Below are positions 1 to 64,000 of a stretch of 64,000 nt of DNA, in pieces. The stretch is from Planctomycetota bacterium. Lineage in GTDB: Bacteria > Planctomycetota > Phycisphaerae > SM23-33. A model generated the notes under the pieces. The model was not told the DNA's origin, ran no database searches, and was given only the letters and a program-made list of their open reading frames with translations. Positions within the stretch are counted from its first letter, which is position 1. Each line of letters begins with the position of its first letter. The translations under genes were made by a program, and so were the position numbers. The stretch spans positions 1 to 64,000 of the forward strand of contig JAKPKY010000199.1 in assembly GCA_029553505.1 (NCBI GenBank), written 5' to 3'.

Positions 1-805
1 CGGGCTGTACGTCAACACAATGAACGTCATCCACTACATGCACGACAAGTACGCCTACGAGAAGCTCCAGATGGCGCTGCACGACACGCACGTGGAGCGG
101 TTCATGGCGTTCGGCGTGGCGGGGCTGAGCGTGTTGGCCGATTCGCTCAGCGCGATCCGCCACGCCCGGGTGACGCCCGTCCGCGGCGACGGGGGGCTGA
201 TTCGCGAGTTCCGCGTCGAGGGCGAGTATCCCGCCTTCGGCAACGACGACGACCGCGTGGATTCGCTGGCGGCCGGGCTCGTGCACGACTTCCTGGCCGC
301 GCTGCGCAAGACGCCGTGCTATCGTGGGGCGGAGCCCACGCTGTCGGTCCTGACGATCACCTCCAACGTGGTCTACGGAAAAATGACCGGCGCCACGCCC
401 GACGGGCGAAAGGCGGGCGAGCCCTTCGCCCCCGGCGCCAACCCGCTGCACCAGCGCGACCGCATGGGCGCCGTCGCCTCGCTCAACAGCGTCGCCAAGG
501 TTCCCTACGAGTGCTGCCGCGACGGCATCAGTTGCACCTTCTCCGTCACGCCCCAGGCGCTGGGACGCGCCGACGGCGAGCAGGTGCGCAACGTCGTCGC
601 GATCCTCGACGGGTACTTTGCACAGCGGGCGCACCACCTCAACCTCAACGTGCTCAACCGCGAGCACCTCGTCGAGGCCATGGAGCGCCCCGAGCGGCAT
701 CCGCACCTGACGATCCGCGTGTCGGGCTACGCGGTGAACTTCCACACGCTCAGCCGGGCGCAACAGGAAGAGGTCGTCGCGCGGACGTTCCACGAGAGAC
801 TGTGA
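1..805 (+). CDS. pflB: Formate acetyltransferase (pyruvate formate-lyase), C-terminal part
   Basis: This is the last ~267 codons of a glycyl radical enzyme; the 5' end lies outside the window and the frame is open from base 2. Pyruvate formate-lyase converts pyruvate and CoA to acetyl-CoA and formate in the cytoplasm during anaerobic growth. The C-terminal glycyl radical motif RVSGYAVNF is intact, and the stretch [13 protein letters not shown]...[17 protein letters not shown] matches true PFL more closely than other glycyl radical enzymes. The Cys-Cys active site lies in the missing part. The activase pflA follows eight bases downstream, the usual pairing. The family call is firm; strict substrate specificity cannot be confirmed without the N-terminus. 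Confidence 0.93.
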
Positions 806-813
806 GGCGGGGC

Positions 814-1539
814 ATGACCGGGCGGGTTCATTCCATCGAAACGCTGGGGGCGCTGGACGGGCCGGGCCTACGCGTGGTGGTGTTCCTCCAGGGCTGCCCG
901 CTCCGCTGCCTCTACTGCCACAATCCCGACACATGGGACCGGCGCGGCGGGCAGGAGTGGGACGCGGCCGCCGTCGTCGATCGCGTGCTGCGGAGCCGCC
1001 CCTACTTTTCGCAGGGCGGGGGCGTGACGCTCTCCGGCGGCGAGCCGCTCGCCCAGGCGCGGTTCGCCGCGGAAATCCTGCGCCGCTGCCGGGAGGCGGA
1101 AATCCACACCGCGCTGGACACGGCCGGGGCGGCACTGACGTCCGATGTCCGCCGTGCGCTGGAGTTCACCGACCTGGTGCTGCTGGACGTCAAGCATGCC
1201 GATGAGGCGCGATACCGCGCGCTGACCGGCGGCGAACTGGCGACGACGCTGGCGTTCCTCCGCCACGTGGACGAACGGGGCATCGACCTGTGGGTGCGCC
1301 AGGTAATCGTGCCCGGCTGGAACGACTTGCCGGACGATCTGCGGCGCCTGGCGGACCTGCTGCGCCCGCTGCGGACGCTGCGGAAGGTCGAACTGCTGCC
1401 GTACCACGCGATGGCCGGCGTGAAATACGCCACGATGGGCTTGGCTTGTCCGCTGGAAGGCCTGGCCCCGCCGGACGAGGCGGCGATGGCCCGCTGCCGC
1501 GCGATCCTGGCGGCACTGCTGGCCCGGCCGGTCGATTAG
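814..1539 (+). CDS. pflA: Pyruvate formate-lyase-activating enzyme (radical SAM)
   Basis: A 241-residue radical SAM protein, the normal length for PflA. It uses a 4Fe-4S cluster and S-adenosylmethionine to install the glycyl radical on PflB. The cluster motif is CPLRCLYCHNPD near residue 28, followed by the SAM-binding segment GGGVTLSGGEPL and by LLDVKH and LLPYHAMAGVKY, typical of the family. The ORF track begins far upstream at 316, but that part is a shadow of pflB. The ATG at 814 follows the pflB stop by eight bases and begins with the family's usual opening, TGRVHSIETLG. Co-transcription with pflB is therefore expected. There is only the radical cluster, no extra ferredoxin-like insert, which fits PflA rather than larger activases. 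Confidence 0.95.
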   Translation: MTGRVHSIETLGALDGPGLRVVVFLQGCPLRCLYCHNPDTWDRRGGQEWDAAAVVDRVLRSRPYFSQGGGVTLSGGEPLAQARFAAEILRRCREAEIHTALDTAGAALTSDVRRALEFTDLVLLDVKHADEARYRALTGGELATTLAFLRHVDERGIDLWVRQVIVPGWNDLPDDLRRLADLLRPLRTLRKVELLPYHAMAGVKYATMGLACPLEGLAPPDEAAMARCRAILAALLARPVD

Positions 1540-1543
1540 TTGT

Positions 1544-1625
1544 GTGCCACCCTCAATCCCGATTGTTGGTATCGGAATTGAGGATGTCGGCACGGTCAAG
1601 CAAACAACGCTTGACCGTGGCACCC
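1544..1625. repeat. GTGCCAC-type double-hairpin element
   Basis: Between pflA and the next gene lie outer ends GTGCCAC and GTGGCACCC enclosing two hairpins: CCTCAATcCCGAT paired with ATCGGaATTGAGG, then ACGGTCAAGC paired with GCTTGACCGT. The same architecture recurs near 11.46, 25.5, 30.9 and 41.4 kb. It contains no gene. Confidence 0.75.
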
Positions 1626-1738
1626 GCAACTGGCCGTGACATCCACCCGGGGGCGAAGAATCGGACACCCCTCATACGTGCAATGCCCGCCGGGCCGTGG
1701 TATGCTCGCGGGCGCAACTTACGGGGAAAGGGCAAGTC

Positions 1739-2572
1739 ATGGGCGACTGGTCGTGGCAGAAGTGGGCGATCTTCGCGGTTCCCTTCGCGCTGCTGGCGCT
1801 GGGCGGGCTGGCCTGGCTGCTGCTGCGGAAAACCCTCCGCACCCGCAACCGCATGGAACGCCAGCTCCGTGACGACCCCGACATCAACGAGTGGATCGTC
1901 GTGTTCAACTGGAGCCGCAAGGTGCTCTACGTGCCGACCATCCTCGCCTCGCTGCTGGCGGCGGCGCTGATGTACCTCAAGCAGTGGGGTGTCTGGCCCA
2001 CCCTCAACGGCGAACTGGTCGGCGGGGTCTGGCTGGCGGTGTTCTTCCTCAACTTCCTCGTTGACGAATACGAGCTCAGCATCAAGGTCCTGCTGATCAT
2101 CGTGCTCTGCGCGATCGTCCTGGGGCTCTGGCTGACGCTGCTGGACTGGCTCCAGCCGTTCCTGCGCGTCTTCACGCGCCTCGACATCGCCATCAGCGGA
2201 ACGGGCTACGTGGTCATCTCCGCCATCTTCCTGCTGGCCATCGCGATTTCCTGGCTGAGGGGGCTGTTCTACTACGTCGCCATCACGCCCAACTACATGA
2301 ACATCCAGGTGGGCCCGACGGAGACGGGCGAGCAGGTTAGCCGCGAGGAATTCAGCACACGGGTGGACACGGGCGATTTTCTCGAGCGCCTGCTTGGGTT
2401 CGGGCGGATCGTGGTGACCTTCGCCGACCAGCGCCGCCAGCCGATGATGCTGCTGGTCGGCAAGATCGGCAAGCGGGCCGCCCGCCTGGAGTCCATCCGG
2501 GGAAAGCTGGCGGTGGACCGCTACACGCCCGGACGCAAGGACGACGCCGAAAACGGCGGCGCCTCGGCCTGA
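1739..2572 (+). CDS. Uncharacterised five-helix membrane protein
   Basis: I do not recognise a named family. The 277-residue product has five hydrophobic segments (about residues 8-27, 60-80, 93-110, 118-145 and 160-180), then a soluble C-terminal half of roughly 95 residues that ends acidic and charged. The ATG at 1739 is preferred over the ORF-track start at 1697 because GGGGAAAGG lies just upstream and the shorter form starts directly before helix 1. The soluble tail contains YMNIQVGPTETGEQ and a repeated-charge region, which suggests a cytoplasmic domain. It follows a hairpin repeat and precedes a convergent minus-strand gene, so it is probably monocistronic. No catalytic motif is visible and no function is proposed. 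Confidence 0.75.
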   Translation: MGDWSWQKWAIFAVPFALLALGGLAWLLLRKTLRTRNRMERQLRDDPDINEWIVVFNWSRKVLYVPTILASLLAAALMYLKQWGVWPTLNGELVGGVWLAVFFLNFLVDEYELSIKVLLIIVLCAIVLGLWLTLLDWLQPFLRVFTRLDIAISGTGYVVISAIFLLAIAISWLRGLFYYVAITPNYMNIQVGPTETGEQVSREEFSTRVDTGDFLERLLGFGRIVVTFADQRRQPMMLLVGKIGKRAARLESIRGKLAVDRYTPGRKDDAENGGASA

Positions 2573-2580
2573 AGGCTGCG

Positions 2581-2976
2581 TCACTCGTAGCCCAGCTCGC
2601 GCAGGTCGTCCTCGTCCAGGCCGAAGTGGTGGCCGATCTCGTGCAGCACGGTGATGCGGATCTGCCGCTTGAGTCGTCGGTCGCTGAGATGCCCCCTGCG
2701 GGCGCGGGCGGCCGCCACCACGCCCCGGCGGAACACCTGCACCCGGTCCGGAAGCACGCCCGAATGCTCCACGCTGCGGTCCGTCAGCGGGATGCCCGTG
2801 TAGAGCCCGCAGAGGTAGTCCCGGTCGCCGACGCCCATCTGCCGCAGCGTTCGCTCCGACGGCTCGTCGTCCACCACCAGCGGGCACTCCTCCAGCAGGT
2901 CCAGCACGTCGTCCGGCAACTCGTCGAGCACCTCTTCCAAAAGCCGGTCGAATCGTTCACGCAATTGGGCGTCCAC
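2581..2976 (-). CDS. Small metallopeptidase-family (zincin-like) protein
   Basis: A 131-residue protein of the small zincin-like family (formerly DUF1025). The zinc-binding HEXXH motif appears as HEIGHHFGLDEDDLRELGY at the extreme C-terminus, the expected place for this family. The N-terminus (RFDRLLEEVLDELP) also matches. I chose the GTG at 2976 because GGAG lies nine bases upstream and it gives the family's usual length; the longer ATG form at 3027 (148 aa) has no visible ribosome binding site and adds residues that do not resemble the family. Family members are presumed cytoplasmic, and their peptidase activity is largely unproven. The gene is convergent with the upstream membrane protein and divergent from the ArsR regulator. 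Confidence 0.85.
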   Translation of the reverse strand: MDAQLRERFDRLLEEVLDELPDDVLDLLEECPLVVDDEPSERTLRQMGVGDRDYLCGLYTGIPLTDRSVEHSGVLPDRVQVFRRGVVAAARARRGHLSDRRLKRQIRITVLHEIGHHFGLDEDDLRELGYE

Positions 2977-3106
2977 GCCGCAAGTCTCCGTTGTTCCGGC
3001 CCAATGACCGGGATTGCGGCGCATCATACGCGCAGCCGGTCGGCGTGGGCAAGGGTGTTGGACGTTCCGAATGGCCTGGCGGGCGATTTCAGGGCTTGCA
3101 AAGTCA

Positions 3107-3122
3107 ATTCGTATTTGCGAAT
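3107..3122. promoter_or_regulatory. Candidate ArsR-family operator
   Basis: ATTCG-N6-CGAAT is an inverted repeat in a short AT-rich patch 33 bases before the ArsR-family gene, in otherwise GC-rich DNA. Autoregulatory operators of this family are short AT-containing dyads. The position is suggestive but no binding evidence can be read from sequence alone. Confidence 0.4.
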
Positions 3123-3155
3123 ATAACTAAACACGAATTAATCGGGAGCGGAACC

Positions 3156-3443
3156 GTGAACGAGGAACAGGAATCGGCGGTGTTCAAGGCGTTGGGCGAT
3201 GCGACGCGGCTGCGGATACTCGAGCTGCTGCCGGCCGAGCCCATCTGCAAGGCCATGTACAACGTGGGCGAACTGGTCGAGGAGATCGGCGGCTCCCAGC
3301 CGAACCTGTCGCGCCACCTGCGCATCCTCAAGCAGGCGGGGCTCGTGCAGTGCCGCAAGCAGTGCAACAGCGTTTACTACTGGCGTCTGCCGGGCGCCTT
3401 CGAGAAGGCCCGGGGTGTTCTGGGGAAGTTTTCCGCTAAGTGA
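3156..3443 (+). CDS. ArsR/SmtB-family transcriptional regulator
   Basis: A 95-residue winged-helix regulator. The opening FKALGDATRLRILELL and the recognition helix region GGSQPNLSRHLRILKQAGLVQ are characteristic of ArsR. The GTG at 3156 is preceded by CGGGAGCGG and gives the standard family length; the longer track ORF runs into the upstream shadow. Cysteines occur in PICKAMYN and QCRKQCNSVYYW, but the classic metal motif ELCVCDL is absent, so the effector may be redox or a different ligand. The next gene, a ferredoxin-type aldo/keto reductase, starts 16 bases downstream and is very likely in the same transcript. The regulator probably controls itself and that reductase. Confidence 0.9.
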   Translation: MNEEQESAVFKALGDATRLRILELLPAEPICKAMYNVGELVEEIGGSQPNLSRHLRILKQAGLVQCRKQCNSVYYWRLPGAFEKARGVLGKFSAK

Positions 3444-3459
3444 GTCGGGAGAGTGCGTC

Positions 3460-4584
3460 GTGATCTATCGTGAACTGGGCCGCACCGGGCTGAAAGTCTC
3501 GCAACTGGGATTCGGGGCGATGCGCCTGCCGATGACGGGCGATGGCGCGGACGCGCGGGTGGACCGCCAGAAGGCGACCGCGCTGCTCCACCGGGCGTTC
3601 GAGGGCGGCGTGAACTACGTAGACACTGCCGTCGGGTATTGCAACGCCGACAGCCAGCGCGCCCTCGGCGAGGCGCTGAAGGGCTGGCGCGACCGCGTGA
3701 TCGTCTCGACCAAGAATCCCTACTACGGCGAGGACGAAAAGGCGTGGTGGCAGAATCTCCAGGACTCGCTGGAGCGCCTGGGGACGGACCACATCGACGT
3801 GTACCACCACCACGGCGCCAACCGCAAGAGGTTCCACGAGCACATCCTGCCGCGCGTGGGGAAATGGATGCGCAAGGCGAAGGACCAGGGGCTGATCCGG
3901 CACGTCGCCCTGTCGTTCCACGACAACAACGAGATGCTGCGGGAGATCGTGGCCTCCGGCTACCCGGAAGTCATCACGGTGCAGTACAACCTGCTGGACC
4001 GTCAGCTGGAGGAGGGCATCGCGGCGGCGCGGGACAAGGGCATCGGCGTGGTGGTGATGGGCCCGGTGGGCGGTGGGCGGCTGGGCGCCAGCAGCGACGT
4101 GCTGCGGACGCTGGTTCCCGGCATCGAGCGGGTTCCCGAGCTGGCGCTGCGGTTCGTGCTGTCCAATCCTTCCGTGACGGTGGCGCTGTCGGGCATGTGG
4201 ACGATGGAGCACGTGGAGGAGAACCTTCGGATCGCGGCTGACCCCGTCAGCCTGAGCCAGGCCGACCGGTCCGCCATCGACGCGCACCTGGTGCGCCTCA
4301 AGGGCCTGGCCGACCTATACTGCACCGGCTGCAACTACTGCATGCCGTGCCCGCGCGAGGTGGCGATCCCGAAAATTTTCGAGCGCTACAACCGGGGTCG
4401 GGTGTACGGCCTGTGGGACTCGGCGCGGAAGGCGTACGCCGGCCTGGGCGTCCACCCGTGGGACAAGGGCGCCAAGGCGGATCAATGCAACGAGTGCGGC
4501 GCGTGCGAGACGAAATGCCCGCAGAAGATCGCGATCCGCGCGCAGCTCAAGGACGCCCACGCGGCGCTGACGGCGAAGGAATAG
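3460..4584 (+). CDS. Aldo/keto reductase with C-terminal 4Fe-4S domain
   Basis: A 374-residue protein: an aldo/keto reductase TIM barrel (residues ~1-285) followed by a bacterial ferredoxin module. The barrel opens with the family's YRELGRTGLKVSQLGFG and shows likely catalytic Asp and Tyr in NYVDTAVGY, Lys in STKNPYY and His in VYHHHG. The tail has CTGCNYCMPCPREV and CNECGACETKCPQKI, enough for two 4Fe-4S clusters. Such fusions are common in anaerobes and are predicted oxidoreductases using ferredoxin-like electrons with NAD(P)H; substrates are mostly unknown. The GTG at 3460 has CGGGAGA eight bases upstream. It lies 16 bases after the ArsR gene, indicating an operon, and is convergent with desulfoferrodoxin. 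Confidence 0.93.
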   Translation: MIYRELGRTGLKVSQLGFGAMRLPMTGDGADARVDRQKATALLHRAFEGGVNYVDTAVGYCNADSQRALGEALKGWRDRVIVSTKNPYYGEDEKAWWQNLQDSLERLGTDHIDVYHHHGANRKRFHEHILPRVGKWMRKAKDQGLIRHVALSFHDNNEMLREIVASGYPEVITVQYNLLDRQLEEGIAAARDKGIGVVVMGPVGGGRLGASSDVLRTLVPGIERVPELALRFVLSNPSVTVALSGMWTMEHVEENLRIAADPVSLSQADRSAIDAHLVRLKGLADLYCTGCNYCMPCPREVAIPKIFERYNRGRVYGLWDSARKAYAGLGVHPWDKGAKADQCNECGACETKCPQKIAIRAQLKDAHAALTAKE

Positions 4585-4608
4585 CGCCCGCTCCGCCCCC
4601 GCGCGGCG

Positions 4609-4998
4609 CTACGACCGCCACAGGCCGTGCTTGTTGCAGTATTCGCGGGCGGTGACGGTCTTCGCGTCGGTCTTGAAGACCGCTTCCGGCGCATCACCCG
4701 GCGAGAAGAAGTGAACCAGCACGTCCTTGCCCGCCCGCAACTCGACGAACTGGATATAGTGGTCCGGCTCCATCGGGTGTGGAACCGAGCCGATCTTCAC
4801 GCGGTACCCGCCGTCGATCTTCTCGGTCACGGGCACGTGCTTTTCCTTGCCTTCCTGGGCGGCGGTCTTGGCCGGCAGGGCGGTCATTGCCTTGCCGCAG
4901 CAGGACATCTCGCAATCCTCCTTGCAGCCGAGGATCATCTCCACCAGCCCCGTGCAGCCGCACTCGCATTTGTAGATCGCGAACTGTTCGCACGCCAT
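4609..4998 (-). CDS. dfx: Desulfoferrodoxin / superoxide reductase
   Basis: A 129-residue protein that reduces superoxide to hydrogen peroxide without making oxygen, a typical defence of anaerobes. The C-terminal catalytic iron site is recognisable: GSVPHPMEPDHYIQ supplies histidines and REYCNKHGLW the Cys and His ligands; TEKIDGGYRVKIG is also conserved. The N-terminal rubredoxin-like region is unusually cysteine-rich (KCECGC, GCKEDCEMSCCGK), with more cysteines than the four needed for a Cys4 iron centre. ATG 4998 is preceded by AAGGAG at good spacing; the ORF-track start at 5073 adds unrelated sequence. It is convergent with the aldo/keto reductase and fits the anaerobic theme of the pflBA neighbourhood. 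Confidence 0.92.
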   Translation of the reverse strand: MACEQFAIYKCECGCTGLVEMILGCKEDCEMSCCGKAMTALPAKTAAQEGKEKHVPVTEKIDGGYRVKIGSVPHPMEPDHYIQFVELRAGKDVLVHFFSPGDAPEAVFKTDAKTVTAREYCNKHGLWRS

Positions 4999-5126
4999 GA
5001 GCCGCTCCTTTCCGATTCCGATACCGTTTGGCCCAATCCGCCACGGGCCGGTCGGCGGGCGTGGCGGAAACACTTACTCATTCTAGGCAGGTGGCGGGGG
5101 AAGCCCCCCGGAAAATCCGCCGCCGG

Positions 5127-5780
5127 CTATGGCAGCTTGAGCTTGTCGCGATAGTAGTAGGGCAGGTCTGTCTTGGCAACGTCCTTCCACAGGCCCCGCC
5201 GCTCGTCCTTCGCGGCGGTCTGGAGCCGCCGGAACTCGCCACGCAGGTGGTGGTCGAAACGCGGGTCGGCGTACCCGTAGCCCTGCGCGATCAACTCGCG
5301 GTTGAGCATTCGCCCGTCGGGCAGGATGACGAATGCCAGCAGTCGCTCGTACTTGTCCCGCGGCCACTTTCCGGGCTCCAGCTCGATGCGAACGTCCTGG
5401 TCGAGCGTCAGGCGGCGCGCAAAATCCGTCGCCTCCGGCCCAAAATGCTGCGGTGGGGTGTGGGGCTTTTTCGTCTCGGGCGTGTCGACGCCCCAGAGAC
5501 GCACGCGGGTGAAACTCTCGTTGCGGACGGCGTCGGGGGCGTCCAGGTCCAGCGTGTCGCCGTCGATGACCCGCAGGACGCGGAACGTCCGGCCATCGTA
5601 TCGCTCGCGGTCGGGCGGAACGGGCTGGCCGAACCAACCCGCCCGGTCCAGCGCCACCAGGGCCGCGACGATCAGGGCGAGCGAGACCGCCCACGTGGCC
5701 TTTCGCGCCGCCCATCGGAAGCGGCGCCGGGCATCGCTCAGTTTCCTGTCCGGGGCGCTCATGCGCGGGAAGTCTACCAT
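5127..5780 (-). CDS. Thermonuclease-family (SNase-like) membrane-anchored protein
   Basis: About 217 residues with a basic N-terminus, one hydrophobic anchor (AVSLALIVAALVALDRAGWF) and a staphylococcal-nuclease-like OB fold. Recognisable parts are RVIDGDTLDLD, RVRLWGVDTPE and DKYERLLAFVILPDG, covering the calcium-binding Asp residues and catalytic Arg/Glu positions of the family. The anchor predicts a domain facing the periplasm, where such proteins cut nucleic acid or, in some variants, act without nuclease activity. The start is uncertain: ATGs exist at 5795, 5780 and 5762, and 5780 has a GGCGGGG stretch upstream. The gene lies alone between desulfoferrodoxin and lysC on the same strand, with gaps that argue against tight coupling. 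Confidence 0.83.
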   Translation of the reverse strand: MVDFPRMSAPDRKLSDARRRFRWAARKATWAVSLALIVAALVALDRAGWFGQPVPPDRERYDGRTFRVLRVIDGDTLDLDAPDAVRNESFTRVRLWGVDTPETKKPHTPPQHFGPEATDFARRLTLDQDVRIELEPGKWPRDKYERLLAFVILPDGRMLNRELIAQGYGYADPRFDHHLRGEFRRLQTAAKDERRGLWKDVAKTDLPYYYRDKLKLP

Positions 5781-5833
5781 CGCCCCGCCGCGCACGCCAG
5801 CGCCGCCACCCCAACGTCGCGCGGCGCGAAAGA

Positions 5834-5862
5834 AAGGCCCGCGCCGGTTTCGGGCGGGCCTT
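5834..5862 (-). terminator. Intrinsic-type terminator after lysC
   Basis: Read on the minus strand, AAGGCCCGC pairs with GCGGGCCTT around an 11-base loop and is followed by TCTTTCG. It sits 27 bases after the lysC stop, where a terminator is expected. The U-tract is weak. Confidence 0.55.
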
Positions 5863-5888
5863 GAGGGTCTGTCGGAAAATCCCGCAGG

Positions 5889-7139
5889 TTACTTGCGGGC
5901 CTTGCGGGCGGCCTTGGGCTTGGCCTTCTTGCCACCGAGCTCGAACGCGTCGTGCACGAGCTGGAGCGCCCGCTTGCCCTGCTCGCGGTCGATCAGGCAG
6001 GAGATCTTGATCTCGCTGGTGGTGATGTTCTGGATGTTGATGCCCTCCGCGGCCAGGGCGGCGAACATCCGCTCGGCGACGCCGGTGTGGACGCGCATGC
6101 CCACTCCGACGACGGAGACCTTGGCCAGGCGGTCTTCGTAGACGACCTCGCAGCGGAGTTCCGCGGCGATCTTATCGACGACCTTGCGTGCGTCGGCGAG
6201 TTCGCCCAGATCGACCGTGAATGAGACGGTGGCCGCGCCGCCGGGGGCGGTGGTCTGGATGATGTCGTCGACGACGATCTTGTGGCTGGCGATGGTGTGG
6301 AAGATTTTCGCGGCGATTCCCGGGCGGTCGGGCACGTTCCGCATGGTGATGCGCGCGAGCTTGTCCTTCAGGGCGGCGCCGCTGACGACGATCCGTTCCA
6401 TGTCCTGGGTTTCAGACACGATCAGGGTTCCTTTTCTCTCGTTTCCGCTGTTGCGGACGTGAATCGGCACGTTGTATTTCTTGGCGAACTCGACGGCGCG
6501 GTTGTGCAGCACGCTCGCGCCGAGGCTCGCCAGCTCGAGCATCTCGTCGTAACTGACGCGGTCGATCTTCCGGGCGTTGGGGACGATCCTCGGGTCGGCC
6601 GTGTAGATGCCGTCCACGTCGGTGAAGTTCTCGCAGACGTCCGCCTTCAGCGCCGCGGCGATGGCCACCAGCGTGACGTTGCTCCCGCCGCGCCCCAGCG
6701 TGGTGACCGCGCCTTCCTCCGTGACGCCCTGGAAGCCCGCGACGATGACGATCCGCCCCGCGTCGAGCTGCTCGTGAATGCGCCGGACGTCGATGGAGCG
6801 GATGCGCGCCTTGGTGTGGGCGTCGTCGGTGACCATGCCCACCTGCCCGGCGGTGAAGCTGATCGCCGGCTGGCCCATCGCCTCCAGCGCCATGGCCACC
6901 AGCGAGATCGTCACCTGCTCGCCCGTCGCCAGCAGCTGGTCCATCTCCCGCTTGGGCGGGGCGGGCGTGATCTGCCCGGCCAGGTCCACCAGGTGGTCCG
7001 TCGTGTCGCCCATGGCCGAGACCACCATGACGACCTGGTGTCCCTGCTTGCGGGTCTTGATTGCCCTCGAGGCGGCGGCGCGGATGCGGTCCGCGTCGGC
7101 CACGCTCGATCCGCCGAATTTCATCACCACGATGCTCAT
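5889..7139 (-). CDS. lysC: Aspartate kinase
   Basis: A 416-residue aspartokinase that phosphorylates aspartate, the first step to lysine, threonine, methionine and diaminopimelate. The amino-acid kinase domain starts with VVMKFGGSSVADADR and contains GRGGSNVTLVAIA (substrate loop) and ENFTDVDGIYTADPRIV. Two ACT domains follow (about residues 270-400; VPDRPGIAAKIFHTIA, KVSVVGVGMRVHTGVAERMF, NIQNITTSEIKISCLID), giving the feedback-sensitive monofunctional architecture. The tail is Lys-rich. Homoserine dehydrogenase and the probable homoserine kinase lie 2-4 kb away on the same strand but are separated by an opposite-strand oxidoreductase, so lysC has its own transcript. A hairpin terminator follows. 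I saw no lysine riboswitch upstream. Confidence 0.96.
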   Translation of the reverse strand: MSIVVMKFGGSSVADADRIRAAASRAIKTRKQGHQVVMVVSAMGDTTDHLVDLAGQITPAPPKREMDQLLATGEQVTISLVAMALEAMGQPAISFTAGQVGMVTDDAHTKARIRSIDVRRIHEQLDAGRIVIVAGFQGVTEEGAVTTLGRGGSNVTLVAIAAALKADVCENFTDVDGIYTADPRIVPNARKIDRVSYDEMLELASLGASVLHNRAVEFAKKYNVPIHVRNSGNERKGTLIVSETQDMERIVVSGAALKDKLARITMRNVPDRPGIAAKIFHTIASHKIVVDDIIQTTAPGGAATVSFTVDLGELADARKVVDKIAAELRCEVVYEDRLAKVSVVGVGMRVHTGVAERMFAALAAEGINIQNITTSEIKISCLIDREQGKRALQLVHDAFELGGKKAKPKAARKARK

Positions 7140-7308
7140 GCTGTCGCCTTGCTCCGTTCGCCGGGGGGAGGGTTCGGCTGCGCCCCGGTCGGCAGGCGGT
7201 AAACCATAGCGGATTTCGCGGAAAAGTCCAGCGTTTTTGGCGGATTCGCTGTGCGGACTGGTTCGAAATCCTCCAGCCGGAAAACAGGGAATATTTCAAA
7301 AGAAGGTC

Positions 7309-7337
7309 TTTCAGGGAAATTTTGGAATAGCTATAAT
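7309..7337 (+). promoter_or_regulatory. Candidate sigma-70-type promoter for FAD oxidoreductase
   Basis: A clear TATAAT (7332-7337) lies in an AT-rich patch 31 bases before the start codon. The -35 region at 17-base spacing (TTTCAG) is a poor match, so the promoter may need an activator. Confidence 0.45.
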
Positions 7338-7367
7338 AGCAACAAATCCATTTTGGGAGACCCAAGC

Positions 7368-8726
7368 ATGAAAACGCACATGGACCCGGCGAGAAAGATT
7401 CCTGTCTGTGACGAAGTGGACGTGCTGGTCTGCGGCGGGGGCCCGGCGGGCTTTTGTGCAGCCATCGCGGCCGCCCGGGGCGGGGCGAAGGTCCTGCTCC
7501 TGGAGCAGACCAACTGCCTGGGCGGAATCGCCGGCGCGGGGGGGCACAACCACCTGTGCCTGTATACGGCTTGGTCAAGCGGCGAGCGGGTGGTCGCGGG
7601 CGTGCCCTTCGAGATGATGGACCGCGTGGTGAAGATGGGCTACGGCGCATGGGACCATGACCCGAATAAGGCGCACGGCGGGAGCGTGGACTTCGAGCTG
7701 GAGGGTCTGAAACTCGCCCTGGAGCAGATGGCGGCGGAAGCGGGCGTGAAGCTGCTGTACCACACGCTGTTCGCCGACGCGATCGTGGATGGCGGGCGCT
7801 GCGTGGGGGCGGCCATCCAGAACAAGACCGGTCGGCAGGCGGTGCTGGCCAAACAGGTGATCGACGCGACGGGCGACGCGGACGTGGCGGCGTCGGCCGG
7901 CGCGCCGTTCGAGCTCGGTCGCCCGGGCGACGGCGCCTGCCAGCCCGCCACGCTCATGTTCACCATCGGCGGGGTGGACTGGAAGCGCGTCTGCGAGTTC
8001 CGCAAGGGCGATTACAGGCTCCAGCACGTCTGGGCGGCGGCGCAGGAAGCCGGCGACATGGAACCGTTCCAGAACCAGATCATGGGCTGGTGGTGGACGC
8101 CCACGCGACCCGACCAGGTCGGCGTGAACTTCACGCACATCTTCGGCACCGACTGCACCAACGCCGAGAGCATCACCCGCGCGACGATCGAGGGTCGCCG
8201 CCAGGCGTTCCACATGATCCCCGTCCTCCGCAAATACATCCCGGGCATGGAGAATTGCTGCCTGCTGTCCACGGCGGCGCTGCTGGGCACGCGCGAGAGC
8301 CGGCGCATCGTCGGCGAGCACGTGCTGAACGAGCGGGAGATCATAGCCAGCAAGGACTGGGACGACTCGATCTGCTACGGCTCGTTCTTCATCGACATCC
8401 ACAACTGCACCGGGCCCGGCATGGACGAGGAAAGCTGGCGGCCGGAGAAGGGCTTCAAGTACCAGATTCCCTACCGCAGCATCGTGCCGAAGAAGGTGGA
8501 CAACCTGCTGGTGGCCGGCCGGTGCATCAGCGTGACGCACGTGGCGCTGGGCTCGACGCGCGTCATGCCGCAGTGCGGCGCGCTGGGCGAGGCGGCGGGG
8601 GCGGCCGCGGCGCTGAGCCTCCAGGCCCGCTGCACCCCGCGCGAACTCGACGTGCGGAAGCTCCAGGAGCACCTGCGTTCGGCCGGGGCAATCTGCGACG
8701 AGCAAAGCCTCAAGGCGGCGAACTGA
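7368..8726 (+). CDS. FAD-dependent oxidoreductase
   Basis: A 452-residue flavoprotein of the FAD_oxidored superfamily common in planctomycetes and Verrucomicrobia. The dinucleotide-binding motif is DVLVCGGGPAGFCAAIAAA at residues ~18-37, followed by the second-strand Glu in VLLLEQTNCLGG. The second FAD motif is QVIDATGDADVAASAG, and the C-terminal part has NLLVAGRCISVTHVALGSTRVM. The substrate is unknown; relatives often sit in sugar or glycan catabolism loci, but the neighbours here (lysC and the homoserine genes, both opposite strand) give no clue. ATG 7368 was chosen over the track start 7251 because GGGAGA precedes it and the Rossmann motif then falls at the normal place. It is monocistronic with a double hairpin downstream. 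Confidence 0.9.
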   Translation: MKTHMDPARKIPVCDEVDVLVCGGGPAGFCAAIAAARGGAKVLLLEQTNCLGGIAGAGGHNHLCLYTAWSSGERVVAGVPFEMMDRVVKMGYGAWDHDPNKAHGGSVDFELEGLKLALEQMAAEAGVKLLYHTLFADAIVDGGRCVGAAIQNKTGRQAVLAKQVIDATGDADVAASAGAPFELGRPGDGACQPATLMFTIGGVDWKRVCEFRKGDYRLQHVWAAAQEAGDMEPFQNQIMGWWWTPTRPDQVGVNFTHIFGTDCTNAESITRATIEGRRQAFHMIPVLRKYIPGMENCCLLSTAALLGTRESRRIVGEHVLNEREIIASKDWDDSICYGSFFIDIHNCTGPGMDEESWRPEKGFKYQIPYRSIVPKKVDNLLVAGRCISVTHVALGSTRVMPQCGALGEAAGAAAALSLQARCTPRELDVRKLQEHLRSAGAICDEQSLKAAN

Positions 8727-8748
8727 CGCGCGGATTCGGGAGAAAAAA

Positions 8749-8807
8749 AGGACAGGCGAGACGCCTGTCCTACAGAACAAACGCCCACGGAAAGCATTCC
8801 GTGGGCG
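8749..8807. terminator. Double hairpin between convergent genes (likely bidirectional terminator)
   Basis: Two perfect hairpins lie in the gap between convergent genes: AGGACAGGCG-aga-CGCCTGTCCT (8749-8771) and CGCCCACGGAA-agca-TTCCGTGGGCG (8782-8807). The A-run at 8743-8749 provides a U-tract for the minus-strand transcript. A relative of the first hairpin (ACAGGCG-gga-CGCCTGT) occurs at 19393-19409, so that one is also a dispersed repeat. Confidence 0.65.
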
Positions 8808-8828
8808 ATTGTTCCCTATCGATCCCGT

Positions 8829-10016
8829 TCACCGGACGGAGAGGAAGAACTCCATCAGCTCGAAGCCCTTGGCGATGTGCAGGTCGCTCTTGGCGGCGTT
8901 TTCCTCGGTGAACGGTTCGGTCAGGACGCCCTCGATGCGCTTGCCCGCGACGGCGAAGGGCACGGGCTCGGGCGTGTGCGTGCGGACGGTGCAGGGGGTG
9001 GGGTGGTCCGGCAGGACGAGGATCCGCCACTCGTCGCCCTCGGCCTGGAGACGCTTGAGGACCGGCCCGACGATGTGCCGGTCGATCTGCCCGAGGGCGT
9101 GCACCTTGCCCTTGACGTCGGCGTTGTGCCCGGCCTCGTCGGGCGCTTCGATGTGGACGAAGACCAGGTCGTGATCGTCGAGCGCCTTGACGGCGGCGGC
9201 GCCCTTGCCGGCGTAGTTGGTGTCCACGTACCCGGTGGCGCCGGGAACCTCGATGACGTCCCATCCGATGAGCTTGGCCAGCCCGCGCACCAGGTCCACG
9301 GCCGTGATAGCCGCGGCGCGGACGTGGTACGTGTCGGCGAAGGAGGGCAGCGCGGGCATCTTGCCCTGCCCCCACAGCCAGATGCTGGTGGCCGGGTTCT
9401 CGCCCAGGTCGCGCCGGACGGTGTTGACGTCGTGGGCGGCCAGAATGTCCACGCTGCGGTCCATGATGGTGCGGAGCAGGTCCGCCCCGGCGCCCTGGGG
9501 GCGGTGCGCCTCGACGGGCTGTCCGAGGATGTCGTGCGGGGGCATGGTCTGGAGGTCGCACTCGCCGCGGAAGGTCATCAGGTGGCGGTAGCCCACGCCG
9601 CGGTAGAACTTCACGTGCGTGCCGGAAAGCTGGCGATTGAGTTCGTCGATGAGGGGCGACGCCTCCTCGGTGGAGATGTGCCCAGCGCAGTAGTCTTCCA
9701 TCCGCCCGTCGACGATGGTGACGAGGTTGCAGCGGAAGACCCACTCGTCTGGCCCGATGGCGATTCCCTGCGCGGCGGCCTCCAGCGGGGCGCGCCCCGT
9801 GTAGTATTTGCGCGGGTCGAACCCGAGCACGGAGAGGATGGCCACGTCGGACCCGCAGGGCAGCGCCTTGGGGACGTTGCGGACGGTTCCGGTTTTTCCG
9901 TGGGCGGCGATCCAGTCCATGTGGGGCTTTTCGGCAGCCGCCAGGGGGGTCTTTCCGCCCAGTTCGTCCAGCGGCAGGTCCGCCGCTCCGTCGGGGATGA
10001 TGATGGCGTATTTCAT
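8829..10016 (-). CDS. apgM: ApgM-family phosphoglycerate mutase-like protein, probable homoserine kinase
   Basis: A 395-residue member of the alkaline-phosphatase superfamily, related to archaeal-type cofactor-independent phosphoglycerate mutase. Metal and active-site motifs are present: IPDGAADLP, the nucleophile Ser region GSDVAILSVLG, HIEAPDEAGH and LPDHPTPC. A branch of this family found in threonine operons has been proposed, and in Bacteroides genetically supported, as an alternative homoserine kinase. Here the gene starts 37 bases after homoserine dehydrogenase on the same strand, and no GHMP-type thrB is seen in the window. I therefore infer homoserine phosphorylation for threonine synthesis rather than glycolysis. 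ATG 10016 gives the family N-terminus MKYAIIIPDG; the ORF extension upstream is not part of the protein. Confidence 0.88.
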   Translation of the reverse strand: MKYAIIIPDGAADLPLDELGGKTPLAAAEKPHMDWIAAHGKTGTVRNVPKALPCGSDVAILSVLGFDPRKYYTGRAPLEAAAQGIAIGPDEWVFRCNLVTIVDGRMEDYCAGHISTEEASPLIDELNRQLSGTHVKFYRGVGYRHLMTFRGECDLQTMPPHDILGQPVEAHRPQGAGADLLRTIMDRSVDILAAHDVNTVRRDLGENPATSIWLWGQGKMPALPSFADTYHVRAAAITAVDLVRGLAKLIGWDVIEVPGATGYVDTNYAGKGAAAVKALDDHDLVFVHIEAPDEAGHNADVKGKVHALGQIDRHIVGPVLKRLQAEGDEWRILVLPDHPTPCTVRTHTPEPVPFAVAGKRIEGVLTEPFTEENAAKSDLHIAKGFELMEFFLSVR

Positions 10017-10053
10017 GTCTGGCAATCCATGCGCGTCTGGGGCCTGTCGCCTG

Positions 10054-11382
10054 TCAAAACTGTTCCGGATGTTCGTCCACGATCCCGATTCGGACGCTGG
10101 GCGCCTTGATGACGTCCAGCGAGTCAACCTCGACGAGGGCCTGCTGCACCGCGCCCTCGCGGGCGCTGTGGGTGGTGATGACCACGGGCACGCCGGACGC
10201 CTGGGCGTTTTCCGGCGCCTCGTGCTGGAGCACCGAGCGGATGCTGATGTCGTGCCGCCCGAGCACCTCGGCGATCCTGGCGAAGACGCCGGGGCGGTCC
10301 TCGGCCATGACACGCAGGTAGTAGCGGCTGCGGGTCTCGACCGGGGGCAGTTGCTCGGCCGGGGCGGCGAGGTCCGGCCAGAGGCGCAGGTTCTCGAACA
10401 GCCTGGGCGCCACGCCCATGGCCACCGAGGCGATGTCGGCGACGACAGCCGATGCCGTCGGCAAAGACCCCGCGCCGCGCCCGTAGTACATGGTGTGCCC
10501 GGTGGCGTGCCCGTAGACGCTGACGGCGTTGAACGGCCCCGACACCCACGCCAGCGGGTGCTCCAGCGGGATGAACGACGGGCAGACCCGCAAGCTCACG
10601 CCGCGCCCGCGGCGCTGTGCGATGGCCAGCAGCTTGACGACATATCCCAGCTCGCGCCCGTAACGCAGGTCGCACAGTTCCAGCGAGTCGATGCCGGAGA
10701 CGGGGATTTTCTCGAAGTCCACGCGCCGCCCGAACGCCAGCGAGGCGAGGATGGCGAGCTTGTGGGCCGAGTCGGTCCCTGCGACGTCGAGGGTGGGGTC
10801 GGCCTCGGCCAGCCCGTCGCGCTGGGCGTCGGCGAGGGCGTCGGCGTAGCTTTGCCCGCGCTCGGTCATCTGGGTGAGGATGTAGTTGCACGTGCCGTTG
10901 ACGATCCCGTAGAGGGCGTCGATGCGGTTGGCGATCAGCCCGTCGCACAAAGCGCGGAGGATGGGCACGCCGCCGGCGCAGCTCGCCTCGAAGGCGATGC
11001 ACGCGCCGTTGGCGCGAGCCAGGGCGTACAGTTCCGCCCCGTGATGCGCCAGCAGGGCCTTGTTGGCGGTCACCACGTGCTTGCCGGCGCGCAGGGCCTG
11101 CTCGATGACGCGCCGGGCGAACGTCGTGCCGCCGACCAGCTCGACCACCACGCCGACGTCGGGGTCCGAGATCGCCCGGTCCAGGTCCGTCGAGAGCAGC
11201 TTCTCGTCCAGCCCGATCCGCCGGGCGTTGGCGAAGTTCACGTCCACGACGTGGCGCAGCTCCAGCGGCGGGGCGATCCGCGAGGCGAGGATCTCGCGGT
11301 CGCGCGTCAGGAGGGTGGCGGTTCCTCCGCCGACCGTTCCGCACCCGACAATCGTCACGCCCAATGAGGCTTTGGATTCCAT
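10054..11382 (-). CDS. hom: Homoserine dehydrogenase
   Basis: A 442-residue NAD(P)-dependent enzyme that reduces aspartate semialdehyde to homoserine. The nucleotide-binding motif GVTIVGCGTVGGGTATLL opens the protein, HVVTANKALLAHHG and YGIVNGTCNYILTQM are family signatures, and GLAEADPTLDVAGTDSAHKL holds catalytic Glu, Asp and Lys residues. A C-terminal ACT domain (YYLRVMAEDRPGVFARIAEVL, residues ~355-435) gives feedback control, probably by threonine. It is the first gene of a two-gene operon with the ApgM-type probable homoserine kinase. Upstream lies only a 150-base region with a partial dispersed repeat; I saw no leader peptide or riboswitch. Confidence 0.96.
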   Translation of the reverse strand: MESKASLGVTIVGCGTVGGGTATLLTRDREILASRIAPPLELRHVVDVNFANARRIGLDEKLLSTDLDRAISDPDVGVVVELVGGTTFARRVIEQALRAGKHVVTANKALLAHHGAELYALARANGACIAFEASCAGGVPILRALCDGLIANRIDALYGIVNGTCNYILTQMTERGQSYADALADAQRDGLAEADPTLDVAGTDSAHKLAILASLAFGRRVDFEKIPVSGIDSLELCDLRYGRELGYVVKLLAIAQRRGRGVSLRVCPSFIPLEHPLAWVSGPFNAVSVYGHATGHTMYYGRGAGSLPTASAVVADIASVAMGVAPRLFENLRLWPDLAAPAEQLPPVETRSRYYLRVMAEDRPGVFARIAEVLGRHDISIRSVLQHEAPENAQASGVPVVITTHSAREGAVQQALVEVDSLDVIKAPSVRIGIVDEHPEQF

Positions 11383-11460
11383 AGACGGCGTCTCCCAGGT
11401 CCAGCCGGAATCCTACGGGGCGCGGCGGGGAATATCAAGCGCATGCGCCGAGGAGATGCG

Positions 11461-11496
11461 GGGTGCCACGGCCAAGCGCGGTGTGTTTGGCCGTGC
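11461..11496. repeat. Half-copy of the GGTGCCAC hairpin element
   Basis: GGTGCCACGGCCAAGC followed by GTTTGGCCGTGCC forms one hairpin and matches the left half of the complete element at 30.9 kb. Confidence 0.65.
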
Positions 11497-11537
11497 CGTC
11501 CATTCCCTCTTCCTGACGGCGCCGGCGTTTTAACAAG

Positions 11538-11557
11538 CCCCCGCGGTTACGCGGGGG
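11538..11557 (-). terminator. Terminator hairpin after the PurF-like gene
   Basis: CCCCCGCG-gtta-CGCGGGGG lies about 60 bases beyond the minus-strand stop. On that strand it is followed by CTTGTTAAAA. Nearly the same hairpin is re-used at 55379 and 61405. Confidence 0.6.
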
Positions 11558-11565
11558 TTCTTGCG

Positions 11566-11604
11566 TTACCGTGGTTGCTCCGCTTCGTTCCGCAAACCAC
11601 GGCC
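11566..11604. repeat. CCGTGGTTG-type hairpin repeat
   Basis: ACCGTGGTTGC and GCAAACCACGG face each other around a short loop. Related copies lie at 17728-17851 and 53791-53838. It occupies the 3' flank of the PurF-like gene. Confidence 0.6.
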
Positions 11605-11618
11605 CCCGCTTGTTACGC

Positions 11619-13025
11619 CTACTCCGGGCTCTTTCCGCTCCAGCAGAAGGTGCAGAGCTTGCAGACGTCCAAGCCGATGGCCTCCACCAGGTCGTCCAGG
11701 CGCTGGTACTTCAGCGTGGTGAGGTTCAGGTGGCAGCGGATTCGCTCGACCATGGCGCAGTGCTTGTCGGAGTCGGGGTCGGCGTAGGTGTGCAGGTCCT
11801 TGTCGGGGTCGCCCTCGAGTTCCTTGATGGCCTTTCGGGCGGCCAGGTCCAGCTCGCTGCGCGACCGGGAGAAGTTGAGGAACTTGCAGCCGAACACCAG
11901 CGGCGGGCAGGCGGGGCGCATGTGGATTTCGCGGGCGCCGGCGTCGTAGAGCCTCTGGATGGTGTCGCGGAGCTGGGTTCCGCGGACGATGGAGTCCTCG
12001 ACGAACAGCAGGCTCTTGCCACGAATGAGCTCGGGGATGGGAATGAGCTTCATGCGGGCGACGAGGTCGCGGATGGTCTGGTTCTGGGGCATGAAGCTCC
12101 GCGGCCAGGTGGGCGTGTATTTGACGAACGGGCGGCGGTAGGGCACGCCGGCGGCGCTGGCGTAGCCCAGCGCGTGGGCGATGCCCGAGTCGGGGATGCC
12201 CGCGACGAGGTCCGGGTGGACGTTGTCGCGCCGGGCGAGGGCCTCTCCGCAGCGGTTGCGCGAGTGCTCGACGTTGATCCCCTCGTAGTACGACGCGGGA
12301 TAGCCATAATAGACCCACAGGAACGAGCAGATCTGCATCTGCTTGCCGGGGGCGACCTTCTGCTCGATGCCGTCGGGCGTGATCCGCACCACCTCGCCCG
12401 GGCCCAGGTAGCGGTCGATCTCGTATCCGAGGTTCGGAAGGGCGCAGGTCTCGAGCGTGGCGGCGTAGGCGCCGTCCTTGCGCCCCAGGATGATCGGGGT
12501 GCGTCCCAGGCGGTCGCGGGCGGCGTAGAGGCCCTTGTCCGTCAGCAGCAGCAGGGAGCAGGAGCCCTCGATGGCCCGCTGGGCGGCCACGATGCCCTCC
12601 TCGAAACTCGCCTCCTGGTTGATGAGCGTGGCCACCAGTTCGGTGGGGTTGACCTCCGCGCCGCTCATCTCGGAGAAGTGCGTCGTGCGCTTGCGGAACG
12701 CCTCGTGCGCGAGCTTGTCGAGGTTGGCCACCTTGCCGACGGTGACGATGGCGTAGACGCCCAGGTGCGAGCTGATGATCAGCGGCTGGTCCTCGTAGTC
12801 GCTGATGATCCCGACGCCCATGCGCCCGTGCAGGCGGTCGACGTCGTCCTCGAACTTGGAGCGGAACTGGGCGTTCTCGATGTTGTGGATGAAGCGGGCG
12901 AATCCGTTTTCCCCGAGGGTGGCCATTCCGCCGCGGCGGGTGCCCAGGTGCGAATGGTAGTCGGTGCCGTAAAACAGATCGGTGACGCAGTCATCGCGGT
13001 GGACGACGCCGAAAAAACCGCCCAT
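11619..13025 (-). CDS. PurF-like amidophosphoribosyltransferase paralogue lacking the N-terminal Cys
   Basis: A 468-residue protein with the fold order of glutamine PRPP amidotransferase: an N-terminal Ntn-hydrolase glutaminase domain, then a phosphoribosyltransferase domain. The PRPP loop is LLFVEDSIVRGTQLRDT, a slight variant of the classical motif. The start is unusual: canonical PurF begins Met-Cys-Gly, with Cys as glutaminase nucleophile, but this protein begins MGGFFGVVHRDDC. ATG 13025 has AAAGGA upstream, so this start is well supported. Cysteines at RPACPPLVFGC and the C-terminal CKLCTFC could hold an iron-sulfur cluster as in Bacillus-type PurF. I recall similar MGGFFG-type paralogues in Bacteroidetes and Firmicutes. 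It may use free ammonia or have another role. Confidence 0.85.
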   Translation of the reverse strand: MGGFFGVVHRDDCVTDLFYGTDYHSHLGTRRGGMATLGENGFARFIHNIENAQFRSKFEDDVDRLHGRMGVGIISDYEDQPLIISSHLGVYAIVTVGKVANLDKLAHEAFRKRTTHFSEMSGAEVNPTELVATLINQEASFEEGIVAAQRAIEGSCSLLLLTDKGLYAARDRLGRTPIILGRKDGAYAATLETCALPNLGYEIDRYLGPGEVVRITPDGIEQKVAPGKQMQICSFLWVYYGYPASYYEGINVEHSRNRCGEALARRDNVHPDLVAGIPDSGIAHALGYASAAGVPYRRPFVKYTPTWPRSFMPQNQTIRDLVARMKLIPIPELIRGKSLLFVEDSIVRGTQLRDTIQRLYDAGAREIHMRPACPPLVFGCKFLNFSRSRSELDLAARKAIKELEGDPDKDLHTYADPDSDKHCAMVERIRCHLNLTTLKYQRLDDLVEAIGLDVCKLCTFCWSGKSPE

Positions 13026-13452
13026 GAGAAATCCTTTCCTGGCTGCCGGTTCCGTATTCCCTGTCGCGTTCGCCGGCGAACCGATCCCGGCCGTCTGGGG
13101 CGGCGGGGCGAAACAAGCCCGCGGGCGAGACATCAGTGTAGCGTTTCGGCCCGGCCGGGACAACGCGGATGTGATCTGGGATTGTCGCCTGTCCGTCGGG
13201 CAGGGGGATTGTCCCCGCGCCCGCGCCGCCCGCGAAGTGAATCTTCGTAATACGCTCGATGAGCAAAACTAACCGGCGGGGAAAACCCGTGGCGGATCGG
13301 CGTCCCGCCGGCCTGGGACGGCGCACCTGGCCTATTGCCGCGGATTGTCCCCGCCGAGGGGGGGGCGGCAACGGCAGCGACGATGCTGGATTGTCGCATG
13401 TCTATGAGGATGCAAGGGATACGGGTGGCCGGAAAAAAGTTGAAAGCGGCGC

Positions 13453-13480
13453 TTGACTTGCGCGAATGGCGGGCTACTAT
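13453..13480 (+). promoter_or_regulatory. Sigma-70-type promoter of the TetR gene
   Basis: TTGACT, a 16-base spacer, then TACTAT, ending 42 bases before the start codon, in a short AT-rich segment. Both hexamers match consensus at four to five positions. Confidence 0.6.
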
Positions 13481-13489
13481 ATGAATATG

Positions 13490-13500
13490 GTTCACTGAAC
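13490..13500. promoter_or_regulatory. Candidate TetR autoregulatory operator
   Basis: GTTCA-C-TGAAC is a near-perfect dyad just downstream of the -10. A larger pair, GAATGGC (13464) and GCCATTC (13501), brackets the promoter. A related half-site, ACGTTCAGTAAG, lies at 14186 between tetR and the radical SAM gene. Confidence 0.5.
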
Positions 13501-13522
13501 GCCATTCATTGAGGTTTCGGGC

Positions 13523-14131
13523 ATGGGAACGCGTGAGCGCAGGCAACGCGAGGCAGCCGAGCGGCGGAAGACGATTCTGGCGGCCGCGAAGAACCTCTTC
13601 TGGAAGCAGGGCTACTCCCGCACGACGATCCCCCAGATCGCCCGCGCGACCGAGCTGGCGCCGGGGACGCTTTACCTGTACTTCCCGGGCAAGGAGGCCC
13701 TGTACGTCGAGCTGCTCTTCGAGGGGTACGACCTGTTGGAGAAGCGCCTTCTCGCGGCGGCTGAGGCGAGCGCCACTCGCCGGCCCGAGGCGCTCATCGA
13801 CGCGTTCTTCGCGTTTGCCAAAGAGAACCCGGAGTATTTCGACATCATCTTCTTCCTGTCCCGTCGGGAGGGCGGGATCCAGGAAGAGAAGTTTCCGCCG
13901 GAGAAGGTCTCCCAATTGGATGCGCGAGTGGATGCGTGCAAGGCCGTCGCGGCCAAGGCGCTCCGCGCCGCCGGGGACCGGAAGGGCGACAAGGCGCACC
14001 GCCGCACCGTCGATGCCGTCTGGAGCATGATGAGCGGGGTGATCCTCTTCTTCCAGAGGGAAGAGGGATTCGGGGCGCTGGCCGCCGAGGCCAAGCGCGT
14101 GATCCTCCGGGGGGTGTTCGGATCCAGGTAA
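13523..14131 (+). CDS. TetR/AcrR-family transcriptional regulator
   Basis: A 202-residue repressor-type protein. The N-terminal helix-turn-helix is well conserved: RKTILAAAKNLFWKQGYSRTTIPQIARATELAPGTLYLYFPGKEALY (quoted here in parts: ILAAAKNLFWKQGYSRTT, TLYLYFPGKEALY). The C-terminal ligand domain is rich in Phe and hydrophobics (EYFDIIFFLSRREGG), suggesting a hydrophobic effector. A readable promoter with an overlapping dyad precedes it, so autoregulation is likely. The next gene on the same strand, a B12-binding radical SAM protein, starts 193 bases downstream with another partial dyad between them and is the probable regulated target. The ligand cannot be inferred. Confidence 0.92.
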   Translation: MGTRERRQREAAERRKTILAAAKNLFWKQGYSRTTIPQIARATELAPGTLYLYFPGKEALYVELLFEGYDLLEKRLLAAAEASATRRPEALIDAFFAFAKENPEYFDIIFFLSRREGGIQEEKFPPEKVSQLDARVDACKAVAAKALRAAGDRKGDKAHRRTVDAVWSMMSGVILFFQREEGFGALAAEAKRVILRGVFGSR

Positions 14132-14323
14132 TCCGGAACGTGTCGGAACCGGACGACGGGTCCTTTTTTCGGCCGCAAAAATGAACTACGTTCAGTAAGT
14201 GGGATATGTTCGGCAAGAGCATTCGGCAAGCCGACGCCCGGCGGGTGCATGCGGCGCGGGCCGCGAGACGGCGTCGGCGACAGGCGACACGGGTCCGTTT
14301 CGCCGATTGAGGAGAAACCGATC

Positions 14324-15761
14324 ATGAAGATTCTTCTGGTTCTGCCGGCCGTGGAAAAATATCGGGTGACCAGGACGGGGCAGGTTCCGCGCCGCGGAAT
14401 GCTGCGGTTCGGCATGCAGTCCCTGACAATGGTGGCCGCCCTGACGCCGTCGCGGCACGAGGTGGCGATTTGCGACGAGAGCGTCGAGCCGCTGGACTTC
14501 GACGCCGACGCGGACGTGGTGGGCGTGACGTTCATGACGGGCCTGGCGCCCCGCGCCTACGCGATCGCGGAGGAGTTCCGCCGGCGTGGCAAGGTGACGG
14601 TGGCGGGGGGGCTTCCATCCGACATTCCGCCCGGAAGAGGCGGGGCGGCATTTCGACGTCGTGGTGGTCGGCGAGGCCGAGGGCCTCTGGCCGGGCGTGC
14701 TGGAAGACATCGAGCGCGGACAGGCGCGGGGCATCTACCGGAGCGCCGCGCCGCCGGACCTGGCCGGAACGCCCGTGCCCCGGCGCGACCTGCTGCGGAA
14801 CACTGCTCGCCGTTACGCCACCGTCCATGCCGTCCAGACGGGCCGCGGCTGCACGCACAAGTGCCGGTTCTGCTCGATCACGGCGTTCTTCGGCGCGTCG
14901 CACCGGGTTCGCCCCTTGGAAAATGTGCTGGCCGAGCTTCACGACTCGCCGCGCAATTTCATGTTCGTGGACGACAACATCATCGCCGACCGCCCGTACG
15001 CCCGGCGGCTGTTCCATGCGATGATCCCGATGCAAAAGCGGTGGATCAGCCAGTGCTCCCTCGAGATCGCCGACGATCCGGAACTGCTCGATCTGGCGCG
15101 GCGGGCGGGGTGCCGCGGCCTGTTCATCGGAATCGAGACGATCAGCCAGGGCAACCTGACGGCCTTGGAGAAGGGCTTCAACGATTCCCACGGCTACGCG
15201 CGGCGCCTGCGACGGATCCGCCGCGCGGGCATCGGCGTGCAGGCGGCGATCATCGTCGGGCTGGACCGCGACGACGTGACGGTTTTCGAGCGGACGCTCC
15301 GGTTCCTCCAGCGATGCCGCATCGACGCGCTGCAACTGGCCGTGCTCACGCCGCTGCCCGGCACGCCGCTGTACGACGACTTCGAGGCGGCGGGGCGCAT
15401 CCTCGACCGCGACTGGGAGCACTACGATTACCGGCACGTGGTGATCCGCCCCCGGCGGATGAGCCCGCGCGAGCTTCAGGACGGCGCCGACTGGCTGTAC
15501 CGGCAGTTCTACCGCTGGGACCGCGTGGCCCTGCGGATGCTGCGGGCGACGGCGGCGCTCGGGCCGGTGGCTGCGTGGCTCATCTGGAAACTCAACCGCA
15601 CCTATCGCTACGACAACCGGCGAGAGCGCATCGTCGGGCGGAACCCGGCCCGTCCCGATTCGATCGCCGCGAGGATCGTCCGACGCCTGTGGGACGCGCT
15701 GGGAGACGCGCACGACCGCATGACGCGGAACCGCGTCGGTCGTCCGGCCGACGAACTCTAG
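14324..15761 (+). CDS. B12-binding radical SAM protein, frameshifted in a poly-G run
   Basis: Two overlapping frames together encode one ~478-residue protein. The first frame (from ATG 14324, RBS GAGGAGA) gives a cobalamin-binding-like domain: MKILLVLPAVEKYRVT, then VVGVTFMTGLAPRAYAIAEEF. Reading breaks at seven G residues (14605-14611). With six Gs the frame continues as GGFHPTFRPEEAGRHFDVVVVGEAE into the second ORF, which holds the radical SAM motif GCTHKCRFCSITAFFG, then FMFVDDNII, GLFIGIETISQGN and LTPLPGTPLYDDFE. This domain order is that of class B radical SAM enzymes such as methyltransferases and hopanoid-type enzymes. It may be a sequencing or assembly error, a true mutation or slippage. 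The C-terminal region is basic and partly hydrophobic. The substrate is unknown. Confidence 0.85.
14605..14611 (+). other. Seven-G homopolymer at the frameshift
   Basis: GGGGGGG within the sequence GTGGCGGGGGGGCTTCC. Removing one G restores the conserved GG-H-P-T-F-R-P-E-E reading between the B12-binding and radical SAM halves. Confidence 0.75.
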
Positions 15762-15783
15762 GCGGGGCCCGGCGAAAGCGCGC

Positions 15784-15909
15784 TCACAGGGGCGTTTTGC
15801 GCCGGACGAGTTGGAGGGGCACGCCCCACGGGTCGCGGACGATGGCGAAGGTGTCGCCGTTGTCGGCCACGTCGATTCCGCCCTCGGCCGTCCCGCCGGC
15901 GGCGATCAG
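15784..15909 (-). pseudogene. 3' remnant of a VOC/glyoxalase-family gene
   Basis: The last 41 codons before a minus-strand stop read LIAAGGTAEGG...GDTFAIVRDPWGVPLQLVRR, the typical final strand of VOC-superfamily (glyoxalase/bleomycin-resistance-like) proteins, including the NGDTFAIVRDPWG segment. Upstream in this frame the sequence is simply a shadow of the MFS gene, whose stop codon at 15906 falls at the boundary. No start or N-terminal half exists, so this looks like what is left after a deletion that joined the MFS 3' end to a VOC 3' end. Confidence 0.5.
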
Positions 15910-17078
15910 GCGGTGGCGGCCGGCGGATGGATTTTTCCCAGCGCGACGGCCGCAGCCACCGCCGCGACGGCGAACAGCGGGCCGATGCCCAGCAGCATCC
16001 CGCCGGTTTCGTTGCCCAGCGCGCCGGCCAGCGCCACCCCGGCCAGCCCGGCGGCGGGGCCCAGCGCGAATCCCGCGCCGATGAGCCCCTCGTGGGCCCC
16101 TCCGGCGTCGACGGAGGCGTTGGCGACGACCATGGCGTAGTACAGGGCGCCGTAGTAGATGGCGCCGCCGGCGAGTCCGAAGAGGACTTCGCCCGCCAGG
16201 ACGGCCGGCAGCGATCCGCCGAACAGGATCAGGAAGAACGCGCCGGGCAGAACGATCATGGCGGCGACGATCATCCCCGGCCGGCCATGCCACGCCGCCG
16301 TCGCGCCCAGCACGAGGAACGCCAGCAGGCGCATGGCGTCCAGCAGGCCGGACAGCGCCGTCCCGGCCGACACGCTGCACCCCAGATCATCGAACACGCG
16401 GGGCATCAGCGCCGCCAGCACCCACAGGGCGGAGTAGCTGGCGAGCATCATCCACCGGCTGGCGGTCAGCAGGCTCTTCCAGCGGCGGAGTTTTTCCGGC
16501 GCGGGGCGGGCGGGGTGGTCGTGCGGCAGGTGCAGCGGGCTGAGGCGCAGCGGGCGGGTGAGCCCCAGGGCGCAAAGGTTCAGCATCGCCGGCAGGAGGA
16601 ACAGCCCGGCGGGCCAGTGGTCGATGAGCGGTCCTGCCGCCGCCAGTGCCAGCGGAACGGACGTCGCCCAGGCGACGTTGAAGCGTCCGACGGCCTTGGC
16701 CGTGTCGGCGACGTCCTGCCCGGCGCTGACGTAGCTCTCGATGATCGGCCACTTCATGCCGTTGGCCAGTCCCAGCAGTGTGCTGAAGACGAACAGCATG
16801 GCCGGGACGCCCGAGAAGCCGACGAGGATCACGTGCCCGGCAAACTGGACGCACAGGGTCGCGACGAGGAGGCGTTTTTCCTTCAGGCGCAGGGAGATTC
16901 GGTGGCTGCACAGGGCTCCGGTCGCGTAGGCCACCCCGAACGCCAGCGCCAGCCAGAGGTTGTCCGTCCGCGTAAAGCCCAGGCGGTCCCGCGCGAAGAA
17001 GTAGACGCCGCGCTCCACGCAAATGGTGGCGAAACTCTCCAGGAATGTCAGCAGCAGCATCCGGCGGGGGCGGTTCAT
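15906..17078 (-). CDS. MFS transporter
   Basis: A 390-residue integral membrane protein with about 10-12 hydrophobic helices and the major facilitator layout: two six-helix halves separated by a hydrophilic loop (HLPHDHPARPAPEKLRRWKS, residues ~195-215). The loop between helices 2 and 3 carries a weak family signature (SHRISLRLKEKRLL). No substrate-specific motif is visible; the second half resembles sugar- or drug-exporter members in general pattern only. The C-terminus ends at IHPPAATA exactly where the VOC remnant begins, hinting that the 3' end may have been reshaped by deletion. It is followed on the same strand by the VOC remnant and preceded, 24 bases upstream, by a lipoprotein gene, with which it may be co-transcribed. 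Confidence 0.88.
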   Translation of the reverse strand: MNRPRRMLLLTFLESFATICVERGVYFFARDRLGFTRTDNLWLALAFGVAYATGALCSHRISLRLKEKRLLVATLCVQFAGHVILVGFSGVPAMLFVFSTLLGLANGMKWPIIESYVSAGQDVADTAKAVGRFNVAWATSVPLALAAAGPLIDHWPAGLFLLPAMLNLCALGLTRPLRLSPLHLPHDHPARPAPEKLRRWKSLLTASRWMMLASYSALWVLAALMPRVFDDLGCSVSAGTALSGLLDAMRLLAFLVLGATAAWHGRPGMIVAAMIVLPGAFFLILFGGSLPAVLAGEVLFGLAGGAIYYGALYYAMVVANASVDAGGAHEGLIGAGFALGPAAGLAGVALAGALGNETGGMLLGIGPLFAVAAVAAAVALGKIHPPAATA

Positions 17079-17102
17079 GGGAGGCAGTCTACGCCTTGGG
17101 CG

Positions 17103-17624
17103 TCATTTCTCGCCGGGGTGCAGGGCGCGGTAGACGTCGTTGAGGATCTTGATTTCCAAGGCGCGGTCGCGGCTGGCCGTCCGCCACGTCTCGTTTTGCT
17201 CGGGGGTGGTGGCCGCGTCGATCTGCGCGGGCGATTCGTGCGGAACGGAGTCGTAGTTCTCGTCGCGCGAGGCCATCTGGCGGTAGACGGCAGAGCCCTG
17301 TCGCTGCGTCTCGACGCAGACCTGCGCGACGACGTTCCCTCCGTCGCGCCGCAGGCGCAGGGTGGCCACCTGCCGGGCGGGCGAGCCGCCGAGCAGGCGG
17401 TCGTTGGGGGCGTCGATCTTCCGGGGCAGGGAGCGGATGATCCCCGCGTCGAGGTCGGCCGACGCCACGGAGAAGTATTGCGCGAACACGTCCCGCGCGG
17501 AGGCGAAGGCGGCGGGGTACTCCACCGTGCCCATCATGCGCGACTCGCCGGGGGTCCGGGGCCCGCAGCCGACCAGCGCGCCCGCCGCAACCATCGTCAA
17601 TACGATCCAGCCGTGCCGTCTCAT
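17103..17624 (-). CDS. Hypothetical lipoprotein
   Basis: A 173-residue exported protein of unknown function. The N-terminus is a classical lipoprotein signal: positive MRRHGW, a hydrophobic stretch (IVLTMVAAGALVG) and the lipobox LVGC at residues ~17-20, so the mature protein is lipid-anchored. The mature part is mixed alpha/beta and contains paired charged residues, YPAAFASARDVFAQYFS and a segment VATLRLRRDGGNVVAQVCVETQRQG that looks like a beta-hairpin domain as in small planctomycete lipoproteins. It has no enzyme motif. It sits 24 bases upstream of the MFS gene on the same strand, so both may share a transcript. Upstream lies a dispersed hairpin repeat next to guaB's 3' end. Confidence 0.8.
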   Translation of the reverse strand: MRRHGWIVLTMVAAGALVGCGPRTPGESRMMGTVEYPAAFASARDVFAQYFSVASADLDAGIIRSLPRKIDAPNDRLLGGSPARQVATLRLRRDGGNVVAQVCVETQRQGSAVYRQMASRDENYDSVPHESPAQIDAATTPEQNETWRTASRDRALEIKILNDVYRALHPGEK

Positions 17625-17727
17625 GGTCCGTCTCCTGCCTGTCTTCCGCGCCGATTCCGAATCGACCGGCCTATTCTACGCCGCCGGACAGCCTCGTGCC
17701 AGACATCAACATCCAACTTGCGGCAGT

Positions 17728-17851
17728 GGGGTGCCGTGGTTTGCGGAGCGAAGCAGAGCGGAGCAACCACGGTAATGCAGGAACGTGGTTGTTGCGTCCC
17801 TTCGGGACTTCGCAAACCACGGCACCTTACGCTCCGCAAGCCACGGCACCC
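17728..17851. repeat. Nested CCGTGGTTTGCG inverted repeats
   Basis: GGTGCCGTGGTTTGCG and CGCAAACCACGGCACC face each other across ~90 bases, with an inner pair (GCAACCACGGT / ACGTGGTTGTTGCG) and a further degenerate arm CGCAAGCCACGGCACCC touching the guaB stop. It fills the whole gap between the lipoprotein and guaB and could fold as a branched stem. It is related to copies at 11566 and 53791. Confidence 0.65.
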
Positions 17852-19317
17852 TACTCTTCGACATTACGCCACATGGAATAGTTGGGCGCTTCCTGGGTGA
17901 TGGCGATGTCGTGCGGGTGGCTCTCGGCGACGGAGGCGGCGGAAATCCGCAGGAACTTCGCCTTCGTGCGGAGTTGCTCGATGTCGGCCGTGCCACAGTG
18001 GTCCATTCCGCTGCGGAGCCCGCCCATCAGCTGGAAGACGAAATCCGCCAGCGACCCGCGGTAGGGCACTCGCCCCTCGACGCCCTCGGGCACGAGCCGG
18101 CTGCGATCGACCGTGCCGGATTGGTTGTACCGGTCGGCCGACCCGGCCAGCATGGCGTCCATGGACCCCATTCCGCGGTAGGCCTTGAAGCGCCGCCCCT
18201 TGTAGATGACCATCCGCCCGGGGCTCTCGTCGAGCCCGGCGAACAGGCTGCCCATCATCACGCAGGAGGCCCCGGCCGCCAGGGCCTTGACGATGTCGCC
18301 GCTGAGGCGGATTCCGCCGTCGGCGATGACGGGCACTCCGTGGGCGTCGCCGACTTTGGCACAGTCGTGGACGGCCGTGATCTGCGGAACGCCCACGCCC
18401 GTCACCACGCGGGTGGTGCAGATGGCGCCGGGCCCGATGCCCACCCGGAGGGAGTCTGCCCCGGCCGCGATGAGATCCTTCGCCGCGTCGCCCGTGGCGA
18501 TGTTGCCCGCGATGACGTCGATCTTGTGCCGCGCCTTGATCTGCCGGATCGTCTCCAGGACGATCTCCTTGTGCCCGTGCGAGGTGTCCACGCAGATGAC
18601 GTCCACGCCCTTGGCGACGAGGGCGTCGGTGCGGTCGTACTCCAGCACGCCCACCGCGCCGCCGACCCGCAGGCGCCCTCGCCCGTCGCGGCAGGAGCGG
18701 GGGAACTGGCGCATCTTGTCGATGTCCCGCATGGTGATCAGCCCCGCCAGGCGACCCTCGGCGTCCACCAGCAGCAGTTTCTCGACCTTGTGACGGTTGA
18801 GGATGCTCTCGGCCTCGTCGATGGACGTGTCGGCCGGGGCGGTGATCAGCCGACCCTTCGTCATGATGTCCGAGACCTTCGAATCGCCGGACTGGAACTT
18901 CATGTCCCGGCGGGTGAGGATGCCCACCAGCTTTCCGTTGTCCACGATGGGAAAGCCCGAGATGTTCTGCTCGAGCATCAGGCGGCGGGCGGTCTCCGTC
19001 GATTCGTCCGGGGGAAGCGTGATCGGGTCGGGAATGATCCCGTTGGCCGACCGCTTGACCTTCTCCACCTCCAGCGCCTGGGCCTCCTTGGACAGGTTGC
19101 GGTGGATGATGCCCAGCCCGCCCTCCTGGGCCAGCGCGATGGCCAGCGACGACTCGGTGACGGTGTCCATCGGGGCCGAGACCAGCGGGATGTTCAGGCG
19201 GATGTTCCGCGTCAGTCGGGTGGACATGTCCACGTCGGCCGGCGCGACGGTGGACAAAGCCGGCACGAGCAGGACGTCGTCGAACGTGATTCCTTCACCG
19301 ATGATCTTGTCCTTCAT
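17851..19317 (-). CDS. guaB: IMP dehydrogenase
   Basis: A 488-residue enzyme that oxidises IMP to XMP with NAD, committing to GTP synthesis. The barrel opens with [13 protein letters not shown], then a CBS-domain pair (residues ~95-210; e.g. [21 protein letters not shown] and [15 protein letters not shown]). The catalytic loop [18 protein letters not shown] supplies the active Cys, and [20 protein letters not shown] are substrate and flap signatures. Length and domain order are those of the usual bacterial enzyme. It is transcribed away from bioF. Its upstream region (19318-19770) has several hairpins but no riboswitch that I recognise. The PurF-like gene, 5 kb away, belongs to the same broad purine pathway but is not linked. 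Confidence 0.97.
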
Positions 19318-19770
19318 GGCATCTCCGGAAGACCGGCCGGTCCGCGAGGATTTCGCAAGACAGGCCGGACGAGGGTTGTATCCGTAGCCGCGACAGGCGG
19401 GACGCCTGTTGTACCGGAAGCATGGATTTCGACCCCAAGCGGACGCCCGGGCCGGGTGGGGCGGAAGACGCCCCGGAAAGCGAACTGGATCGCGACCAAT
19501 CCCATGTCGGATTATGGGGGCAAGGGCGGGGCGTTGTCAACTGCCCACAAACGATTTCGGAGCACGAAACGGAACCAGGAACTGAGGAACCGGGAATGGC
19601 GGCGCGATCGCGCGTTTTCTTCCCCGGTTCCTTGTTCCGAGTTCCGTGTTCCTTTCCCGGGGTTCCATCGGTGGGTGGCACGGCTTGCTTGCAAGCCGTG
19701 TTCTTGCGATTGCCCATCGATGCCGCTCCACGCCCTTGCCGTTTGGCCCGGATTGCGGAAGAATACGTCC
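19318..19770. repeat. Hairpin-rich intergenic region between guaB and bioF
   Basis: No gene is visible in 453 bases. ACAGGCG-gga-CGCCTGT (19393-19409) matches the hairpin at 8749. A long imperfect stem pairs 19565-19596 (GGAACCAGGAACTGAGGAACC) with 19619-19651 (GGTTCCTTGTTCCGAGTTCC). A short hairpin GGCACGGCTTGCTTGCAAGCCGTG follows at about 19677-19700. The two divergent promoters must lie here but I cannot place them. Confidence 0.6.
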
Positions 19771-20952
19771 ATGGACGTGTGGAAACAGATGCGAGCCGAG
19801 CTGGACGCCCTGGAGGCCCAAGACCTCCTGCGCCGCCCCGTCGAGGTCGATTCGCCCTGCGGGCCGGTGGTCCGCGTCGGCGGGCGCGAGGTCGTCTGCC
19901 TGTGCAGCAACGACTACCTCTCGCTGGCGGCCGACCCCGCCGTCCGGGCGGCGGCGTTCCAGGCCGTCGGGCAGTGGGGCGTCGGCGCGGGCGCGTCGCG
20001 ACTGGTCAGCGGAACGCAGACCCCGCACGCCCTGCTGGAACGCCGCCTGGCCGAGTTCAAGCGCGCCGAGGCCGCGATCGTCACCTCCACGGGGTGGATG
20101 GCCAATCACGTCGCCATCGGCGCGCTGGCCGGCGCGGGTGACCTGGTGCTGTCGGACAAGCTCAACCACGCGAGCATCCTCGACGCCGCCTTTTCGTGCG
20201 GGGCCCGCGTGCGGACCTACCCGCACCGCGACACCGCCCGCCTGCGCAAGCTCCTCGACGCCCACCGCGCCGCCGCGAAGCGGTGCCTGATCGTCACCGA
20301 CTCGCTGTTCTCGATGGACGGCGACCTGGCCCCGCTGGGCGAGCTGGCGGAGCTCAAGAATCGCTACGACGCGGTGCTGATGATCGACGAGGCCCACGCC
20401 ACCGGGGTGCTCGGCGCCGCCGGGCGCGGGGCGGCCGAACTGCTCGGCGTCGAGGCCGACGTCGACGTGGTCGTCGGCACACTGTCCAAGGCTCTCGGTT
20501 CGCTGGGGGGATTCGTGACGGGTCCCGCCGTCCTCGTCGAGACGATCCGCAACCGAGGGCGGGCGTTCGTCTACACCACCGCGCCCCCGGCGGCACTGTG
20601 CGCCGCGGCCCTGGCGGCGCTGGAAATCGTCGAGCGCGAGCCCCAGCGGCGGCGCGGGCTGCTGGCGCTGGCGGCGGCGCTGCGCGATCAGTTGGCGGCT
20701 GCGGGACTGGCGCCAACGCCCGACCCGCGCGAACCGGCGACGCCCATCGTGCCGATTCTCGTCGGGGAGCCTGCCCGGGCCGTGCAACTCAGCCGGGGCC
20801 TGCTGGAAGACGGATTCCTCGTGCCCGCCATCCGCCCGCCGACCGTTCCGCGCGGGACCAGCCGCCTGCGGGTGAGCCTGTCGGCGGGACACACGCCCGA
20901 CCAGCTCGCCCGGTTCGTCGAGGCGCTCCGTCGGCGGATGGTTAGCCCGTAA
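19771..20952 (+). CDS. bioF: 8-amino-7-oxononanoate synthase / alpha-oxoamine synthase
   Basis: A 393-residue PLP enzyme of the alpha-oxoamine synthase family. In biotin synthesis BioF condenses pimeloyl-ACP or CoA with alanine. Key features are CSNDYLSLA, the GxGASRLVSGTQTPHALLE substrate loop, DKLNHASILDA, VTDSLFSMDGDLAPL, DEAHATGVLG and the PLP lysine in TLSKALGSLGG. The pattern favours BioF over glycine C-acetyltransferase, but biotin neighbours are absent, so specificity is not proven. The track ORF starts 2 kb earlier through guaB in another frame and is spurious there; ATG 19771 has GGAAGA upstream and gives the family N-terminus. The gene is alone, divergent from guaB. Confidence 0.86.
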   Translation: MDVWKQMRAELDALEAQDLLRRPVEVDSPCGPVVRVGGREVVCLCSNDYLSLAADPAVRAAAFQAVGQWGVGAGASRLVSGTQTPHALLERRLAEFKRAEAAIVTSTGWMANHVAIGALAGAGDLVLSDKLNHASILDAAFSCGARVRTYPHRDTARLRKLLDAHRAAAKRCLIVTDSLFSMDGDLAPLGELAELKNRYDAVLMIDEAHATGVLGAAGRGAAELLGVEADVDVVVGTLSKALGSLGGFVTGPAVLVETIRNRGRAFVYTTAPPAALCAAALAALEIVEREPQRRRGLLALAAALRDQLAAAGLAPTPDPREPATPIVPILVGEPARAVQLSRGLLEDGFLVPAIRPPTVPRGTSRLRVSLSAGHTPDQLARFVEALRRRMVSP

Positions 20953-21053
20953 GATTCTCGCGGGGAAATTCATTTCCCGCCCGAATTGGCCGATAAGCGA
21001 AGATGAGGGCAGATTTTCCGCGGCGAGCGCCCGCGGGGCCCGAGGGCCCGAAC

Positions 21054-21278
21054 ATGAACATTTCCTTTCCCGACGACATCCTGCTGCACGCCGAGGCGGG
21101 CGAGGCGGAAATCCGGCTCGCCGTTGCCCTCCAGTTCTACTCCGACAATCGAGTCGACCACGCCGAGGCCTGCCGGCTGGCCGGGCTGCCGAGTTCGGCC
21201 TTCACCGAAGAGCTTCTCCAGCGAGGCCTGTGCGTCCACATCTACCCGCTGCGCTCGCGAATCCGCGAAGCGGGCTGA
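21054..21278 (+). CDS. UPF0175-family small protein
   Basis: A 74-residue protein matching the pattern of UPF0175: a short N-terminal strand (MNISFPDDILL) followed by helices AVALQFYSDNRVDHAEACRLAGL and SAFTEELLQRGLCVHIYPL, corresponding to the conserved 'alkLYKeGkislgkAAelAG...f...L...gi...y' pattern. Family members are often found as antitoxin-like partners of PIN-domain toxins, but no toxin gene is adjacent here. ATG 21054 was preferred over 21003 because it starts at the family's N-terminal strand. It lies 72 bases before coaE on the same strand. The role is unknown; orphan antitoxin-like regulator is one possibility. Confidence 0.7.
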   Translation: MNISFPDDILLHAEAGEAEIRLAVALQFYSDNRVDHAEACRLAGLPSSAFTEELLQRGLCVHIYPLRSRIREAG

Positions 21279-21350
21279 CGCGCCGCGGTTGTGCGCGATG
21301 CGATACCGTCTTGACTTGTCCGCTCGCGCCGCGAACAATGCCATCCGACC

Positions 21351-21974
21351 ATGAACGCGACCCATTCCACAAAACCCGTCATCGGCCTGGTGGGGGGCAT
21401 CGGGGCCGGAAAGAGCACGGTGGCCGCGGAGTTCGAGGCGCTCGGCTGCGCGCGAATTGACGCCGACTGGATCGGCCACGAGCTGCTGGGCGACGAGTCC
21501 GTGCGGGCGGCCATCCGCGCGCGGTGGGGCGCGGAGGTCTTCCTGGCGGACGGTTCGGTGGACCGCGCTTCCGTGGCGCGCAAGGTGTTCGGCCGCCCGG
21601 ACGAACTGGCGGCGCTGAACGCGATCCTGCACCCGCGGATGGGCGAGCGGATCGCCGAGCGAATCGCCGCGGCGCAGGCCGATCCGTCGGCGCGGGGCGT
21701 CGTGCTCGACGCCGCCGTCGCCTTCGAAGCCGGCTGGGACCGCCTCTGCACGCACATGGTCTTCGTCCGCGCGTCCGATGCACAACGGGCCCGGCGCGTC
21801 CGCGACAGCCGCGGATGGGACCGCGACCTCTGGCAAAGCCGCGAAAAAGCGCAGATTCCTCTGGACAGCAAGGCCGCACGCTGCTACGATACCCTAGAGA
21901 ACAGCTCCAGTATTTCCTCCCTCAAAGAGCAAATCCGACGCTTGTTTTTCCGGATTGTTTCGGACGTTTCCTGA
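21351..21974 (+). CDS. coaE: Dephospho-CoA kinase
   Basis: A 207-residue P-loop kinase that phosphorylates dephospho-CoA in the last step of CoA synthesis. The Walker A motif is [17 protein letters not shown] at residues ~11-27, followed by the substrate residues [11 protein letters not shown] and [10 protein letters not shown], and the lid-like [24 protein letters not shown]. The length is normal. There is no clear ribosome binding site before ATG 21351, but the P-loop position fits this start. It is followed after 225 bases by rho on the same strand, a pairing (coaE-rho) also known in other bacteria. The intervening segment has no gene. Confidence 0.93.
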
Positions 21975-22198
21975 CGTTAGGGAAACCGCGTTCCGACCTG
22001 CGGGCAGGCAATCCTGCGAATTGTTCCCCGGCGGCGCCGCCCGCGCCGACGCGAAGGTTGCGACAGCCAGTCGCAAGAGACTCCCCAGAAAAGTCCCATG
22101 ACGCGCGAGGCGCGACGCGTAATGCATTTTGCATTGGCACGCCCGCCGCGCCCGATACGGGCAGGCGGTACGCCGTCTTACGGAGGCATCGGAAATCC

Positions 22199-23728
22199 AT
22201 GGCCAAGACACCTAAAAAGACCACCCGCAAGACCACCCGGAAACCCCGGAAAGTCGAAGACCTCGAACCGGTCTCCCCGCTGGACGAAATCCCGGTGGAC
22301 GAGGAGCCGGCCGAAGCGCCGCCGGCCGAGCCCGAAGCGCCCGCCCCCGAGCCCGTGAGCGAAGAGCCGCCCGCCGCCGCGCCCGAAGCGCTCGCCGAGC
22401 CCGCGCCCGAGGCGGAGTCCGATACCGGGTTCGACGAGGAAATGCACCAGAAGTACGAGCGCGTCAAGCGCGGCGCGCTGCACATCACCGATCTCCAGAA
22501 GATGGGCGTGGCCGAGCTGCACGAGATCGCCAAGCAGGAGGAGATCGAGGAATACGCCGGCCTGGGCAAGCAGGAGCTGATCTTCAAGATCGTCAAGGCC
22601 CGCGTGCAGAAGGAAGGCCTGATGTACGGCGAGGGCGTGCTGGAGATCCTACCCGACGGGTTCGGGTTCCTCCGCAGCCCGGACTACAACTACCTGCCCA
22701 GCCCGGACGACATCTACGTCTCGCCCAGCCAGATCCGCCGCTTCGGCCTGCGCCAGGGCAACATCGTCTCCGGGCAGATCCGCCCGCCGAAGGAGTCGGA
22801 GAAGTACTTCGCGCTGCTGCGGGTGGAGGCCGTCAACTTCGAGGAGCCCGACCGCCTCAGCGAGAAGGTCAACTTCGAGGACCTCACCCCCACGCACCCG
22901 TACCGGCGGATTTTCCTGGAGACCAAGCCCGAGGAAATCAACATGCGCGTGGTGAACCTGGTCACGCCGATTGGGTTCGGGCAGCGCATGCTGATCGTCG
23001 CGCCCCCGCGCACGGGCAAGACGGTGCTGCTCCAGAAGATCGCCAACGCGATCGCCGCCAACCACCCCGAGGCGTACGTGATCGTCCTGCTGATCGACGA
23101 GCGCCCCGAGGAAGTGACCGACATGCGCCGCCGCACGACGGCCGAGGTCATCTCCTCCACGTTCGACGAGCCGCACTCGCGCCACCTCCAGATCACCGAG
23201 ATGGTCCAGGCCAAGGCCCGCCGCATGGTCGAGTACGGAAAGGACGTGGTGATCCTGCTGGACAGCATCACCCGCGTCGCCCGCGCGTACAACGCCGAGG
23301 CGCCGCACAGCGGCAAGATCCTCACCGGCGGCGTCGACGCCAGCGCCCTGCAGGCGCCCAAGCGGTTCTTCGGCTCGGCCCGCGCCATCGAGAACGGCGG
23401 CTCCCTGACCGTCATCGGGACCGCCCTCATCGAGACGGGCAGCCGCATGGACGAGGTCATCTTCGAGGAGTTCAAGGGCACCGGAAACAGCGAGCTGCAC
23501 CTCGACCGCCGCCTGGTCGACCGCCGCGTCTGGCCGGCCATCGACATCAGCCGCTCCGGCAGCCGGAAGGAAGAGCTCCTGCTCGACCCGCAGGAACTCA
23601 AGCTCGTCTCGCGCCTCCGCAAGGTGCTGGCCGAAATGCAGCCCACTGAGGCCATGGAACTGCTCATCAGCCGCCTCCAGAAATACAAGACCAACGCCGA
23701 GTTCCTCCTGACCCTCAACCTGGATTGA
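22199..23728 (+). CDS. rho: Transcription termination factor Rho
   Basis: A 509-residue hexameric RNA helicase that ends transcripts. The first ~95 residues are an extension: a Lys/Arg-rich start ([13 protein letters not shown]) then a Pro/Glu/Ala-rich acidic region ([18 protein letters not shown]). Next come the Rho N-domain ([14 protein letters not shown]), the cold-shock RNA-binding domain ([15 protein letters not shown]), then the ATPase with Walker [13 protein letters not shown], the [10 protein letters not shown] catalytic region, Walker [16 protein letters not shown], the Q/R loops ([19 protein letters not shown]) and [15 protein letters not shown]. The ORF track extends 5' through coaE in another frame; ATG 22199 gives a clean start. 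N-terminal extensions are common in high-GC phyla and may bind RNA or alter termination. Confidence 0.97.
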
Positions 23729-23739
23729 AAAGAAGAACT

Positions 23740-23853
23740 CACCGCAGAGAGCGCGGAGAACGCGGAGAACAGAGAAGAATGGAACAGGTTTTTCCTCTGC
23801 GATCTCCGCGTTGTATCTTCTTCTGGTTGTTGTTTTGAAAGACCTCTGCGGTG
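23740..23853. repeat. Long imperfect inverted repeat after rho
   Basis: CACCGCAGAG (23740-23749) and CTCTGCGGTG (23844-23853) are exact complements; between them CGCGGAG/CTCCGCG pairs and runs of purines continue the stem with loops. It starts 12 bases after the rho stop and ends 29 bases before the next gene. It could serve as a terminator or be a mobile hairpin. Confidence 0.55.
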
Positions 23854-23881
23854 AATTGTTTTTCCCGGAGCGGAAACGGAC

Positions 23882-24547
23882 ATGGGGTGTTTTCCAATGA
23901 AGTTCCATGCCGTGCTGTTCGACCTCGACGGCACGCTGCTGGACACGATCGACGACCTGGCCGGCTCCATGAACGCCGTGCTCGCGCGGAACGGTTTCCC
24001 CACGCACGGCGTGGCCGAGTACAAGGTCTTCGTGGGCGACGGAATCGTGAACCTCGTCCGCCGCGCCCTGCCCCAAGACCGGCGCGACGAGCAGACCCTC
24101 TCCCGCCTGGTGGCTGAGCAACGCCAGGAGTATGGCCGGCGCTGGGCCGACAAGACCCGCCCCTATGACGGAATCCCTGAACTGCTGGACGCGCTGACCG
24201 AGCGCGGGCTGGCGCTGGCCGTCCTGAGCAACAAGCCGCACGAGACCACCCTAGCCGTCGTCGCGAAATTCCTCAGCCGCTGGACCTTCGCCGTCGTGCG
24301 CGGCGAGGGGCCGCACACCCCCGCCAAGCCCGACCCCACCGGCGCGACGCAGGTCGCCGCGCAGCTCGGTCTGCCGCCGGCGCAATGCCTCTACGTCGGC
24401 GACACCGACACGGACATGAAGACCGCAGCCGCAGCCGGCATGTACCCCGCCGGCGCGCTGTGGGGCTTCCGCACGGCCGACGAACTCCGCCGCCACGGCG
24501 CACGAACCCTCCTCGCCCATCCGAGCGAATTGCTGGAGTTGTTGTGA
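23882..24547 (+). CDS. gph: HAD-family phosphatase, probable phosphoglycolate phosphatase
   Basis: A 221-residue HAD hydrolase. Motif I is VLFDLDGTLLDTIDD with the nucleophile Asp, motif II is AVLSNKPHE with its Ser/Thr region, and motif IV is LYVGDTDTDMKTAAAAGM. The helical cap after motif I (LARNGFPTHGVAEYKVFVGDGIVN) resembles the Gph subgroup, which hydrolyses 2-phosphoglycolate formed during DNA repair or oxygen metabolism. Substrate inference is moderate. ATG 23882 or 23897 may be the start; the latter gives the family opening MKFHAVLFDLDG, the former has GGAAACGG upstream. It follows rho after a repeat-filled gap and is followed by another strong inverted repeat. Confidence 0.85.
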   Translation: MGCFPMKFHAVLFDLDGTLLDTIDDLAGSMNAVLARNGFPTHGVAEYKVFVGDGIVNLVRRALPQDRRDEQTLSRLVAEQRQEYGRRWADKTRPYDGIPELLDALTERGLALAVLSNKPHETTLAVVAKFLSRWTFAVVRGEGPHTPAKPDPTGATQVAAQLGLPPAQCLYVGDTDTDMKTAAAAGMYPAGALWGFRTADELRRHGARTLLAHPSELLELL

Positions 24548-24552
24548 GCGAG

Positions 24553-24627
24553 TAGGGCGAGCAACTCGTTTGCTCGCGCAATCCTGAACACAAGACAATC
24601 CCGCGAGCAAGCAAGTTGCTCGCCCTA
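24553..24627. repeat. Long inverted repeat after the HAD gene (terminator-like)
   Basis: AGGGCGAGCAACTCGTTTGCTCGCG and CGCGAGCAAGCAAGTTGCTCGCCCT are complementary at 23 of 25 positions around a 23-base loop, immediately 3' of the stop codon. Each arm also has internal symmetry (CGAGCAA). This is a candidate bidirectional terminator or dispersed hairpin element. Confidence 0.7.
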
Positions 24628-24763
24628 CAACTTTCCGGCCTGAAACCACCCGGATTCCGTATTCGCCCGCACTTACGCCCCGCGTGTCGCATCAACCCAC
24701 ACGGCTTGCAAGCCAGCTGCGCCACCCGCTGGATTCTGGCCAAGACGGACATCTATTAATGTC

Positions 24764-24791
24764 TTGACATAACAAGTTATCATATTAAAAT
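24764..24791 (+). promoter_or_regulatory. Promoter with embedded palindrome upstream of the PEP-CTERM gene
   Basis: TTGACA, 16-base spacer, TAAAAT, in a markedly AT-rich stretch. The spacer contains ATAAC-aa-GTTAT (24769-24780), a palindrome overlapping the -35, as expected for a repressor site. Confidence 0.6.
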
Positions 24792-24847
24792 GAATAAACC
24801 TGTTTTTGCCGCTGGGGTAGGGACAAATCAAAAAAGGACAAAGGGTC

Positions 24848-25444
24848 ATGGACCGTAAAAAGCTCGCGTTTATAACCATGTTTTCTATGGTTGTTACACT
24901 TATTGCCGTACCAGTCCGAGGGGGTGTTTGCTACTACGATTCTGGTACGCTCGGGAGTTCTTGGTCGGGGCTGTGGGGTGGCGCGGTACGTTTTACAAAT
25001 CCCGAGAGCTATACCATAACGGTAACAAAGCTGACCATCCGTGGTCACAGCAGTATTGCCGGAAGTTTGGATGTTTATCTTTGGGAGTCTGACAACGGGG
25101 CGCCTGGATCGGAACTTGCCTCCTTAACAAACCAGTCTCTGGGAAGTACTTGGACATCATACGATTTCAGCGGTTCGACGATCACGGTGGGGGCAGGTGG
25201 CGACATCTTCGGCGGGTTCCGCTGTGGGACGGCGGATATGCCTTATGATAGCGATGCCACAACCACGAATCGAAGTTGGTATAAATTCAGCAGTAGCTCG
25301 TCTTGGACCCAGGGGGAGTTTGGTTCGGGCTCAGATTACGATCTTATGGTCCGGATGGAGTATATTCCCGAGCCAACGATGTTGCTTCTGCTGCCACTTG
25401 GTGGCTTGATGGTCCTTCGGTCTCGGCGAAAACGCGCCGAATAA
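24848..25444 (+). CDS. PEP-CTERM sorting domain-containing exported protein
   Basis: A 198-residue secreted protein. The N-terminus has a signal peptide (MDRKKLAFITMFSMVVTLIAVPVRG). The mature domain is beta-rich, Ser/Thr/Gly-rich and has LTIRGHSSIAGSLDVYLWESDNGAPGSELAS, a jelly-roll-like pattern. The C-terminus is a PEP-CTERM anchor: PEP motif in YIPEPT, hydrophobic LLLLPLGGLMVL, then basic RSRRKR, recognised by exosortase and linked to envelope or exopolysaccharide. The start follows AAAAGGACAAAGG. Its DNA is much less GC-rich than neighbours and uses TTT, ATA and ACA codons freely, which suggests recent acquisition or different selection. It has its own promoter with an embedded palindrome. 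No exosortase gene is in the window. Confidence 0.85.
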   Translation: MDRKKLAFITMFSMVVTLIAVPVRGGVCYYDSGTLGSSWSGLWGGAVRFTNPESYTITVTKLTIRGHSSIAGSLDVYLWESDNGAPGSELASLTNQSLGSTWTSYDFSGSTITVGAGGDIFGGFRCGTADMPYDSDATTTNRSWYKFSSSSSWTQGEFGSGSDYDLMVRMEYIPEPTMLLLLPLGGLMVLRSRRKRAE

Positions 25445-25453
25445 CCGGATGCC

Positions 25454-25670
25454 GGGCGCCACCCTCAATCGCTGTCTGCTTGAGGGTGGGTGCCGCATGC
25501 CTCCGGCATGCGTGCTCGTAGTGTGCCCGTCAGGGCATCGGGGGCAAACGCCTCACGGCGTCACGACAAACGGTTGCGTTTCCGCCTCGGCCGGGTGCCA
25601 CACTCAAGCGCTGTCTGCTTGAGGGTGTCTTCACGGCCAGCGTCGCTACGCTCCGCAGGCCGTGGCACCC
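25454..25670. repeat. GGTGCCAC hairpin elements (two variants) in a 343-base gene-free gap
   Basis: First hairpin: CACCCTCAAT-cgctgtctgc-TTGAGGGTG (about 25461-25489). Second, 25593-25670, runs from GGGTGCCACACTCAAGC to GCAGGCCGTGGCACCC, containing ACTCAAGC/GCTTGAGG and ACGGCC/GGCCGT stems. Between them lie GCATGCCTCCGGCATGC and a CACGGCGTCACG stretch. The rest, to 25787, holds AT-rich sequence with TTTCAAATCTGAAA and no gene. Confidence 0.65.
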
Positions 25671-25787
25671 ATACCCGTGGCACCCGATCCATATTTCAAA
25701 TCTGAAATCTTAAATTTGAAATCCAAAATGAAAAAGTCTTCTCCGCGTCCTCTGCGAACTATGTGGTGAAGCGTCTTTTCTTCCGCT

Positions 25788-26663
25788 TCATTTCCCCAGG
25801 GCCTTGCGGAGGGCGCGGATGTGGTCGGGCGTGGTTCCGCAGCAGCCGCCGAGGAAGTTCGCCCCGGCCGCGACGAGCTTCGGCGCGAAGGCGGCGAACT
25901 CGGCCGGGCCCATCGGGAAGACCGTCGCCCCGTCGGCGCGCACCTGGGGCAGTCCGGCGTTGGCCTTGATCCAGACCGGCAGGGCGGTCGCGGCGCGGAA
26001 GAGTTTCGCCACGGCCACGTAGTTGTCCGGGCCGACGCCGCAGTTGGCGCCGACGGCATGCGCGCCGCCCGTCTCGGCCGCCCGCGCCAAATCGGCCGGC
26101 GCGTCGCCCATCATGCTCGCGGTCTTGTCCGGGCCGGACGAGAACGTCATCGACACGACCACCGGAATCGCGACCGCGCCGCGCACGGCGCGCAACGCGA
26201 TCTCGACCTCGGCCAGCTCGGAGAACGATTCGAGCACGATGGCGTCGGCGCCGCTGCGTTCCAGCGCGACGGACGACGCGGCGAATGCCTCGGCGAGTTC
26301 CTCGGCCGGCACGTCCTCCATCATGACGATCTTGCCCGTCGGCCCGAGCGAGGCGAAGACCTTGGCCGCGCCGCCGGCGGCCTTGCGGCTGATCGCAGCG
26401 CCCTTCTCGCACAACTCGGCCGCGCGCTCGCCCGCGCCGTGCTGCGCGAGGACGAAGCGGTTTCCGCCGAACGTGTTGGTGAGGATGATTTCGCTTCCGG
26501 CCTCGACGTAACTCCGCGCGACGGCCTCGACGGCGGCGGGGTTCTGGTCGTTCCAGAGCTCTGGGCAGGCGCCGGCCGGCAGCCCGCGCTTCTGCAACTC
26601 GGTGCCCCAGGCGCCGTCCAGGACGCGGACGGTTTGGGCGAACTTTTGGAGGTCTATGGGCAT
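25788..26663 (-). CDS. Homocysteine S-methyltransferase-family protein
   Basis: A 291-residue TIM-barrel protein resembling the homocysteine-binding domain of methionine synthases. It opens with VLDGAWGTELQKRGLPAG, has ILTNTFGGNR and the first zinc Cys in AVGANCGVGPDN, and the vicinal cysteines in LGGCCGTTPDHI. These three cysteines bind zinc and activate homocysteine or a related thiol. The length is that of free-standing enzymes using methyl donors such as S-methylmethionine, SAM, betaine or a corrinoid partner protein; it lacks cobalamin and folate domains. Donor identity cannot be read. It is monocistronic-looking on the minus strand, 58 bases from the TPR gene, which is upstream in transcription direction (possible co-transcription). 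Confidence 0.88.
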   Translation of the reverse strand: MPIDLQKFAQTVRVLDGAWGTELQKRGLPAGACPELWNDQNPAAVEAVARSYVEAGSEIILTNTFGGNRFVLAQHGAGERAAELCEKGAAISRKAAGGAAKVFASLGPTGKIVMMEDVPAEELAEAFAASSVALERSGADAIVLESFSELAEVEIALRAVRGAVAIPVVVSMTFSSGPDKTASMMGDAPADLARAAETGGAHAVGANCGVGPDNYVAVAKLFRAATALPVWIKANAGLPQVRADGATVFPMGPAEFAAFAPKLVAAGANFLGGCCGTTPDHIRALRKALGK

Positions 26664-26721
26664 GTTTATCCTCGGATTTCGGGGTCCATACGAAACATTT
26701 TCGCCATTTTCGGCGCCTATT

Positions 26722-27852
26722 CTAGGGTTTTTTCGCGGGGGTTTTCGGGGCGGTTTGCGGCGTATTTTGCGGAAAATTTTGGCGGGCCAGCAAGGCCTGG
26801 CACTGCTCGAGCCGGCGGCGGATCTCGGGCTGGTTGTCGTCGAGCCGGAGGCTGCGTCGCGCCGCGTCGGCCGCCGATTGGAGAAACCGCCCCTCGTCCG
26901 TCGCGCGGTATAAGTCCATGTGCAGATCGGACATGCGCGTCCAGATGGCAGCGTCCTGCGGGGCCAGCGCGGCAGCCCGCTCCAGCGCGACGGCCGCCCG
27001 CCCGTATCTGCCGGCGGCCTGCGCGGCGGCGGCCAGGTTCAGCCAGCTCGAAACGTTCCTGGGCTCCAGGCGCGCCACCTGCCCGCAGGCGTCGGCCGCG
27101 CCGGACGCATCGCCAAGGTCTGAAAGCACTTGCGCGAGCTGGCCCCAGGCGTCGGCGTTGTCCGGCTCGTCGGCCAGCAGGATTCGCCAGGCGTCTCGCG
27201 CGGCGGTGAGTTTGCCTTGCACTTGGTACAGCGCGGCCAGGTTGAATCGCGCCTGGCGGTGGGTGTCGTCCTGCTCCAAAACGGTGAGGTAAGCATTCTC
27301 GGCCTGTGGGAATCGGCCGAGGTAGACGCAGACTGTGGCGAGGTTGAATCGCGACTGCGCGTCGGTCGGCGCGAGGGCGCAGATTCGTTCGTAGGTCTCG
27401 GCCGCGTCGGCATATCGGTCGAGCTGCGAGAGGGCGGTGGCGAGGGCCTTCAGCGCGTCGAGGTTGCGTGCGTCGCGCTGGACGGCGCGGCGGAAGCAGT
27501 CGGCGGCAAGTTCGGCGCGTCCGGCGGCCAGCGCACGATTTCCCGCGGCCAGATGGGCGCGCGGGTCGGCGTCGAAGTCGTGCGCGCCCGCGACGGCCGC
27601 GGCCCGCAACCTGCGCCGAAGCTCCGGCCAGGCCGCCGGATCGGCCAGCCATCGCGCCGTCTCGCGCCGCGCCGCGCGAACGATGCGTTCCGTGCACGAC
27701 TCGCCGCGCGGCGCCGATGCCGGCTGCGTGGCCGCCTTCTCGCAGCAGGGCGGGGCGGCGGTGTCCTGCCGTCGGCAGCCGGAAGTCCCGGCCGCGCAGG
27801 CCAACAGCGCCGCCAGCGCGCAGGTTGTCACATCGCGGAGCATGGATGGCAT
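26722..27852 (-). CDS. TPR-repeat protein, probably exported
   Basis: About 376 residues. After a hydrophobic N-terminus with a possible lipobox (ALLACAAGTSGC near residue 24) and a cysteine-rich linker, there are at least six tetratricopeptide units, e.g. RAHLAAGNRALAAGRAELAADCFRRAV, ARFNLAALYQVQGKLTAARDAW and DAWGQLAQVLSDLGDASGAADAC. TPR arrays mediate protein contacts; no enzyme motif is present. The start is ambiguous: the track ORF begins at 28071, but the added residues (KNHNILGLGYQIAQ...) lack a signal pattern, and ATG 27852 gives a proper export signal. The C-terminus is Pro/Thr/Lys rich (PQNTPQTAPKTPAKKP). It reads into the homocysteine methyltransferase-like gene on the same strand. 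Confidence 0.8.
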   Translation of the reverse strand: MPSMLRDVTTCALAALLACAAGTSGCRRQDTAAPPCCEKAATQPASAPRGESCTERIVRAARRETARWLADPAAWPELRRRLRAAAVAGAHDFDADPRAHLAAGNRALAAGRAELAADCFRRAVQRDARNLDALKALATALSQLDRYADAAETYERICALAPTDAQSRFNLATVCVYLGRFPQAENAYLTVLEQDDTHRQARFNLAALYQVQGKLTAARDAWRILLADEPDNADAWGQLAQVLSDLGDASGAADACGQVARLEPRNVSSWLNLAAAAQAAGRYGRAAVALERAAALAPQDAAIWTRMSDLHMDLYRATDEGRFLQSAADAARRSLRLDDNQPEIRRRLEQCQALLARQNFPQNTPQTAPKTPAKKP

Positions 27853-28177
27853 TTTATCGGTCTCGATAGCCGGCGGGGAGAACGAATTCTTTTGTGGAAT
27901 CCATTTGTGGCTGGAGCTGTGGGGCGGCGGGAAGGCAATCTCGGCAAGGCGGACAGGTTGGGCAATTTGGTAGCCAAGACCCAAGATGTTGTGGTTTTTT
28001 GCGATGGGCGAAATTTGGATCGGCGGCATGTCCATGGAGTGGCGGAAGTTGAAACTTACTTTTTTCGTCATTTGGAGAAAAATTCTGTAGCAATTCCCAT
28101 CTGGCCCACCACAATATACCTTTTATAAAACGTAAAAATTAGTTCACGTCTTTGTGCGAATGGGTGACTGTCATTTC
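27853..28177. other. Divergent intergenic region, AT-rich
   Basis: 325 bases between the TPR and MerR genes. The right third is AT-rich (e.g. TATACCTTTTATAAAACG) and must carry one or both divergent promoters. No confident gene or RNA is seen. The track ORF extension of the TPR gene covers part of it. Confidence 0.4.
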
Positions 28178-28810
28178 ATGAGCAACGTGGAGACATTTTC
28201 AGGCGGCGAGGAAGCCTCCGGCGATTCGTGCGACAAGGCGCGCAGCGCCGACGTTTCGCGAGGCGCCAGTGAATCGCGCGGCACGAGCGACGAGTCTCGC
28301 AATGCGAGTGAGAAGAATCGCGGCGATGACGCGTGGAATGAATCGCGCGGCGTCAGCGAATCTCACGGCGGCAGTGGCGCAGCGGGCGAATCGCGCGGGG
28401 CGCGGAATGAATCGCGCGGCGGCATTGGGCCGCGTGGCGTCAGCGAGGCGCGGGCGAGCGTGGAGTCGTTCGCTCCGGGCATCGCGCCGTCGGTGGGCGG
28501 AGGCGTGGCGCCGATCGGCGCGGGCGAAGGCGCGGCGCGGGGCGGCGGGTCGGGCCGGCGCAGGCCGCTCCCCCCCAAGCTGTACCGCATCGGCGAGGTC
28601 GTGGCGTATTCCGGCGTCAGCCGGCAGACGATCCACAACTACACGACGATGGGCCTGCTCCAGGAGTCACGTTGGACCGAAGGCGGCCATCGCCTGTACG
28701 ACGAGTCGGTCTTCGACCGTCTCGACCGGATCGGCGACCTGAAGTCGCATCACAAGTCGCTGCGCGAGATCCGCGACCATTTTGACCAATCCGACCGGCA
28801 GGACGGCTGA
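28178..28810 (+). CDS. MerR-family transcriptional regulator with long low-complexity N-terminus
   Basis: About 210 residues in two unlike halves. The first ~125 residues are low complexity, built from variations of ESRG/NESRG and SRGASESRG, coded by repeated GAATCGCGCGGC-like DNA, followed by a Gly/Ala-rich segment. The second half is a MerR winged helix: LYRIGEVVAYSGVSRQTIHNY, TTMGLLQESRWTEGGHRLYDE, then FDRLDRIGDLKSHHKSLREI. No effector domain follows, so the DNA-binding module is C-terminal, unlike normal MerR order. It lies 166 bases upstream of the fliF-fliG gene, same strand, and may regulate the flagellar operon. The start is uncertain (GTG 28154, ATG 28160 or 28178); none has a good RBS. 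Confidence 0.78.
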   Translation: MSNVETFSGGEEASGDSCDKARSADVSRGASESRGTSDESRNASEKNRGDDAWNESRGVSESHGGSGAAGESRGARNESRGGIGPRGVSEARASVESFAPGIAPSVGGGVAPIGAGEGAARGGGSGRRRPLPPKLYRIGEVVAYSGVSRQTIHNYTTMGLLQESRWTEGGHRLYDESVFDRLDRIGDLKSHHKSLREIRDHFDQSDRQDG

Positions 28811-28976
28811 CGCAGGCCGCCCGCGCGGCCGCGAAGGATCGCGGCGAGTCGCAGCCGGGGCGAAGGTTGTGAGAAAGTGAACATCGTGCCGCGGCGGAGC
28901 GGACGCACCGCGCGTCGCGGCGGCAAGGCGGGCGAGTCCCGCCGGGAACGCACCTGGTCATGGAGGACCGGGCACA

Positions 28977-30857
28977 ATGAACGCGATCCGAAGTTTCTTC
29001 CGACGGATGCGGCGGCGGTCGGCATGGATGAGCCGCCCGGTCAAGCCGGCGCTGGCGGCGGCCGCCGTGCTGCTGGTGGGCGGGGCCATCTGGCTGGCGA
29101 CGGCAGGGCCCTCGCCCCACTACGTCGCCGTCTCTCCGCGTCCGCTGGCGGCCGACGAACTCCTCGAGGCCCAATCCCTGCTCGACGCCCACGGAATCGC
29201 CTGCAAATCCGAGTCGGGCAATCTTCTCGTTCCGTCGGAGCAGCTTCCGCAGGCGCGTCTGCTGCTGGTCTACGAAGGCCTGCTGGGGCGCGACGGGGCC
29301 GACCTCTTCGCCCAGCTCGCGCAGGAAAGCGACATCTGGTCCACCGACTCCCGCCAGGCGAAGCGCTGGCAGGCGGCGAAGATGGCCTGGCTGAGCCGGG
29401 AGATCGGCAACATCGAGGGCGTGCGGAAGGCGACGGTGGTGTACGAGCCGGGCTCGCCTCGCCGCCTGGGCTCGCCGGAGGTTCCGCCGACGGCGGCCGT
29501 CAAGATCGACATGAAACCGGGCGTCAAGGTCTCCCCGCAACTGGTCGAGGCGGCGGCCGACCTGGTGGCCGGGAACATCCCCAACATGGAGCGAGGGAAG
29601 GTCTGCATCGTCGACGGCACGGGGCGGAGCTACCGGGCGGCCGAGGGCTCGCTCGCGACGGCAGGGGCCCTCGAACGCATCCGCGCCGCTGAGGCGTTCT
29701 ACGCCGAGAAGATTCGCGCGGCCCTGCCGTACATCGACAATCTGATCGTCGGCGTGAACGTCTCCGGCGGGGAGTCGCCCGCCCGCTGTACCGGCGCGTC
29801 GGTGGCGGTTCCGCGGAGCTACTTCGCGGGCGTCTGCCAGGCCGGCGGGCTCGAGCCGACCGACGAGAACGTGGAGTCGGCCATCGCCGCCCAGACGGTC
29901 AAGATCCGCCAGTCGGCGGCGAAGGTTCTCGGTGCGGCCGAGGATGACGTGAAGGTGGACTGGTACTACGACGCGGCGCCGGTGCGTGCGGCCACCGTCG
30001 CGGCGCCGGCGCCCGGCCAGGGCGTTTCGCCCGCCGGTCCGCTGGCGACGGCGGGGCTTTTTGCGGCGTTGCTGGCCGGCGCGGGGGCGTGGTGGCTGGC
30101 GCGGACGCGAAGGCGCGCCGCCCACGGCGACCCGTCCGATGCGCTGTGCCCCGAGCCGGCGCTGACGGGCCGGCCGTTCGCCTTCCTCACCCACGCCGAA
30201 CCGCAGACCCTTGCCGATGCCCTCAAGGACGAGCACCCGCAGACGGTCGCGCTGGTGCTTTCGCACCTGGAGCCGGATCTTGCGGCGGCCGTCCTGGGCC
30301 GCCTGACGCGCGAGCAGCAGGTGGACGTCGCCCGGCGGATCGCCAACCTCTCGCCCGCCGACCCGCAGACCCTGCGGGAGGTGGAGCGGGCCCTGGCGGC
30401 GCGAATGACCCGACAGGGCGCGCTGAGCGGCCCCGGCGGCGCCGAGGCCCTGGCGAAAATCCTCCAGCACGCCGGATACACCACCGAACATGCGGTGATG
30501 ACGGCGCTGTCCGACAGCGAGCCGACGCTGGCCGAGTCGGTCCGGACGAAGTTGTTCGTCTTCGAGGATCTCTCGCAGGTTCCGCCGCACCGCCTGGGGG
30601 CGGCGCTGGAGACGCTCGAGAGCGACGAGCTGGCGATCGCGCTGCGGACAGCCGGCAAGGACCTGACGCGCAAGGTGCTGGCGGCGCTGTCGAACGACGC
30701 GGCAGGGCGCGTCCGCCAGGAGATGGAACGCATCGGGCCGGTGCGCCTCAGCGACGTCGAGGCGGCCCAGCAGCGCGCGGTGGAGGCCGTCCGACGGATG
30801 GAAAACGGCGAGTACGTCTCCGTGTTGCGCGGAGAACGCAGCGAGTTGATGGCGTGA
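28977..30857 (+). CDS. fliF-fliG: FliF-FliG fusion: flagellar MS-ring protein joined to motor switch protein
   Basis: A 626-residue single ORF. N-terminal part: one membrane helix (AAAAVLLVGGAIWLATAG, ~residues 24-42), a YscJ/FliF ring-building region (YVAVSPRPLAADELLEAQSLL; then KMAWLSREIGNIEGVRKATVVYEPG; PTAAVKIDMKPGVKVSPQLV), a shortened third ring domain and a second helix (~354-374). Directly after this helix and a ~25-residue linker comes FliG: middle domain with DEHPQTVALVLSHLEPDLAAAVLG and LTREQQVDVARRIANLSP, then the C-terminal domain with LFVFEDLSQVPPHRLGAALE and IGPVRLSDVEAAQQRAVEAV. FliG's N-terminal FliF-binding domain is missing, as if replaced by covalent linkage. ATG 28977 has GGAGG nine bases upstream. 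No in-frame stop separates the halves. Confidence 0.92.
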   Translation: MNAIRSFFRRMRRRSAWMSRPVKPALAAAAVLLVGGAIWLATAGPSPHYVAVSPRPLAADELLEAQSLLDAHGIACKSESGNLLVPSEQLPQARLLLVYEGLLGRDGADLFAQLAQESDIWSTDSRQAKRWQAAKMAWLSREIGNIEGVRKATVVYEPGSPRRLGSPEVPPTAAVKIDMKPGVKVSPQLVEAAADLVAGNIPNMERGKVCIVDGTGRSYRAAEGSLATAGALERIRAAEAFYAEKIRAALPYIDNLIVGVNVSGGESPARCTGASVAVPRSYFAGVCQAGGLEPTDENVESAIAAQTVKIRQSAAKVLGAAEDDVKVDWYYDAAPVRAATVAAPAPGQGVSPAGPLATAGLFAALLAGAGAWWLARTRRRAAHGDPSDALCPEPALTGRPFAFLTHAEPQTLADALKDEHPQTVALVLSHLEPDLAAAVLGRLTREQQVDVARRIANLSPADPQTLREVERALAARMTRQGALSGPGGAEALAKILQHAGYTTEHAVMTALSDSEPTLAESVRTKLFVFEDLSQVPPHRLGAALETLESDELAIALRTAGKDLTRKVLAALSNDAAGRVRQEMERIGPVRLSDVEAAQQRAVEAVRRMENGEYVSVLRGERSELMA

Positions 30858-30883
30858 AATGTGATATCGGGTGCCACAGATAT

Positions 30884-31163
30884 GGGTGCCACGGCCAAGC
30901 GCGGTTTGCTTGGCCGTGCGGAAGACACCCTCAAGCAAACGGCGCTTGAGGGTGGTACCCGAATGGATGGCGTGACGGTCTGTTGGGTGCCACGGCCAAG
31001 CGCGGTTTGCTTGGCCGTGCGGAAGACACCCTCAAGCAAACGGCGCTTGAGGGTGGCACCCGAATGGATGGCGTGACGGTCTGTTGGGTGCCACGGCCAA
31101 GCGCGGTTTGCTTGGCCGTGCGGAAGACACCTTCAAGCAAACGGCGCTTGAGGGTGGCACCCC
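30884..31163. repeat. Three tandem 101-bp double-hairpin repeats inside the flagellar operon
   Basis: Units begin at 30884, 30985 and 31086 (period 101), the last truncated. Each has GGTGCCACGGCCAAGC...GCTTGGCCGTG, then CACCCTCAAGC...GCTTGAGGGTGGCACC, and a tail GAATGGATGGCGTGACGGTCTGTT. The hairpin arms are nearly identical between copies, with only a few substitutions (GGTACC for GGCACC; CTTCAAGC for CTCAAGC). It fills the fliF-fliG to fliH gap and would form a set of stems in mRNA. Confidence 0.9.
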
Positions 31164-31197
31164 GGCACCCCGGTTGAGAGTGTGACGGGATAAGAGC

Positions 31198-31959
31198 ATG
31201 GCAAGGGTGATCAAGGCCGGCGAGACGGGCGAGGCAGCGGCGCCCGCCCTGCGTTTCGCGGACCTGGCGGACCAGGCGCGGCGCGTCGTGCTGGACGCGC
31301 GGGCGCAGGCCGCCAGCCTCACCGACCAGGCCCGCGCCGAGGCCGAGCAGGCCCGAACCCGGGCGGCCGAAGAGGGATACGCCCAAGGCCTCGCCGCCGC
31401 CCGCCAGGAAACGCAACAGGCGACTGCGGAAGCCGCCGAATCGCTCCGCCAGGCCGTCGAGTCGGCGCGGGAACTCGTCGAGGCGCTCCAGGCCAACCGC
31501 CGGGAGCTGCTCGCCGAGGCCCGGCGCGAGATGCTCGAATTCGCCGTCGAATTGGCCGAGCGGATCGTCGGGCGCGTGGCCGGGGCCGATCTTTCCGCCG
31601 CGGCGGCCAACCTCGCCAAGGCGCTGGAGCTCTGCGGCGCGCGGACCGAGGTCGCTGCGCGGGTGAACCCCGCGCAGCTGCACGGGCTCTGGCGGCACTG
31701 CCGGGAACTGGTCGACACGCTCGGCGCGGGGCAGGTGCAACTGGTGGCGGACGAGTCGGTCTCGCCCGGCGGGGTGAAGCTGATGGTCGGCGCCGGTGAG
31801 ATCGACGCGACGATCGAGGCGCAGCTGGACGCCGTGGTGACGGCGCTGCTGGGCCCGCGCCGCGCCGAGGCGCGGGAACTTACGGGACACTACGTTTCGC
31901 ACGCGGCGCGGCAGTCAGCCGGCGCGGCGGACGCGGCGGTGGATCATGGGACTGTTTGA
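31198..31959 (+). CDS. fliH: Flagellar assembly protein FliH
   Basis: A 253-residue protein that holds and regulates the export ATPase FliI. It has the family layout: a long Ala/Glu/Arg-rich helical region (ARAEAEQARTRAAEEGYAQGLAAARQETQQAT, residues ~38-110; GYAQGLAAA is the FliH/YscL hallmark glycine-repeat region), then a C-terminal V1-ATPase E-subunit-like domain (FAVELAERIVGRVAG, GAGQVQLVADESVSPGGVKLMVGAGEID). The start ATG 31198 is 35 bases after the tandem hairpin array. It overlaps fliI by 14 bases, so translation is coupled. Similarity is structural rather than sequence-exact, but context makes the call firm. Confidence 0.88.
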   Translation: MARVIKAGETGEAAAPALRFADLADQARRVVLDARAQAASLTDQARAEAEQARTRAAEEGYAQGLAAARQETQQATAEAAESLRQAVESARELVEALQANRRELLAEARREMLEFAVELAERIVGRVAGADLSAAAANLAKALELCGARTEVAARVNPAQLHGLWRHCRELVDTLGAGQVQLVADESVSPGGVKLMVGAGEIDATIEAQLDAVVTALLGPRRAEARELTGHYVSHAARQSAGAADAAVDHGTV

Positions 31960-33280
31960 CGGACACAGGCAGATGCTGCGGCACGTCCAGCCGGCGCGGG
32001 TGACCGGGCGGGTCAGCGGCGTGCGCGGACTGACGGTCACGGTGTCCGACTTCCCCGCGCCCGTCGGGGCGGCCTGCCGGATCGTCCGCGGGCGGCGCGG
32101 CGTCGACGCGCGCGTCGTCGGGTTCGCCGAGGAACAGACGCTCGTGATGCCCCTCGGCGCCGTCGAGGGCGTCTGCCGGGGCGACCGCGTGCAGTGCGCC
32201 ACGGCCGAAACCTCCGTCGCCGCCGGAGACGAGATGCTCGGGCGCGTGCTCGACGGGTTCGGAAACCCCATCGACGGGCGCGGCGAGCCGCACGGCGGGC
32301 GGCGGATGGAGGTCTGGCCGGAGCCCATCGCCCCGATGCGCCGCCGGCGGATCTCCGAACGACTGCCCACCGGCGTCCGCGCGATCGACGCCTTCCTGAC
32401 CGTCGGGCGAGGCCAGCGCATGGGCGTCTTCAGCGGCTCGGGCGTCGGGAAAAGCATGCTGCTCGGAATGATCGGGCAGCACTCGCGGGCCGACGTGAAC
32501 GTGATCGCGCTCGTCGGCGAGCGCGGGCGCGAGGTGCGAGATTTCCTGGAGCGCGACCTGGGCGAGGCGGGCCTGCGGCGCTCGGTGGTGGTCGTGGCCA
32601 CCAGCGACGAACCCCCGCTGGTGCGGGTGCAGGCGGCGGCCGTCGCCACCGCCGTCGCCGAGGGCTTCCGCGACGACGGACGCGACGTCCTGCTGATGAT
32701 GGACTCCCTGACGCGCCTGGCGACCGCCCAACGGCAGATCGGCTTGGCCGCCGGAGAGCCGCCGACCAGCCGCGGATATCCGCCCAGCACCTTCAACCTC
32801 CTGCCGCGCCTGCTGGAACGCGCGGGAAGGACCGAAAGCGGCTCGATCACCGCGTTCTACAGCGTGCTCGTCGAGGGCGACGACCCCGCCGAGCCTGTCT
32901 GCGACGCGGTGCGGGCCATCGCCGACGGGCACATCTGGCTGTCACGCCCGCTGGCGCGGCGCGGGCAGTACCCGGCCGTGGACGTGCTCCAGAGCGTCAG
33001 CCGCGTGCGGAACGACGTGACCGATCCCCGCGTCCGCGCCGCCGGCGACGAACTGCGGAACCTCCTGGCCCTCTACGCCGAGGTCGAAGACCTCGTCAAC
33101 GTCGGGGCCTACAAGACCGGCGCCAACGCCGACTACGACCGCGCCATCCAGGCCGTCGGGGAAATCCGCGACCTGTTGGCCCAGCCGGTCGAGCGGGCGG
33201 CGGATTACGACGAAACCGCGGCGCGCGTGCTGGAACTGGCGGAACGATTCGGGCGCGGGCGGGAACCCCCGGTCGCGTGA
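31946..33280 (+). CDS. fliI: Flagellar export ATPase FliI
   Basis: A 444-residue homologue of F1-ATPase beta/alpha, powering flagellar protein export at the membrane. Motifs: GRVLDGFGNPIDGRGE, the Walker A GSGVGKSMLLGM (~residue 170), VNVIALVGERGREVRDF, Walker B LLMMDSLTRLATAQRQI, and GEPPTSRGYPPSTFNLLPRLLERAG. DGHIWLSRPLARRGQYPAVDVLQSVSR is typical of FliI/YscN. The short N-terminal domain contains the beta-barrel-like VSGVRGLTVTVSDF. It overlaps fliH (14 bases) and is followed after 12 bases by fliJ, the standard H-I-J order. Confidence 0.96.
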   Translation: MGLFDGHRQMLRHVQPARVTGRVSGVRGLTVTVSDFPAPVGAACRIVRGRRGVDARVVGFAEEQTLVMPLGAVEGVCRGDRVQCATAETSVAAGDEMLGRVLDGFGNPIDGRGEPHGGRRMEVWPEPIAPMRRRRISERLPTGVRAIDAFLTVGRGQRMGVFSGSGVGKSMLLGMIGQHSRADVNVIALVGERGREVRDFLERDLGEAGLRRSVVVVATSDEPPLVRVQAAAVATAVAEGFRDDGRDVLLMMDSLTRLATAQRQIGLAAGEPPTSRGYPPSTFNLLPRLLERAGRTESGSITAFYSVLVEGDDPAEPVCDAVRAIADGHIWLSRPLARRGQYPAVDVLQSVSRVRNDVTDPRVRAAGDELRNLLALYAEVEDLVNVGAYKTGANADYDRAIQAVGEIRDLLAQPVERAADYDETAARVLELAERFGRGREPPVA

Positions 33281-33292
33281 GAGTGACGGCGA

Positions 33293-33763
33293 ATGGGCGA
33301 ACGCGAAGGCAAAAAGTTTCCGCTGGAAGGGCTGCTGAGGCTGCGGGCGCGGCAGGAAGACGCCGCGCGGAACGCCCTGTCGGCGTTGGCGGGCGAGCAG
33401 GCGGCCCGGCGGGAACGTATCGAGAGCCTGCGCGCGGAAGTGCAGGGAGTTTCGCAGCGCCTGCGGGAGATGCTGCTGGACGGCGACTCGGCCGGCGGCG
33501 CCGCCTGCCGAGAGCGGATTGCCGAGTTGCAGGTGACGGCAGCACGCGAGACGGCCGAGGTCGCGCGATGGGCCGGGCGGCTCGAACAGGCGCGCGAGGC
33601 CTTCGCCGAGGCGCGGGGACAGCGGCAGGCCGTCGACCTGCTGCGGCAGCGGTTCGAGGCCGCGATGGTGCTCGCCGGCGCGAAGCGCGAGCAGCGAGAG
33701 ACCGAGGAAATCGCCGGCGCGAACCACGCAGCCGCGCGGGATGAGTTGCGGGTGAACGCATGA
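33293..33763 (+). CDS. fliJ: Flagellar export chaperone FliJ-like
   Basis: A 156-residue, almost entirely helical protein with heptad-rich charged sequence (GLLRLRARQEDAARNALSALAGEQAARRERIESLRAEVQGV shown in part: EDAARNALSALAGEQAARR). FliJ forms a coiled coil that enters the FliI hexamer, comparable to ATP synthase gamma. Sequence conservation in FliJ is weak, so the name rests on its position immediately after fliI, its size (147-156 in relatives) and coiled-coil character (FPLEGLLRLRARQED is FliJ-like). It overlaps the next gene by four bases. No other annotation fits better. Confidence 0.8.
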   Translation: MGEREGKKFPLEGLLRLRARQEDAARNALSALAGEQAARRERIESLRAEVQGVSQRLREMLLDGDSAGGAACRERIAELQVTAARETAEVARWAGRLEQAREAFAEARGQRQAVDLLRQRFEAAMVLAGAKREQRETEEIAGANHAAARDELRVNA

Positions 33764-34026
33764 CGGAACGAGACGGGACAATCCGAAACGGCGCGACGGG
33801 CGGGCCAATCCGCGTGCGGATCGACCTGGCCCGTGGGCGGCTGGCCGACGGGCAGGCCAGGCAGCTCGACGCCGGATGCGTCGTCGAGCTGGACACGCGA
33901 CCCGACGAGCCGGTGGAACTGTACGCCGGCGGCGAACTGCTGGCCCGCGGAGAGGCGGTCGTCGTGGACGGGAAACTCGGCGTGCGGGTGCGGCAGATCG
34001 TCGCCGGCGCGAGGCGGACGGAATGA
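33760..34026 (+). CDS. fliN: Short SpoA/FliN-like protein
   Basis: An 88-residue protein with a SpoA (FliN/FliM C-terminal) domain pattern: PIRVRIDLARGRLADGQARQLDAGCVVELD, VELYAGGELLARGEAVVVDGKLGVRV, and a final QIVAG. FliN forms the cytoplasmic switch C-ring and binds FliH. Length is close to the minimal domain; there is no N-terminal extension. ATG 33760 overlaps fliJ by four bases and the stop overlaps fliO by four. No FliM or FliG gene is nearby; FliG is fused to FliF. Identification is by domain pattern and position, moderately sure. Confidence 0.75.
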   Translation: MTERDGTIRNGATGGPIRVRIDLARGRLADGQARQLDAGCVVELDTRPDEPVELYAGGELLARGEAVVVDGKLGVRVRQIVAGARRTE

Positions 34027-34550
34027 GCGCGAAAACGAAAATCCTGGCCGCGGCGCTGCTGGCGGCGATGGCGCTGGGCGGGGCGGACACGTCCCGCGCG
34101 GACGCGCAGACCGCGCCCGCTTCCGCGCCGGCCGCGGGTCTCGAAGGGCAGACCGTCGCCCCCCCGCGGGACACGACCGGCACGGACCTCGGCGGCGGGT
34201 GGGGGCGCACGCTGGCGGCGCTGGCGATCGTCGTGGGACTGATCTTCCTGCTCCGATGGGTGCTGCGGCGGATGGGCTCGCCGGCGGCCGCGCGACGCGG
34301 GCCGATGGAGGTCATCGCGCGGACGACCGTCTCGGGCCGCCAGCAACTGCTGCTGGTCCGCCTGGGCGAGCGCCTGCTCGTGGTCGGCTCGGGCCCGGAA
34401 GGCATGACCTCCCTCGGCGAGGTGCGCGACCCGGCGGAAGTGGCGGCGCTGACGCGCTCGGCCGAAGCGGGGCGCGCGTCAGTCGTCGAGACGCTCAAGG
34501 AAAAATTCTCGCGCCGGCAGCCGTCCGGCCGCGACGAGGAAAAACCATGA
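34023..34550 (+). CDS. fliO: Flagellar biosynthetic protein FliO
   Basis: A 175-residue membrane protein. It has a signal-like N-terminus (MSAKTKILAAALLAAMALGGADT), a periplasmic Ala/Pro-rich region, one helix LAALAIVVGLIFLLRWVLRRM (about residues 62-82), then the soluble FliO domain: GPMEVIARTTVSGRQQLLLVRLGERLLVVGS. FliO is the chaperone-like subunit that stabilises FliP assembly. The start ATG 34023 overlaps the preceding stop (ATGA) and it is followed by fliP with another ATGA overlap, so translation is coupled. Long periplasmic N-termini of this type occur in other phyla. Confidence 0.85.
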   Translation: MSAKTKILAAALLAAMALGGADTSRADAQTAPASAPAAGLEGQTVAPPRDTTGTDLGGGWGRTLAALAIVVGLIFLLRWVLRRMGSPAAARRGPMEVIARTTVSGRQQLLLVRLGERLLVVGSGPEGMTSLGEVRDPAEVAALTRSAEAGRASVVETLKEKFSRRQPSGRDEEKP

Positions 34551-35356
34551 CGCGGCGAACGATCATCATGGTAGGCACGCTGGCGGCGGTGGTCTCGCTG
34601 GCCGCCGTCGCCGCCGCTGCGCCCGCGCCGGCCTCCGCGCCGGCGAAACCCGGCGGCGCCGCCGATGCCGTCATCGCACAGATCGAGCAGTCCGCCGCAA
34701 AGACCGACGCCGCCCAGGGCGGATCGTACCTCAAGCTCATCGCCACCATCACCGTGCTGTCGGTGGCGCCGGCGATTCTGGTGATGGTCACGAGCTTCAC
34801 GCGCGTGGCCGTCGTGCTGGGCCTGCTGCGCCAGGCGCTGGCGACGCACCAGCTGCCGCCGAACCAGGTGCTGTTCGGGTTGGCGCTGCTGGTGACGGCC
34901 GTCGTGATGGCCCCGGTCTATCGCGACGTGCACGCCTCGGCCGTCGGACCGTACCTCGAAGGAAAGCTCGCCGCCGGAGACGCCGTCCGCGCCGGCGAGA
35001 AGCCCGTCCGCGAGTTCATGATCCGCCAGATCCGCGGCGGGCAGAACGAGGCCGACGTGTACCTGTTCCTCGACGAGCAGCTCGCCGCCCGCGACAAGCT
35101 CACCTGGCAGGACGTGCCCACCACGGCGCTGATCCCCGCGTTCGTCGTCAGCGAGCTGAAGATCGCGTTCCTGATGGGCTTCCGAATCTTTCTGCCGTTC
35201 CTGGTCATCGACATGCTGGTGGCGAGCGTGCTGGTGTCGATGGGCATGCTCATGCTGCCGCCGGTGCTGGTGTCGCTGCCGTTCAAGCTGCTGCTGTTCG
35301 TGCTGGCCGACGGGTGGCGCCTGGTGGTCGGCACGCTGATGACGAGCTTCGGGTAG
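34547..35356 (+). CDS. fliP: Flagellar biosynthetic protein FliP
   Basis: A 269-residue core export-gate protein. It has a cleavable signal (MTRRTIIMVGTLAAVVSLAAVAAAA) and then the conserved FliP region: helices LKLIATITVLSVAPAILVMVTSFTRVAVVLGLLRQALAT (quoted parts: VMVTSFTRVAVVLGLLRQAL), LPPNQVLFGLALLVT, and the C-terminal FRIFLPFLVIDMLVASVLVSMGM / LPFKLLLFVLADGW. Residues 1-45 before the core are Ala/Pro rich. ATG 34547 overlaps fliO's stop; the track's longer frame starts in fliN and is spurious there. FliQ follows eight bases later. Confidence 0.96.
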   Translation: MTRRTIIMVGTLAAVVSLAAVAAAAPAPASAPAKPGGAADAVIAQIEQSAAKTDAAQGGSYLKLIATITVLSVAPAILVMVTSFTRVAVVLGLLRQALATHQLPPNQVLFGLALLVTAVVMAPVYRDVHASAVGPYLEGKLAAGDAVRAGEKPVREFMIRQIRGGQNEADVYLFLDEQLAARDKLTWQDVPTTALIPAFVVSELKIAFLMGFRIFLPFLVIDMLVASVLVSMGMLMLPPVLVSLPFKLLLFVLADGWRLVVGTLMTSFG

Positions 35357-35364
35357 GGCAACGC

Positions 35365-35622
35365 ATGAACACGAGCGAAATCCTCGACTGCCTGCGGCAC
35401 GCGATGACCCTCACGCTGCTGCTCGGCGCGCCGGTGCTGCTGGCGGGGCTGCTCGTCGCGCTGGCGGTGAGCGTCTTCCAGGCCGCCACGCAGGTGCAGG
35501 AGCCGATGCTCAGCTTCGTGCCGCGAATCCTCGTCATGATGCTGGCGCTGCTGCTGACCGGGCCGTGGATGCTCGCCCGCCTGGTCGAGTTCAGCCGCGA
35601 AATGTTCGGGCAACTGCCATGA
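35365..35622 (+). CDS. fliQ: Flagellar biosynthetic protein FliQ
   Basis: An 85-residue two-helix membrane protein. The typical FliQ pattern is present: TSEILDCLRHAMTLTLLLGAPVLLAGLLVALAVSVFQAATQVQEPMLSFVPRI (parts: LTLLLGAPVLLAGLLVALAVS; FQAATQVQEPMLSFVPRI) and a second helix MLALLLTGPWMLARLVEF. Four copies of FliQ join FliP and FliR in the export gate. The true start is ATG 35365 (MNTSEIL), eight bases after fliP; the track start adds 17 residues from the fliP end. A palindromic spacer separates it from fliR. Confidence 0.95.
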   Translation: MNTSEILDCLRHAMTLTLLLGAPVLLAGLLVALAVSVFQAATQVQEPMLSFVPRILVMMLALLLTGPWMLARLVEFSREMFGQLP

Positions 35623-35628
35623 GTTGCG

Positions 35629-35652
35629 AATCGCGACTCGCGACTCGCGATT
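35629..35652. repeat. Palindromic spacer between fliQ and fliR
   Basis: AATCGCGA-N8-TCGCGATT, made from 3 overlapping copies of CTCGCGA-type units, lies in the only non-overlapping gap of the fliP-fliQ-fliR stretch. Confidence 0.5.
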
Positions 35653-35665
35653 TTCGGGAAACCCG

Positions 35666-36433
35666 ATGACGCACGGAATGGACAATTTAGCCTGGCTGGC
35701 GACGTTCTGGCTGGTCGTCGCGCGCGTCGGCGGGATCTTCCTGCTGACGCCGGTGTTCGCGTCGCAGGCGGTGCCGGTGAAGCTTCGCGCGGCCATGAGC
35801 GTGGCGATCGCGCTGGCCGTCGCGGGTCGCGCGGCGAGTCCGGCGGCCTGCGCCACGACCGCCCAGTTCGCCGCCGCGTGCGGCCTGGAGTTCGCCCTCG
35901 GCGCGACGATCGGGCTGGTGGCGAGGCTGGTCTTCGCGGGCGTGGAACTCGGCGCGGCACACGTCGGGCAGCAGATGGGCGTGGCGCTGGCCGACGTGAT
36001 CGACCCGTCGCTGGAGGCCTCCGGCGTGGTGCGCGGGCTGTACCTGATGCTCGCGGCCGCGGTCTTCCTGACGATCGGCGGGCACCGCCAGGTCATCGCC
36101 GCGCTGCTGCGGACGTTCGACGCGATTCCCGTCGGCGGGTTCGCGCCGGGCGCGGCGCTGACGGGCGCGGCGACGGCCGTCCTCGGCGCCGCGGTCCTGC
36201 TGGCGCTCAAGCTCGCCGCGCCGGTGCTCGTGGCGATGCTGCTGGCCACCGTCGCGATGGGACTGGTGCAGAAGACCGTCCCGCAGTGCCACCTGCTGTC
36301 GGTGGGCCTGCCGCTGCGGGCGATGCTGGGATTGCTGGTCATAGCCGTCACGGTGGCGGCGACGGCGCCGCTGCTGTCGGCGGCCGTCGAGGGCGCGATG
36401 GGGCAACTGAACGCTGCCCTGTCCGCGAGGTGA
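35666..36433 (+). CDS. fliR: Flagellar biosynthetic protein FliR
   Basis: A 255-residue protein with about six membrane helices, completing the FliPQR gate. Recognisable FliR patterns: FWLVVARVGGIFLLTPVFASQAVPVKLRAAMSVAIALA (in parts: ARVGGIFLLTPVFASQAVPV, KLRAAMSVAIALAVAG), GLEFALGATIGLVARLVFAGVELGAAHVGQQMGVALADVIDP, and GVVRGLYLMLAAAVFLTIGGHRQV. ATG 35666 is the first Met with the family's N-terminal segment; the track ORF starts earlier in the palindromic spacer. It is followed by flhB nine bases later. Length is normal. Confidence 0.94.
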   Translation: MTHGMDNLAWLATFWLVVARVGGIFLLTPVFASQAVPVKLRAAMSVAIALAVAGRAASPAACATTAQFAAACGLEFALGATIGLVARLVFAGVELGAAHVGQQMGVALADVIDPSLEASGVVRGLYLMLAAAVFLTIGGHRQVIAALLRTFDAIPVGGFAPGAALTGAATAVLGAAVLLALKLAAPVLVAMLLATVAMGLVQKTVPQCHLLSVGLPLRAMLGLLVIAVTVAATAPLLSAAVEGAMGQLNAALSAR

Positions 36434-36442
36434 ACGAAACGC

Positions 36443-37243
36443 ATGGCGCGACGCGACGACATCGGCGAGCGGACCGAGCTTCCGACCGCCCTGCGCCTGG
36501 AAGAGGCGAAGCGGCGCGGGCAGGTTCCGCGCAGCGCGGACCTGGTGGCCGCCGCGACGGCGTTGGGCGCGATGGCGCTTCTGTGGGCGCTGGGCGGGGC
36601 GCTGCTGGGCGAACTGGTGCGCCTGACGGGCGCGATGCTCGACGTCTCGACCGCCGGCCAGGGCCCCCGCGCCGCCTGGGCGGGTTTGCCCGAGGCGCTC
36701 GGCCGGCTGGCGCTGCGGATCGCGCCGCTGCTGGGCGCGGCGCTGCTGCTGGCGGTGCTGGCCAACGCCGCGCAAGTAGGCCTGCGGGCGGTGGGAGAGA
36801 ACGTTTCGCCCGACCTGGGCAGGCTCTCGCCGGCAGCGGGGCTGCGGCGGATGTTCTCCGCGCGGTCGGCCTGGCGGGCAAGCCTGGCCGTCGTCAAGGT
36901 GGTCGCGGCCGGCACGCTGGCGGTCCTGGCCTTCCGCTCGGCGTTGCCCGCGCTGGCCCGCGCGGAAGCGCACGGCGCCGCGGCGCTCGCCCGCACCGCC
37001 GGCGACGCCGTCGGACGATGCGGAATCGCCATCGGGGCGGTGCTGGCCGTCCTCGGCGGGGCGGACTACCTGTTCCAGCGGTGGCAGCACGTGCAGGACC
37101 TGCGGATGACCCGGCGCGAGGTGCTGGAAGACCTCCGCCAGACCCAGGGCGACCCGGCCGTCCGCCGCCGCCGGCGCAAGCTGGCCGCCGGCGCCGTTTC
37201 CGAACTGACGCAACTGCCGCGCGAGGAGCGCGTCCATGGCTGA
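36443..37243 (+). CDS. flhB: FlhB-like export protein lacking the C-terminal autocleavage domain
   Basis: A 266-residue protein, about 100 residues shorter than usual FlhB. The N-terminus carries the family marks DDIGERTELPTALRLEEAKRRGQVPRS, then four membrane helices (~residues 32-52, 95-115, 140-162, 185-205) and DYLFQRWQHVQDLRMTRREVLEDLRQTQGDP, the conserved linker. After GDPAVRRRRRKLAAGAVSEL the protein stops. The usual C-terminal FlhBC domain with the self-cleaving Asn-Pro-Thr-His motif is absent. The stop overlaps flhA's start by eight bases, so the short form is genuine unless a frameshift is hidden. FlhBC normally sets the hook-to-filament substrate switch. Confidence 0.9.
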   Translation: MARRDDIGERTELPTALRLEEAKRRGQVPRSADLVAAATALGAMALLWALGGALLGELVRLTGAMLDVSTAGQGPRAAWAGLPEALGRLALRIAPLLGAALLLAVLANAAQVGLRAVGENVSPDLGRLSPAAGLRRMFSARSAWRASLAVVKVVAAGTLAVLAFRSALPALARAEAHGAAALARTAGDAVGRCGIAIGAVLAVLGGADYLFQRWQHVQDLRMTRREVLEDLRQTQGDPAVRRRRRKLAAGAVSELTQLPREERVHG

Positions 37244-39308
37244 GATGCCCGACAACCTGAAATCCGCCGCCCGCTGGCTGATGCACCACCGCGGCCTGGC
37301 GCTGCCGGCGCTGGCGGCGGGCATGGTCTTCGTCGTTCTGGTCCCGCTTCCGCCGGCCATGGTGGACGTGCTGCTGGCTGGCAGCCTGGCGCTGTCTGCC
37401 GTCATCCTCCTGACGGCCATCTACATCGCCCGCCCGCTGGACTTCAGCGTGTTCCCGTCGGTGCTGCTGGGCGCGACGCTGCTGCGGCTGGTGCTGAACG
37501 TGGCGACGACGCGGCTGATCCTGACGGCCGGGGCGCAAGGCCAGACCGTCGAGCAGGCTCGCCACGCCGCCGGGCGCGTGGTCTGGGCGTTCAGCAGCTT
37601 CGTCACCTCCGGCTCGCTGACGGTGGGGGTGATCCTCTTCGCGATCCTGATCGTCGTACAGTTCATCGTCATCACGCGCGGGGCGGGGCGGATTTCCGAG
37701 GTCGCCGCCCGCTTCGTGCTCGACGCCATGCCCGGAAAGCAGATGGCCATCGACGCCGACCGAAACGCCGGGCTGATTTCCGACGCCGAGGCCCGCGACC
37801 GGCGCGAGACCATCGCCCGCGAGGCCGACTTCTACGGCGCGATGGACGGCGCCAGCAAGTTCCTCCGCGGCGATGCCGTCGCCGGGGTGCTCATCACCCT
37901 GGTCAACATCCTCGGCGGTTGCTACGTCGGCATGGTGCAGTACGGCTGGAGCTGGTCGGACACGGCCGAGTTGTTCACCCGCCTGACCATCGGCGACGGG
38001 CTGGTCACGCAGGTTCCGGCGTTCATCGTCTCGCTGTCGGCGGCGCTGCTCATCACGCGACCGACCGCGCGGACGGACCTGGGCAAGGACGTGCTCTCGC
38101 AGCTCGCCGGTCGGCCGATCGTGCTGGCGCTGGCGGCCGTGTTCCTGGCGGCGCTGGCGCTGACGAACCTGCCCACGTTGCCGCTGCTGCTTCTGGCGGC
38201 GGGGTGCGGCGTGCTGGCCTGGACGGGCCGGAAGGGCAAGGGCGACGAAGCCCCGCCCGCCGCGGCAGCCGGAAAGGCCAAGGCCGAGAGCCTTCAGGAC
38301 CTGCTGGCCGTCGATCCACTCCAGCTGGAGATCGGATACGCCCTGGTCCGCCTGGTCGACGAGAACCAGGGCGGCGACCTGACGGAGCGGATTTCCGCCC
38401 TGCGCCGCCAGATCGCCGGCGAGCTGGGATTGGTCGTCGCGCCGATCCGCATCGTGGACAACCTGCAGATCCCCGCGCACACCTACGTCATCCGCCTGCG
38501 CGGCGCGCGGGTGGCGATGGGGCGGGTGTATCCCGCGCAGATGCTCGCCATTGCCGGCGAGGGCGCGACCGAGCCGCTCGTCGGGCGGGAGACCACCGAC
38601 CCGGCCAGCGGATTGCCCGCCGTCTGGATCAGCCCCGTGCAGCGCGAGCGGGCGGAGATGCTCCACTACACGGTGGCCGACCCGGCCGGGGTGCTCATGG
38701 CGCACCTGGGCGAGGTGGTTCGCAGCCGGGCGGCCGACCTGCTCACCCGCGAGCAGGTCTCCGAGATGCTCGACGCCCTGCACGCCCGCGCCGCCCACCT
38801 GGTGGACGAAATCCGCCAGAAGTTCGCCCTCGGGCAGGTGCAGAAGGTCCTCCAGGCGCTGCTGCGGGAGCGGGTGTCGGTGCGCGACCTGGAGACGATC
38901 CTCGACGCGATCAGCGATTGCGCGGATTTGTCGAGCGACGTCGAGGCGCTGACAGCCCGGGCGCGAAGCGCCCTGTCCCGCGCGCTGAGCCAGCAGTACT
39001 GCGGGCGCGACGGAAAGCTCCGCTGCGTCAGCCTGCCGGCGCGGCTCGAGCGGACGCTCGAAGGCGCGTTCGTGTCCGACCGCCCCCGCGGCGGCGGGGA
39101 ACTGGCCCGCAAGGCGACGGTCGCGCTGGCCGAAGGACTCGGCGCGCTCCGCCGGCAGGGGCATCCGCCGGTGGTGCTGTGCTCGCCGGCGCTGCGCCCT
39201 GCGCTGCGCAAGGCCCTGTCGGCGGTGGAGCCGGCGGCGGCGGTGCTCGCCTACAACGAGATCGAAAGCACGGAAATTGAATCCGTCGAGATAGGAGTGG
39301 AAGAATGA
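37236..39308 (+). CDS. flhA: Flagellar biosynthesis protein FlhA
   Basis: A 690-residue export-gate component. Residues ~1-330 contain eight membrane helices with FHIPEP-family signatures: RPLDFSVFPSVLLGATLLRLVLNVATTRLIL (parts: FSVFPSVLLGATLLRLVLNVATTR), GAGRISEVAARFVLDAMPGKQMAIDADRNAGLI and READFYGAMDGASKFLRGDAVAG. The cytoplasmic half (~340-690) has LQLEIGYALVRLVDENQGGDL, LGLVVAPIRIVDNLQIPAHTYVIRLRG and RERVSVRDLETILDAISDCA, the domain that docks substrate-chaperone complexes. It overlaps flhB by eight bases and flhF by four. Because this FlhB lacks its C-terminal domain, FlhA may carry more of the substrate-sorting load (inference). Confidence 0.96.
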   Translation: MAEMPDNLKSAARWLMHHRGLALPALAAGMVFVVLVPLPPAMVDVLLAGSLALSAVILLTAIYIARPLDFSVFPSVLLGATLLRLVLNVATTRLILTAGAQGQTVEQARHAAGRVVWAFSSFVTSGSLTVGVILFAILIVVQFIVITRGAGRISEVAARFVLDAMPGKQMAIDADRNAGLISDAEARDRRETIAREADFYGAMDGASKFLRGDAVAGVLITLVNILGGCYVGMVQYGWSWSDTAELFTRLTIGDGLVTQVPAFIVSLSAALLITRPTARTDLGKDVLSQLAGRPIVLALAAVFLAALALTNLPTLPLLLLAAGCGVLAWTGRKGKGDEAPPAAAAGKAKAESLQDLLAVDPLQLEIGYALVRLVDENQGGDLTERISALRRQIAGELGLVVAPIRIVDNLQIPAHTYVIRLRGARVAMGRVYPAQMLAIAGEGATEPLVGRETTDPASGLPAVWISPVQRERAEMLHYTVADPAGVLMAHLGEVVRSRAADLLTREQVSEMLDALHARAAHLVDEIRQKFALGQVQKVLQALLRERVSVRDLETILDAISDCADLSSDVEALTARARSALSRALSQQYCGRDGKLRCVSLPARLERTLEGAFVSDRPRGGGELARKATVALAEGLGALRRQGHPPVVLCSPALRPALRKALSAVEPAAAVLAYNEIESTEIESVEIGVEE

Positions 39309-40459
39309 ACCCCCGGACATACCAGGCGGCGTCGATGTCGGAGGCCCTGGCGGCCGTCAAACGCGAACTCGGACGCGACGCGGTGATCCTCCAGACGCGC
39401 CGGTTGCGTAAGGGCGCGCTGATGGGCCTGATCGGCGGGCGGCGGGTTTGGGAAGTCACGGCCGTGGACCACATGAACGTGCCGCCGCGCCTGCGGGGCG
39501 AATACGTGCCCGCGCCGCGCGTCGAGCCTGCGCCGGCCGAGGAGCCCGCCAAGGCGCCGCTGCCCGTCGAGACAACGCTCGGAAAACAGGTCGGAGAGAT
39601 TCACCGCCTCGTCCAGGCGCTGATGGAGCGCCAGGCGGCGGCCGACGAAAGTCCCGACGCGCTGCCCGCGCCCCTGGCGGAACTGCGCGACCTGCTGCTC
39701 GACCAGGACGTGGATGAAGACCTCGCCGAAGAAATACTCGACCACCTGCGCCGCAGCGCCGAGGGCTACGACGAACTCGACGGCGAGACGCTCCGCCAGC
39801 GCCTGGGAGACCTGGTGGCCGACCGGATCCGGGTGGCTGCCCCGGCCGGTCCGCGCGACGGACGCCGCGCGCGAGTCATCGCCCTGATCGGGCCCACCGG
39901 CGTGGGAAAAACCACCACCATCGCCAAACTCGCCGCCAACTACAAGCTCCGCGAGAACCTCTCGGTGGGACTGATCACCATCGACACCTACCGGATCGCC
40001 GCGGTCGACCAGCTTCGCACCTACAGCCAGATCATCGAGGTGCCGCTGAAGGTCGCCTCCGGCGGCGGCGAGCTGCACCAGGCCATCCACTCGTTTTCCG
40101 ACCGCGACGTGGTGCTGATCGACACGGCAGGGCGCAGCCAGAACGACAGCTCGCGCCTGGACGAACTGGCGGGGTTCCTCTCGGCGGCCGGCGCCGACGA
40201 GGTGCACCTGGTGGTCTCCGCTGCCGCCGCCAAGGCGTCCATCCGGGGCGTGATGGAGCGGTTCGGGTCGCTCGGCGCGGACCGGATTCTTCTGACAAAG
40301 CTTGACGAAGCGGGAACGTTCGGCACAATCCTCAATGTCGCACGGAGGTCGGCCCTCAGTTTTGTGACCCACGGCCAGAACGTTCCCGACGACATCGCCC
40401 CGGCCGACCCGGAGCTGCTGGCCCAGAGGATTGTGCAGGGAGGCTGCTATGTCGCATGA
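39305..40459 (+). CDS. flhF: Flagellar GTPase FlhF
   Basis: A 384-residue SRP-type GTPase that places flagella, often at a pole. N-terminal B domain: YQAASMSEALAAVKRELGRDAVILQTRRL, then a Pro/Glu linker, an N domain with LLLDQDVDEDLAEEILDHLR and the G domain with GPTGVGKTTTIAKLAANY (G1), DTYRIAAVDQLRTYSQII, DTAGRSQNDSSRLDELAGF, and TKLDEAGTFGTILN. This layout distinguishes FlhF from Ffh and FtsY. ATG 39305 overlaps the flhA stop (four bases). FlhG follows with an 11-base overlap, the usual FlhF-FlhG pair controlling flagellar number and position. Confidence 0.95.
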   Translation: MNPRTYQAASMSEALAAVKRELGRDAVILQTRRLRKGALMGLIGGRRVWEVTAVDHMNVPPRLRGEYVPAPRVEPAPAEEPAKAPLPVETTLGKQVGEIHRLVQALMERQAAADESPDALPAPLAELRDLLLDQDVDEDLAEEILDHLRRSAEGYDELDGETLRQRLGDLVADRIRVAAPAGPRDGRRARVIALIGPTGVGKTTTIAKLAANYKLRENLSVGLITIDTYRIAAVDQLRTYSQIIEVPLKVASGGGELHQAIHSFSDRDVVLIDTAGRSQNDSSRLDELAGFLSAAGADEVHLVVSAAAAKASIRGVMERFGSLGADRILLTKLDEAGTFGTILNVARRSALSFVTHGQNVPDDIAPADPELLAQRIVQGGCYVA

Positions 40460-41297
40460 CGACCAGGCGGGAAACCTCCGTCGCCTCATGAGCCAGGCGC
40501 GGCAGACGCGGACCATCGCCGTCACGTCCGGAAAAGGCGGCGTCGGCAAGTCGAACGTCTCGCTGAACCTGGCCATCCTGCTTTCGGCGGCGGGGAACCG
40601 CGTGGCGCTGGTCGATGCGGACCTGGCCCTGGCCAACCTCGACGTGCTCATGGACGCCGACGTCCGATGGAACCTCTCGCACGTCATCGCCGGCTCGCGA
40701 CGGCTCGAGGAGGTCGTCGTCAACCTGCCCAGCGGGGTGCAGTTCGTCCCCGGCGCCAGCGGGCTGGCGGGACTGGCCGACCTGTCCGAGTTCCAGCGCG
40801 CCAAGCTCCTGGACGACCTGGGCGCCCTGGAGGCCGACAACGACATCGTCATCGTCGACACCGGCGCGGGAATCGGGCCCGACGTCCTGAAGTTCGCCTC
40901 CTGCGCCGACACCGTCCTGGTCGTCACCGCCCCCGAGCCGACGGCCATCACCGACGGATACGCCCTCATCAAGGTGCTTGCCCAGCGCGACTACCGCGGA
41001 CAAATGAGCCTGCTGGTGAACTTCGCGCCCGACCGCCACGAGGCCCGCCAGACCTACCAGCGGATCTCCAATGTCGCCCGGCAGTTCCTCGACGCCCGCG
41101 TGCTCGACGCCGGATACGTCCTGCACGACCCGAAGGTCCGCGACGCCGTCCGCAAACGCGAACCGTTCGTGCTGGCGTTCCCGCGCTGCCCGGCCAGCCG
41201 GTGCGTCGCCGCCCTGGCCACCAAGCTCTGCGCCGGCGGGGTTCTGGTCGAAAGGAAAGACGGATTCTTCCGGCGGGTCGCCAACTGGTTCGCCTGA
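40449..41297 (+). CDS. flhG: MinD/ParA-type flagellar number regulator FlhG
   Basis: A 282-residue deviant-Walker ATPase. Signature: IAVTSGKGGVGKSNVSLNLAILL near residue 24, VALVDADLALANLDVL (switch I/A' region), and IVDTGAGIGPDVLKFASCAD plus VVTAPEPTAITDGYALIKVL. FlhG antagonises FlhF and limits flagellar number. I use ATG 40449 (MSHDDQAGNLRRLMSQARQ) because GGGAGG precedes it by six bases and relatives begin with a short DQA-x-LR-x-L motif; the track's GTG 40431 is weaker. It overlaps flhF's last 11 bases. It ends the flagellar export transcript before a repeat and an AT-rich promoter region. Confidence 0.94.
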   Translation: MSHDDQAGNLRRLMSQARQTRTIAVTSGKGGVGKSNVSLNLAILLSAAGNRVALVDADLALANLDVLMDADVRWNLSHVIAGSRRLEEVVVNLPSGVQFVPGASGLAGLADLSEFQRAKLLDDLGALEADNDIVIVDTGAGIGPDVLKFASCADTVLVVTAPEPTAITDGYALIKVLAQRDYRGQMSLLVNFAPDRHEARQTYQRISNVARQFLDARVLDAGYVLHDPKVRDAVRKREPFVLAFPRCPASRCVAALATKLCAGGVLVERKDGFFRRVANWFA

Positions 41298-41364
41298 CCG
41301 CGCCGAACAACCCGGAGAGCATGGATGCTCTGTGAAACGACAACACGGATGGAACCCCTCCGTT

Positions 41365-41465
41365 GGGCGCCACGGTCAAGCGCGACATCGTCGGGATTGA
41401 CCGTGCGGAAGACACCCTCAAGCCCACAACGCTTGAGGGTGGCACCCCGCTTGAGGGTGGCACCC
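41365..41465. repeat. GGCGCCAC hairpin element after flhG
   Basis: GGGCGCCACGGTCAAGC...GATTGACCGTG, GAAGACACCCTCAAGC...GCTTGAGGGTGGCACC, then an extra GCTTGAGGGTGGCACCC duplication. It is the same family and order as the tandem array at 30.9 kb, at the 3' end of the flagellar run. Confidence 0.75.
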
Positions 41466-41502
41466 ACCCCCAAAAAAACCAAAAGAAAAATGTAAAAATA
41501 GG

Positions 41503-41529
41503 TTGACTTGGCAAGATAGGTAGTATAAA
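41503..41529 (+). promoter_or_regulatory. Candidate promoter upstream of fliA
   Basis: TTGACT, 15-base spacer, TATAAA in the AT-rich stretch (about 41470-41640) between the repeat and fliA. Spacing is short. I saw no convincing sigma-28 or sigma-54 box. Confidence 0.4.
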
Positions 41530-41716
41530 AAATCTAAATAGAATAAAGAAGATGAGCTTGGTAATCCGAATTCCAAGTGTTTCCAAGACATTGTCTCATA
41601 CGGAAAAAACAGGAAAACGAGTCCGACGACACATCATTACTCCTTAAATGGAAAGAAATTACATGTCCAGAATCCGCGGGTCGAGAATCGGAATGAAACT
41701 CAAGGAGTCTTCGACC

Positions 41717-42511
41717 ATGACAACCTCCAAGGACGCCAAGGCCCCATTGGAGCAGGTGGAGAAGTGGTGGAAGCAGTTCCACGGCACGAAGGATGAGACG
41801 GCCAGGAACTGCCTGATGGAGCATTATCTTCCGATCGTGAAATACACGGCCGAGAGGCTCCACACCAAGCTGCCCGACGAAGTGGACGTGGACGACCTGA
41901 TGTCGGCGGGCATCTTCGGGCTGATGGACGCGATCAAGGCGTTCGACCCGGCCCGGGGCGTGAAGTTTGAGACGTACTGTGCGCCGCGCATCCGCGGGGC
42001 CATCCTCGACGAGCTGCGCTCGATGGACTGGGTGCCGCGCCTCGTTCGCAGCCGGGCCCACAAGCTCAACGAGGCCATGGCTGCCCTCGAGGCCCAGCTC
42101 GGTCGCCGCCCCAACGAGAAGGAACTCGCCGCCGAAATGCGCATGAGCCTCCGCGAGTTCCACAAGCTCCAGCGCGACGCCCACGCCACCGGGCTGGTCT
42201 CGCTCAGCCGCAAGTGGTTCGAGACCGACGGAAACAAGGACGTCCGCGAGATCGACGTCCTGGAGGACAAGCGCAGCGACGATCCCTTCCGCGCCGCCCA
42301 GCGAAAGGACCTGAAGGAACTCATCACCCGCGGGCTCAGCCGGGCCGAACGCCTCATCATCATCCTCTACTACTTCGAGGAAATGACGATGAAGGAAATC
42401 GGCGAGACCCTCGACCTGTCCGAAAGCCGCGTCAGCCAGATGCACTCGTCGATCCTCGGCCGGCTCAAGCACCAGCTCGAACGCCGAAAGAAGGAACTGA
42501 ACGTCGGGTAA
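41717..42511 (+). CDS. fliA: RNA polymerase sigma factor FliA (sigma-28)
   Basis: A 264-residue sigma-70 family factor of the flagellar group. Region 2 is YLPIVKYTAERLHTKLPDEVDVDDLMSAGIFGLMDAIKAFDPARGVKFETYC with GLMDAIKAFDPARGVKFE and APRIRGAILDELRSMDWVPR diagnostic; region 3 has LGRRPNEKELAAEM; region 4 has LSRAERLIIILYYFEEMTMKEIGETLDLSESRVSQMHSSI. The order and RGAILDELRSMDWVPR are FliA/WhiG signatures. ATG 41717 has AAGGAG at nine-base spacing and is preferred over the longer track start 41648. It sits downstream of flhF-flhG and likely drives late flagellar genes, which are outside this window. Confidence 0.93.
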   Translation: MTTSKDAKAPLEQVEKWWKQFHGTKDETARNCLMEHYLPIVKYTAERLHTKLPDEVDVDDLMSAGIFGLMDAIKAFDPARGVKFETYCAPRIRGAILDELRSMDWVPRLVRSRAHKLNEAMAALEAQLGRRPNEKELAAEMRMSLREFHKLQRDAHATGLVSLSRKWFETDGNKDVREIDVLEDKRSDDPFRAAQRKDLKELITRGLSRAERLIIILYYFEEMTMKEIGETLDLSESRVSQMHSSILGRLKHQLERRKKELNVG

Positions 42512-42642
42512 CGGCAGGGGGGCAACGCGAGTAGGGCGTTTTCGACATTGGCGGTCCCGCCGGGCGGCTCACGTCACGAAAATCTTTCCTTGATTTTCTC
42601 CCATTTTCGTATACTTACACTTTCCCGACAGGAAGGACTTTC

Positions 42643-43482
42643 ATGCGTTTCACCAAGATGCACGGCATCGGAAACGATTACGTCTACGTGAACTGCTTCG
42701 AGCAGCAGGTGGACGATCCGCCCGCGCTGGCGCGGGCCGTCAGCGACCGGCACTTCGGCATCGGCGGCGACGGGCTGATTCTCATCCTTCCGTCGGAGCA
42801 GGCCGACGTCCGCATGCGGATGTTCAACGCCGACGGATCGGAAGGGCAGATGTGCGGAAACGGCATCCGCTGCGTGGCCAAGTACGCCCACGATCACGGC
42901 CTGGCGGGCGGAAACCCGCTGCGCGTCGAGACCCTCGCGGGCGTCAAGACCATCGAACTTTCGCTCGGCGCCGATGGGAAGGCGCGCCTGGCGACCGTGG
43001 ACATGGGCGAGCCGATTCTCGACCCGGCGCGCGTGCCCGTCGCGGCGCGCGGAATCCGCCAGGTGGTGGATATGCCCATCCGCGTCGGGCAGCACGCGTA
43101 CCAGATGACCTGCGTGTCGATGGGCAACCCGCACGCGGTGGTCTACGTGGACGACGTGGCGGCCGTGCCCCTGGAACAGGTCGGCCCGCCGTTCGAGCAC
43201 CATCCGCAGTTCCCCGAGCGCGTCAACGCCCACTTCGTGCAGGTGCACTCGCCGGAGGAAGTGACCATGCGCACCTGGGAGCGAGGCAGCGGAATCACGC
43301 TCGCCTGCGGAACGGGCGCGTCGGCGGTGTGCGTGGCCGGCGTGCTCACCGGGCGCACCGGGCGAAAGATCACCGCGCACCTGCCCGGCGGCGACCTGCT
43401 GCTGGAGTGGCGAGAGAGCGACAATCACGTGCTGATGACCGGGCCGGCGACCGAGGTGTTCTCGGGCGACTGGCCGGAATAG
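42643..43482 (+). CDS. dapF: Diaminopimelate epimerase
   Basis: A 279-residue enzyme that interconverts LL- and meso-diaminopimelate, for lysine and peptidoglycan. It has FTKMHGIGNDYVYVN, the first catalytic cysteine in GSEGQMCGNGIRCVAKY and the second in TLACGTGASAVCVAGVL, with MGNPHAVVYVDD between, the full family set. The presence of DAP synthesis agrees with a DAP-type cell wall. Upstream AT-rich DNA has TTGATT and TATACT but with a short 14-base spacer, so the promoter is tentative. A TIM-barrel-like gene follows 27 bases downstream and may be co-transcribed. Confidence 0.96.
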   Translation: MRFTKMHGIGNDYVYVNCFEQQVDDPPALARAVSDRHFGIGGDGLILILPSEQADVRMRMFNADGSEGQMCGNGIRCVAKYAHDHGLAGGNPLRVETLAGVKTIELSLGADGKARLATVDMGEPILDPARVPVAARGIRQVVDMPIRVGQHAYQMTCVSMGNPHAVVYVDDVAAVPLEQVGPPFEHHPQFPERVNAHFVQVHSPEEVTMRTWERGSGITLACGTGASAVCVAGVLTGRTGRKITAHLPGGDLLLEWRESDNHVLMTGPATEVFSGDWPE

Positions 43483-43509
43483 ACGGGCTCGCGAGCCCGG
43501 AGGTTGGCG

Positions 43510-44355
43510 ATGGCGGACTTTCCCCGGACGAAGATCGAGAACCTGAGCGTTTCGCGGATGATCATCGGGACCAACTGGTTCCTCGGGTATTCGCACTGCA
43601 CCAAGGCGAGGGACCGGCTCATTACTGCCCGGATGGACCGCAAGGCCATGGCCGACGTGCTGGAGGTCTATTTCCGCGCGGGCGTGGACACCGTCTACGG
43701 CGCCCGCCCTGAGAGCCCGCAGCTCGAGGACGCCATCCGCGACGCCGAGGACCGCACCGGGCGCAAGGCCGTCAAGATGGGCACGCCGCACTTCGACCTG
43801 TCGGGCAAGCCCGAGGCGAAATCCGCCAACGAGCGCACCATCGAGGGCTTCGCCAAGATCGGCTGCTCCGTCTGCCTGCCGCACCAGTCCACCACCGACG
43901 CCCTCGTCGACCGCGTCGGCCGGCGCATCCGCGACATGGACGTCTATGCCGCCGCGATCCGCCGCTTCGGCATGATTCCCGGGCTCTCCACCCACATGCC
44001 CGAGGTGCCCGTCTACGCCGACGAGAGCGGCCTGGACGTCGGAACCTACATCCAGATCTACAACGCCGACGGGTTCCTCATGCAGATCGAGGTGGACTGG
44101 GTCCACCGCATGATCTGGAAGGCGGCCAAGCCCGTCATCACCATCAAGCCGATGGCGGCGGGGCGGATGCACCCGCTGGTCGGCATGGCCTTCAACTGGG
44201 CGACGATCCGCCCGCAGGACATGGTCTGCGTCGGGACCTTCACGCCCGACGAGGCCCGCGAGCTGATCGAAATCTCCCTGTCGATCCTCGAGCGTCGCGA
44301 CGCGAACCTCGAACTCCAGCGGACGCGCAGCAAGGCGTCCGTCGAACGCAAATAG
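43510..44355 (+). CDS. TIM-barrel-like (aldo/keto reductase-like) uncharacterised protein
   Basis: A 281-residue protein of a family I know only as hypothetical in planctomycetes and relatives. NLSVSRMIIGTNWFLGYSH resembles the aldo/keto reductase opening LxVSRLIIGGN, and alternating beta/alpha segments (VDTVYGARPES, MGTPHFDLSG, PVITIKPMAAGRM) suggest an eight-fold barrel. A catalytic Tyr-His pair is not clear. ATG 43510 (MADFPRT) has GGAGG upstream; the TTG at 43504 is the track start. It follows dapF by 27 bases. The products or substrates are unknown; an enzyme is likely from conserved HQSTTDALVDRV and GTFTPDEARELIEI segments, but no reaction is claimed. Confidence 0.75.
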   Translation: MADFPRTKIENLSVSRMIIGTNWFLGYSHCTKARDRLITARMDRKAMADVLEVYFRAGVDTVYGARPESPQLEDAIRDAEDRTGRKAVKMGTPHFDLSGKPEAKSANERTIEGFAKIGCSVCLPHQSTTDALVDRVGRRIRDMDVYAAAIRRFGMIPGLSTHMPEVPVYADESGLDVGTYIQIYNADGFLMQIEVDWVHRMIWKAAKPVITIKPMAAGRMHPLVGMAFNWATIRPQDMVCVGTFTPDEARELIEISLSILERRDANLELQRTRSKASVERK

Positions 44356-44385
44356 CAAAACCGAACGCACAGAAAGGGGTGGACC

Positions 44386-44751
44386 ATGAGCCTTCTGTGG
44401 CATCTTCGGGCGGTGCAGCAGTCCGTCGAGGCCGGCGCCGCCGCCGGGCGCGCCGCGGGCAAGGCCCTGACGGCAATGGAGGAGGCCAAGCGCGTCGACG
44501 ACCGCGTGGAGAAGCTCACGCTGGCCTGCATGGCCATGTGGGAACTGCTCCGCGAGCGGACCGGCCTGACCGAGGAGGACCTGTTGGCCAAGGTGCGCGA
44601 GATCGACCTGCGCGACGGCGCGGAGGACGGAAAGGTCGCCCGCCAGCTCAAGCGCTGTCCGCGCTGCGACCGGGTGATGTCGGCCAAGCACGCCCGATGC
44701 CTCTACTGCGGCGAACCCGACCTCCAGGCCGGCGCGTTCGGACAAATCTGA
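44386..44751 (+). CDS. Zinc-ribbon small protein
   Basis: A 121-residue protein with an N-terminal helical region (LRAVQQSVEAGAAAGRAAGKALTAMEEA) and a C-terminal zinc ribbon RCPRCDRVMSAKHARCLYCGEPD with two CxxC pairs. It could bind nucleic acid or another protein. ATG 44386 follows AAAGGGGTGG, a good RBS. It is 30 bases after the TIM-barrel gene and may be part of the dapF transcript. I do not recognise a named family. Confidence 0.75.
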   Translation: MSLLWHLRAVQQSVEAGAAAGRAAGKALTAMEEAKRVDDRVEKLTLACMAMWELLRERTGLTEEDLLAKVREIDLRDGAEDGKVARQLKRCPRCDRVMSAKHARCLYCGEPDLQAGAFGQI

Positions 44752-44792
44752 CCACGACGTATGGATAGGGCGATGGAAAGGGGTGTGGCCTC

Positions 44793-45149
44793 ATGAAGAA
44801 GTCTGATGGGTGGCTCGGCGCTGCGGGCATGCTCGCGGGGAGCATCCTGTTTCTCTTGACCATTTTGGCCGAAGTCTTTCGATTCAAGGTGGATCCCTTC
44901 ATTGTCAGGGGTTCCATGTCGCTTCTGACGCTCCAGTTCGGGGTGTGGATTGGGCTCATCGGATTGGTCTTCTTCTTTCGTCACGCAATCGGAATCTTTG
45001 TCCTGGGAGGGATTCTCCTTCTCTCGCTGATTCTTTCAGCCGTTTTTGAACAAGGGGATTCTCACACGAAACAGCAGATTGCGGCGTTGATTTATTGGGG
45101 GCTGTGCTGGATTCCCGCGCTGTCCCGGAAAGTCATCGGACAGTCATAA
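44793..45149 (+). CDS. Small multi-helix membrane protein
   Basis: A 118-residue protein with about four hydrophobic segments: GWLGAAGMLAGSILFLLTILAEVF, a short one around MSLLTLQFGVWIGLIGLVFFF, FVLGGILLLSLILSAVF, and QIAALIYWGLCWIPAL. There is no signal for enzyme function. The DNA is less GC-rich than the genes around it, with TTT, ATT and AAA codons, perhaps indicating separate origin. ATG 44793 has GAAAGGGGTG upstream, as with the preceding gene's RBS. The following two small ORFs in the same direction may form an operon. Confidence 0.7.
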   Translation: MKKSDGWLGAAGMLAGSILFLLTILAEVFRFKVDPFIVRGSMSLLTLQFGVWIGLIGLVFFFRHAIGIFVLGGILLLSLILSAVFEQGDSHTKQQIAALIYWGLCWIPALSRKVIGQS

Positions 45150-45203
45150 AAGCCACCGCTCCTGTGGCTGCGTTGCGCACCCTGACGGGGAAAGGTTCAC
45201 ATA

Positions 45204-45638
45204 TTGAATCCGCAAGAGGAAATCCGGCGTCGGAATGAGCGGGCCTTGTGGCGGCTGCATGTGCTTGGGCCGTGGACGTACGGATTTTCGGCATTGCTGA
45301 TTTGGCTGTCCGCCAGGCAGCGCGACGACGAGAGAGAGTTGGCCCAGCAGGCCAAGCTCTGCCAGGTATGGAATTTCGGCGCTGTCCTGTTCCTGGCCGT
45401 CCTGGGCATGTTGGCCATGCTGGCGTCTGCCGTGCTCTTTCTGGTCGGGGTCACGAGTCTCGGCGCATACCTGGCGGTCGTCCTGGCTCCCGTTTGCATC
45501 GGATTTTCCGTCAATGCCGCGGTCGGATTCCGGAACTGGCTGCGGATGCGCAAGGGGCTCCCGCCCGCATACCCGCTTGCCGGCCTGTTGCGGTTTCCCG
45601 GAATGTCCGGAGGATCGCGTGATCCTGGAACGCCTTAG
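45204..45638 (+). CDS. Hypothetical membrane protein, TTG start
   Basis: A 144-residue protein with three hydrophobic stretches (LGPWTYGFSALLIWLS, FGAVLFLAVLGMLAMLASAVLFLVGV, YLAVVLAPVCIGFSVNAAVGF). The frame begins with TTG at 45204, with GGGAAAGG upstream at proper distance; no ATG lies nearby, so TTG initiation is likely. The N-terminus NPQEEIRRRNERALWRL is charged and cytoplasmic. It overlaps the next gene by 20 bases. No family is recognised. Confidence 0.7.
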   Translation: MNPQEEIRRRNERALWRLHVLGPWTYGFSALLIWLSARQRDDERELAQQAKLCQVWNFGAVLFLAVLGMLAMLASAVLFLVGVTSLGAYLAVVLAPVCIGFSVNAAVGFRNWLRMRKGLPPAYPLAGLLRFPGMSGGSRDPGTP

Positions 45639-46047
45639 ATACGTATTCGGTTATCTCCATGTTCCTTTGCGGAGATGGGGGCAGTGGCGGGCCCGGCGCA
45701 AGCTCTTCCGGGAGCGTTTGCCGGTTCCGCTGTCGGAGTGGGCCGCCGTCTGCGGATCGGGCAGGGAATGGGATGCGCAACTGTGCGTGGCGATCCTGGA
45801 AGCGGCGGGGCGGTGTTTCGGGGTGGACGCGACTCGAATCCGGCCGGAGGACCGGCTTGCGGCGGAACTGTGGTGCCCGTGGTGGCGGCTCCAGGCGGAG
45901 GATTTTTATGGCGAGATCAACGATGCCGTCCGGGAGCGCGGGATTCCGTGCCCAAGTCCTCGACCCGAGCGCCCGTTCGACCTGGAGAAAGTCTCCATCG
46001 GCGAGATTCTGACGCATGGTTCGGCGCTGTGCAGAAAAGCTGAATAG
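45619..46047 (+). CDS. Hypothetical protein with acyl-carrier-like pattern
   Basis: A 142-residue soluble protein starting with GTG 45619 behind CGGAGG and overlapping the upstream membrane-protein gene by 20 bases. The middle, FGVDATRIRPEDRLAAELWCPWW and DFYGEINDAVRERGI, recalls acyl-carrier-like proteins ('ixpedrL..dL') but the phosphopantetheine serine is missing. The N-terminus is basic with YLHVPLRRWGQWRARRKLFRERLP. Function is unknown; the arrangement with a membrane-protein partner suggests an operon. The similarity is a pattern impression only. Confidence 0.6.
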   Translation: MILERLRYVFGYLHVPLRRWGQWRARRKLFRERLPVPLSEWAAVCGSGREWDAQLCVAILEAAGRCFGVDATRIRPEDRLAAELWCPWWRLQAEDFYGEINDAVRERGIPCPSPRPERPFDLEKVSIGEILTHGSALCRKAE

Positions 46048-46091
46048 GGACGCGCCGCGTGCGTGGCTGGGCCTGGGCCTTCCCGCTTGAC

Positions 46092-46200
46092 CGCCCCGAA
46101 GGGGCGAAAGAAACATATCAATCGTCCCGATGGGACTCTGTGCAAACAACGCTCGTTTCCACGGGCTCGCGCCCGAGGCTAACTATCAAGCGCCCTGCGG
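46092..46200. repeat. Hairpin-containing gene-free segment
   Basis: CGCCCC-gaa-GGGGCG (46092-46106), then CGGGCTCGCGCCCG and GCCCTGCGGGC within 46157-46200. The segment precedes the HD-GYP gene and is part of a 282-base gap without a gene. Similar GGGCTCGCGCCCGAGGCTAA sequences are, from memory, common dispersed motifs in planctomycetes and related genomes. Confidence 0.5.
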
Positions 46201-46329
46201 GCTGAAACGGCAGGACTGCCCAACCAAGGCGGGGGTTTTCCCCGTATTCCTTGCTCAACTGCCGCCCGGAGGATGTCGATACAAATGCAACAGAGTCGGG
46301 ACCGTTCTCAAGCGGGAAGAGGCGTTACC

Positions 46330-47790
46330 ATGACCGAGGACGAACTTCAGGCCCAGGCTGCCAGTCCTCCGCGAAGCCGCTCGTCCGTGCGGGGGAACGA
46401 AAACTGCTTCGTCTGCAAGCGTCTGCGCGTCTTGCCGTTCCGGCATTGCGCGGACTGCTCGCTTCCGGGCGCCCGCGACTGCCCGCCCATCCGCGCCAGT
46501 TTCCTGCTGGTGTTCGGCGTGGTGCTGACGGGACTGACGGCTTACTTCCTCGGCGGGCCCGTGGGAAAGACCATCTTCCTGATGACCAGCCTGATCGTCG
46601 CCATCATCCTGCTGGTCATCAACTCGTACAGCAACGAACAGGCGCGAAGCCGCCAGCGCCTCGCGCAGCTCCGCCAGGAGCTGGCCGAGCAACACGAGTT
46701 CCTCAAGGACCTTTCGCCGCTGGACACGCTGGACAAGTGCCTGGACCACATCGTGACGAACGCGGCATTGCGTCTTCGCTGCCGGCGCGTCTCGGTGATG
46801 ATGCCGGACAAGACCGGAACGCACCTGTACATCGCGGCCGCCCGCGGCGTGCCCCAGGACGTCATCCGCACGACCCGCATTCCCATCGGCGAGCGGATTT
46901 CCGGGCGCGTCTTCCAGTCGGACAAGCCGCTGCACGTCTCGCGGAACCACGCGCAGGACGACCGCCCCGGCGCGCTGCCCATCGAGTCGGAGGCCTTCAT
47001 GTCCGGGCCGCTGATGCTCTCCGGCATGCGATGGGGCCACGCCCGCCTGGGTGTGCTGAGCATCACCGAACCGTACGGGCGCGACGACTTCAGCATCGAC
47101 GACGAGTTCGTCTTCAGCAACATCTGCGAGGCATCGGCCGTCGCGATCTACAACCACATGGCCGTCGCGAAGGTCAAGCAGGGCAACGTGGAGTTCCTCG
47201 AGACGCTGGTCAACGCCATCGAGGCGCGCGACGCCTACACCCGCGGGCACAGCGAGCGCGTCTGCAAGTATTCCCTGGCGACGGGGCGCGCGATGCGCCT
47301 CGACGACGAGACGCTCAGCCAGTTGGCCATCGCCGGGCGACTGCATGACATCGGGAAGATCGGGATGGCCGACGCGATCCTCCTGAAGCGCGGCGAACCG
47401 AGCGAGGCGGAATGGGAATCCATCCGCCGACATCCGGACATCGGCGCGGAGATGCTCGTCAGCGCCTCGCTGGTCACCAGCGCCCGCGACGCCATCCGCT
47501 GCCACCACGAACGACTGGACGGTTCGGGCTACCCCCACGGGCTGAAGGACGAGGACATCCCGCTGATGGCGCGGATCATCGGGGTGGCCGACGCCTTCGA
47601 CGCCATGACCACCGTCCGTCCGTACCGCGAGGCGATGTCCTTCCCCGACGCGCTGACGGAACTCCGCCGATACGCCGGAAGGCAGTTCGACGCCGCCTGC
47701 GTGGAGGCCTTCCTCCGCGCGGTCGAGTACGGCGACCTGTTCGCGTCCCAGTCGGCCGAGGCCGAAGCGGCGCTTTCGCCGGCCCAATGA
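46330..47790 (+). CDS. GAF and HD-GYP domain signalling protein
   Basis: A 486-residue membrane-linked protein. The N-terminus has a cysteine cluster (NCFVCKRLRVLPFRHCADCSLPGARDC) followed by two helices (FLLVFGVVLTGLTAYFLGG and IFLMTSLIVAIILLVI), a coiled-coil linker, a GAF domain (~residues 135-275; CRRVSVMMPDKTGTHLYIAAARG) and an HD-GYP domain (~290-460): EARDAYTRGHSERVCKYS, LHDIGKIGM at ~residue 338 and CHHERLDGSGYPHGL. HD-GYP proteins degrade cyclic di-GMP, affecting motility and biofilm. Four to six N-terminal cysteines could bind metal and sense redox. ATG 46330 follows GGAAGAGG. Confidence 0.9.
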   Translation: MTEDELQAQAASPPRSRSSVRGNENCFVCKRLRVLPFRHCADCSLPGARDCPPIRASFLLVFGVVLTGLTAYFLGGPVGKTIFLMTSLIVAIILLVINSYSNEQARSRQRLAQLRQELAEQHEFLKDLSPLDTLDKCLDHIVTNAALRLRCRRVSVMMPDKTGTHLYIAAARGVPQDVIRTTRIPIGERISGRVFQSDKPLHVSRNHAQDDRPGALPIESEAFMSGPLMLSGMRWGHARLGVLSITEPYGRDDFSIDDEFVFSNICEASAVAIYNHMAVAKVKQGNVEFLETLVNAIEARDAYTRGHSERVCKYSLATGRAMRLDDETLSQLAIAGRLHDIGKIGMADAILLKRGEPSEAEWESIRRHPDIGAEMLVSASLVTSARDAIRCHHERLDGSGYPHGLKDEDIPLMARIIGVADAFDAMTTVRPYREAMSFPDALTELRRYAGRQFDAACVEAFLRAVEYGDLFASQSAEAEAALSPAQ

Positions 47791-47808
47791 CCTCCTGCGC
47801 CGCGGGGT

Positions 47809-50349
47809 TTACTTCCCGCTGACGGCGGCGAACTTCACCGAGAAGGTCAACGCGACCTCCTGGTCCTTCTTCACCTTGACCTTCTGCATGGCGTAGGCAT
47901 CGAAGCAGACCTTCACGCAGGCGCCGCCGGAGGCCGCCATCTTCCCGTCCCGCACGTATTCGGCGCCCTTGGCGGTCGGCAGGGCCCATTCGAGCGGCTT
48001 GTTGTCCTTGCGTTTTTCCTCGAAGTCGCCGTTGGCGATCTCCGCGCCGACGGCCTGGACCTTGTCGTAGTAGACCCAGACGTTGTTCTTCTTGTCGTAT
48101 TCGCCCTTGAGTTTCAGGTCCAGTTCCCCGTCGGCGGCGGGGGTGAACCGCACCGTCACGGTTGTCCAGGCGTCGTTGCGCACCTCGCCCTGCCAGGTGA
48201 GGAAGGCCTTGCGCAACTCGGCGTCGGCGACCCACGTCGCGGGGACGATCTGCCCTCCGCCGGTGACTTCGCCGGGGCGCAGCTCGACGCCGGCTGCCTT
48301 CAGGTCCACCCGCGCCACTCCGGAAGCGGTCGACACCTCGCCGACGGGCGGTTTTTCCGACGGCGGCATGTAGACCAGGGGCTTGGGCCCGGCCGGCGGC
48401 GGCTCGTCCGGGGCCGTCAGCTCGACGGCGACCGTCGCGCCGTCCTTCGGCAGCGAGGCCCGCACCGTTCGCGTCCTGTTGCCCGACCGCACGACGATCT
48501 CGTACTGCCCGAGGAACCCGCGCGTCCGGAACCGCCCACCCGCGTCCGTCGCGCCGTCGGCGTTCGTCCACCATTTGCCCAGCACCAGGTCCTGGTACGC
48601 CTTTCCGGCGGGCTTGAGCGTCCAGTTCTTGCGGAAGATCGGCGCGTTGTACGCGTGGTGCTGGCCGTCCCAGAAGCCCCACATGTAGATGCTCGTCACG
48701 TTGGGATGGCTGAAGAGCGTGAGGTAATAATCGCGGACGAAATCGCCCTGGAGGTCCTCGTCGCTGACGTAGAAGCCGAATTCCGTCACGGCGATTTCCA
48801 GGTTTCCGACCGCGGCCAGCCGGTCCAGCACCTTCAGCATGTTTTCCGGGCTCATGAAGCTCTCCCAACTGCTGTGCGACTGGAGCCCGATGCCCTGGAT
48901 CGGCGCGCCGCCGGCGAGCAGGCGCTTGACGATCTGCTCCAGGTAGCGGTGCTTGACGGAGTTCGTGTTCGCGTCGCCAGCGCCGAGGATGCGGTTCTCG
49001 TTGATAAACAGCTTGACGTCGGGATCGGCCTTGCGGGCGGCCCGGAACCACTCCGCCAGGCTCTCCTCGCCGAGCAGGTCGATCCAGTCGAAGCTCGCCC
49101 ACGACTCGTTGACCACCAGCCACATCGAAACCGCGCCCTTCGTCGCGGTGACGATGTCGCGGATGTGCGCGTCGATCGTCTTGCGCAGCAGGGCGGGGTT
49201 CTTCTCCATCGACTTCATGTCCGGCGGGTTCTTCCGCCAGCTCGGCCAGACGAGCGGATGCCCGTGCACTTCCATGCCGTGCTCGCGCAGCCAGTTGATC
49301 TCCTCGATCGCCGCCTTCTGCGCGTCGGGATTGTGCCACCAACTCCGCATGGTCAGGCCGCTCTCGGGGGTGCAGCCGTTGAACAGCCGCAACAGCTCCT
49401 GGCGGTAGCGCTCGCCGTCGGGCGATTTGTCCTTGAGGATGCGGAAGGAGGACGATGCCGTGCCGAATCCGAACGCGTGGCGGACCATCCGGACCTCGAC
49501 CTTCGCGTCGGCCACGGGCTTTCCGTCGCGCGTGACGGCGACGGTCAGGTCGCCCTTGCGAAGCTTCTCGATCCGCTCCTCGGCGGCCCGGCGCCATGCG
49601 GCGTCGGGCTCGCGCCCGGCGTAGGTGACCGGCATCTGCGGAAGGTCCCTGTAGATGACCTTCGGGCCGTAACTGACGCAGCGGATGTCCGCCAGCTCGA
49701 TGGTCTGCGGGGGGAACGCCAGGTTGAACAGCACGCGCTGCTCGCCGGCGGCTGCGAGGTTCTTGTCGCCCGACTTCTTGAGCTTGTTCTTGATGACCAG
49801 CGGGAAGGAGTAGTAGTACTTCTTCCACTGCGGGCTCAGCGCGGTTTCCCGCGACAGGCTCCCTGACCACGGCGGAATGCTGAACCCGAAGTGCGCTCCC
49901 AGGCGGGCGCCGCGCTTTTCGTCGGAGGCGCGGATCGTCCGGGCGTAGAAGGTCAGCAGAACCCAGTCGCCGCTGCGGAGGGGAATGACGCTCCGGGACT
50001 CGATCTGGACCAGGCCCTTGAGCTTGTCCACGCGCGCGGGCACGGCGTCCATCTCCTGGCCTTGCTCCTCCTCGGCGTCGTCGGCGGACTTGAGCTTCTC
50101 GATTCGCAGGGCCTCCCGGAAGGGCATCGACTCGACGGGGACGATCTCCATTCTCAGGACGTCCTGCCCGTGCTTGATGGAGAACGTCTTGAGGTTGTCG
50201 GCCGGCAGGATGCTCTTGCCTTCCGGCAGCTTGGCGAGTTTAGCTTCCTGCTGGGAATCTTCCGGCGTTTCGGCGGCGCGGCAGGGCGGATTGAGCCCCG
50301 CCCACGCGATCATCAGGCATCCCAGGGCGCAACGGACGGACTCTCGCAT
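47809..50349 (-). CDS. Secreted GH10-family glycoside hydrolase (xylanase-like)
   Basis: An 846-residue exported enzyme. After a signal peptide (RCALGCLMIAWAGLNPPCRA) there is an N-terminal ~260-residue region of beta character, possibly carbohydrate-binding. The catalytic GH10 barrel runs from about residue 290 to 590: RHAFGFGTASSSFR, HPLVWPSW, acid/base Glu ~414 in WLVVNESWASFDW and nucleophile Glu ~523 in LEIAVTEFGFYV, with LQSHSSW and MWGFWDGQHHAY typical. GH10 enzymes cut beta-1,4-xylan. A C-terminal beta-rich domain follows (VTGGGQIVPATW, GDFEEKRKDNKPLEW). ATG 50349 has AAAGGAGAG upstream. It is divergent from a GH2/oxidoreductase pair, forming a polysaccharide locus. Confidence 0.92.
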   Translation of the reverse strand: MRESVRCALGCLMIAWAGLNPPCRAAETPEDSQQEAKLAKLPEGKSILPADNLKTFSIKHGQDVLRMEIVPVESMPFREALRIEKLKSADDAEEEQGQEMDAVPARVDKLKGLVQIESRSVIPLRSGDWVLLTFYARTIRASDEKRGARLGAHFGFSIPPWSGSLSRETALSPQWKKYYYSFPLVIKNKLKKSGDKNLAAAGEQRVLFNLAFPPQTIELADIRCVSYGPKVIYRDLPQMPVTYAGREPDAAWRRAAEERIEKLRKGDLTVAVTRDGKPVADAKVEVRMVRHAFGFGTASSSFRILKDKSPDGERYRQELLRLFNGCTPESGLTMRSWWHNPDAQKAAIEEINWLREHGMEVHGHPLVWPSWRKNPPDMKSMEKNPALLRKTIDAHIRDIVTATKGAVSMWLVVNESWASFDWIDLLGEESLAEWFRAARKADPDVKLFINENRILGAGDANTNSVKHRYLEQIVKRLLAGGAPIQGIGLQSHSSWESFMSPENMLKVLDRLAAVGNLEIAVTEFGFYVSDEDLQGDFVRDYYLTLFSHPNVTSIYMWGFWDGQHHAYNAPIFRKNWTLKPAGKAYQDLVLGKWWTNADGATDAGGRFRTRGFLGQYEIVVRSGNRTRTVRASLPKDGATVAVELTAPDEPPPAGPKPLVYMPPSEKPPVGEVSTASGVARVDLKAAGVELRPGEVTGGGQIVPATWVADAELRKAFLTWQGEVRNDAWTTVTVRFTPAADGELDLKLKGEYDKKNNVWVYYDKVQAVGAEIANGDFEEKRKDNKPLEWALPTAKGAEYVRDGKMAASGGACVKVCFDAYAMQKVKVKKDQEVALTFSVKFAAVSGK

Positions 50350-50597
50350 GGAACTCTCCTTTCCGGTCCGCATAGGATGGAAAGTTTTCGTCCTTCGGGG
50401 CGGCCCTCGTGCGGAACCGGTTTCGTAGAGGGCATTCTACCACCTTCCCAGGGGGTGTCAATGTCGAGCAGGATCCTCCAGGGCGGAAAGGGAGCGCATG
50501 AAATTTTCACCGGATCACGCGAAGACTCTCCCGTCCAGCGCCCAAAAACTCAAATAGTTTGCGCATCTGCCTACTTTTGCATTCAGGGCAGGGACGG

Positions 50598-50603
50598 TAT
50601 ACT
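50598..50603 (+). promoter_or_regulatory. Candidate -10 of the Gfo/Idh gene promoter
   Basis: TATACT at 50598-50603 with TTTGCA at 50576-50581 (16-base spacing). Upstream AAACT-N5-AGTTT (50536-50550) is an inverted repeat that could be an operator for the divergent polysaccharide genes. Confidence 0.45.
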
Positions 50604-50638
50604 CATCGGTCTTGAACCTGTGGGAAGGAGAACGAGAA

Positions 50639-51946
50639 GTGGGTCAGCGTAGCAAGAAGCGGTATGTCCAGGTCGGCGTGGGCGGGCGAAGCAGCATGTA
50701 TACCAAGGCCATCGCCGGCGAGTACAAGGAAGTCGCCGAACTGGTCGCCCTGTGCGACATCAATCCCGGGCGCATGGAGGTGAAGAACCGCCAGCTCCAG
50801 GAGTCCGGTCACCCGGCCGTGCCGACGTACGCGCCGGACCAGTTCGACCGCATGATCGCCGAGGCGAAGCCCCACACCGTCATCGTCACCACCGGCCCGG
50901 ACGCGACGCACTGCGATTACATCTGCCGGGCGATGGAACTCGGCTGCGACGTCGTCACCGAGAAGCCCATGACCACCGACGACGCCCGCTGCCGGAAGAT
51001 CCTCCAGACGGTCAAAAAAACCGGGCGGAACTGCCAGGTGACGTTCAACTATCGGTACTCCCCGCCGCGCAGCCAGGTCAAGGAACTCCTCGCCAGCGGC
51101 GCCATCGGCGAGATTCGCAGCGTGGATTTCGCCTGGCTGCTGGACACGAGGCACGGGGCCGACTATTTCCGCCGCTGGCACCGCAAGCTGGCCAACTCCG
51201 GCTCGCTGCTGGTCCACAAGTCCACGCACCATTTCGACCTGGTGAACTGGTGGCTGGACGACGTGCCGGAAGACGTCTTCTGCCATGCCGCCAAGAGCTA
51301 CTACACGCCCCAAACCGCCGATCGCATGGGCCTGTCCGGGCGCGGCGAGCGCTGCCTCGGCTGCGGCGCGAAGGGCAAGTGCCGGTTCTACCTCGACCTG
51401 GCCGGCAACGAACACCTCAAGACGCTCTACCTCGACAACGAGAAATATGACGGATACTTCCGCGACCGCTGCGTCTTTTCGCCCGACATCGACATCTGGG
51501 ACACCATGTCGGTCTCCGTGCGCTATCGGCGCGGCGCGCTGCTGAGCTACCAGTTGCACGCCTTCAGCCCATACGAGGGGTATCGCATCGCCTTCAACGG
51601 CACGAAGGGCCGCCTGGAGCATTCCGCCTGCGAAAACACCTATATCAACGGCGACGGAACCATTCCCGGCGAACTGAGCAAGAACAAAGTCACCCTGTCG
51701 CTGATTCCGGAGTTCGCCAGCCCGCAGGCGCTGGAGCCGCACATCGCAGCCGGGGGACACGGCGGCGGCGACCCGATCCTGCTGGCGGACATCTTCGACC
51801 CCAACGCGCCGGCAGACCCGCTCAAGCGAAAGGCGTTCCATCGCGACGGCGCGTACAGCTGCCTGGTGGGCATCGCGGCATACCAGAGCGTGCAATCCAG
51901 CCGGGCCGTCCGGGTCGCCGACCTGCTGGCCGACGCGCCGCTCTGA
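50639..51946 (+). CDS. Gfo/Idh/MocA-family oxidoreductase
   Basis: A 435-residue NAD(P)-dependent sugar or inositol-type dehydrogenase. The Rossmann opening YVQVGVGGRSSMYTKAI and VALCDINPGRMEVKN bind nucleotide; EKPMTTDDARCRKI contains the catalytic Lys of the E-K-P motif. The C-terminal beta-sheet domain follows, with a cysteine-rich insert (GERCLGCGAKGKC) unusual for the family and possibly metal-binding. GTG 50639 follows AAGGAG at eight bases; earlier starts are less likely. The GH2 hydrolase begins 34 bases downstream, so they are probably one operon, and the GH10 gene is divergent. The reaction is likely oxidation or epimerisation of a sugar released from polysaccharide. Confidence 0.9.
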   Translation: MGQRSKKRYVQVGVGGRSSMYTKAIAGEYKEVAELVALCDINPGRMEVKNRQLQESGHPAVPTYAPDQFDRMIAEAKPHTVIVTTGPDATHCDYICRAMELGCDVVTEKPMTTDDARCRKILQTVKKTGRNCQVTFNYRYSPPRSQVKELLASGAIGEIRSVDFAWLLDTRHGADYFRRWHRKLANSGSLLVHKSTHHFDLVNWWLDDVPEDVFCHAAKSYYTPQTADRMGLSGRGERCLGCGAKGKCRFYLDLAGNEHLKTLYLDNEKYDGYFRDRCVFSPDIDIWDTMSVSVRYRRGALLSYQLHAFSPYEGYRIAFNGTKGRLEHSACENTYINGDGTIPGELSKNKVTLSLIPEFASPQALEPHIAAGGHGGGDPILLADIFDPNAPADPLKRKAFHRDGAYSCLVGIAAYQSVQSSRAVRVADLLADAPL

Positions 51947-51980
51947 TCCGTCGATCCGTCGGTTGGAAGGAGAGTTGGGG

Positions 51981-53768
51981 ATGTCTGCGGCAATGCCTCG
52001 CGACGAACATCCGCGCCCGCAATGGGTTCGCCCGGAATGGATTTGCCTCAACGGGCCCTGGCAGTTTGAAATCGACGCCGGGGACAGCGGCCTGGAGCGA
52101 GGCCTGCGTGACCGATCCCTGCGGGACACGATTACCGTCCCGTTTTGTCCCGAGTCGCCCCTGTCCGGCATCGGGCGCACCGATTTCCTCAACGCCGTCT
52201 GGTACCGCCGCGAGGTGACCGTTCCCGACGCGTGGAAGGACAGGCGGGTGTTCTTGCACTTCCAGGCGGTGGACTACGACGCGACGGTCTGGGTCAACGG
52301 CGTGGAAGTGGGGAGGCATCGCGGCGGGTGGACCGGTTTTTCCTGCGACCTGACGGGCGTGGCCGAAGGCGGACAGGCCGCCACCATCGTCGTGCGCGCC
52401 CGCGACGATCATCGCGCGTCGAAGCCGATGGGAAAGCAGTCCCGCGACTACGCCAACCAGGGGTGCTGTTACACGCGAACCACCGGCATCTGGCAGACGG
52501 TGTGGATGGAGGCGGTGCCGAAGCAGGCTTGGCTGTTGCGCCCGAAGACCACGCCGGACCTCGCCAACCGGTGTTTCCGCCTGGTCCTGCCGGTCGCCGG
52601 GCAGCGGGGGGGAATGACGATCCGGGTGATGCTGCGCGACGGCGACGAGGTTCTCCGGACGGAGCAGGTTCCCGCCGATCGCGATTTCACCCCCACGGTG
52701 ACGCTGCCGATCCCCGAAGGCCGCGTTCGCCTGTGGGAGCCGGGGCAACCTCATTTGTACGACATCGACGTGGAACTGCGGGACGCGGAAGGGCGCTTGG
52801 TGGATCGCGCCGCCACGTACGCGGGGCTTCGCAGCGTCACGATCGACGGCAAGGCGGTCCGCCTCAACGGGCGCGCCCTGTTTCAGCGCCTGGTGCTGGA
52901 CCAGGGATACTACCCCGACGGCGTCATGACCGCCCCCACGGACGCCGCGCTTCGCCGCGACATCGAACTGTCGATGCAGGCGGGCTTCAACGGCGCGCGG
53001 CTGCACCAGAAGGTGTTCGAGGAACGCTTCCTCTACCATGCGGACCGGATGGGCTACCTGTGCTGGGGCGAGTTCGGAGACTGGGGAATCGGGCGCGACG
53101 GATACGGCGCGGCCTGGATCACCCAGTGGCTCGAAGCGCTGGAGCGGGATTATAACCATCCCTGCCTGGTCGGTTGGTGCGGCCTGAACGAGACCTACAA
53201 GGTTTTCGACGACCGGATCCACAATCACGACGACGTGATGCGCGGAACGTTCCTTGCGGCCCGGGCCGCCGACCCGACGCGCCCGGTGCTCGACGTTTCG
53301 GGCTATTCGCACCGTGTCCCCGAAACCGACATCTACGACAGCCATGATTACGAGCAGAACCCCGCCGCCTTCGCGGCCCATCACGCCGGATTGGGCGAGG
53401 ACCGACCGTACCTGTCGCGCCACGCGAACTTTTCCTCCATCGCGTATCGCGGGCAGCCCTACTTCGTCAGCGAGTTCGGCGGCATCTGGTGGAACCCCAA
53501 GGCCGCCGCGGACGAACCGTCCTGGGGATACGGGCAGCGCCCCAAAAGCGCCGAGGAGTTCCACCAGCGCTTCGAGGGGCTCTGCCGGGCGTTGCTGGAT
53601 CACCCCCACATGTTCGGCTATTGCTACACGCAACTGACCGACGTCTATCAGGAACAGAACGGCATCTACGGGTTCGACCGCGGCGAGAAACTGGACGTCG
53701 CGCGAATCCGGGCCGTCCAGCAGCGCCCCGCAGCCATCGAGAAGGCGGACGACCGCGCGAGCCCGTGA
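51981..53768 (+). CDS. Glycoside hydrolase family 2 protein
   Basis: A 595-residue GH2 enzyme (beta-galactosidase, glucuronidase or mannosidase type). The sugar-binding jelly-roll comes first (NAVWYRREVTVPDAWKDRRVFLHFQAVDYDATVWVNGVEVGRHRGGWTGF in parts: WVNGVEVGRHRGGWTGF), then an immunoglobulin-like domain and a barrel (~residues 310-580) with acid/base Glu ~403 in CGLNETYKVF and nucleophile Glu ~498 in YFVSEFGGIWWN. No signal peptide is visible, so it is probably cytoplasmic, acting on imported oligosaccharide. ATG 51981 follows AAGGAGAG. It is 34 bases after the Gfo/Idh gene. Specific sugar unknown. Confidence 0.9.
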   Translation: MSAAMPRDEHPRPQWVRPEWICLNGPWQFEIDAGDSGLERGLRDRSLRDTITVPFCPESPLSGIGRTDFLNAVWYRREVTVPDAWKDRRVFLHFQAVDYDATVWVNGVEVGRHRGGWTGFSCDLTGVAEGGQAATIVVRARDDHRASKPMGKQSRDYANQGCCYTRTTGIWQTVWMEAVPKQAWLLRPKTTPDLANRCFRLVLPVAGQRGGMTIRVMLRDGDEVLRTEQVPADRDFTPTVTLPIPEGRVRLWEPGQPHLYDIDVELRDAEGRLVDRAATYAGLRSVTIDGKAVRLNGRALFQRLVLDQGYYPDGVMTAPTDAALRRDIELSMQAGFNGARLHQKVFEERFLYHADRMGYLCWGEFGDWGIGRDGYGAAWITQWLEALERDYNHPCLVGWCGLNETYKVFDDRIHNHDDVMRGTFLAARAADPTRPVLDVSGYSHRVPETDIYDSHDYEQNPAAFAAHHAGLGEDRPYLSRHANFSSIAYRGQPYFVSEFGGIWWNPKAAADEPSWGYGQRPKSAEEFHQRFEGLCRALLDHPHMFGYCYTQLTDVYQEQNGIYGFDRGEKLDVARIRAVQQRPAAIEKADDRASP

Positions 53769-53790
53769 CGTCGGATACCGCCGCGCATCT

Positions 53791-53838
53791 GCGTGGTTGC
53801 TCCGTCCCGCTGCGCGGAACTTCGCAATCCACGGCACC
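53791..53838. repeat. GTGGTTGC/GCAATCCAC hairpin repeat
   Basis: GCGTGGTTGCTCCG and CGGAACTTCGCAATCCACG are imperfect complements, same family as 11566 and 17728. It lies in the 226-base gap after the GH2 gene, which otherwise has no gene; the gap must hold the promoter of the sigma-54 activator. Confidence 0.5.
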
Positions 53839-53994
53839 CTTGGCGGATAGACGAAATTTCGTTTTTCCCGCGGCAATTGCCTGTCCCGTCCCCCGTTGCG
53901 CTGCCGGAGGGAAACTCGCGTTGTTTTTCCGCAACATGCCCCTTCGTCCAGCCGATGAAAGACAGGGGCGCAGGGTCGGCGGGCAGAGCGGGTT

Positions 53995-55353
53995 ATGAAA
54001 AACGGCGGCGAAATGGCGGGCCTCAACGTGTTGCTGGTGGACGGCGACCGTGTTTCGGCGGCGCAACATACGGCGCTGCTGGAAGGCAACGGCCTGCGCG
54101 TCACGCGGGCCGAGAGTCTCGCGCGGGCGCGAATCCTCCTGGAGGCCGGGCGATACGACGTCGCCGTCGTCATGGCGGAACTTCCCGACGGCGACGGCAC
54201 GCAGCTTGTCGCGCCGCGCAACGGCGGTCCGCCCGTCGTCCTGATGACCGAGCATGGAACGGTGCGCGGCGCGGTGGACGCGATTCGCCGCGGCGCTGCC
54301 GATTATCTCGTCTGCCCCGTCGCCGCCGGCGAACTGTGCGAGGCGGCGTCGCGCGCTGCCGCCGCGAGCGGCGCGCCGCGCGAGACCCAGGGCGGGCCCG
54401 ACGCGCTGGACGGGCTGATCGGCGCCGATCTCCGCATGGCGAAGGTCTTTGACCTGATCGACGCGGTGGCGGCAGCCAGGACCACCGTCCTGCTCACCGG
54501 AGAGTCCGGCACGGGCAAGAGCCTCGTCGCCCGCGCCATCCATCGCCGCTCGCCCCGGCGGTCCGGGCCGTTCGTCGAGGTCGCCTGCGGCGCGCTGCCC
54601 GATACGCTGCTGGAGAGCGAACTGTTCGGGCATGTCAAGGGCGCGTTCACGCACGCGGTGTCCGACCGCCCGGGCAAGTTCGCTGCCGCCGACGGCGGGA
54701 CGATCTTCCTCGACGAGATTTCCACCGCCTCGCCCCAACTCCAGGTCAAGCTCCTGCGCGTCCTTCAGGAGCGGCAGTTCGAGCCCGTCGGAAGCATCGA
54801 GACCCGCGCGGTGGACGTCCGCGTGATCCTGGCGACGAACCACGACTTGGCGGCCGAGGTCGAGGCTGGGCGCTTCCGCCGCGACCTGTACTACCGCATC
54901 AACGTCGTTAACATCGAGCTTCCGCCGCTGCGCGACCGCCCGGGCGACATCGAGCGCCTGGCGGCGCACTTCCTGCAGAAATACCAGGCCGAGGCGGGCA
55001 GGAAGCTGCGCGGCTTCGACGGCGAGGCGATGGACCGCATGCGCCGCTACGCCTGGCCGGGAAACGTGCGCGAGCTGGAGAACTGCGTCGAGCGGGCGGT
55101 CGTGCTCTGCCGCGGCGCGACGATTTCCCGCGACGATTTGCCGCCGTCGGTAGCACGCCCCGGCGAGGCCGTTCTCCCGAAAGATCACGCGGCACAATCC
55201 AGCGGACTCAAGGAGGCCATGACGCTGCCGGAAAAACACCTCATCGTCGCCGCGCTGGAGGCGGCGGGGGGGAACCGACAGGACGCAGCCGCACGGTTGG
55301 GGATCAACCGCAGCACGCTCTACAAGAAGATGAAGAAGCACGGCCTGCTCTGA
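53995..55353 (+). CDS. Sigma-54-dependent activator with degenerate receiver domain
   Basis: A 452-residue NtrC-like protein. N-terminal receiver-like domain (~1-125): LLVDGDRVSAAQHTALL retains acidic residues, but the phospho-acceptor Asp position reads YDVAVVMAELPDGDG (Met) and the conserved Lys reads YLVCPV (Cys), so phosphorylation is unlikely. The AAA+ domain has Walker A GESGTGKSLVARAI, ESELFGHVKGAFTHA (GAFTGA-loop variant), Walker B GGTIFLDEISTASPQLQ, RDLYYRINVVNIELPPLRDR and WPGNVRELENCVERAV. A Fis-type HTH ends it (AALEAAGGNRQDAAARLGINRSTLYKKMKKHG). It likely activates sigma-54 promoters without a normal kinase signal. Neighbours give no clear target. Confidence 0.92.
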   Translation: MKNGGEMAGLNVLLVDGDRVSAAQHTALLEGNGLRVTRAESLARARILLEAGRYDVAVVMAELPDGDGTQLVAPRNGGPPVVLMTEHGTVRGAVDAIRRGAADYLVCPVAAGELCEAASRAAAASGAPRETQGGPDALDGLIGADLRMAKVFDLIDAVAAARTTVLLTGESGTGKSLVARAIHRRSPRRSGPFVEVACGALPDTLLESELFGHVKGAFTHAVSDRPGKFAAADGGTIFLDEISTASPQLQVKLLRVLQERQFEPVGSIETRAVDVRVILATNHDLAAEVEAGRFRRDLYYRINVVNIELPPLRDRPGDIERLAAHFLQKYQAEAGRKLRGFDGEAMDRMRRYAWPGNVRELENCVERAVVLCRGATISRDDLPPSVARPGEAVLPKDHAAQSSGLKEAMTLPEKHLIVAALEAAGGNRQDAAARLGINRSTLYKKMKKHGLL

Positions 55354-55378
55354 CGCGCGGAGGGGGAAACAGCAAAAA

Positions 55379-55398
55379 CCCCCGCGTGACCGCGGGGG
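55379..55398 (-). terminator. Terminator hairpin between convergent genes
   Basis: CCCCCGCG-tgac-CGCGGGGG; on the minus strand it is followed by TTTTTGC, and it lies 20 bases past the minus-strand gene's stop. Same hairpin as at 11538 and 61405. Confidence 0.65.
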
Positions 55399-55418
55399 CT
55401 TGTAAAAAAAAAGCATCA

Positions 55419-56282
55419 TCATCCGTTGTCGGACGACTCCGCCGAGGCGCCGTTTTCTTCCGCCTCCGCCGCCGCGCCCGCCGGCTGGGGCAGGCGTCCG
55501 CAGACCTCGACCCGCTCGATCGACTGGGCCATGCCCGTTTCCGGATCGACCGACACGAGCACGCCGCAGAGACGCGGGTCGTCGTTGGCGACCTCGAAGA
55601 AGTGGGGCATGGAGGTGGTCATTGCCGCCAGCACGCGGTCCTTGCGCCGCCCCAGCACGCTGTCGTAGGGCCCGGTCATCCCGACGTCGGTGATGTGGGC
55701 GGTTCCGCCGCTCAGGACGCGCGCGTCGGCCGTCGGAATGTGCGTGTGCGTGCCGAACACCACGCTCGCCCGCCCGTTGAGGTGCCAACCGATGGCCACC
55801 TTCTCGCTGGTCGCCTCGCCGTGGAAGTCGACCACGCGCAGCTTCACGTCGGGGGGCATCTCCAGCAGCACGCGGTCGATGGTGGTCCAGGGCGAATCGT
55901 ACTGCCCCATGTACATCTGCCCGAGCACGCACGCGACGCCCACCTTGTATTGACCCGATTTCGTCGGCACGACCGTCCAGCCGCGCCCCGCCGCGCGCGG
56001 CGAGAGGTTCGCCGGGCGCACGATGCGGTCCGAGTCGCGCATCGCCGAGACGATGTCCAGCTTGCGGAAGACGTGGTCGCCCAGCGTCACGACGTCCACG
56101 CCGTAGTGCAGCAGCTTGCGGAAGATATGCGGCGTGATTCCGCTTCCTCCTGCGGCGTTCTCGGCGTTGCAGACCACCAGTTCGAGCTGGTGGTCCTGGA
56201 TGAGACGGGGCAGGTGGTCCGCCAGCATGCCTCGCCCGGGATGGCCCACCACGTCGCCGACGCAAAGGATGTTAATCGCCAT
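55419..56282 (-). CDS. ymdB: YmdB-family metallophosphoesterase
   Basis: A 287-residue dinuclear metal phosphoesterase. Opening NILCVGDVVGHPGRGML gives the first metal Asp; NAENAAGGSGIT, LGDHVFRKLDIV, DFHGEATSEKVA and VVFGTHTHIPTADAR carry further His, Asp and Glu ligands. Bacillus YmdB is a cyclic-nucleotide phosphodiesterase affecting biofilm and motility decisions; activity here is inferred from family. The C-terminal ~20 residues are low-complexity Ala/Glu. It is convergent with the sigma-54 activator, sharing a terminator hairpin. Confidence 0.9.
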   Translation of the reverse strand: MAINILCVGDVVGHPGRGMLADHLPRLIQDHQLELVVCNAENAAGGSGITPHIFRKLLHYGVDVVTLGDHVFRKLDIVSAMRDSDRIVRPANLSPRAAGRGWTVVPTKSGQYKVGVACVLGQMYMGQYDSPWTTIDRVLLEMPPDVKLRVVDFHGEATSEKVAIGWHLNGRASVVFGTHTHIPTADARVLSGGTAHITDVGMTGPYDSVLGRRKDRVLAAMTTSMPHFFEVANDDPRLCGVLVSVDPETGMAQSIERVEVCGRLPQPAGAAAEAEENGASAESSDNG

Positions 56283-56443
56283 TCGTTCCGCCTTCCTAGC
56301 CGGGCAATTATAGGGGCGGCGGCGCGGCGACCAAGGAAAAATCGGTCCGCGCGGGCGCGCCGGTTCCGCGTGCGTGTTGAATCGCGCCGTCGCCTTGCGG
56401 TATGATGAACGCGCGGGGACTGTCGCCCGCGGAGGTGATTGCG

Positions 56444-56788
56444 ATGATCCAGTGCAAGGACTGCGAATTCTGCCAGCGGGGCCCGGACGGGCAGATCGCC
56501 TTTGCGTGCGATCCCTTCGGAACCATCAAGGAACCCGAGTGCCTCGCCAAGTGGCAGCTGCTCAAGATCAATCAGATGGTCGCCGCCTACCAGGCCACGC
56601 TCGATTACTACCAGAAGCTCGCGCCCATGCAGGAGAAGATGTTCAAGGTCATGGAGCGGGAACTGGACGACATGAATGAGTCGGAGAAGTGGAAGACCGA
56701 CGACGAGGAGGAGACGGAGGACGACGACAATTCCTTCGACGATCCCGACGCGTGGAAGAAAGGGCGCGACGACGGCCCGTCGCTTTGA
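56444..56788 (+). CDS. Cysteine-rich, acidic-tailed small protein
   Basis: A 114-residue protein. N-terminus: MIQCKDCEFCQRGPDGQIAFACDPFGTIKEPECLAKW, holding C-x2-C-x2-C and later cysteines, compatible with a zinc or iron-sulfur site. A helical middle (QMVAAYQATLDYYQKLAPMQEKMF) is followed by an acidic tail (DDEEETEDDDNSFDDPD). GGAGG six to ten bases upstream of ATG 56444 is a strong RBS; the track start 56402 is upstream and lacks one. Function unknown; the pattern recurs in planctomycetes as a hypothetical protein (memory, unchecked). It precedes the lysine-rich mini-gene by 231 bases. Confidence 0.78.
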   Translation: MIQCKDCEFCQRGPDGQIAFACDPFGTIKEPECLAKWQLLKINQMVAAYQATLDYYQKLAPMQEKMFKVMERELDDMNESEKWKTDDEEETEDDDNSFDDPDAWKKGRDDGPSL

Positions 56789-57019
56789 GACGCCTTTCCC
56801 GCGTGCGAATCTCTATCGCGAGCGGGAAAAATTTTTACGCAAAAGAGAAGAATTGTCTTGGCAACAACATATCAGCCTTGACAAAATGTAAAACACCATA
56901 TGTAGCGTTTCTTCTTCTTTCGTTCAGATCGTTCCGCTGCGTGCCAGTGGAGGCACGGCAAACGGCGGGATCGCAGGTCAAGGCAGTGGCATCAGGCCAC
57001 TGACCACGGAGCCACGGAC

Positions 57020-57109
57020 ATGGCGAAGAAGGCAGCGAAGAAGAAAGTGAAGAAGGCCGCGAAGAAGAAGGTCGCCAAGAAGAAAGTCGCCAAGAAGAAA
57101 AAGAAATAG
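57020..57109 (+). CDS. 29-residue lysine/alanine-rich basic peptide (histone H1-tail-like)
   Basis: Too short for the ORF track. ATG 57020 is preceded at eight bases by GGAG and encodes repeating KKAAKKKV units (MAKKAAKKKVKKAAKKKV and onwards), 19 lysines in 29 residues with only Met, Ala, Val and Lys. The stop at 57109 is followed by a hairpin with a seven-T tract (57147-57186), so the gene is bracketed by initiation and termination signals. An AT-rich upstream stretch holds TTGACA at 56878. Such Ala/Lys arrays bind DNA as eukaryotic H1 tails and bacterial AlgP/Hc1-type proteins do. A DNA- or RNA-coating role is inferred only from composition. Confidence 0.75.
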   Translation: MAKKAAKKKVKKAAKKKVAKKKVAKKKKK

Positions 57110-57146
57110 GCGACAAACGCCACGGCAAAGTAGCCGAAGCAACGAA

Positions 57147-57186
57147 GGCGCGGGTCGACAAGGAAGTCGGCCCGTGCCGTTTTTTT
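57147..57186 (+). terminator. Intrinsic terminator after the lysine-rich mini-gene
   Basis: GGCGCGGGTCGAC (57147-57159) and GTCGGCCCGTGCC (57166-57178) pair at 11 of 13 positions around AAGGAA, followed by GTTTTTTT. Thirty-seven bases after the stop codon. Confidence 0.75.
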
Positions 57187-57333
57187 GCCCGCGGCGCCCG
57201 CGGAAGGGAAAGCCCGGCTCGGTGTTTCGGCGGCGTGGCGATCTTGGTACAATGAATCGACGCGAACCTTTCGCCCGACCGGAACGTTGTAGATACGGCG
57301 GGGCAACAGGACTACGTGTTCAGGGAGAAGCCT

Positions 57334-59964
57334 GTGAAGCATAGGATGTTGCGAAGATCGTGGAGCATCCTGTGGATCCTGGCGGTCTGGACGACGGCGC
57401 CGATGCTGGCGGGCGGTCTGTCGGACGACGTGCCTTCGACCCAGCCGGCGACCGCTTCGTCCCAGCCTGCCGCCGGACCAGCGAACCAACCCGCCACCCA
57501 GCCGGCGACCGTCGAATCGGACGAGACGCAGGCGGCCAGGCTGGCGACCACGGCGATGGAGGAAACCCTCTCCGGAAAGTTCGTCCACGCGCTGACGCTC
57601 CTCGACGAGGCTCACAAGCTCGCGCCGACCAATGCCACGGTCCTGGCGGCCGAATCGCTCCTGAAAGACTATCTCACGCAGTGCAACCGCATGGAGACCG
57701 AACGCACCCGCGAATACACAGCCACCGTCGCGCGGATCGAGCGGACCTTCCTGGCCGAAGAATCCCTTCCGAAACTCGCCGAAAAGGGCCTGGACAAAAA
57801 GCTCCGCGAGGCGGCGCAGGAACTCGCCAAGTCGTTCAATCGCATTTCGTTGAGCGACGCGTTGGAAAGCGAGACGGACCCCGCAGCGGCCGCCAAGCTC
57901 CGAACCGACACCCTGGGCGCGATCGACAAGTGCCTGGAACTCGCGGGCAAGGTCGCCTCGCCGCTGGACGGCGACGAGAGCGAATATGCCCGGTCCTTCC
58001 GCGCCCTGCGCGACGCGCTGACGCGCGAGCTTCGCGCCTACCGCGCGTGCTGGCACGATGTGCAGACCGCGCAGTCCAAGGCGCGCCTCGCCGGCGCCGC
58101 GCAGCTCCGCGCCGCCGAGGACGCGCTGCTGGAATCCATGGGCAACCTGGAGGCGATGATCGCCGAGAAGCCCTGGCGCGTGGGCCTGTCCCAGGCGCGC
58201 CTGGCGATGCAGCTCGTGCCCGATCCTGCGGCGCCGAAGAGCGAAGAGTGGTACCGCAAACTGGTCTCCCGCGCCGAGACGCTGGGGGAAGAGTTCATCG
58301 CCCGCGCGGAATGGCAGGACGCGATGTCCGTCTATACCAGCCTGGAAGACCTGGACCCCGACAGCGAAGCGTACAAGGCGAAGTCCAAGGCGACGCAGCG
58401 GCACGTGCGCGTGCTGAACCTCTACGGCGCCAAGCCCCAGCCCGCCACCGCGACCCAGCCGGCCGAAGGCGAAAACGACGGCATCGGCGACTGGCGCGAC
58501 CTGACGCGCGGCGTCGACGCCGACATGGTCAAGCGCGCCATCACGCAGCTCAACCAGTACTACGTGACGGCCGTCGATTACCGAAAGCTCGCGCGGGGGG
58601 CGCTGGAGAGCGTGAAGGTGTTGGCCGAGACGCCCCAGGCGGCCAACAGTTTCCCCGCCCTTGCCGACGCGCAGAAGAACAAGGAGTTCCTCCAGGCCGT
58701 AGACCAGGCCCTCGACAGCTTGGAGAAAAAGGACCGCGTCACGCACCTCCAGCTCCAGCTGGCGCTGAATACGGTGCTGCTGGCGTCGGAGCGGACGGTG
58801 AAGGTTCCCGTCGAGGTGCTGGCGGTGGAGTTCACCGACGGATTCCTGGACGAGATGGACAAGTTCAGCTCGATGGTCTGGCCGCACGACGTGCCGGACT
58901 TCCAGAAGCACATCCGCGGACAGTTCTTCGGGGTGGGGATACAGATCACCAAGGAGCCGGGCGAGCCGCTGAAGGTGGTCACCCCGCTGCCGGACTCGCC
59001 CGCGCTGAAGCAGGGCCTCAAGGTGGGCGACGAGATCGTCGCCGTGGACGGGCGCGAGACGGCCGATTTGCCCCTGGACCGGCTCGTGCAGATGATCATG
59101 GGCCCCAAGGGCAGCAAGGTGACGTTGCGGATCCGCCGCCAGGGGCTCGAACCGTTCGACGTGTCGATCATCCGCGACGAGATCCGCATCGAGACCGTCA
59201 AGGGCTGGCAGCGCAAGCCTGACGGCGGAAACGGCGAGTGGGACTATCTCATCGACAGGGACAGCCGGCTCGGATACATCCGCGTGACGCAGTTCACCGA
59301 CGGAACCTACGCCGACCTGGTGGCGGCGCTCAACGAGCTCAAGGCGCAGCAGGCGCGGGGGCTGATCCTGGACCTGCGGTTCAACCCGGGCGGGCTGTTG
59401 ACGTCGGCCACCCAGGTCGCCGACGAGTTCCTCCGCGCCGGGCGGATCGTCTCGACGCGCGGGCGGCAGGTCCGCCAGACCGAGTCCAACGCGACCGCCT
59501 ACGGACGCTACCTCGACGGAGACCTGGTCGTGCTGGTCAACGAGGGCAGCGCCTCGGCCGCCGAGATCGTCTCCGGCGCGCTGAAGGACTGGCGGCGCGG
59601 CGTCATCGTCGGGCAGCGGTCCTTCGGGAAGGGCAGCGTGCAGAACGTCATTCCCATCCAGGACCACCCGGCCCTGCTGAAGCTGACGACCGCCTACTAC
59701 TACCTGCCGACGGGGCGGCTGCTCCACCGGCGCAACGGCGACAAGGACTGGGGCGTCGATCCGGACGTTCGCGTGCTCGTCACGCCCCGGCAGATGAAGC
59801 GCTGGATGGACCTGCGCCGCAAGACGGACCTGCTCGATCGCGAGGCCGACCTGGACGACCTGCGGGATACCCTCGACAAGCAGTTGGACACGGACCTCCA
59901 GCTTCGGACGGGCGTGCTGCTGCTGAAGCTGATGCGCCTCCAGCAGTCCCGCCCGGCCGCGTGA
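57334..59964 (+). CDS. S41-family (C-terminal processing) peptidase with long N-terminal domain
   Basis: An 876-residue exported protease. GTG 57334 follows GGGAG; the longer GTG 57316 is less well supported. A signal-like segment (SWSILWILAVWTTAPMLAGG) is followed by a Pro/Thr/Gln-rich linker and ~450 residues of mostly helical sequence with TPR-like character. The C-terminal ~370 residues hold a PDZ domain (GVGIQITKEPGEPLKVVTPLPDSPALKQGLKVGDEIVAVDGRE in parts: GLKVGDEIVAVDGRE) and the S41 catalytic core: GYIRVTQF, LDLRFNPGGLL, catalytic Ser in VNEGSASAAEIVSG, and Lys in GQRSFGKGSVQN. Tsp/CtpA enzymes trim periplasmic proteins. It is coupled to a tetraheme lipoprotein downstream. Confidence 0.92.
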   Translation: MKHRMLRRSWSILWILAVWTTAPMLAGGLSDDVPSTQPATASSQPAAGPANQPATQPATVESDETQAARLATTAMEETLSGKFVHALTLLDEAHKLAPTNATVLAAESLLKDYLTQCNRMETERTREYTATVARIERTFLAEESLPKLAEKGLDKKLREAAQELAKSFNRISLSDALESETDPAAAAKLRTDTLGAIDKCLELAGKVASPLDGDESEYARSFRALRDALTRELRAYRACWHDVQTAQSKARLAGAAQLRAAEDALLESMGNLEAMIAEKPWRVGLSQARLAMQLVPDPAAPKSEEWYRKLVSRAETLGEEFIARAEWQDAMSVYTSLEDLDPDSEAYKAKSKATQRHVRVLNLYGAKPQPATATQPAEGENDGIGDWRDLTRGVDADMVKRAITQLNQYYVTAVDYRKLARGALESVKVLAETPQAANSFPALADAQKNKEFLQAVDQALDSLEKKDRVTHLQLQLALNTVLLASERTVKVPVEVLAVEFTDGFLDEMDKFSSMVWPHDVPDFQKHIRGQFFGVGIQITKEPGEPLKVVTPLPDSPALKQGLKVGDEIVAVDGRETADLPLDRLVQMIMGPKGSKVTLRIRRQGLEPFDVSIIRDEIRIETVKGWQRKPDGGNGEWDYLIDRDSRLGYIRVTQFTDGTYADLVAALNELKAQQARGLILDLRFNPGGLLTSATQVADEFLRAGRIVSTRGRQVRQTESNATAYGRYLDGDLVVLVNEGSASAAEIVSGALKDWRRGVIVGQRSFGKGSVQNVIPIQDHPALLKLTTAYYYLPTGRLLHRRNGDKDWGVDPDVRVLVTPRQMKRWMDLRRKTDLLDREADLDDLRDTLDKQLDTDLQLRTGVLLLKLMRLQQSRPAA

Positions 59965-59972
59965 GCAAACCG

Positions 59973-61319
59973 ATGCGATGGCCCGTTCTGGCAGCGATGG
60001 TCGCGATGGCGCTGGCCGGATGCGACCGAACCGGCGAACACGGCGCGCCGCCGTCGCCCCCGAGCGCGGCGAGCGTCGCGCCGTTCGACTTTCCCCCCGA
60101 CGCGGTGCTGCTGGTCACCTGCGGCTCCGACGGCATGCTCGAGGCCTGCAACTGCGCCGGAACGCTGGAAGGCGGGCTCTCGCGCCGCAGCGGGTTGTTT
60201 GCCTCCTACCGCGCCGCCTTCGCGCGGACCTTCGCCCTCGACGCGGGCGACTTCTCCTGGCTGGACGCAGCCGACCTCCGCAACGAATACCTGCTCCGCG
60301 CGTATCGCTTCGTGGACTACGACGCGATCGCCCTCGGTGTCGGTGAGATGAGCGCCACGCCCGCGCAGCTCGCCCGGCAGATGCGACGCGCGCCGCTGCC
60401 GTACCTGGCCGGGACGGTCTCTCCGGCCGACCGGTCCGTCCGCTGGCCCGCCGCCCGCGTTGTCCGCCGGCAGTGGGGCGACGTGCGGCTGGCCGTCCTG
60501 TCCTATCTCCCGCGGGAATCCCTCCTGTTCGCCCCGGCCGAGACGGTCGAGGCGCTGGCGTTCCAGTTCGACGCCGACTTCGCCGCGCAGGCCGCCGTGC
60601 TGCGGAGCGAAGGATGCGTCGTGATCGTCGTCTGCCAGGGCGACGACGAGACGGCCGAGAAACTCGCCTCGTGGTGTCCTGCCGACGTGATCGTCCGCGG
60701 GCGGACGTCGCGCTCTTTGCCGGCCGTCCGCAGTGCCGCCGGCGGCGCGCGAATCGTGCAGGCGGGCGGATGGGACGTCGTCGGGGCGCTGGCGATGCGG
60801 ATCGAGGGCGGAAAGCTTACGCAGGTCCAGTGGCGGCTGGAGCCCGTCGATACGCGATGGTCCGTGGACCGCCGGGCGCTGTCGGTGTTCCAGGCGTACG
60901 CGCGCCTGGCGGCCCGCAAGGCCCTCGACGCCGAACGCGGCGCGAACGTGCGGCACGTCGCGCCGACGGAGTGCGCCAAGTGCCACCCCGCGCAATTCGC
61001 CGCGTGGAAAGCCTCGCCCCACGCGCGGGCGCGCGCGGCGCTGGCGGCCGGCGGACGCGCCGACGACGAGAACTGCCTCGCCTGTCACGTCGGCGGATTC
61101 CGCGCGCCCGGCGGATTCGTCTCCGCGGCGCAAAGCCCCGACCGGGAGGACGTCGGGTGCCAGGACTGCCACCGCTTCAACCTCGACGAGCACCGGGCCG
61201 CGGATTTCCAGCGTCGCCCGGCCGACGAGAAAGTCTGCACCCTTTGCCACACGCCGCTGACCGATCCGGGCTTCCGCTACGACGCCCGCGCCGCCAAGGC
61301 CCGCTGCCCGAGACGGTAG
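59973..61319 (+). CDS. Tetraheme cytochrome c lipoprotein with metallophosphatase-like N-terminal domain
   Basis: A 448-residue exported protein. Lipobox: MRWPVLAAMVAMALAGC. Residues ~30-315 resemble a calcineurin-like/5'-nucleotidase domain (ALDAGDFSWLDAADLRNEYLLRAYRFVDYDAIALG in parts: DAGDFSWLDA, FVDYDAIALGVGE), with CNCAGTLEGGLSRR early on, although several metal ligands are not evident. The last ~125 residues hold four CxxCH haem sites: CAKCH (~333), CLACH (~367), CQDCH (~396), CTLCH (~422), with spacing and His positions like cytochrome c554-type proteins. A GTG at 59961 overlapping the S41 stop is an alternative start; both suggest coupling to the protease. Probable extracytoplasmic electron carrier. 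Confidence 0.87.
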   Translation: MRWPVLAAMVAMALAGCDRTGEHGAPPSPPSAASVAPFDFPPDAVLLVTCGSDGMLEACNCAGTLEGGLSRRSGLFASYRAAFARTFALDAGDFSWLDAADLRNEYLLRAYRFVDYDAIALGVGEMSATPAQLARQMRRAPLPYLAGTVSPADRSVRWPAARVVRRQWGDVRLAVLSYLPRESLLFAPAETVEALAFQFDADFAAQAAVLRSEGCVVIVVCQGDDETAEKLASWCPADVIVRGRTSRSLPAVRSAAGGARIVQAGGWDVVGALAMRIEGGKLTQVQWRLEPVDTRWSVDRRALSVFQAYARLAARKALDAERGANVRHVAPTECAKCHPAQFAAWKASPHARARAALAAGGRADDENCLACHVGGFRAPGGFVSAAQSPDREDVGCQDCHRFNLDEHRAADFQRRPADEKVCTLCHTPLTDPGFRYDARAAKARCPRR

Positions 61320-61404
61320 CGAGGGGACGAACACGGCGGGACGTGCACAACAAGCCCCCTGCGTCAGCGGGGGGGGCGAACGCGCCGTGATGAAAAACAA
61401 CAAA

Positions 61405-61424
61405 AACCCCCGCGTGACTGCGGG
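61405..61424 (-). terminator. Terminator hairpin for the RDD gene
   Basis: CCCCCGC-gtgact-GCGGGGG; read on the minus strand it is followed by TTTTTGTTG. A second hairpin-like element (GCCCCCTGCGTCAGCGGGGG) at about 61353-61372 lies closer to the cytochrome gene's end. Confidence 0.6.
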
Positions 61425-61453
61425 GGCTTGTTCATTTCGCTCGAAATTCGCGA

Positions 61454-63193
61454 TCATTCTTCGGTGTCGGTGGTTTCGTCGGTCGGTTCGGGCGGCGGGG
61501 GGACCGGGAACCCGCGGCTGACGTCGATGACGACGGTGCGGGCCATCATGTCGCCCAGGCGCTGGCGGTTGCGGTTCATGACCGTTACGAGGATCAGCAG
61601 CGGAACGAGGATGGGCATCATCAGCAACCAGGAGACTTCCAGGACGCGCACGAGGTTCCGCAGCACCACGCCGCGGACGTCGGCGGGCAGGCCCTGGTCG
61701 CCTGCGACACGCAGGCGGAAGATGAGCTTTCCCAGCGTCGCGCGGAAACGCAGCTCCATCAGGAAACAGTAGAGCCCGTAGAGCACCGTCGCGGCGATGA
61801 CCGAATAGGCGAGGGACGCGGGGAAATCCTTCTGCCGGGGCGCTGCCTTGATCATGTCGATCATCTGCTGCTCGGTCATGGACCCCACCTGGGCGTAGAA
61901 GATGGCCGACATGAGCACGAGGAACGGCAGGAAGTCGATCATCGCGGCGCCCAGGCGCTTGCCCAGCGGCGCGAGGCGCACGTAGGGGGGCACGAGGAAC
62001 AATCCCGACTGGCCCTTGCGGCGGAGGGCGAACATCGCCGCAAGGATCGCGCCGAGTAGGATCCAGTTGAACGCCTGGTACGCTTCCTGCCCGCCGGTGC
62101 CCAGCGGAAATCGCTGGAAGATGGACAGGGTTTCCCCGGCCGAAACCTGCCCGTTCAGGTCGGCCGAGGCGCTGTGGTACTGCCCCTCCTGCCGCCAGAC
62201 GATCGTGAATTTGCCCTTGTAGGCGGCGCCCGCCGGCCAGGAGTCGCCTGGAAGCTCGAACGAGTTGCCGTTGCGCAGCAGGGGGCGGGCGGCGAACGTC
62301 CGCTTGTCGGCGTCGAAGGTCGCCAGGTGCAGCGCGATCGCCTCGTTGCGCGGCGCGGGGGTGGCCAGGAGGATCGCCAGGCGTCCCTGGAGGCGGGTCA
62401 TGGCCAGCGGGGTCGCGCCGGCGACGAATCCCTCCAACGCCAGTTCGTGGACGGCGCCGGAGGACGTGACGGTGAACAGGCGGTTTGGCGCGGCGTGCCC
62501 GCCGGGCAGCAGGACGAACAACTCCCCCTTGAGCGCGGTCAGGAAGGCGTTGGCGCCGGGCAGGACGGCCAGCGGCGGCAGGTCCGCCAGGTGCGTCCAC
62601 TCCCCGCTGAGGTTCTGGAAGATGCCGATCTGGACAACGCGCCCCGCGGGCAGGTGTCGGGGCGCGGTGCTCGGCGCGGGTCGCGTGGCGGTCCGTGCCG
62701 GTCGCGTGGCGTTCTTCGCGGAGGCCTTGGGCGGCGGGGGGGAGATCGGCGCGGGCAGTCCGGCCGGCTGACGCGGAACCGCCGCCAGCAGCGACGGCGC
62801 GGCGCCCGTCACGAACTCGCCGGCCTCGCACGCGCCCATCGCGGCGGCGTCGGCGGGCCAGCGAGCGTCCATCCCGCTCGCCAGCGGAGTCGTGCCGCCT
62901 TCCATGTCCAGCCGCAGGTAGCCCGCGGGTTTCTCGAACAGCACGTGCAGGCCCTGTCCGACGGCCACCGCCGCCACCGGCCTGCCCCCCAGCGCCGACG
63001 GCGTGGCCCACTTCCAGTCCACGTGCGCGGGCTTGACGGTCACGTCGAAGCTGCGCCCGTCCTCGCTGAGCCGCACCAGCCAGAGCCCGTCGTTGTTGCC
63101 CGACAGCAGCAGCCTCTGGGCGCGGGCCGGCGCCGCCGTCGCCAGGGCGACCGCCAGAAACGCCGCCAGTTTCGTCGCACGGGTCCAGGTCAC
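61454..63193 (-). CDS. RDD-family membrane protein with large extracytoplasmic N-terminal domain
   Basis: A 579-residue protein. GTG 63193 overlaps the upstream gene's stop (GTGA), implying coupling; the longer track frame is a shadow. It has a signal sequence (ATKLAAFLAVALATAAPARA), then ~360 residues that look like a beta-propeller or repeat domain (LLLSGNNDGLWLVRLSEDG, LFTVTSSGAVHELALEGF), interrupted by a Pro/Ala/Arg linker. A helix (ILLGAILAAMFAL) leads to an RDD domain with AAMIDFLPFLVLMSAIFYAQ, GLYCFLMELRFRATLGKLIFRLRV and SWLLMMPILVPLLILVTV. RDD proteins are transport- or envelope-linked, with unclear function. The C-terminus is acidic. Confidence 0.85.
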   Translation of the reverse strand: MTWTRATKLAAFLAVALATAAPARAQRLLLSGNNDGLWLVRLSEDGRSFDVTVKPAHVDWKWATPSALGGRPVAAVAVGQGLHVLFEKPAGYLRLDMEGGTTPLASGMDARWPADAAAMGACEAGEFVTGAAPSLLAAVPRQPAGLPAPISPPPPKASAKNATRPARTATRPAPSTAPRHLPAGRVVQIGIFQNLSGEWTHLADLPPLAVLPGANAFLTALKGELFVLLPGGHAAPNRLFTVTSSGAVHELALEGFVAGATPLAMTRLQGRLAILLATPAPRNEAIALHLATFDADKRTFAARPLLRNGNSFELPGDSWPAGAAYKGKFTIVWRQEGQYHSASADLNGQVSAGETLSIFQRFPLGTGGQEAYQAFNWILLGAILAAMFALRRKGQSGLFLVPPYVRLAPLGKRLGAAMIDFLPFLVLMSAIFYAQVGSMTEQQMIDMIKAAPRQKDFPASLAYSVIAATVLYGLYCFLMELRFRATLGKLIFRLRVAGDQGLPADVRGVVLRNLVRVLEVSWLLMMPILVPLLILVTVMNRNRQRLGDMMARTVVIDVSRGFPVPPPPEPTDETTDTEE

Positions 63194-64000
63194 TTGCGCG
63201 GGCCTTTCCTGTCCAGGTCCTCGTCGATCAGCACCGGGCGCAGGTTCGGCGGGAGATTCTCGCGGAACCGGCACGATTCGGTGGCCCACTTGTCGGCCGT
63301 CGTCATCTCGCTGAGCACCATCCGCAGGCGTCGCACCGGACTGGTCTGTCCAGGCCAGTCTTCCCAGACGATCTCGATGTCGGTGGGCATGACGGCGTCG
63401 AGGTTGGCCGCCTGGCGGCGTGCCGCCTCGGCATCGTCTTCGGGCGGGGGCGTGTCGATCGGGCGGTAGTCGCGCAGGTGCGCCGTCATGATCCTCCGCC
63501 CCTGGTTGTCGAAGAACTTCACCAGGAACGGCTCGCGGCGCTGGCGGTCCGACCAGCGGATGTAGATTTCCCTCCGGAAGACGATCTTTCCCGTGACGCT
63601 CTGGCGCTCGACGTACGTCAGCACGTACGCGCAGGGGTCGCGGCTCATGGTCAGCGCGACGGCGGGAAAGGCGGTGCTGTCGGGGGGGAGTTCGCAGAGG
63701 GTCAGGACGGCCAACAGCTGGTTCGGGTCGATGGACACCCCGCGGACGCCCGGCGCGCCGGCGAACTGGTTCCGTCCGTACCACGCGCCGCCATGATCGC
63801 CCGCGTGGAACCAGAGATAATATACGCCTTCCTCGGCGCTGGCGCCGAGGCGGAAGATCTCCTGCCCCAGCTCACGCCCGATCAGCGCGAAGTTGTGCGG
63901 GCCAAGCGGGCGGGCGCCGTCCTTGGCGAGCAGCAGCAGGCCGTTCGGGCTCGCCAGAGGGCTGGCCGATCCGAGGGTCACGGCGCGTCCGGCCTCGTCG
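63190..64000 (-). CDS. LolA-like/outer-membrane lipoprotein carrier-related protein (5' end missing)
   Basis: Open to the window edge, at least 269 codons; the frame continues upstream past the track's GTG at 63981 as DEAGRAVTL, so the true start is outside. The visible part is beta-strand rich: GVYYLWFHAGDHGG, NQLLAVLTLCELPPD, YVLTYVERQ, KIVFRREIYIRWSDRQRREPFLVKFFDNQGR, TDIEIVWEDWP, VRRLRMVLSEMTT. This alternation resembles LolA/lipoprotein-carrier-like incomplete beta-barrels found near RDD proteins, but a firm family match cannot be made by eye. It is coupled to the RDD gene by a GTGA overlap, so the two probably act together at the envelope. Confidence 0.7.
   Translation of the reverse strand, partial: DEAGRAVTLGSASPLASPNGLLLLAKDGARPLGPHNFALIGRELGQEIFRLGASAEEGVYYLWFHAGDHGGAWYGRNQFAGAPGVRGVSIDPNQLLAVLTLCELPPDSTAFPAVALTMSRDPCAYVLTYVERQSVTGKIVFRREIYIRWSDRQRREPFLVKFFDNQGRRIMTAHLRDYRPIDTPPPEDDAEAARRQAANLDAVMPTDIEIVWEDWPGQTSPVRRLRMVLSEMTTADKWATESCRFRENLPPNLRPVLIDEDLDRKGPRK

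Follow-up and report, generated by a model that had tools for sequence, protein, structure and literature searches.

A UshA-like tetrahaem lipoprotein from a planctomycete carries a cysteine motif in place of the phosphatase metal motif and occupies a slot beside an S41 protease gene

The closest described relatives of the protein reported here are the UshA-like (seleno)proteins of NCBIfam NF041198, a family named for years and catalogued as CxU (PMC13188914); COG0737 UshA-like CxU proteins were recorded earlier in ocean metagenomes (PMC2398784). In the literature on this family we found catalogue entries only, with no biochemistry and no reported function. Its hallmarks are a UshA-like domain, a CxC/CxU motif followed by G[GS]..RR, a C-terminal tetrahaem domain and predicted export, and all of these recur in a 448-aa lipoprotein encoded in the window, i.e., the whole 64,000-nucleotide stretch of DNA that was analysed. 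The two-domain architecture is already catalogued; new are the pattern of the Cys-for-metal exchange and the S41 slot. The features of the gene are as follows.

59973 to 61319, plus strand: UshA-like / tetrahaem c554-like lipoprotein, 448 aa (translation, domain profiles, homologues)
59973 to 60023, plus strand: signal peptide and lipobox (MRWPVLAAMVAMALAG followed by C, Cys17), read from the sequence; the lipobox Cys is kept in most homologues of the class
60105 to 60929, plus strand: 5'-nucleotidase-like domain spanning about aa 45-319, with most metal ligands lost (family profile against PDB, ligand table)
60117 to 60188, plus strand: TCGSDG...CNC...GGLSRR motif (Cys50, Cys59, Cys61), in place of the DxH metal motif
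60972 to 61250, plus strand: tetrahaem c554-like domain with CAKCH (334), CLACH (368), CQDCH (396) and CTLCH (422)

The NF041198 model matched the window protein with 105.3 bits (E=2.9e-30), below its 275-bit cut-off, and because this curated cut-off is not reached we file the protein as a divergent relative and not as a formal member. Its CNC...GGLSRR stretch (aa 59-72) aligns with the CGU/CGC of the Sec and Cys paralogues, and the C-terminal tetrahaem domain is present. Unlike NF041198, the window protein has Cys instead of Sec and CNC instead of CGC/CGU, keeps one old metal ligand and adjoins an S41 protease. In NF049981 (UshA-like selenoprotein family 2, CxxU) a Cys/Sec motif likewise replaces DxH in the same fold, but the window protein scores 23.5 bits against the 140-bit cut-off of that 262-residue model, and the CxxC-type relatives read from the class have no haems. 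The haem domain resembles cytochrome c554 (PF13435, PDB 1bvb) in its CxxCH spacing and WxxxxHA motif, and differs from it in being fused to a UshA-like domain.

The match to Cytochrome_C554 (PF13435) was well defined, with 53.9 bits vs. a gathering cut-off of 20.8. All four CxxCH sites are invariant in the homologue alignment (n=24), and in 100,000 shufflings of the protein four such sites never arose, the maximum being two. His350, also invariant among the homologues, is a candidate distal haem ligand. At the other end of the protein, a signal peptide is followed by the lipobox LAG-C with Cys17 as its cysteine. Together, the lipobox and the four c-haem sites support the prediction of a lipid-anchored, exported redox protein, and with it the extracytoplasmic redox role that had been proposed in an earlier note on this DNA. 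That note had also described a lipoprotein joining a 5'-nucleotidase-like fold to four CxxCH sites, a description borne out by the translation, Pfam and the family profile. It would have given up its reading had cytochrome c maturation genes been absent genome-wide, but they are present: CcsA- and ResB-type genes lie adjacent to each other on one contig of the window genome (G000:C145). CcsA was found in 17/17 genomes bearing the fusion vs. 34/43 others (p of about 0.04 calculated by hand and uncorrected for relatedness), an association that is consistent but weak. With CcsA next to ResB in the window genome and none of the 17 fusion genomes lacking CcsA, haem attachment is feasible.

The fold of the N-terminal domain was recognized at the level of the family. 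A single-sequence scan of the 448-aa protein gave no Pfam match to a metallophosphatase domain, but a profile built from 24 family members matched the solved 5'-nucleotidase 2z1a with E = 2e-35 and SoxB with E = 6e-19, and the claim of a 5'-nucleotidase-like fold holds on this ground. Comparison with the 5'-nucleotidases revealed that six of the seven metal and catalytic positions are lost in the window protein: DxH is replaced by G51/D53, GNH by V123/G124, the SH position by Q222 and the GHxH position by R244, leaving D93, the Asp of the GD motif, as the only survivor. Since the metal ligands are gone, the term metallophosphatase fits the fold only. This bears on the reading of an active enzyme, be it a phosphatase, a nucleotidase or a SoxB-type thiosulfohydrolase, that incidentally carries a cytochrome. 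The profile match to 5'-nucleotidases and SoxB speaks for it, and the fold over about aa 45-319 is indeed that of 5'-nucleotidase / UshA / CD73 (COG0737) and of SoxB (TIGR04486). However, the DxH, GNH(E/D), SH and GHxH residues of an active enzyme are lost here, DxH is absent in 24/24 homologues, and the NCBIfam scores remain far below the cut-offs, with 15.1 of 600 bits for UshA and 14.3 of 550 bits for SoxB. We therefore regard an active hydrolase as very improbable; judged by its residues, the N-terminal domain has ceased to be a nucleotidase.

What is retained instead is a cysteine. Among 24 homologues, Cys61 and three glycines are the sole invariant positions of the UshA domain, and Cys61 was retained in all 14 additional distinct homologues with a readable N-terminus. 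Cys59 is replaced by Ala in one homologue (L018 of genome G026, motif EPAGC), in which the Cys at the Sec position is kept, so that a Cys-Cys disulfide is not obligatory. In paralogues read from seven genomes of other Planctomycetota families, an in-frame TGA stands exactly at the Cys61 position (CGU). Each of these Sec copies occurs in tandem with a CGC copy, and both carry four CxxCH (L077, L081, L082, L084, L065, L070 and L087). In L091 and L092, the Sec/Cys paralogues come after a sigma factor and a zf-HC2 anti-sigma-like gene. The selB gene was detected above cut-off in 7/7 TGA-bearing genomes tested; none was detected above cut-off in the window genome (G000, 73% complete), G001 or G006, among others. 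The window protein itself is a cysteine form: the codon for Cys61, aligned with the selenocysteine of relatives, is TGC (60153-60155), and the 73%-complete genome has no selB above cut-off. An internal TGA in L023, a homologue from G006, was suspected to encode Sec; on reading, the haem domain of this homologue appears frameshifted, and the suspicion was rejected. Two G006 copies (L023 / L043 and L010 / L042) seem to be frameshifted inside this domain, which suggests decay or an assembly error.

Twenty UshA-domain proteins without haems, taken from the same class and retrieved with the same profile as the haem-bearing homologues, served as a control. Seventeen of them retain DxH and have no Cys motif; DxH occurs in 0/24 haem-bearing homologues. 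The other three (L147, L152 and L156) are haem-less, lack DxH and carry CxxC, resembling UshA-like family 2, and no cytochrome gene was seen near them. Haems are thus not obligatory for a Cys motif. Haems without a Cys motif never occurred in the set examined, while a Cys motif without haems does.

From this arrangement we infer thiol/selenol redox chemistry and electron flow between the cysteine and the haems, together with a provisional substrate and direction. The 5'-nucleotidase-type domain has lost its dimetal phosphatase centre, and the pair Cys59-x-Cys61 (relatives have Sec at the second of these positions) lies just past the former DxH ligands. Most likely, Cys61, with Cys59, would be reversibly oxidised, or would attack a substrate that is itself oxidised (a disulfide, an S-S or Se species or a peroxide, for example), and the haem chain would supply or remove the electrons, to or from a periplasmic cytochrome pool. 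Taken as a whole, the best explanation is a thiol/selenol redox module that is exported and joined to a tetrahaem domain of the c554 type, and we consider it somewhat likelier to be right than wrong. The protein is probably a redox enzyme or an electron carrier and not a phosphatase, and belongs to a known but uncharacterised family. An AlphaFold model built from two sequences (mean pLDDT 33.7) was too poor to locate Cys61 relative to the haems.

The main rival to this thiol/selenol module is a new Cys-ligated metal site, in which Cys/Sec and the remaining Asp/His near the old dimetal site would bind a new metal; the domain would then be a metal-centred reductase or hydrolase that the haems feed. 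Metal coordination by selenocysteine is known elsewhere, e.g., in formate dehydrogenase and NiFeSe hydrogenase, the motif adjoins the old DxH ligands, and the D93 equivalent is Asp in 17/24 homologues, as the H222 equivalent is His in 17/24. Nevertheless, neither position is invariant, unlike Cys61, and the same is true of the others; the window protein keeps only D93, with Q222, R244 and V123 elsewhere. We consider such a site rather unlikely. Loss of the phosphatase residues together with invariance of the four CxxCH could also be expected if the N-terminal domain were merely a scaffold or a substrate-binding module and the protein an electron-carrying tetrahaem lipoprotein. As this leaves unexplained both the strict retention of Cys61 and its replacement by Sec in relatives, we hold it to be unlikely, a little more so than the new metal site.

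Two-domain homologues were found in 17/60 genomes, the window genome included, and are also widespread across the phylum; every homologue comes from this one phylum, and many of the compared genomes are incomplete. The window genome is of the Phycisphaerae type. A homologue from the same genus shares 91% identity, as does one on a public contig of Phycisphaerales bacterium UBA12270. In the scan of genome contigs the 91% congener was the only match, and no relative was found in the viral contigs searched.

The genes flanking the cytochrome, and loci of a further gene seen upstream of it in other genomes, are as follows.

57316 to 59964, plus strand: S41 C-terminal processing protease (N-terminal extension, PDZ, S41), a core gene of the class
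61454 to 63784, minus strand: RDD-domain protein (start codon uncertain), a conserved convergent neighbour marking the synteny slot
L098:8103-9173, L099:7457-8485 and L100:8238-9257: DUF1573 loci

The S41 protease scored 167.7 bits with PF03572, above cut-off, with intact Ser and Lys motifs (SASAAEI, SFGKG), and its stop codon ends 8 nt upstream of the cytochrome ATG. The earlier note had taken this pair for one redox-processing system. Translational adjacency stands, and same-strand adjacency is seen in 8/10 fusion-bearing genomes of the window's family (window genome included) as well as in two further families: the genes are directly adjacent in f9 and separated by about 1 to 1.5 kb in f11. 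All this would fit a cooperation, e.g., redox-controlled processing of the cytochrome, or of an envelope substrate common to both, by the protease, a reading compatible with the others. The single system is not supported, though: S41 is present in 54/60 genomes vs. 17/60 for the two-domain cytochrome, and in four relatives (G005, G012, G013 and G021) the S41-RDD order is kept and S41 directly abuts RDD, the cytochrome gene being cleanly missing. G004 and G026 carry the two genes on separate contigs. In G007, as in the window, the RDD gene flanks the cytochrome. Within this conserved slot the cytochrome is an accessory gene. Adjacency does not by itself argue for a joint system, and the adjacent S41 is probably a co-located core gene, not a partner in the chemistry of the cytochrome. 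We rejected an obligatory protease-cytochrome unit on this synteny and consider joint action of the two improbable, at slightly longer chances than the scaffold. Two further neighbours were recorded: a YmdB-family protein (PF13277; window 55419-56282, minus strand), which is close to the S41 gene in L040 and L101 as well, and the DUF1573 protein, which carries an SCGCT motif, lies on the same strand upstream of the UshA-like cytochrome in three genomes and is a possible partner.

The exchange of a metal motif for an invariant Cys/Sec, the Cys form in all haem-bearing members and the tandem Sec/Cys copies give this long-named family a concrete, testable mechanism, and the pattern cautions against labelling such proteins 5'-nucleotidases. 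More tentatively, and at somewhat less than an even chance, a phosphatase fold may here have been turned into an oxidoreductase that relies on Cys/Sec and is hard-wired to four c-haems, which would be an uncharacterised enzyme class widespread in Planctomycetota and a new activity of their envelope.
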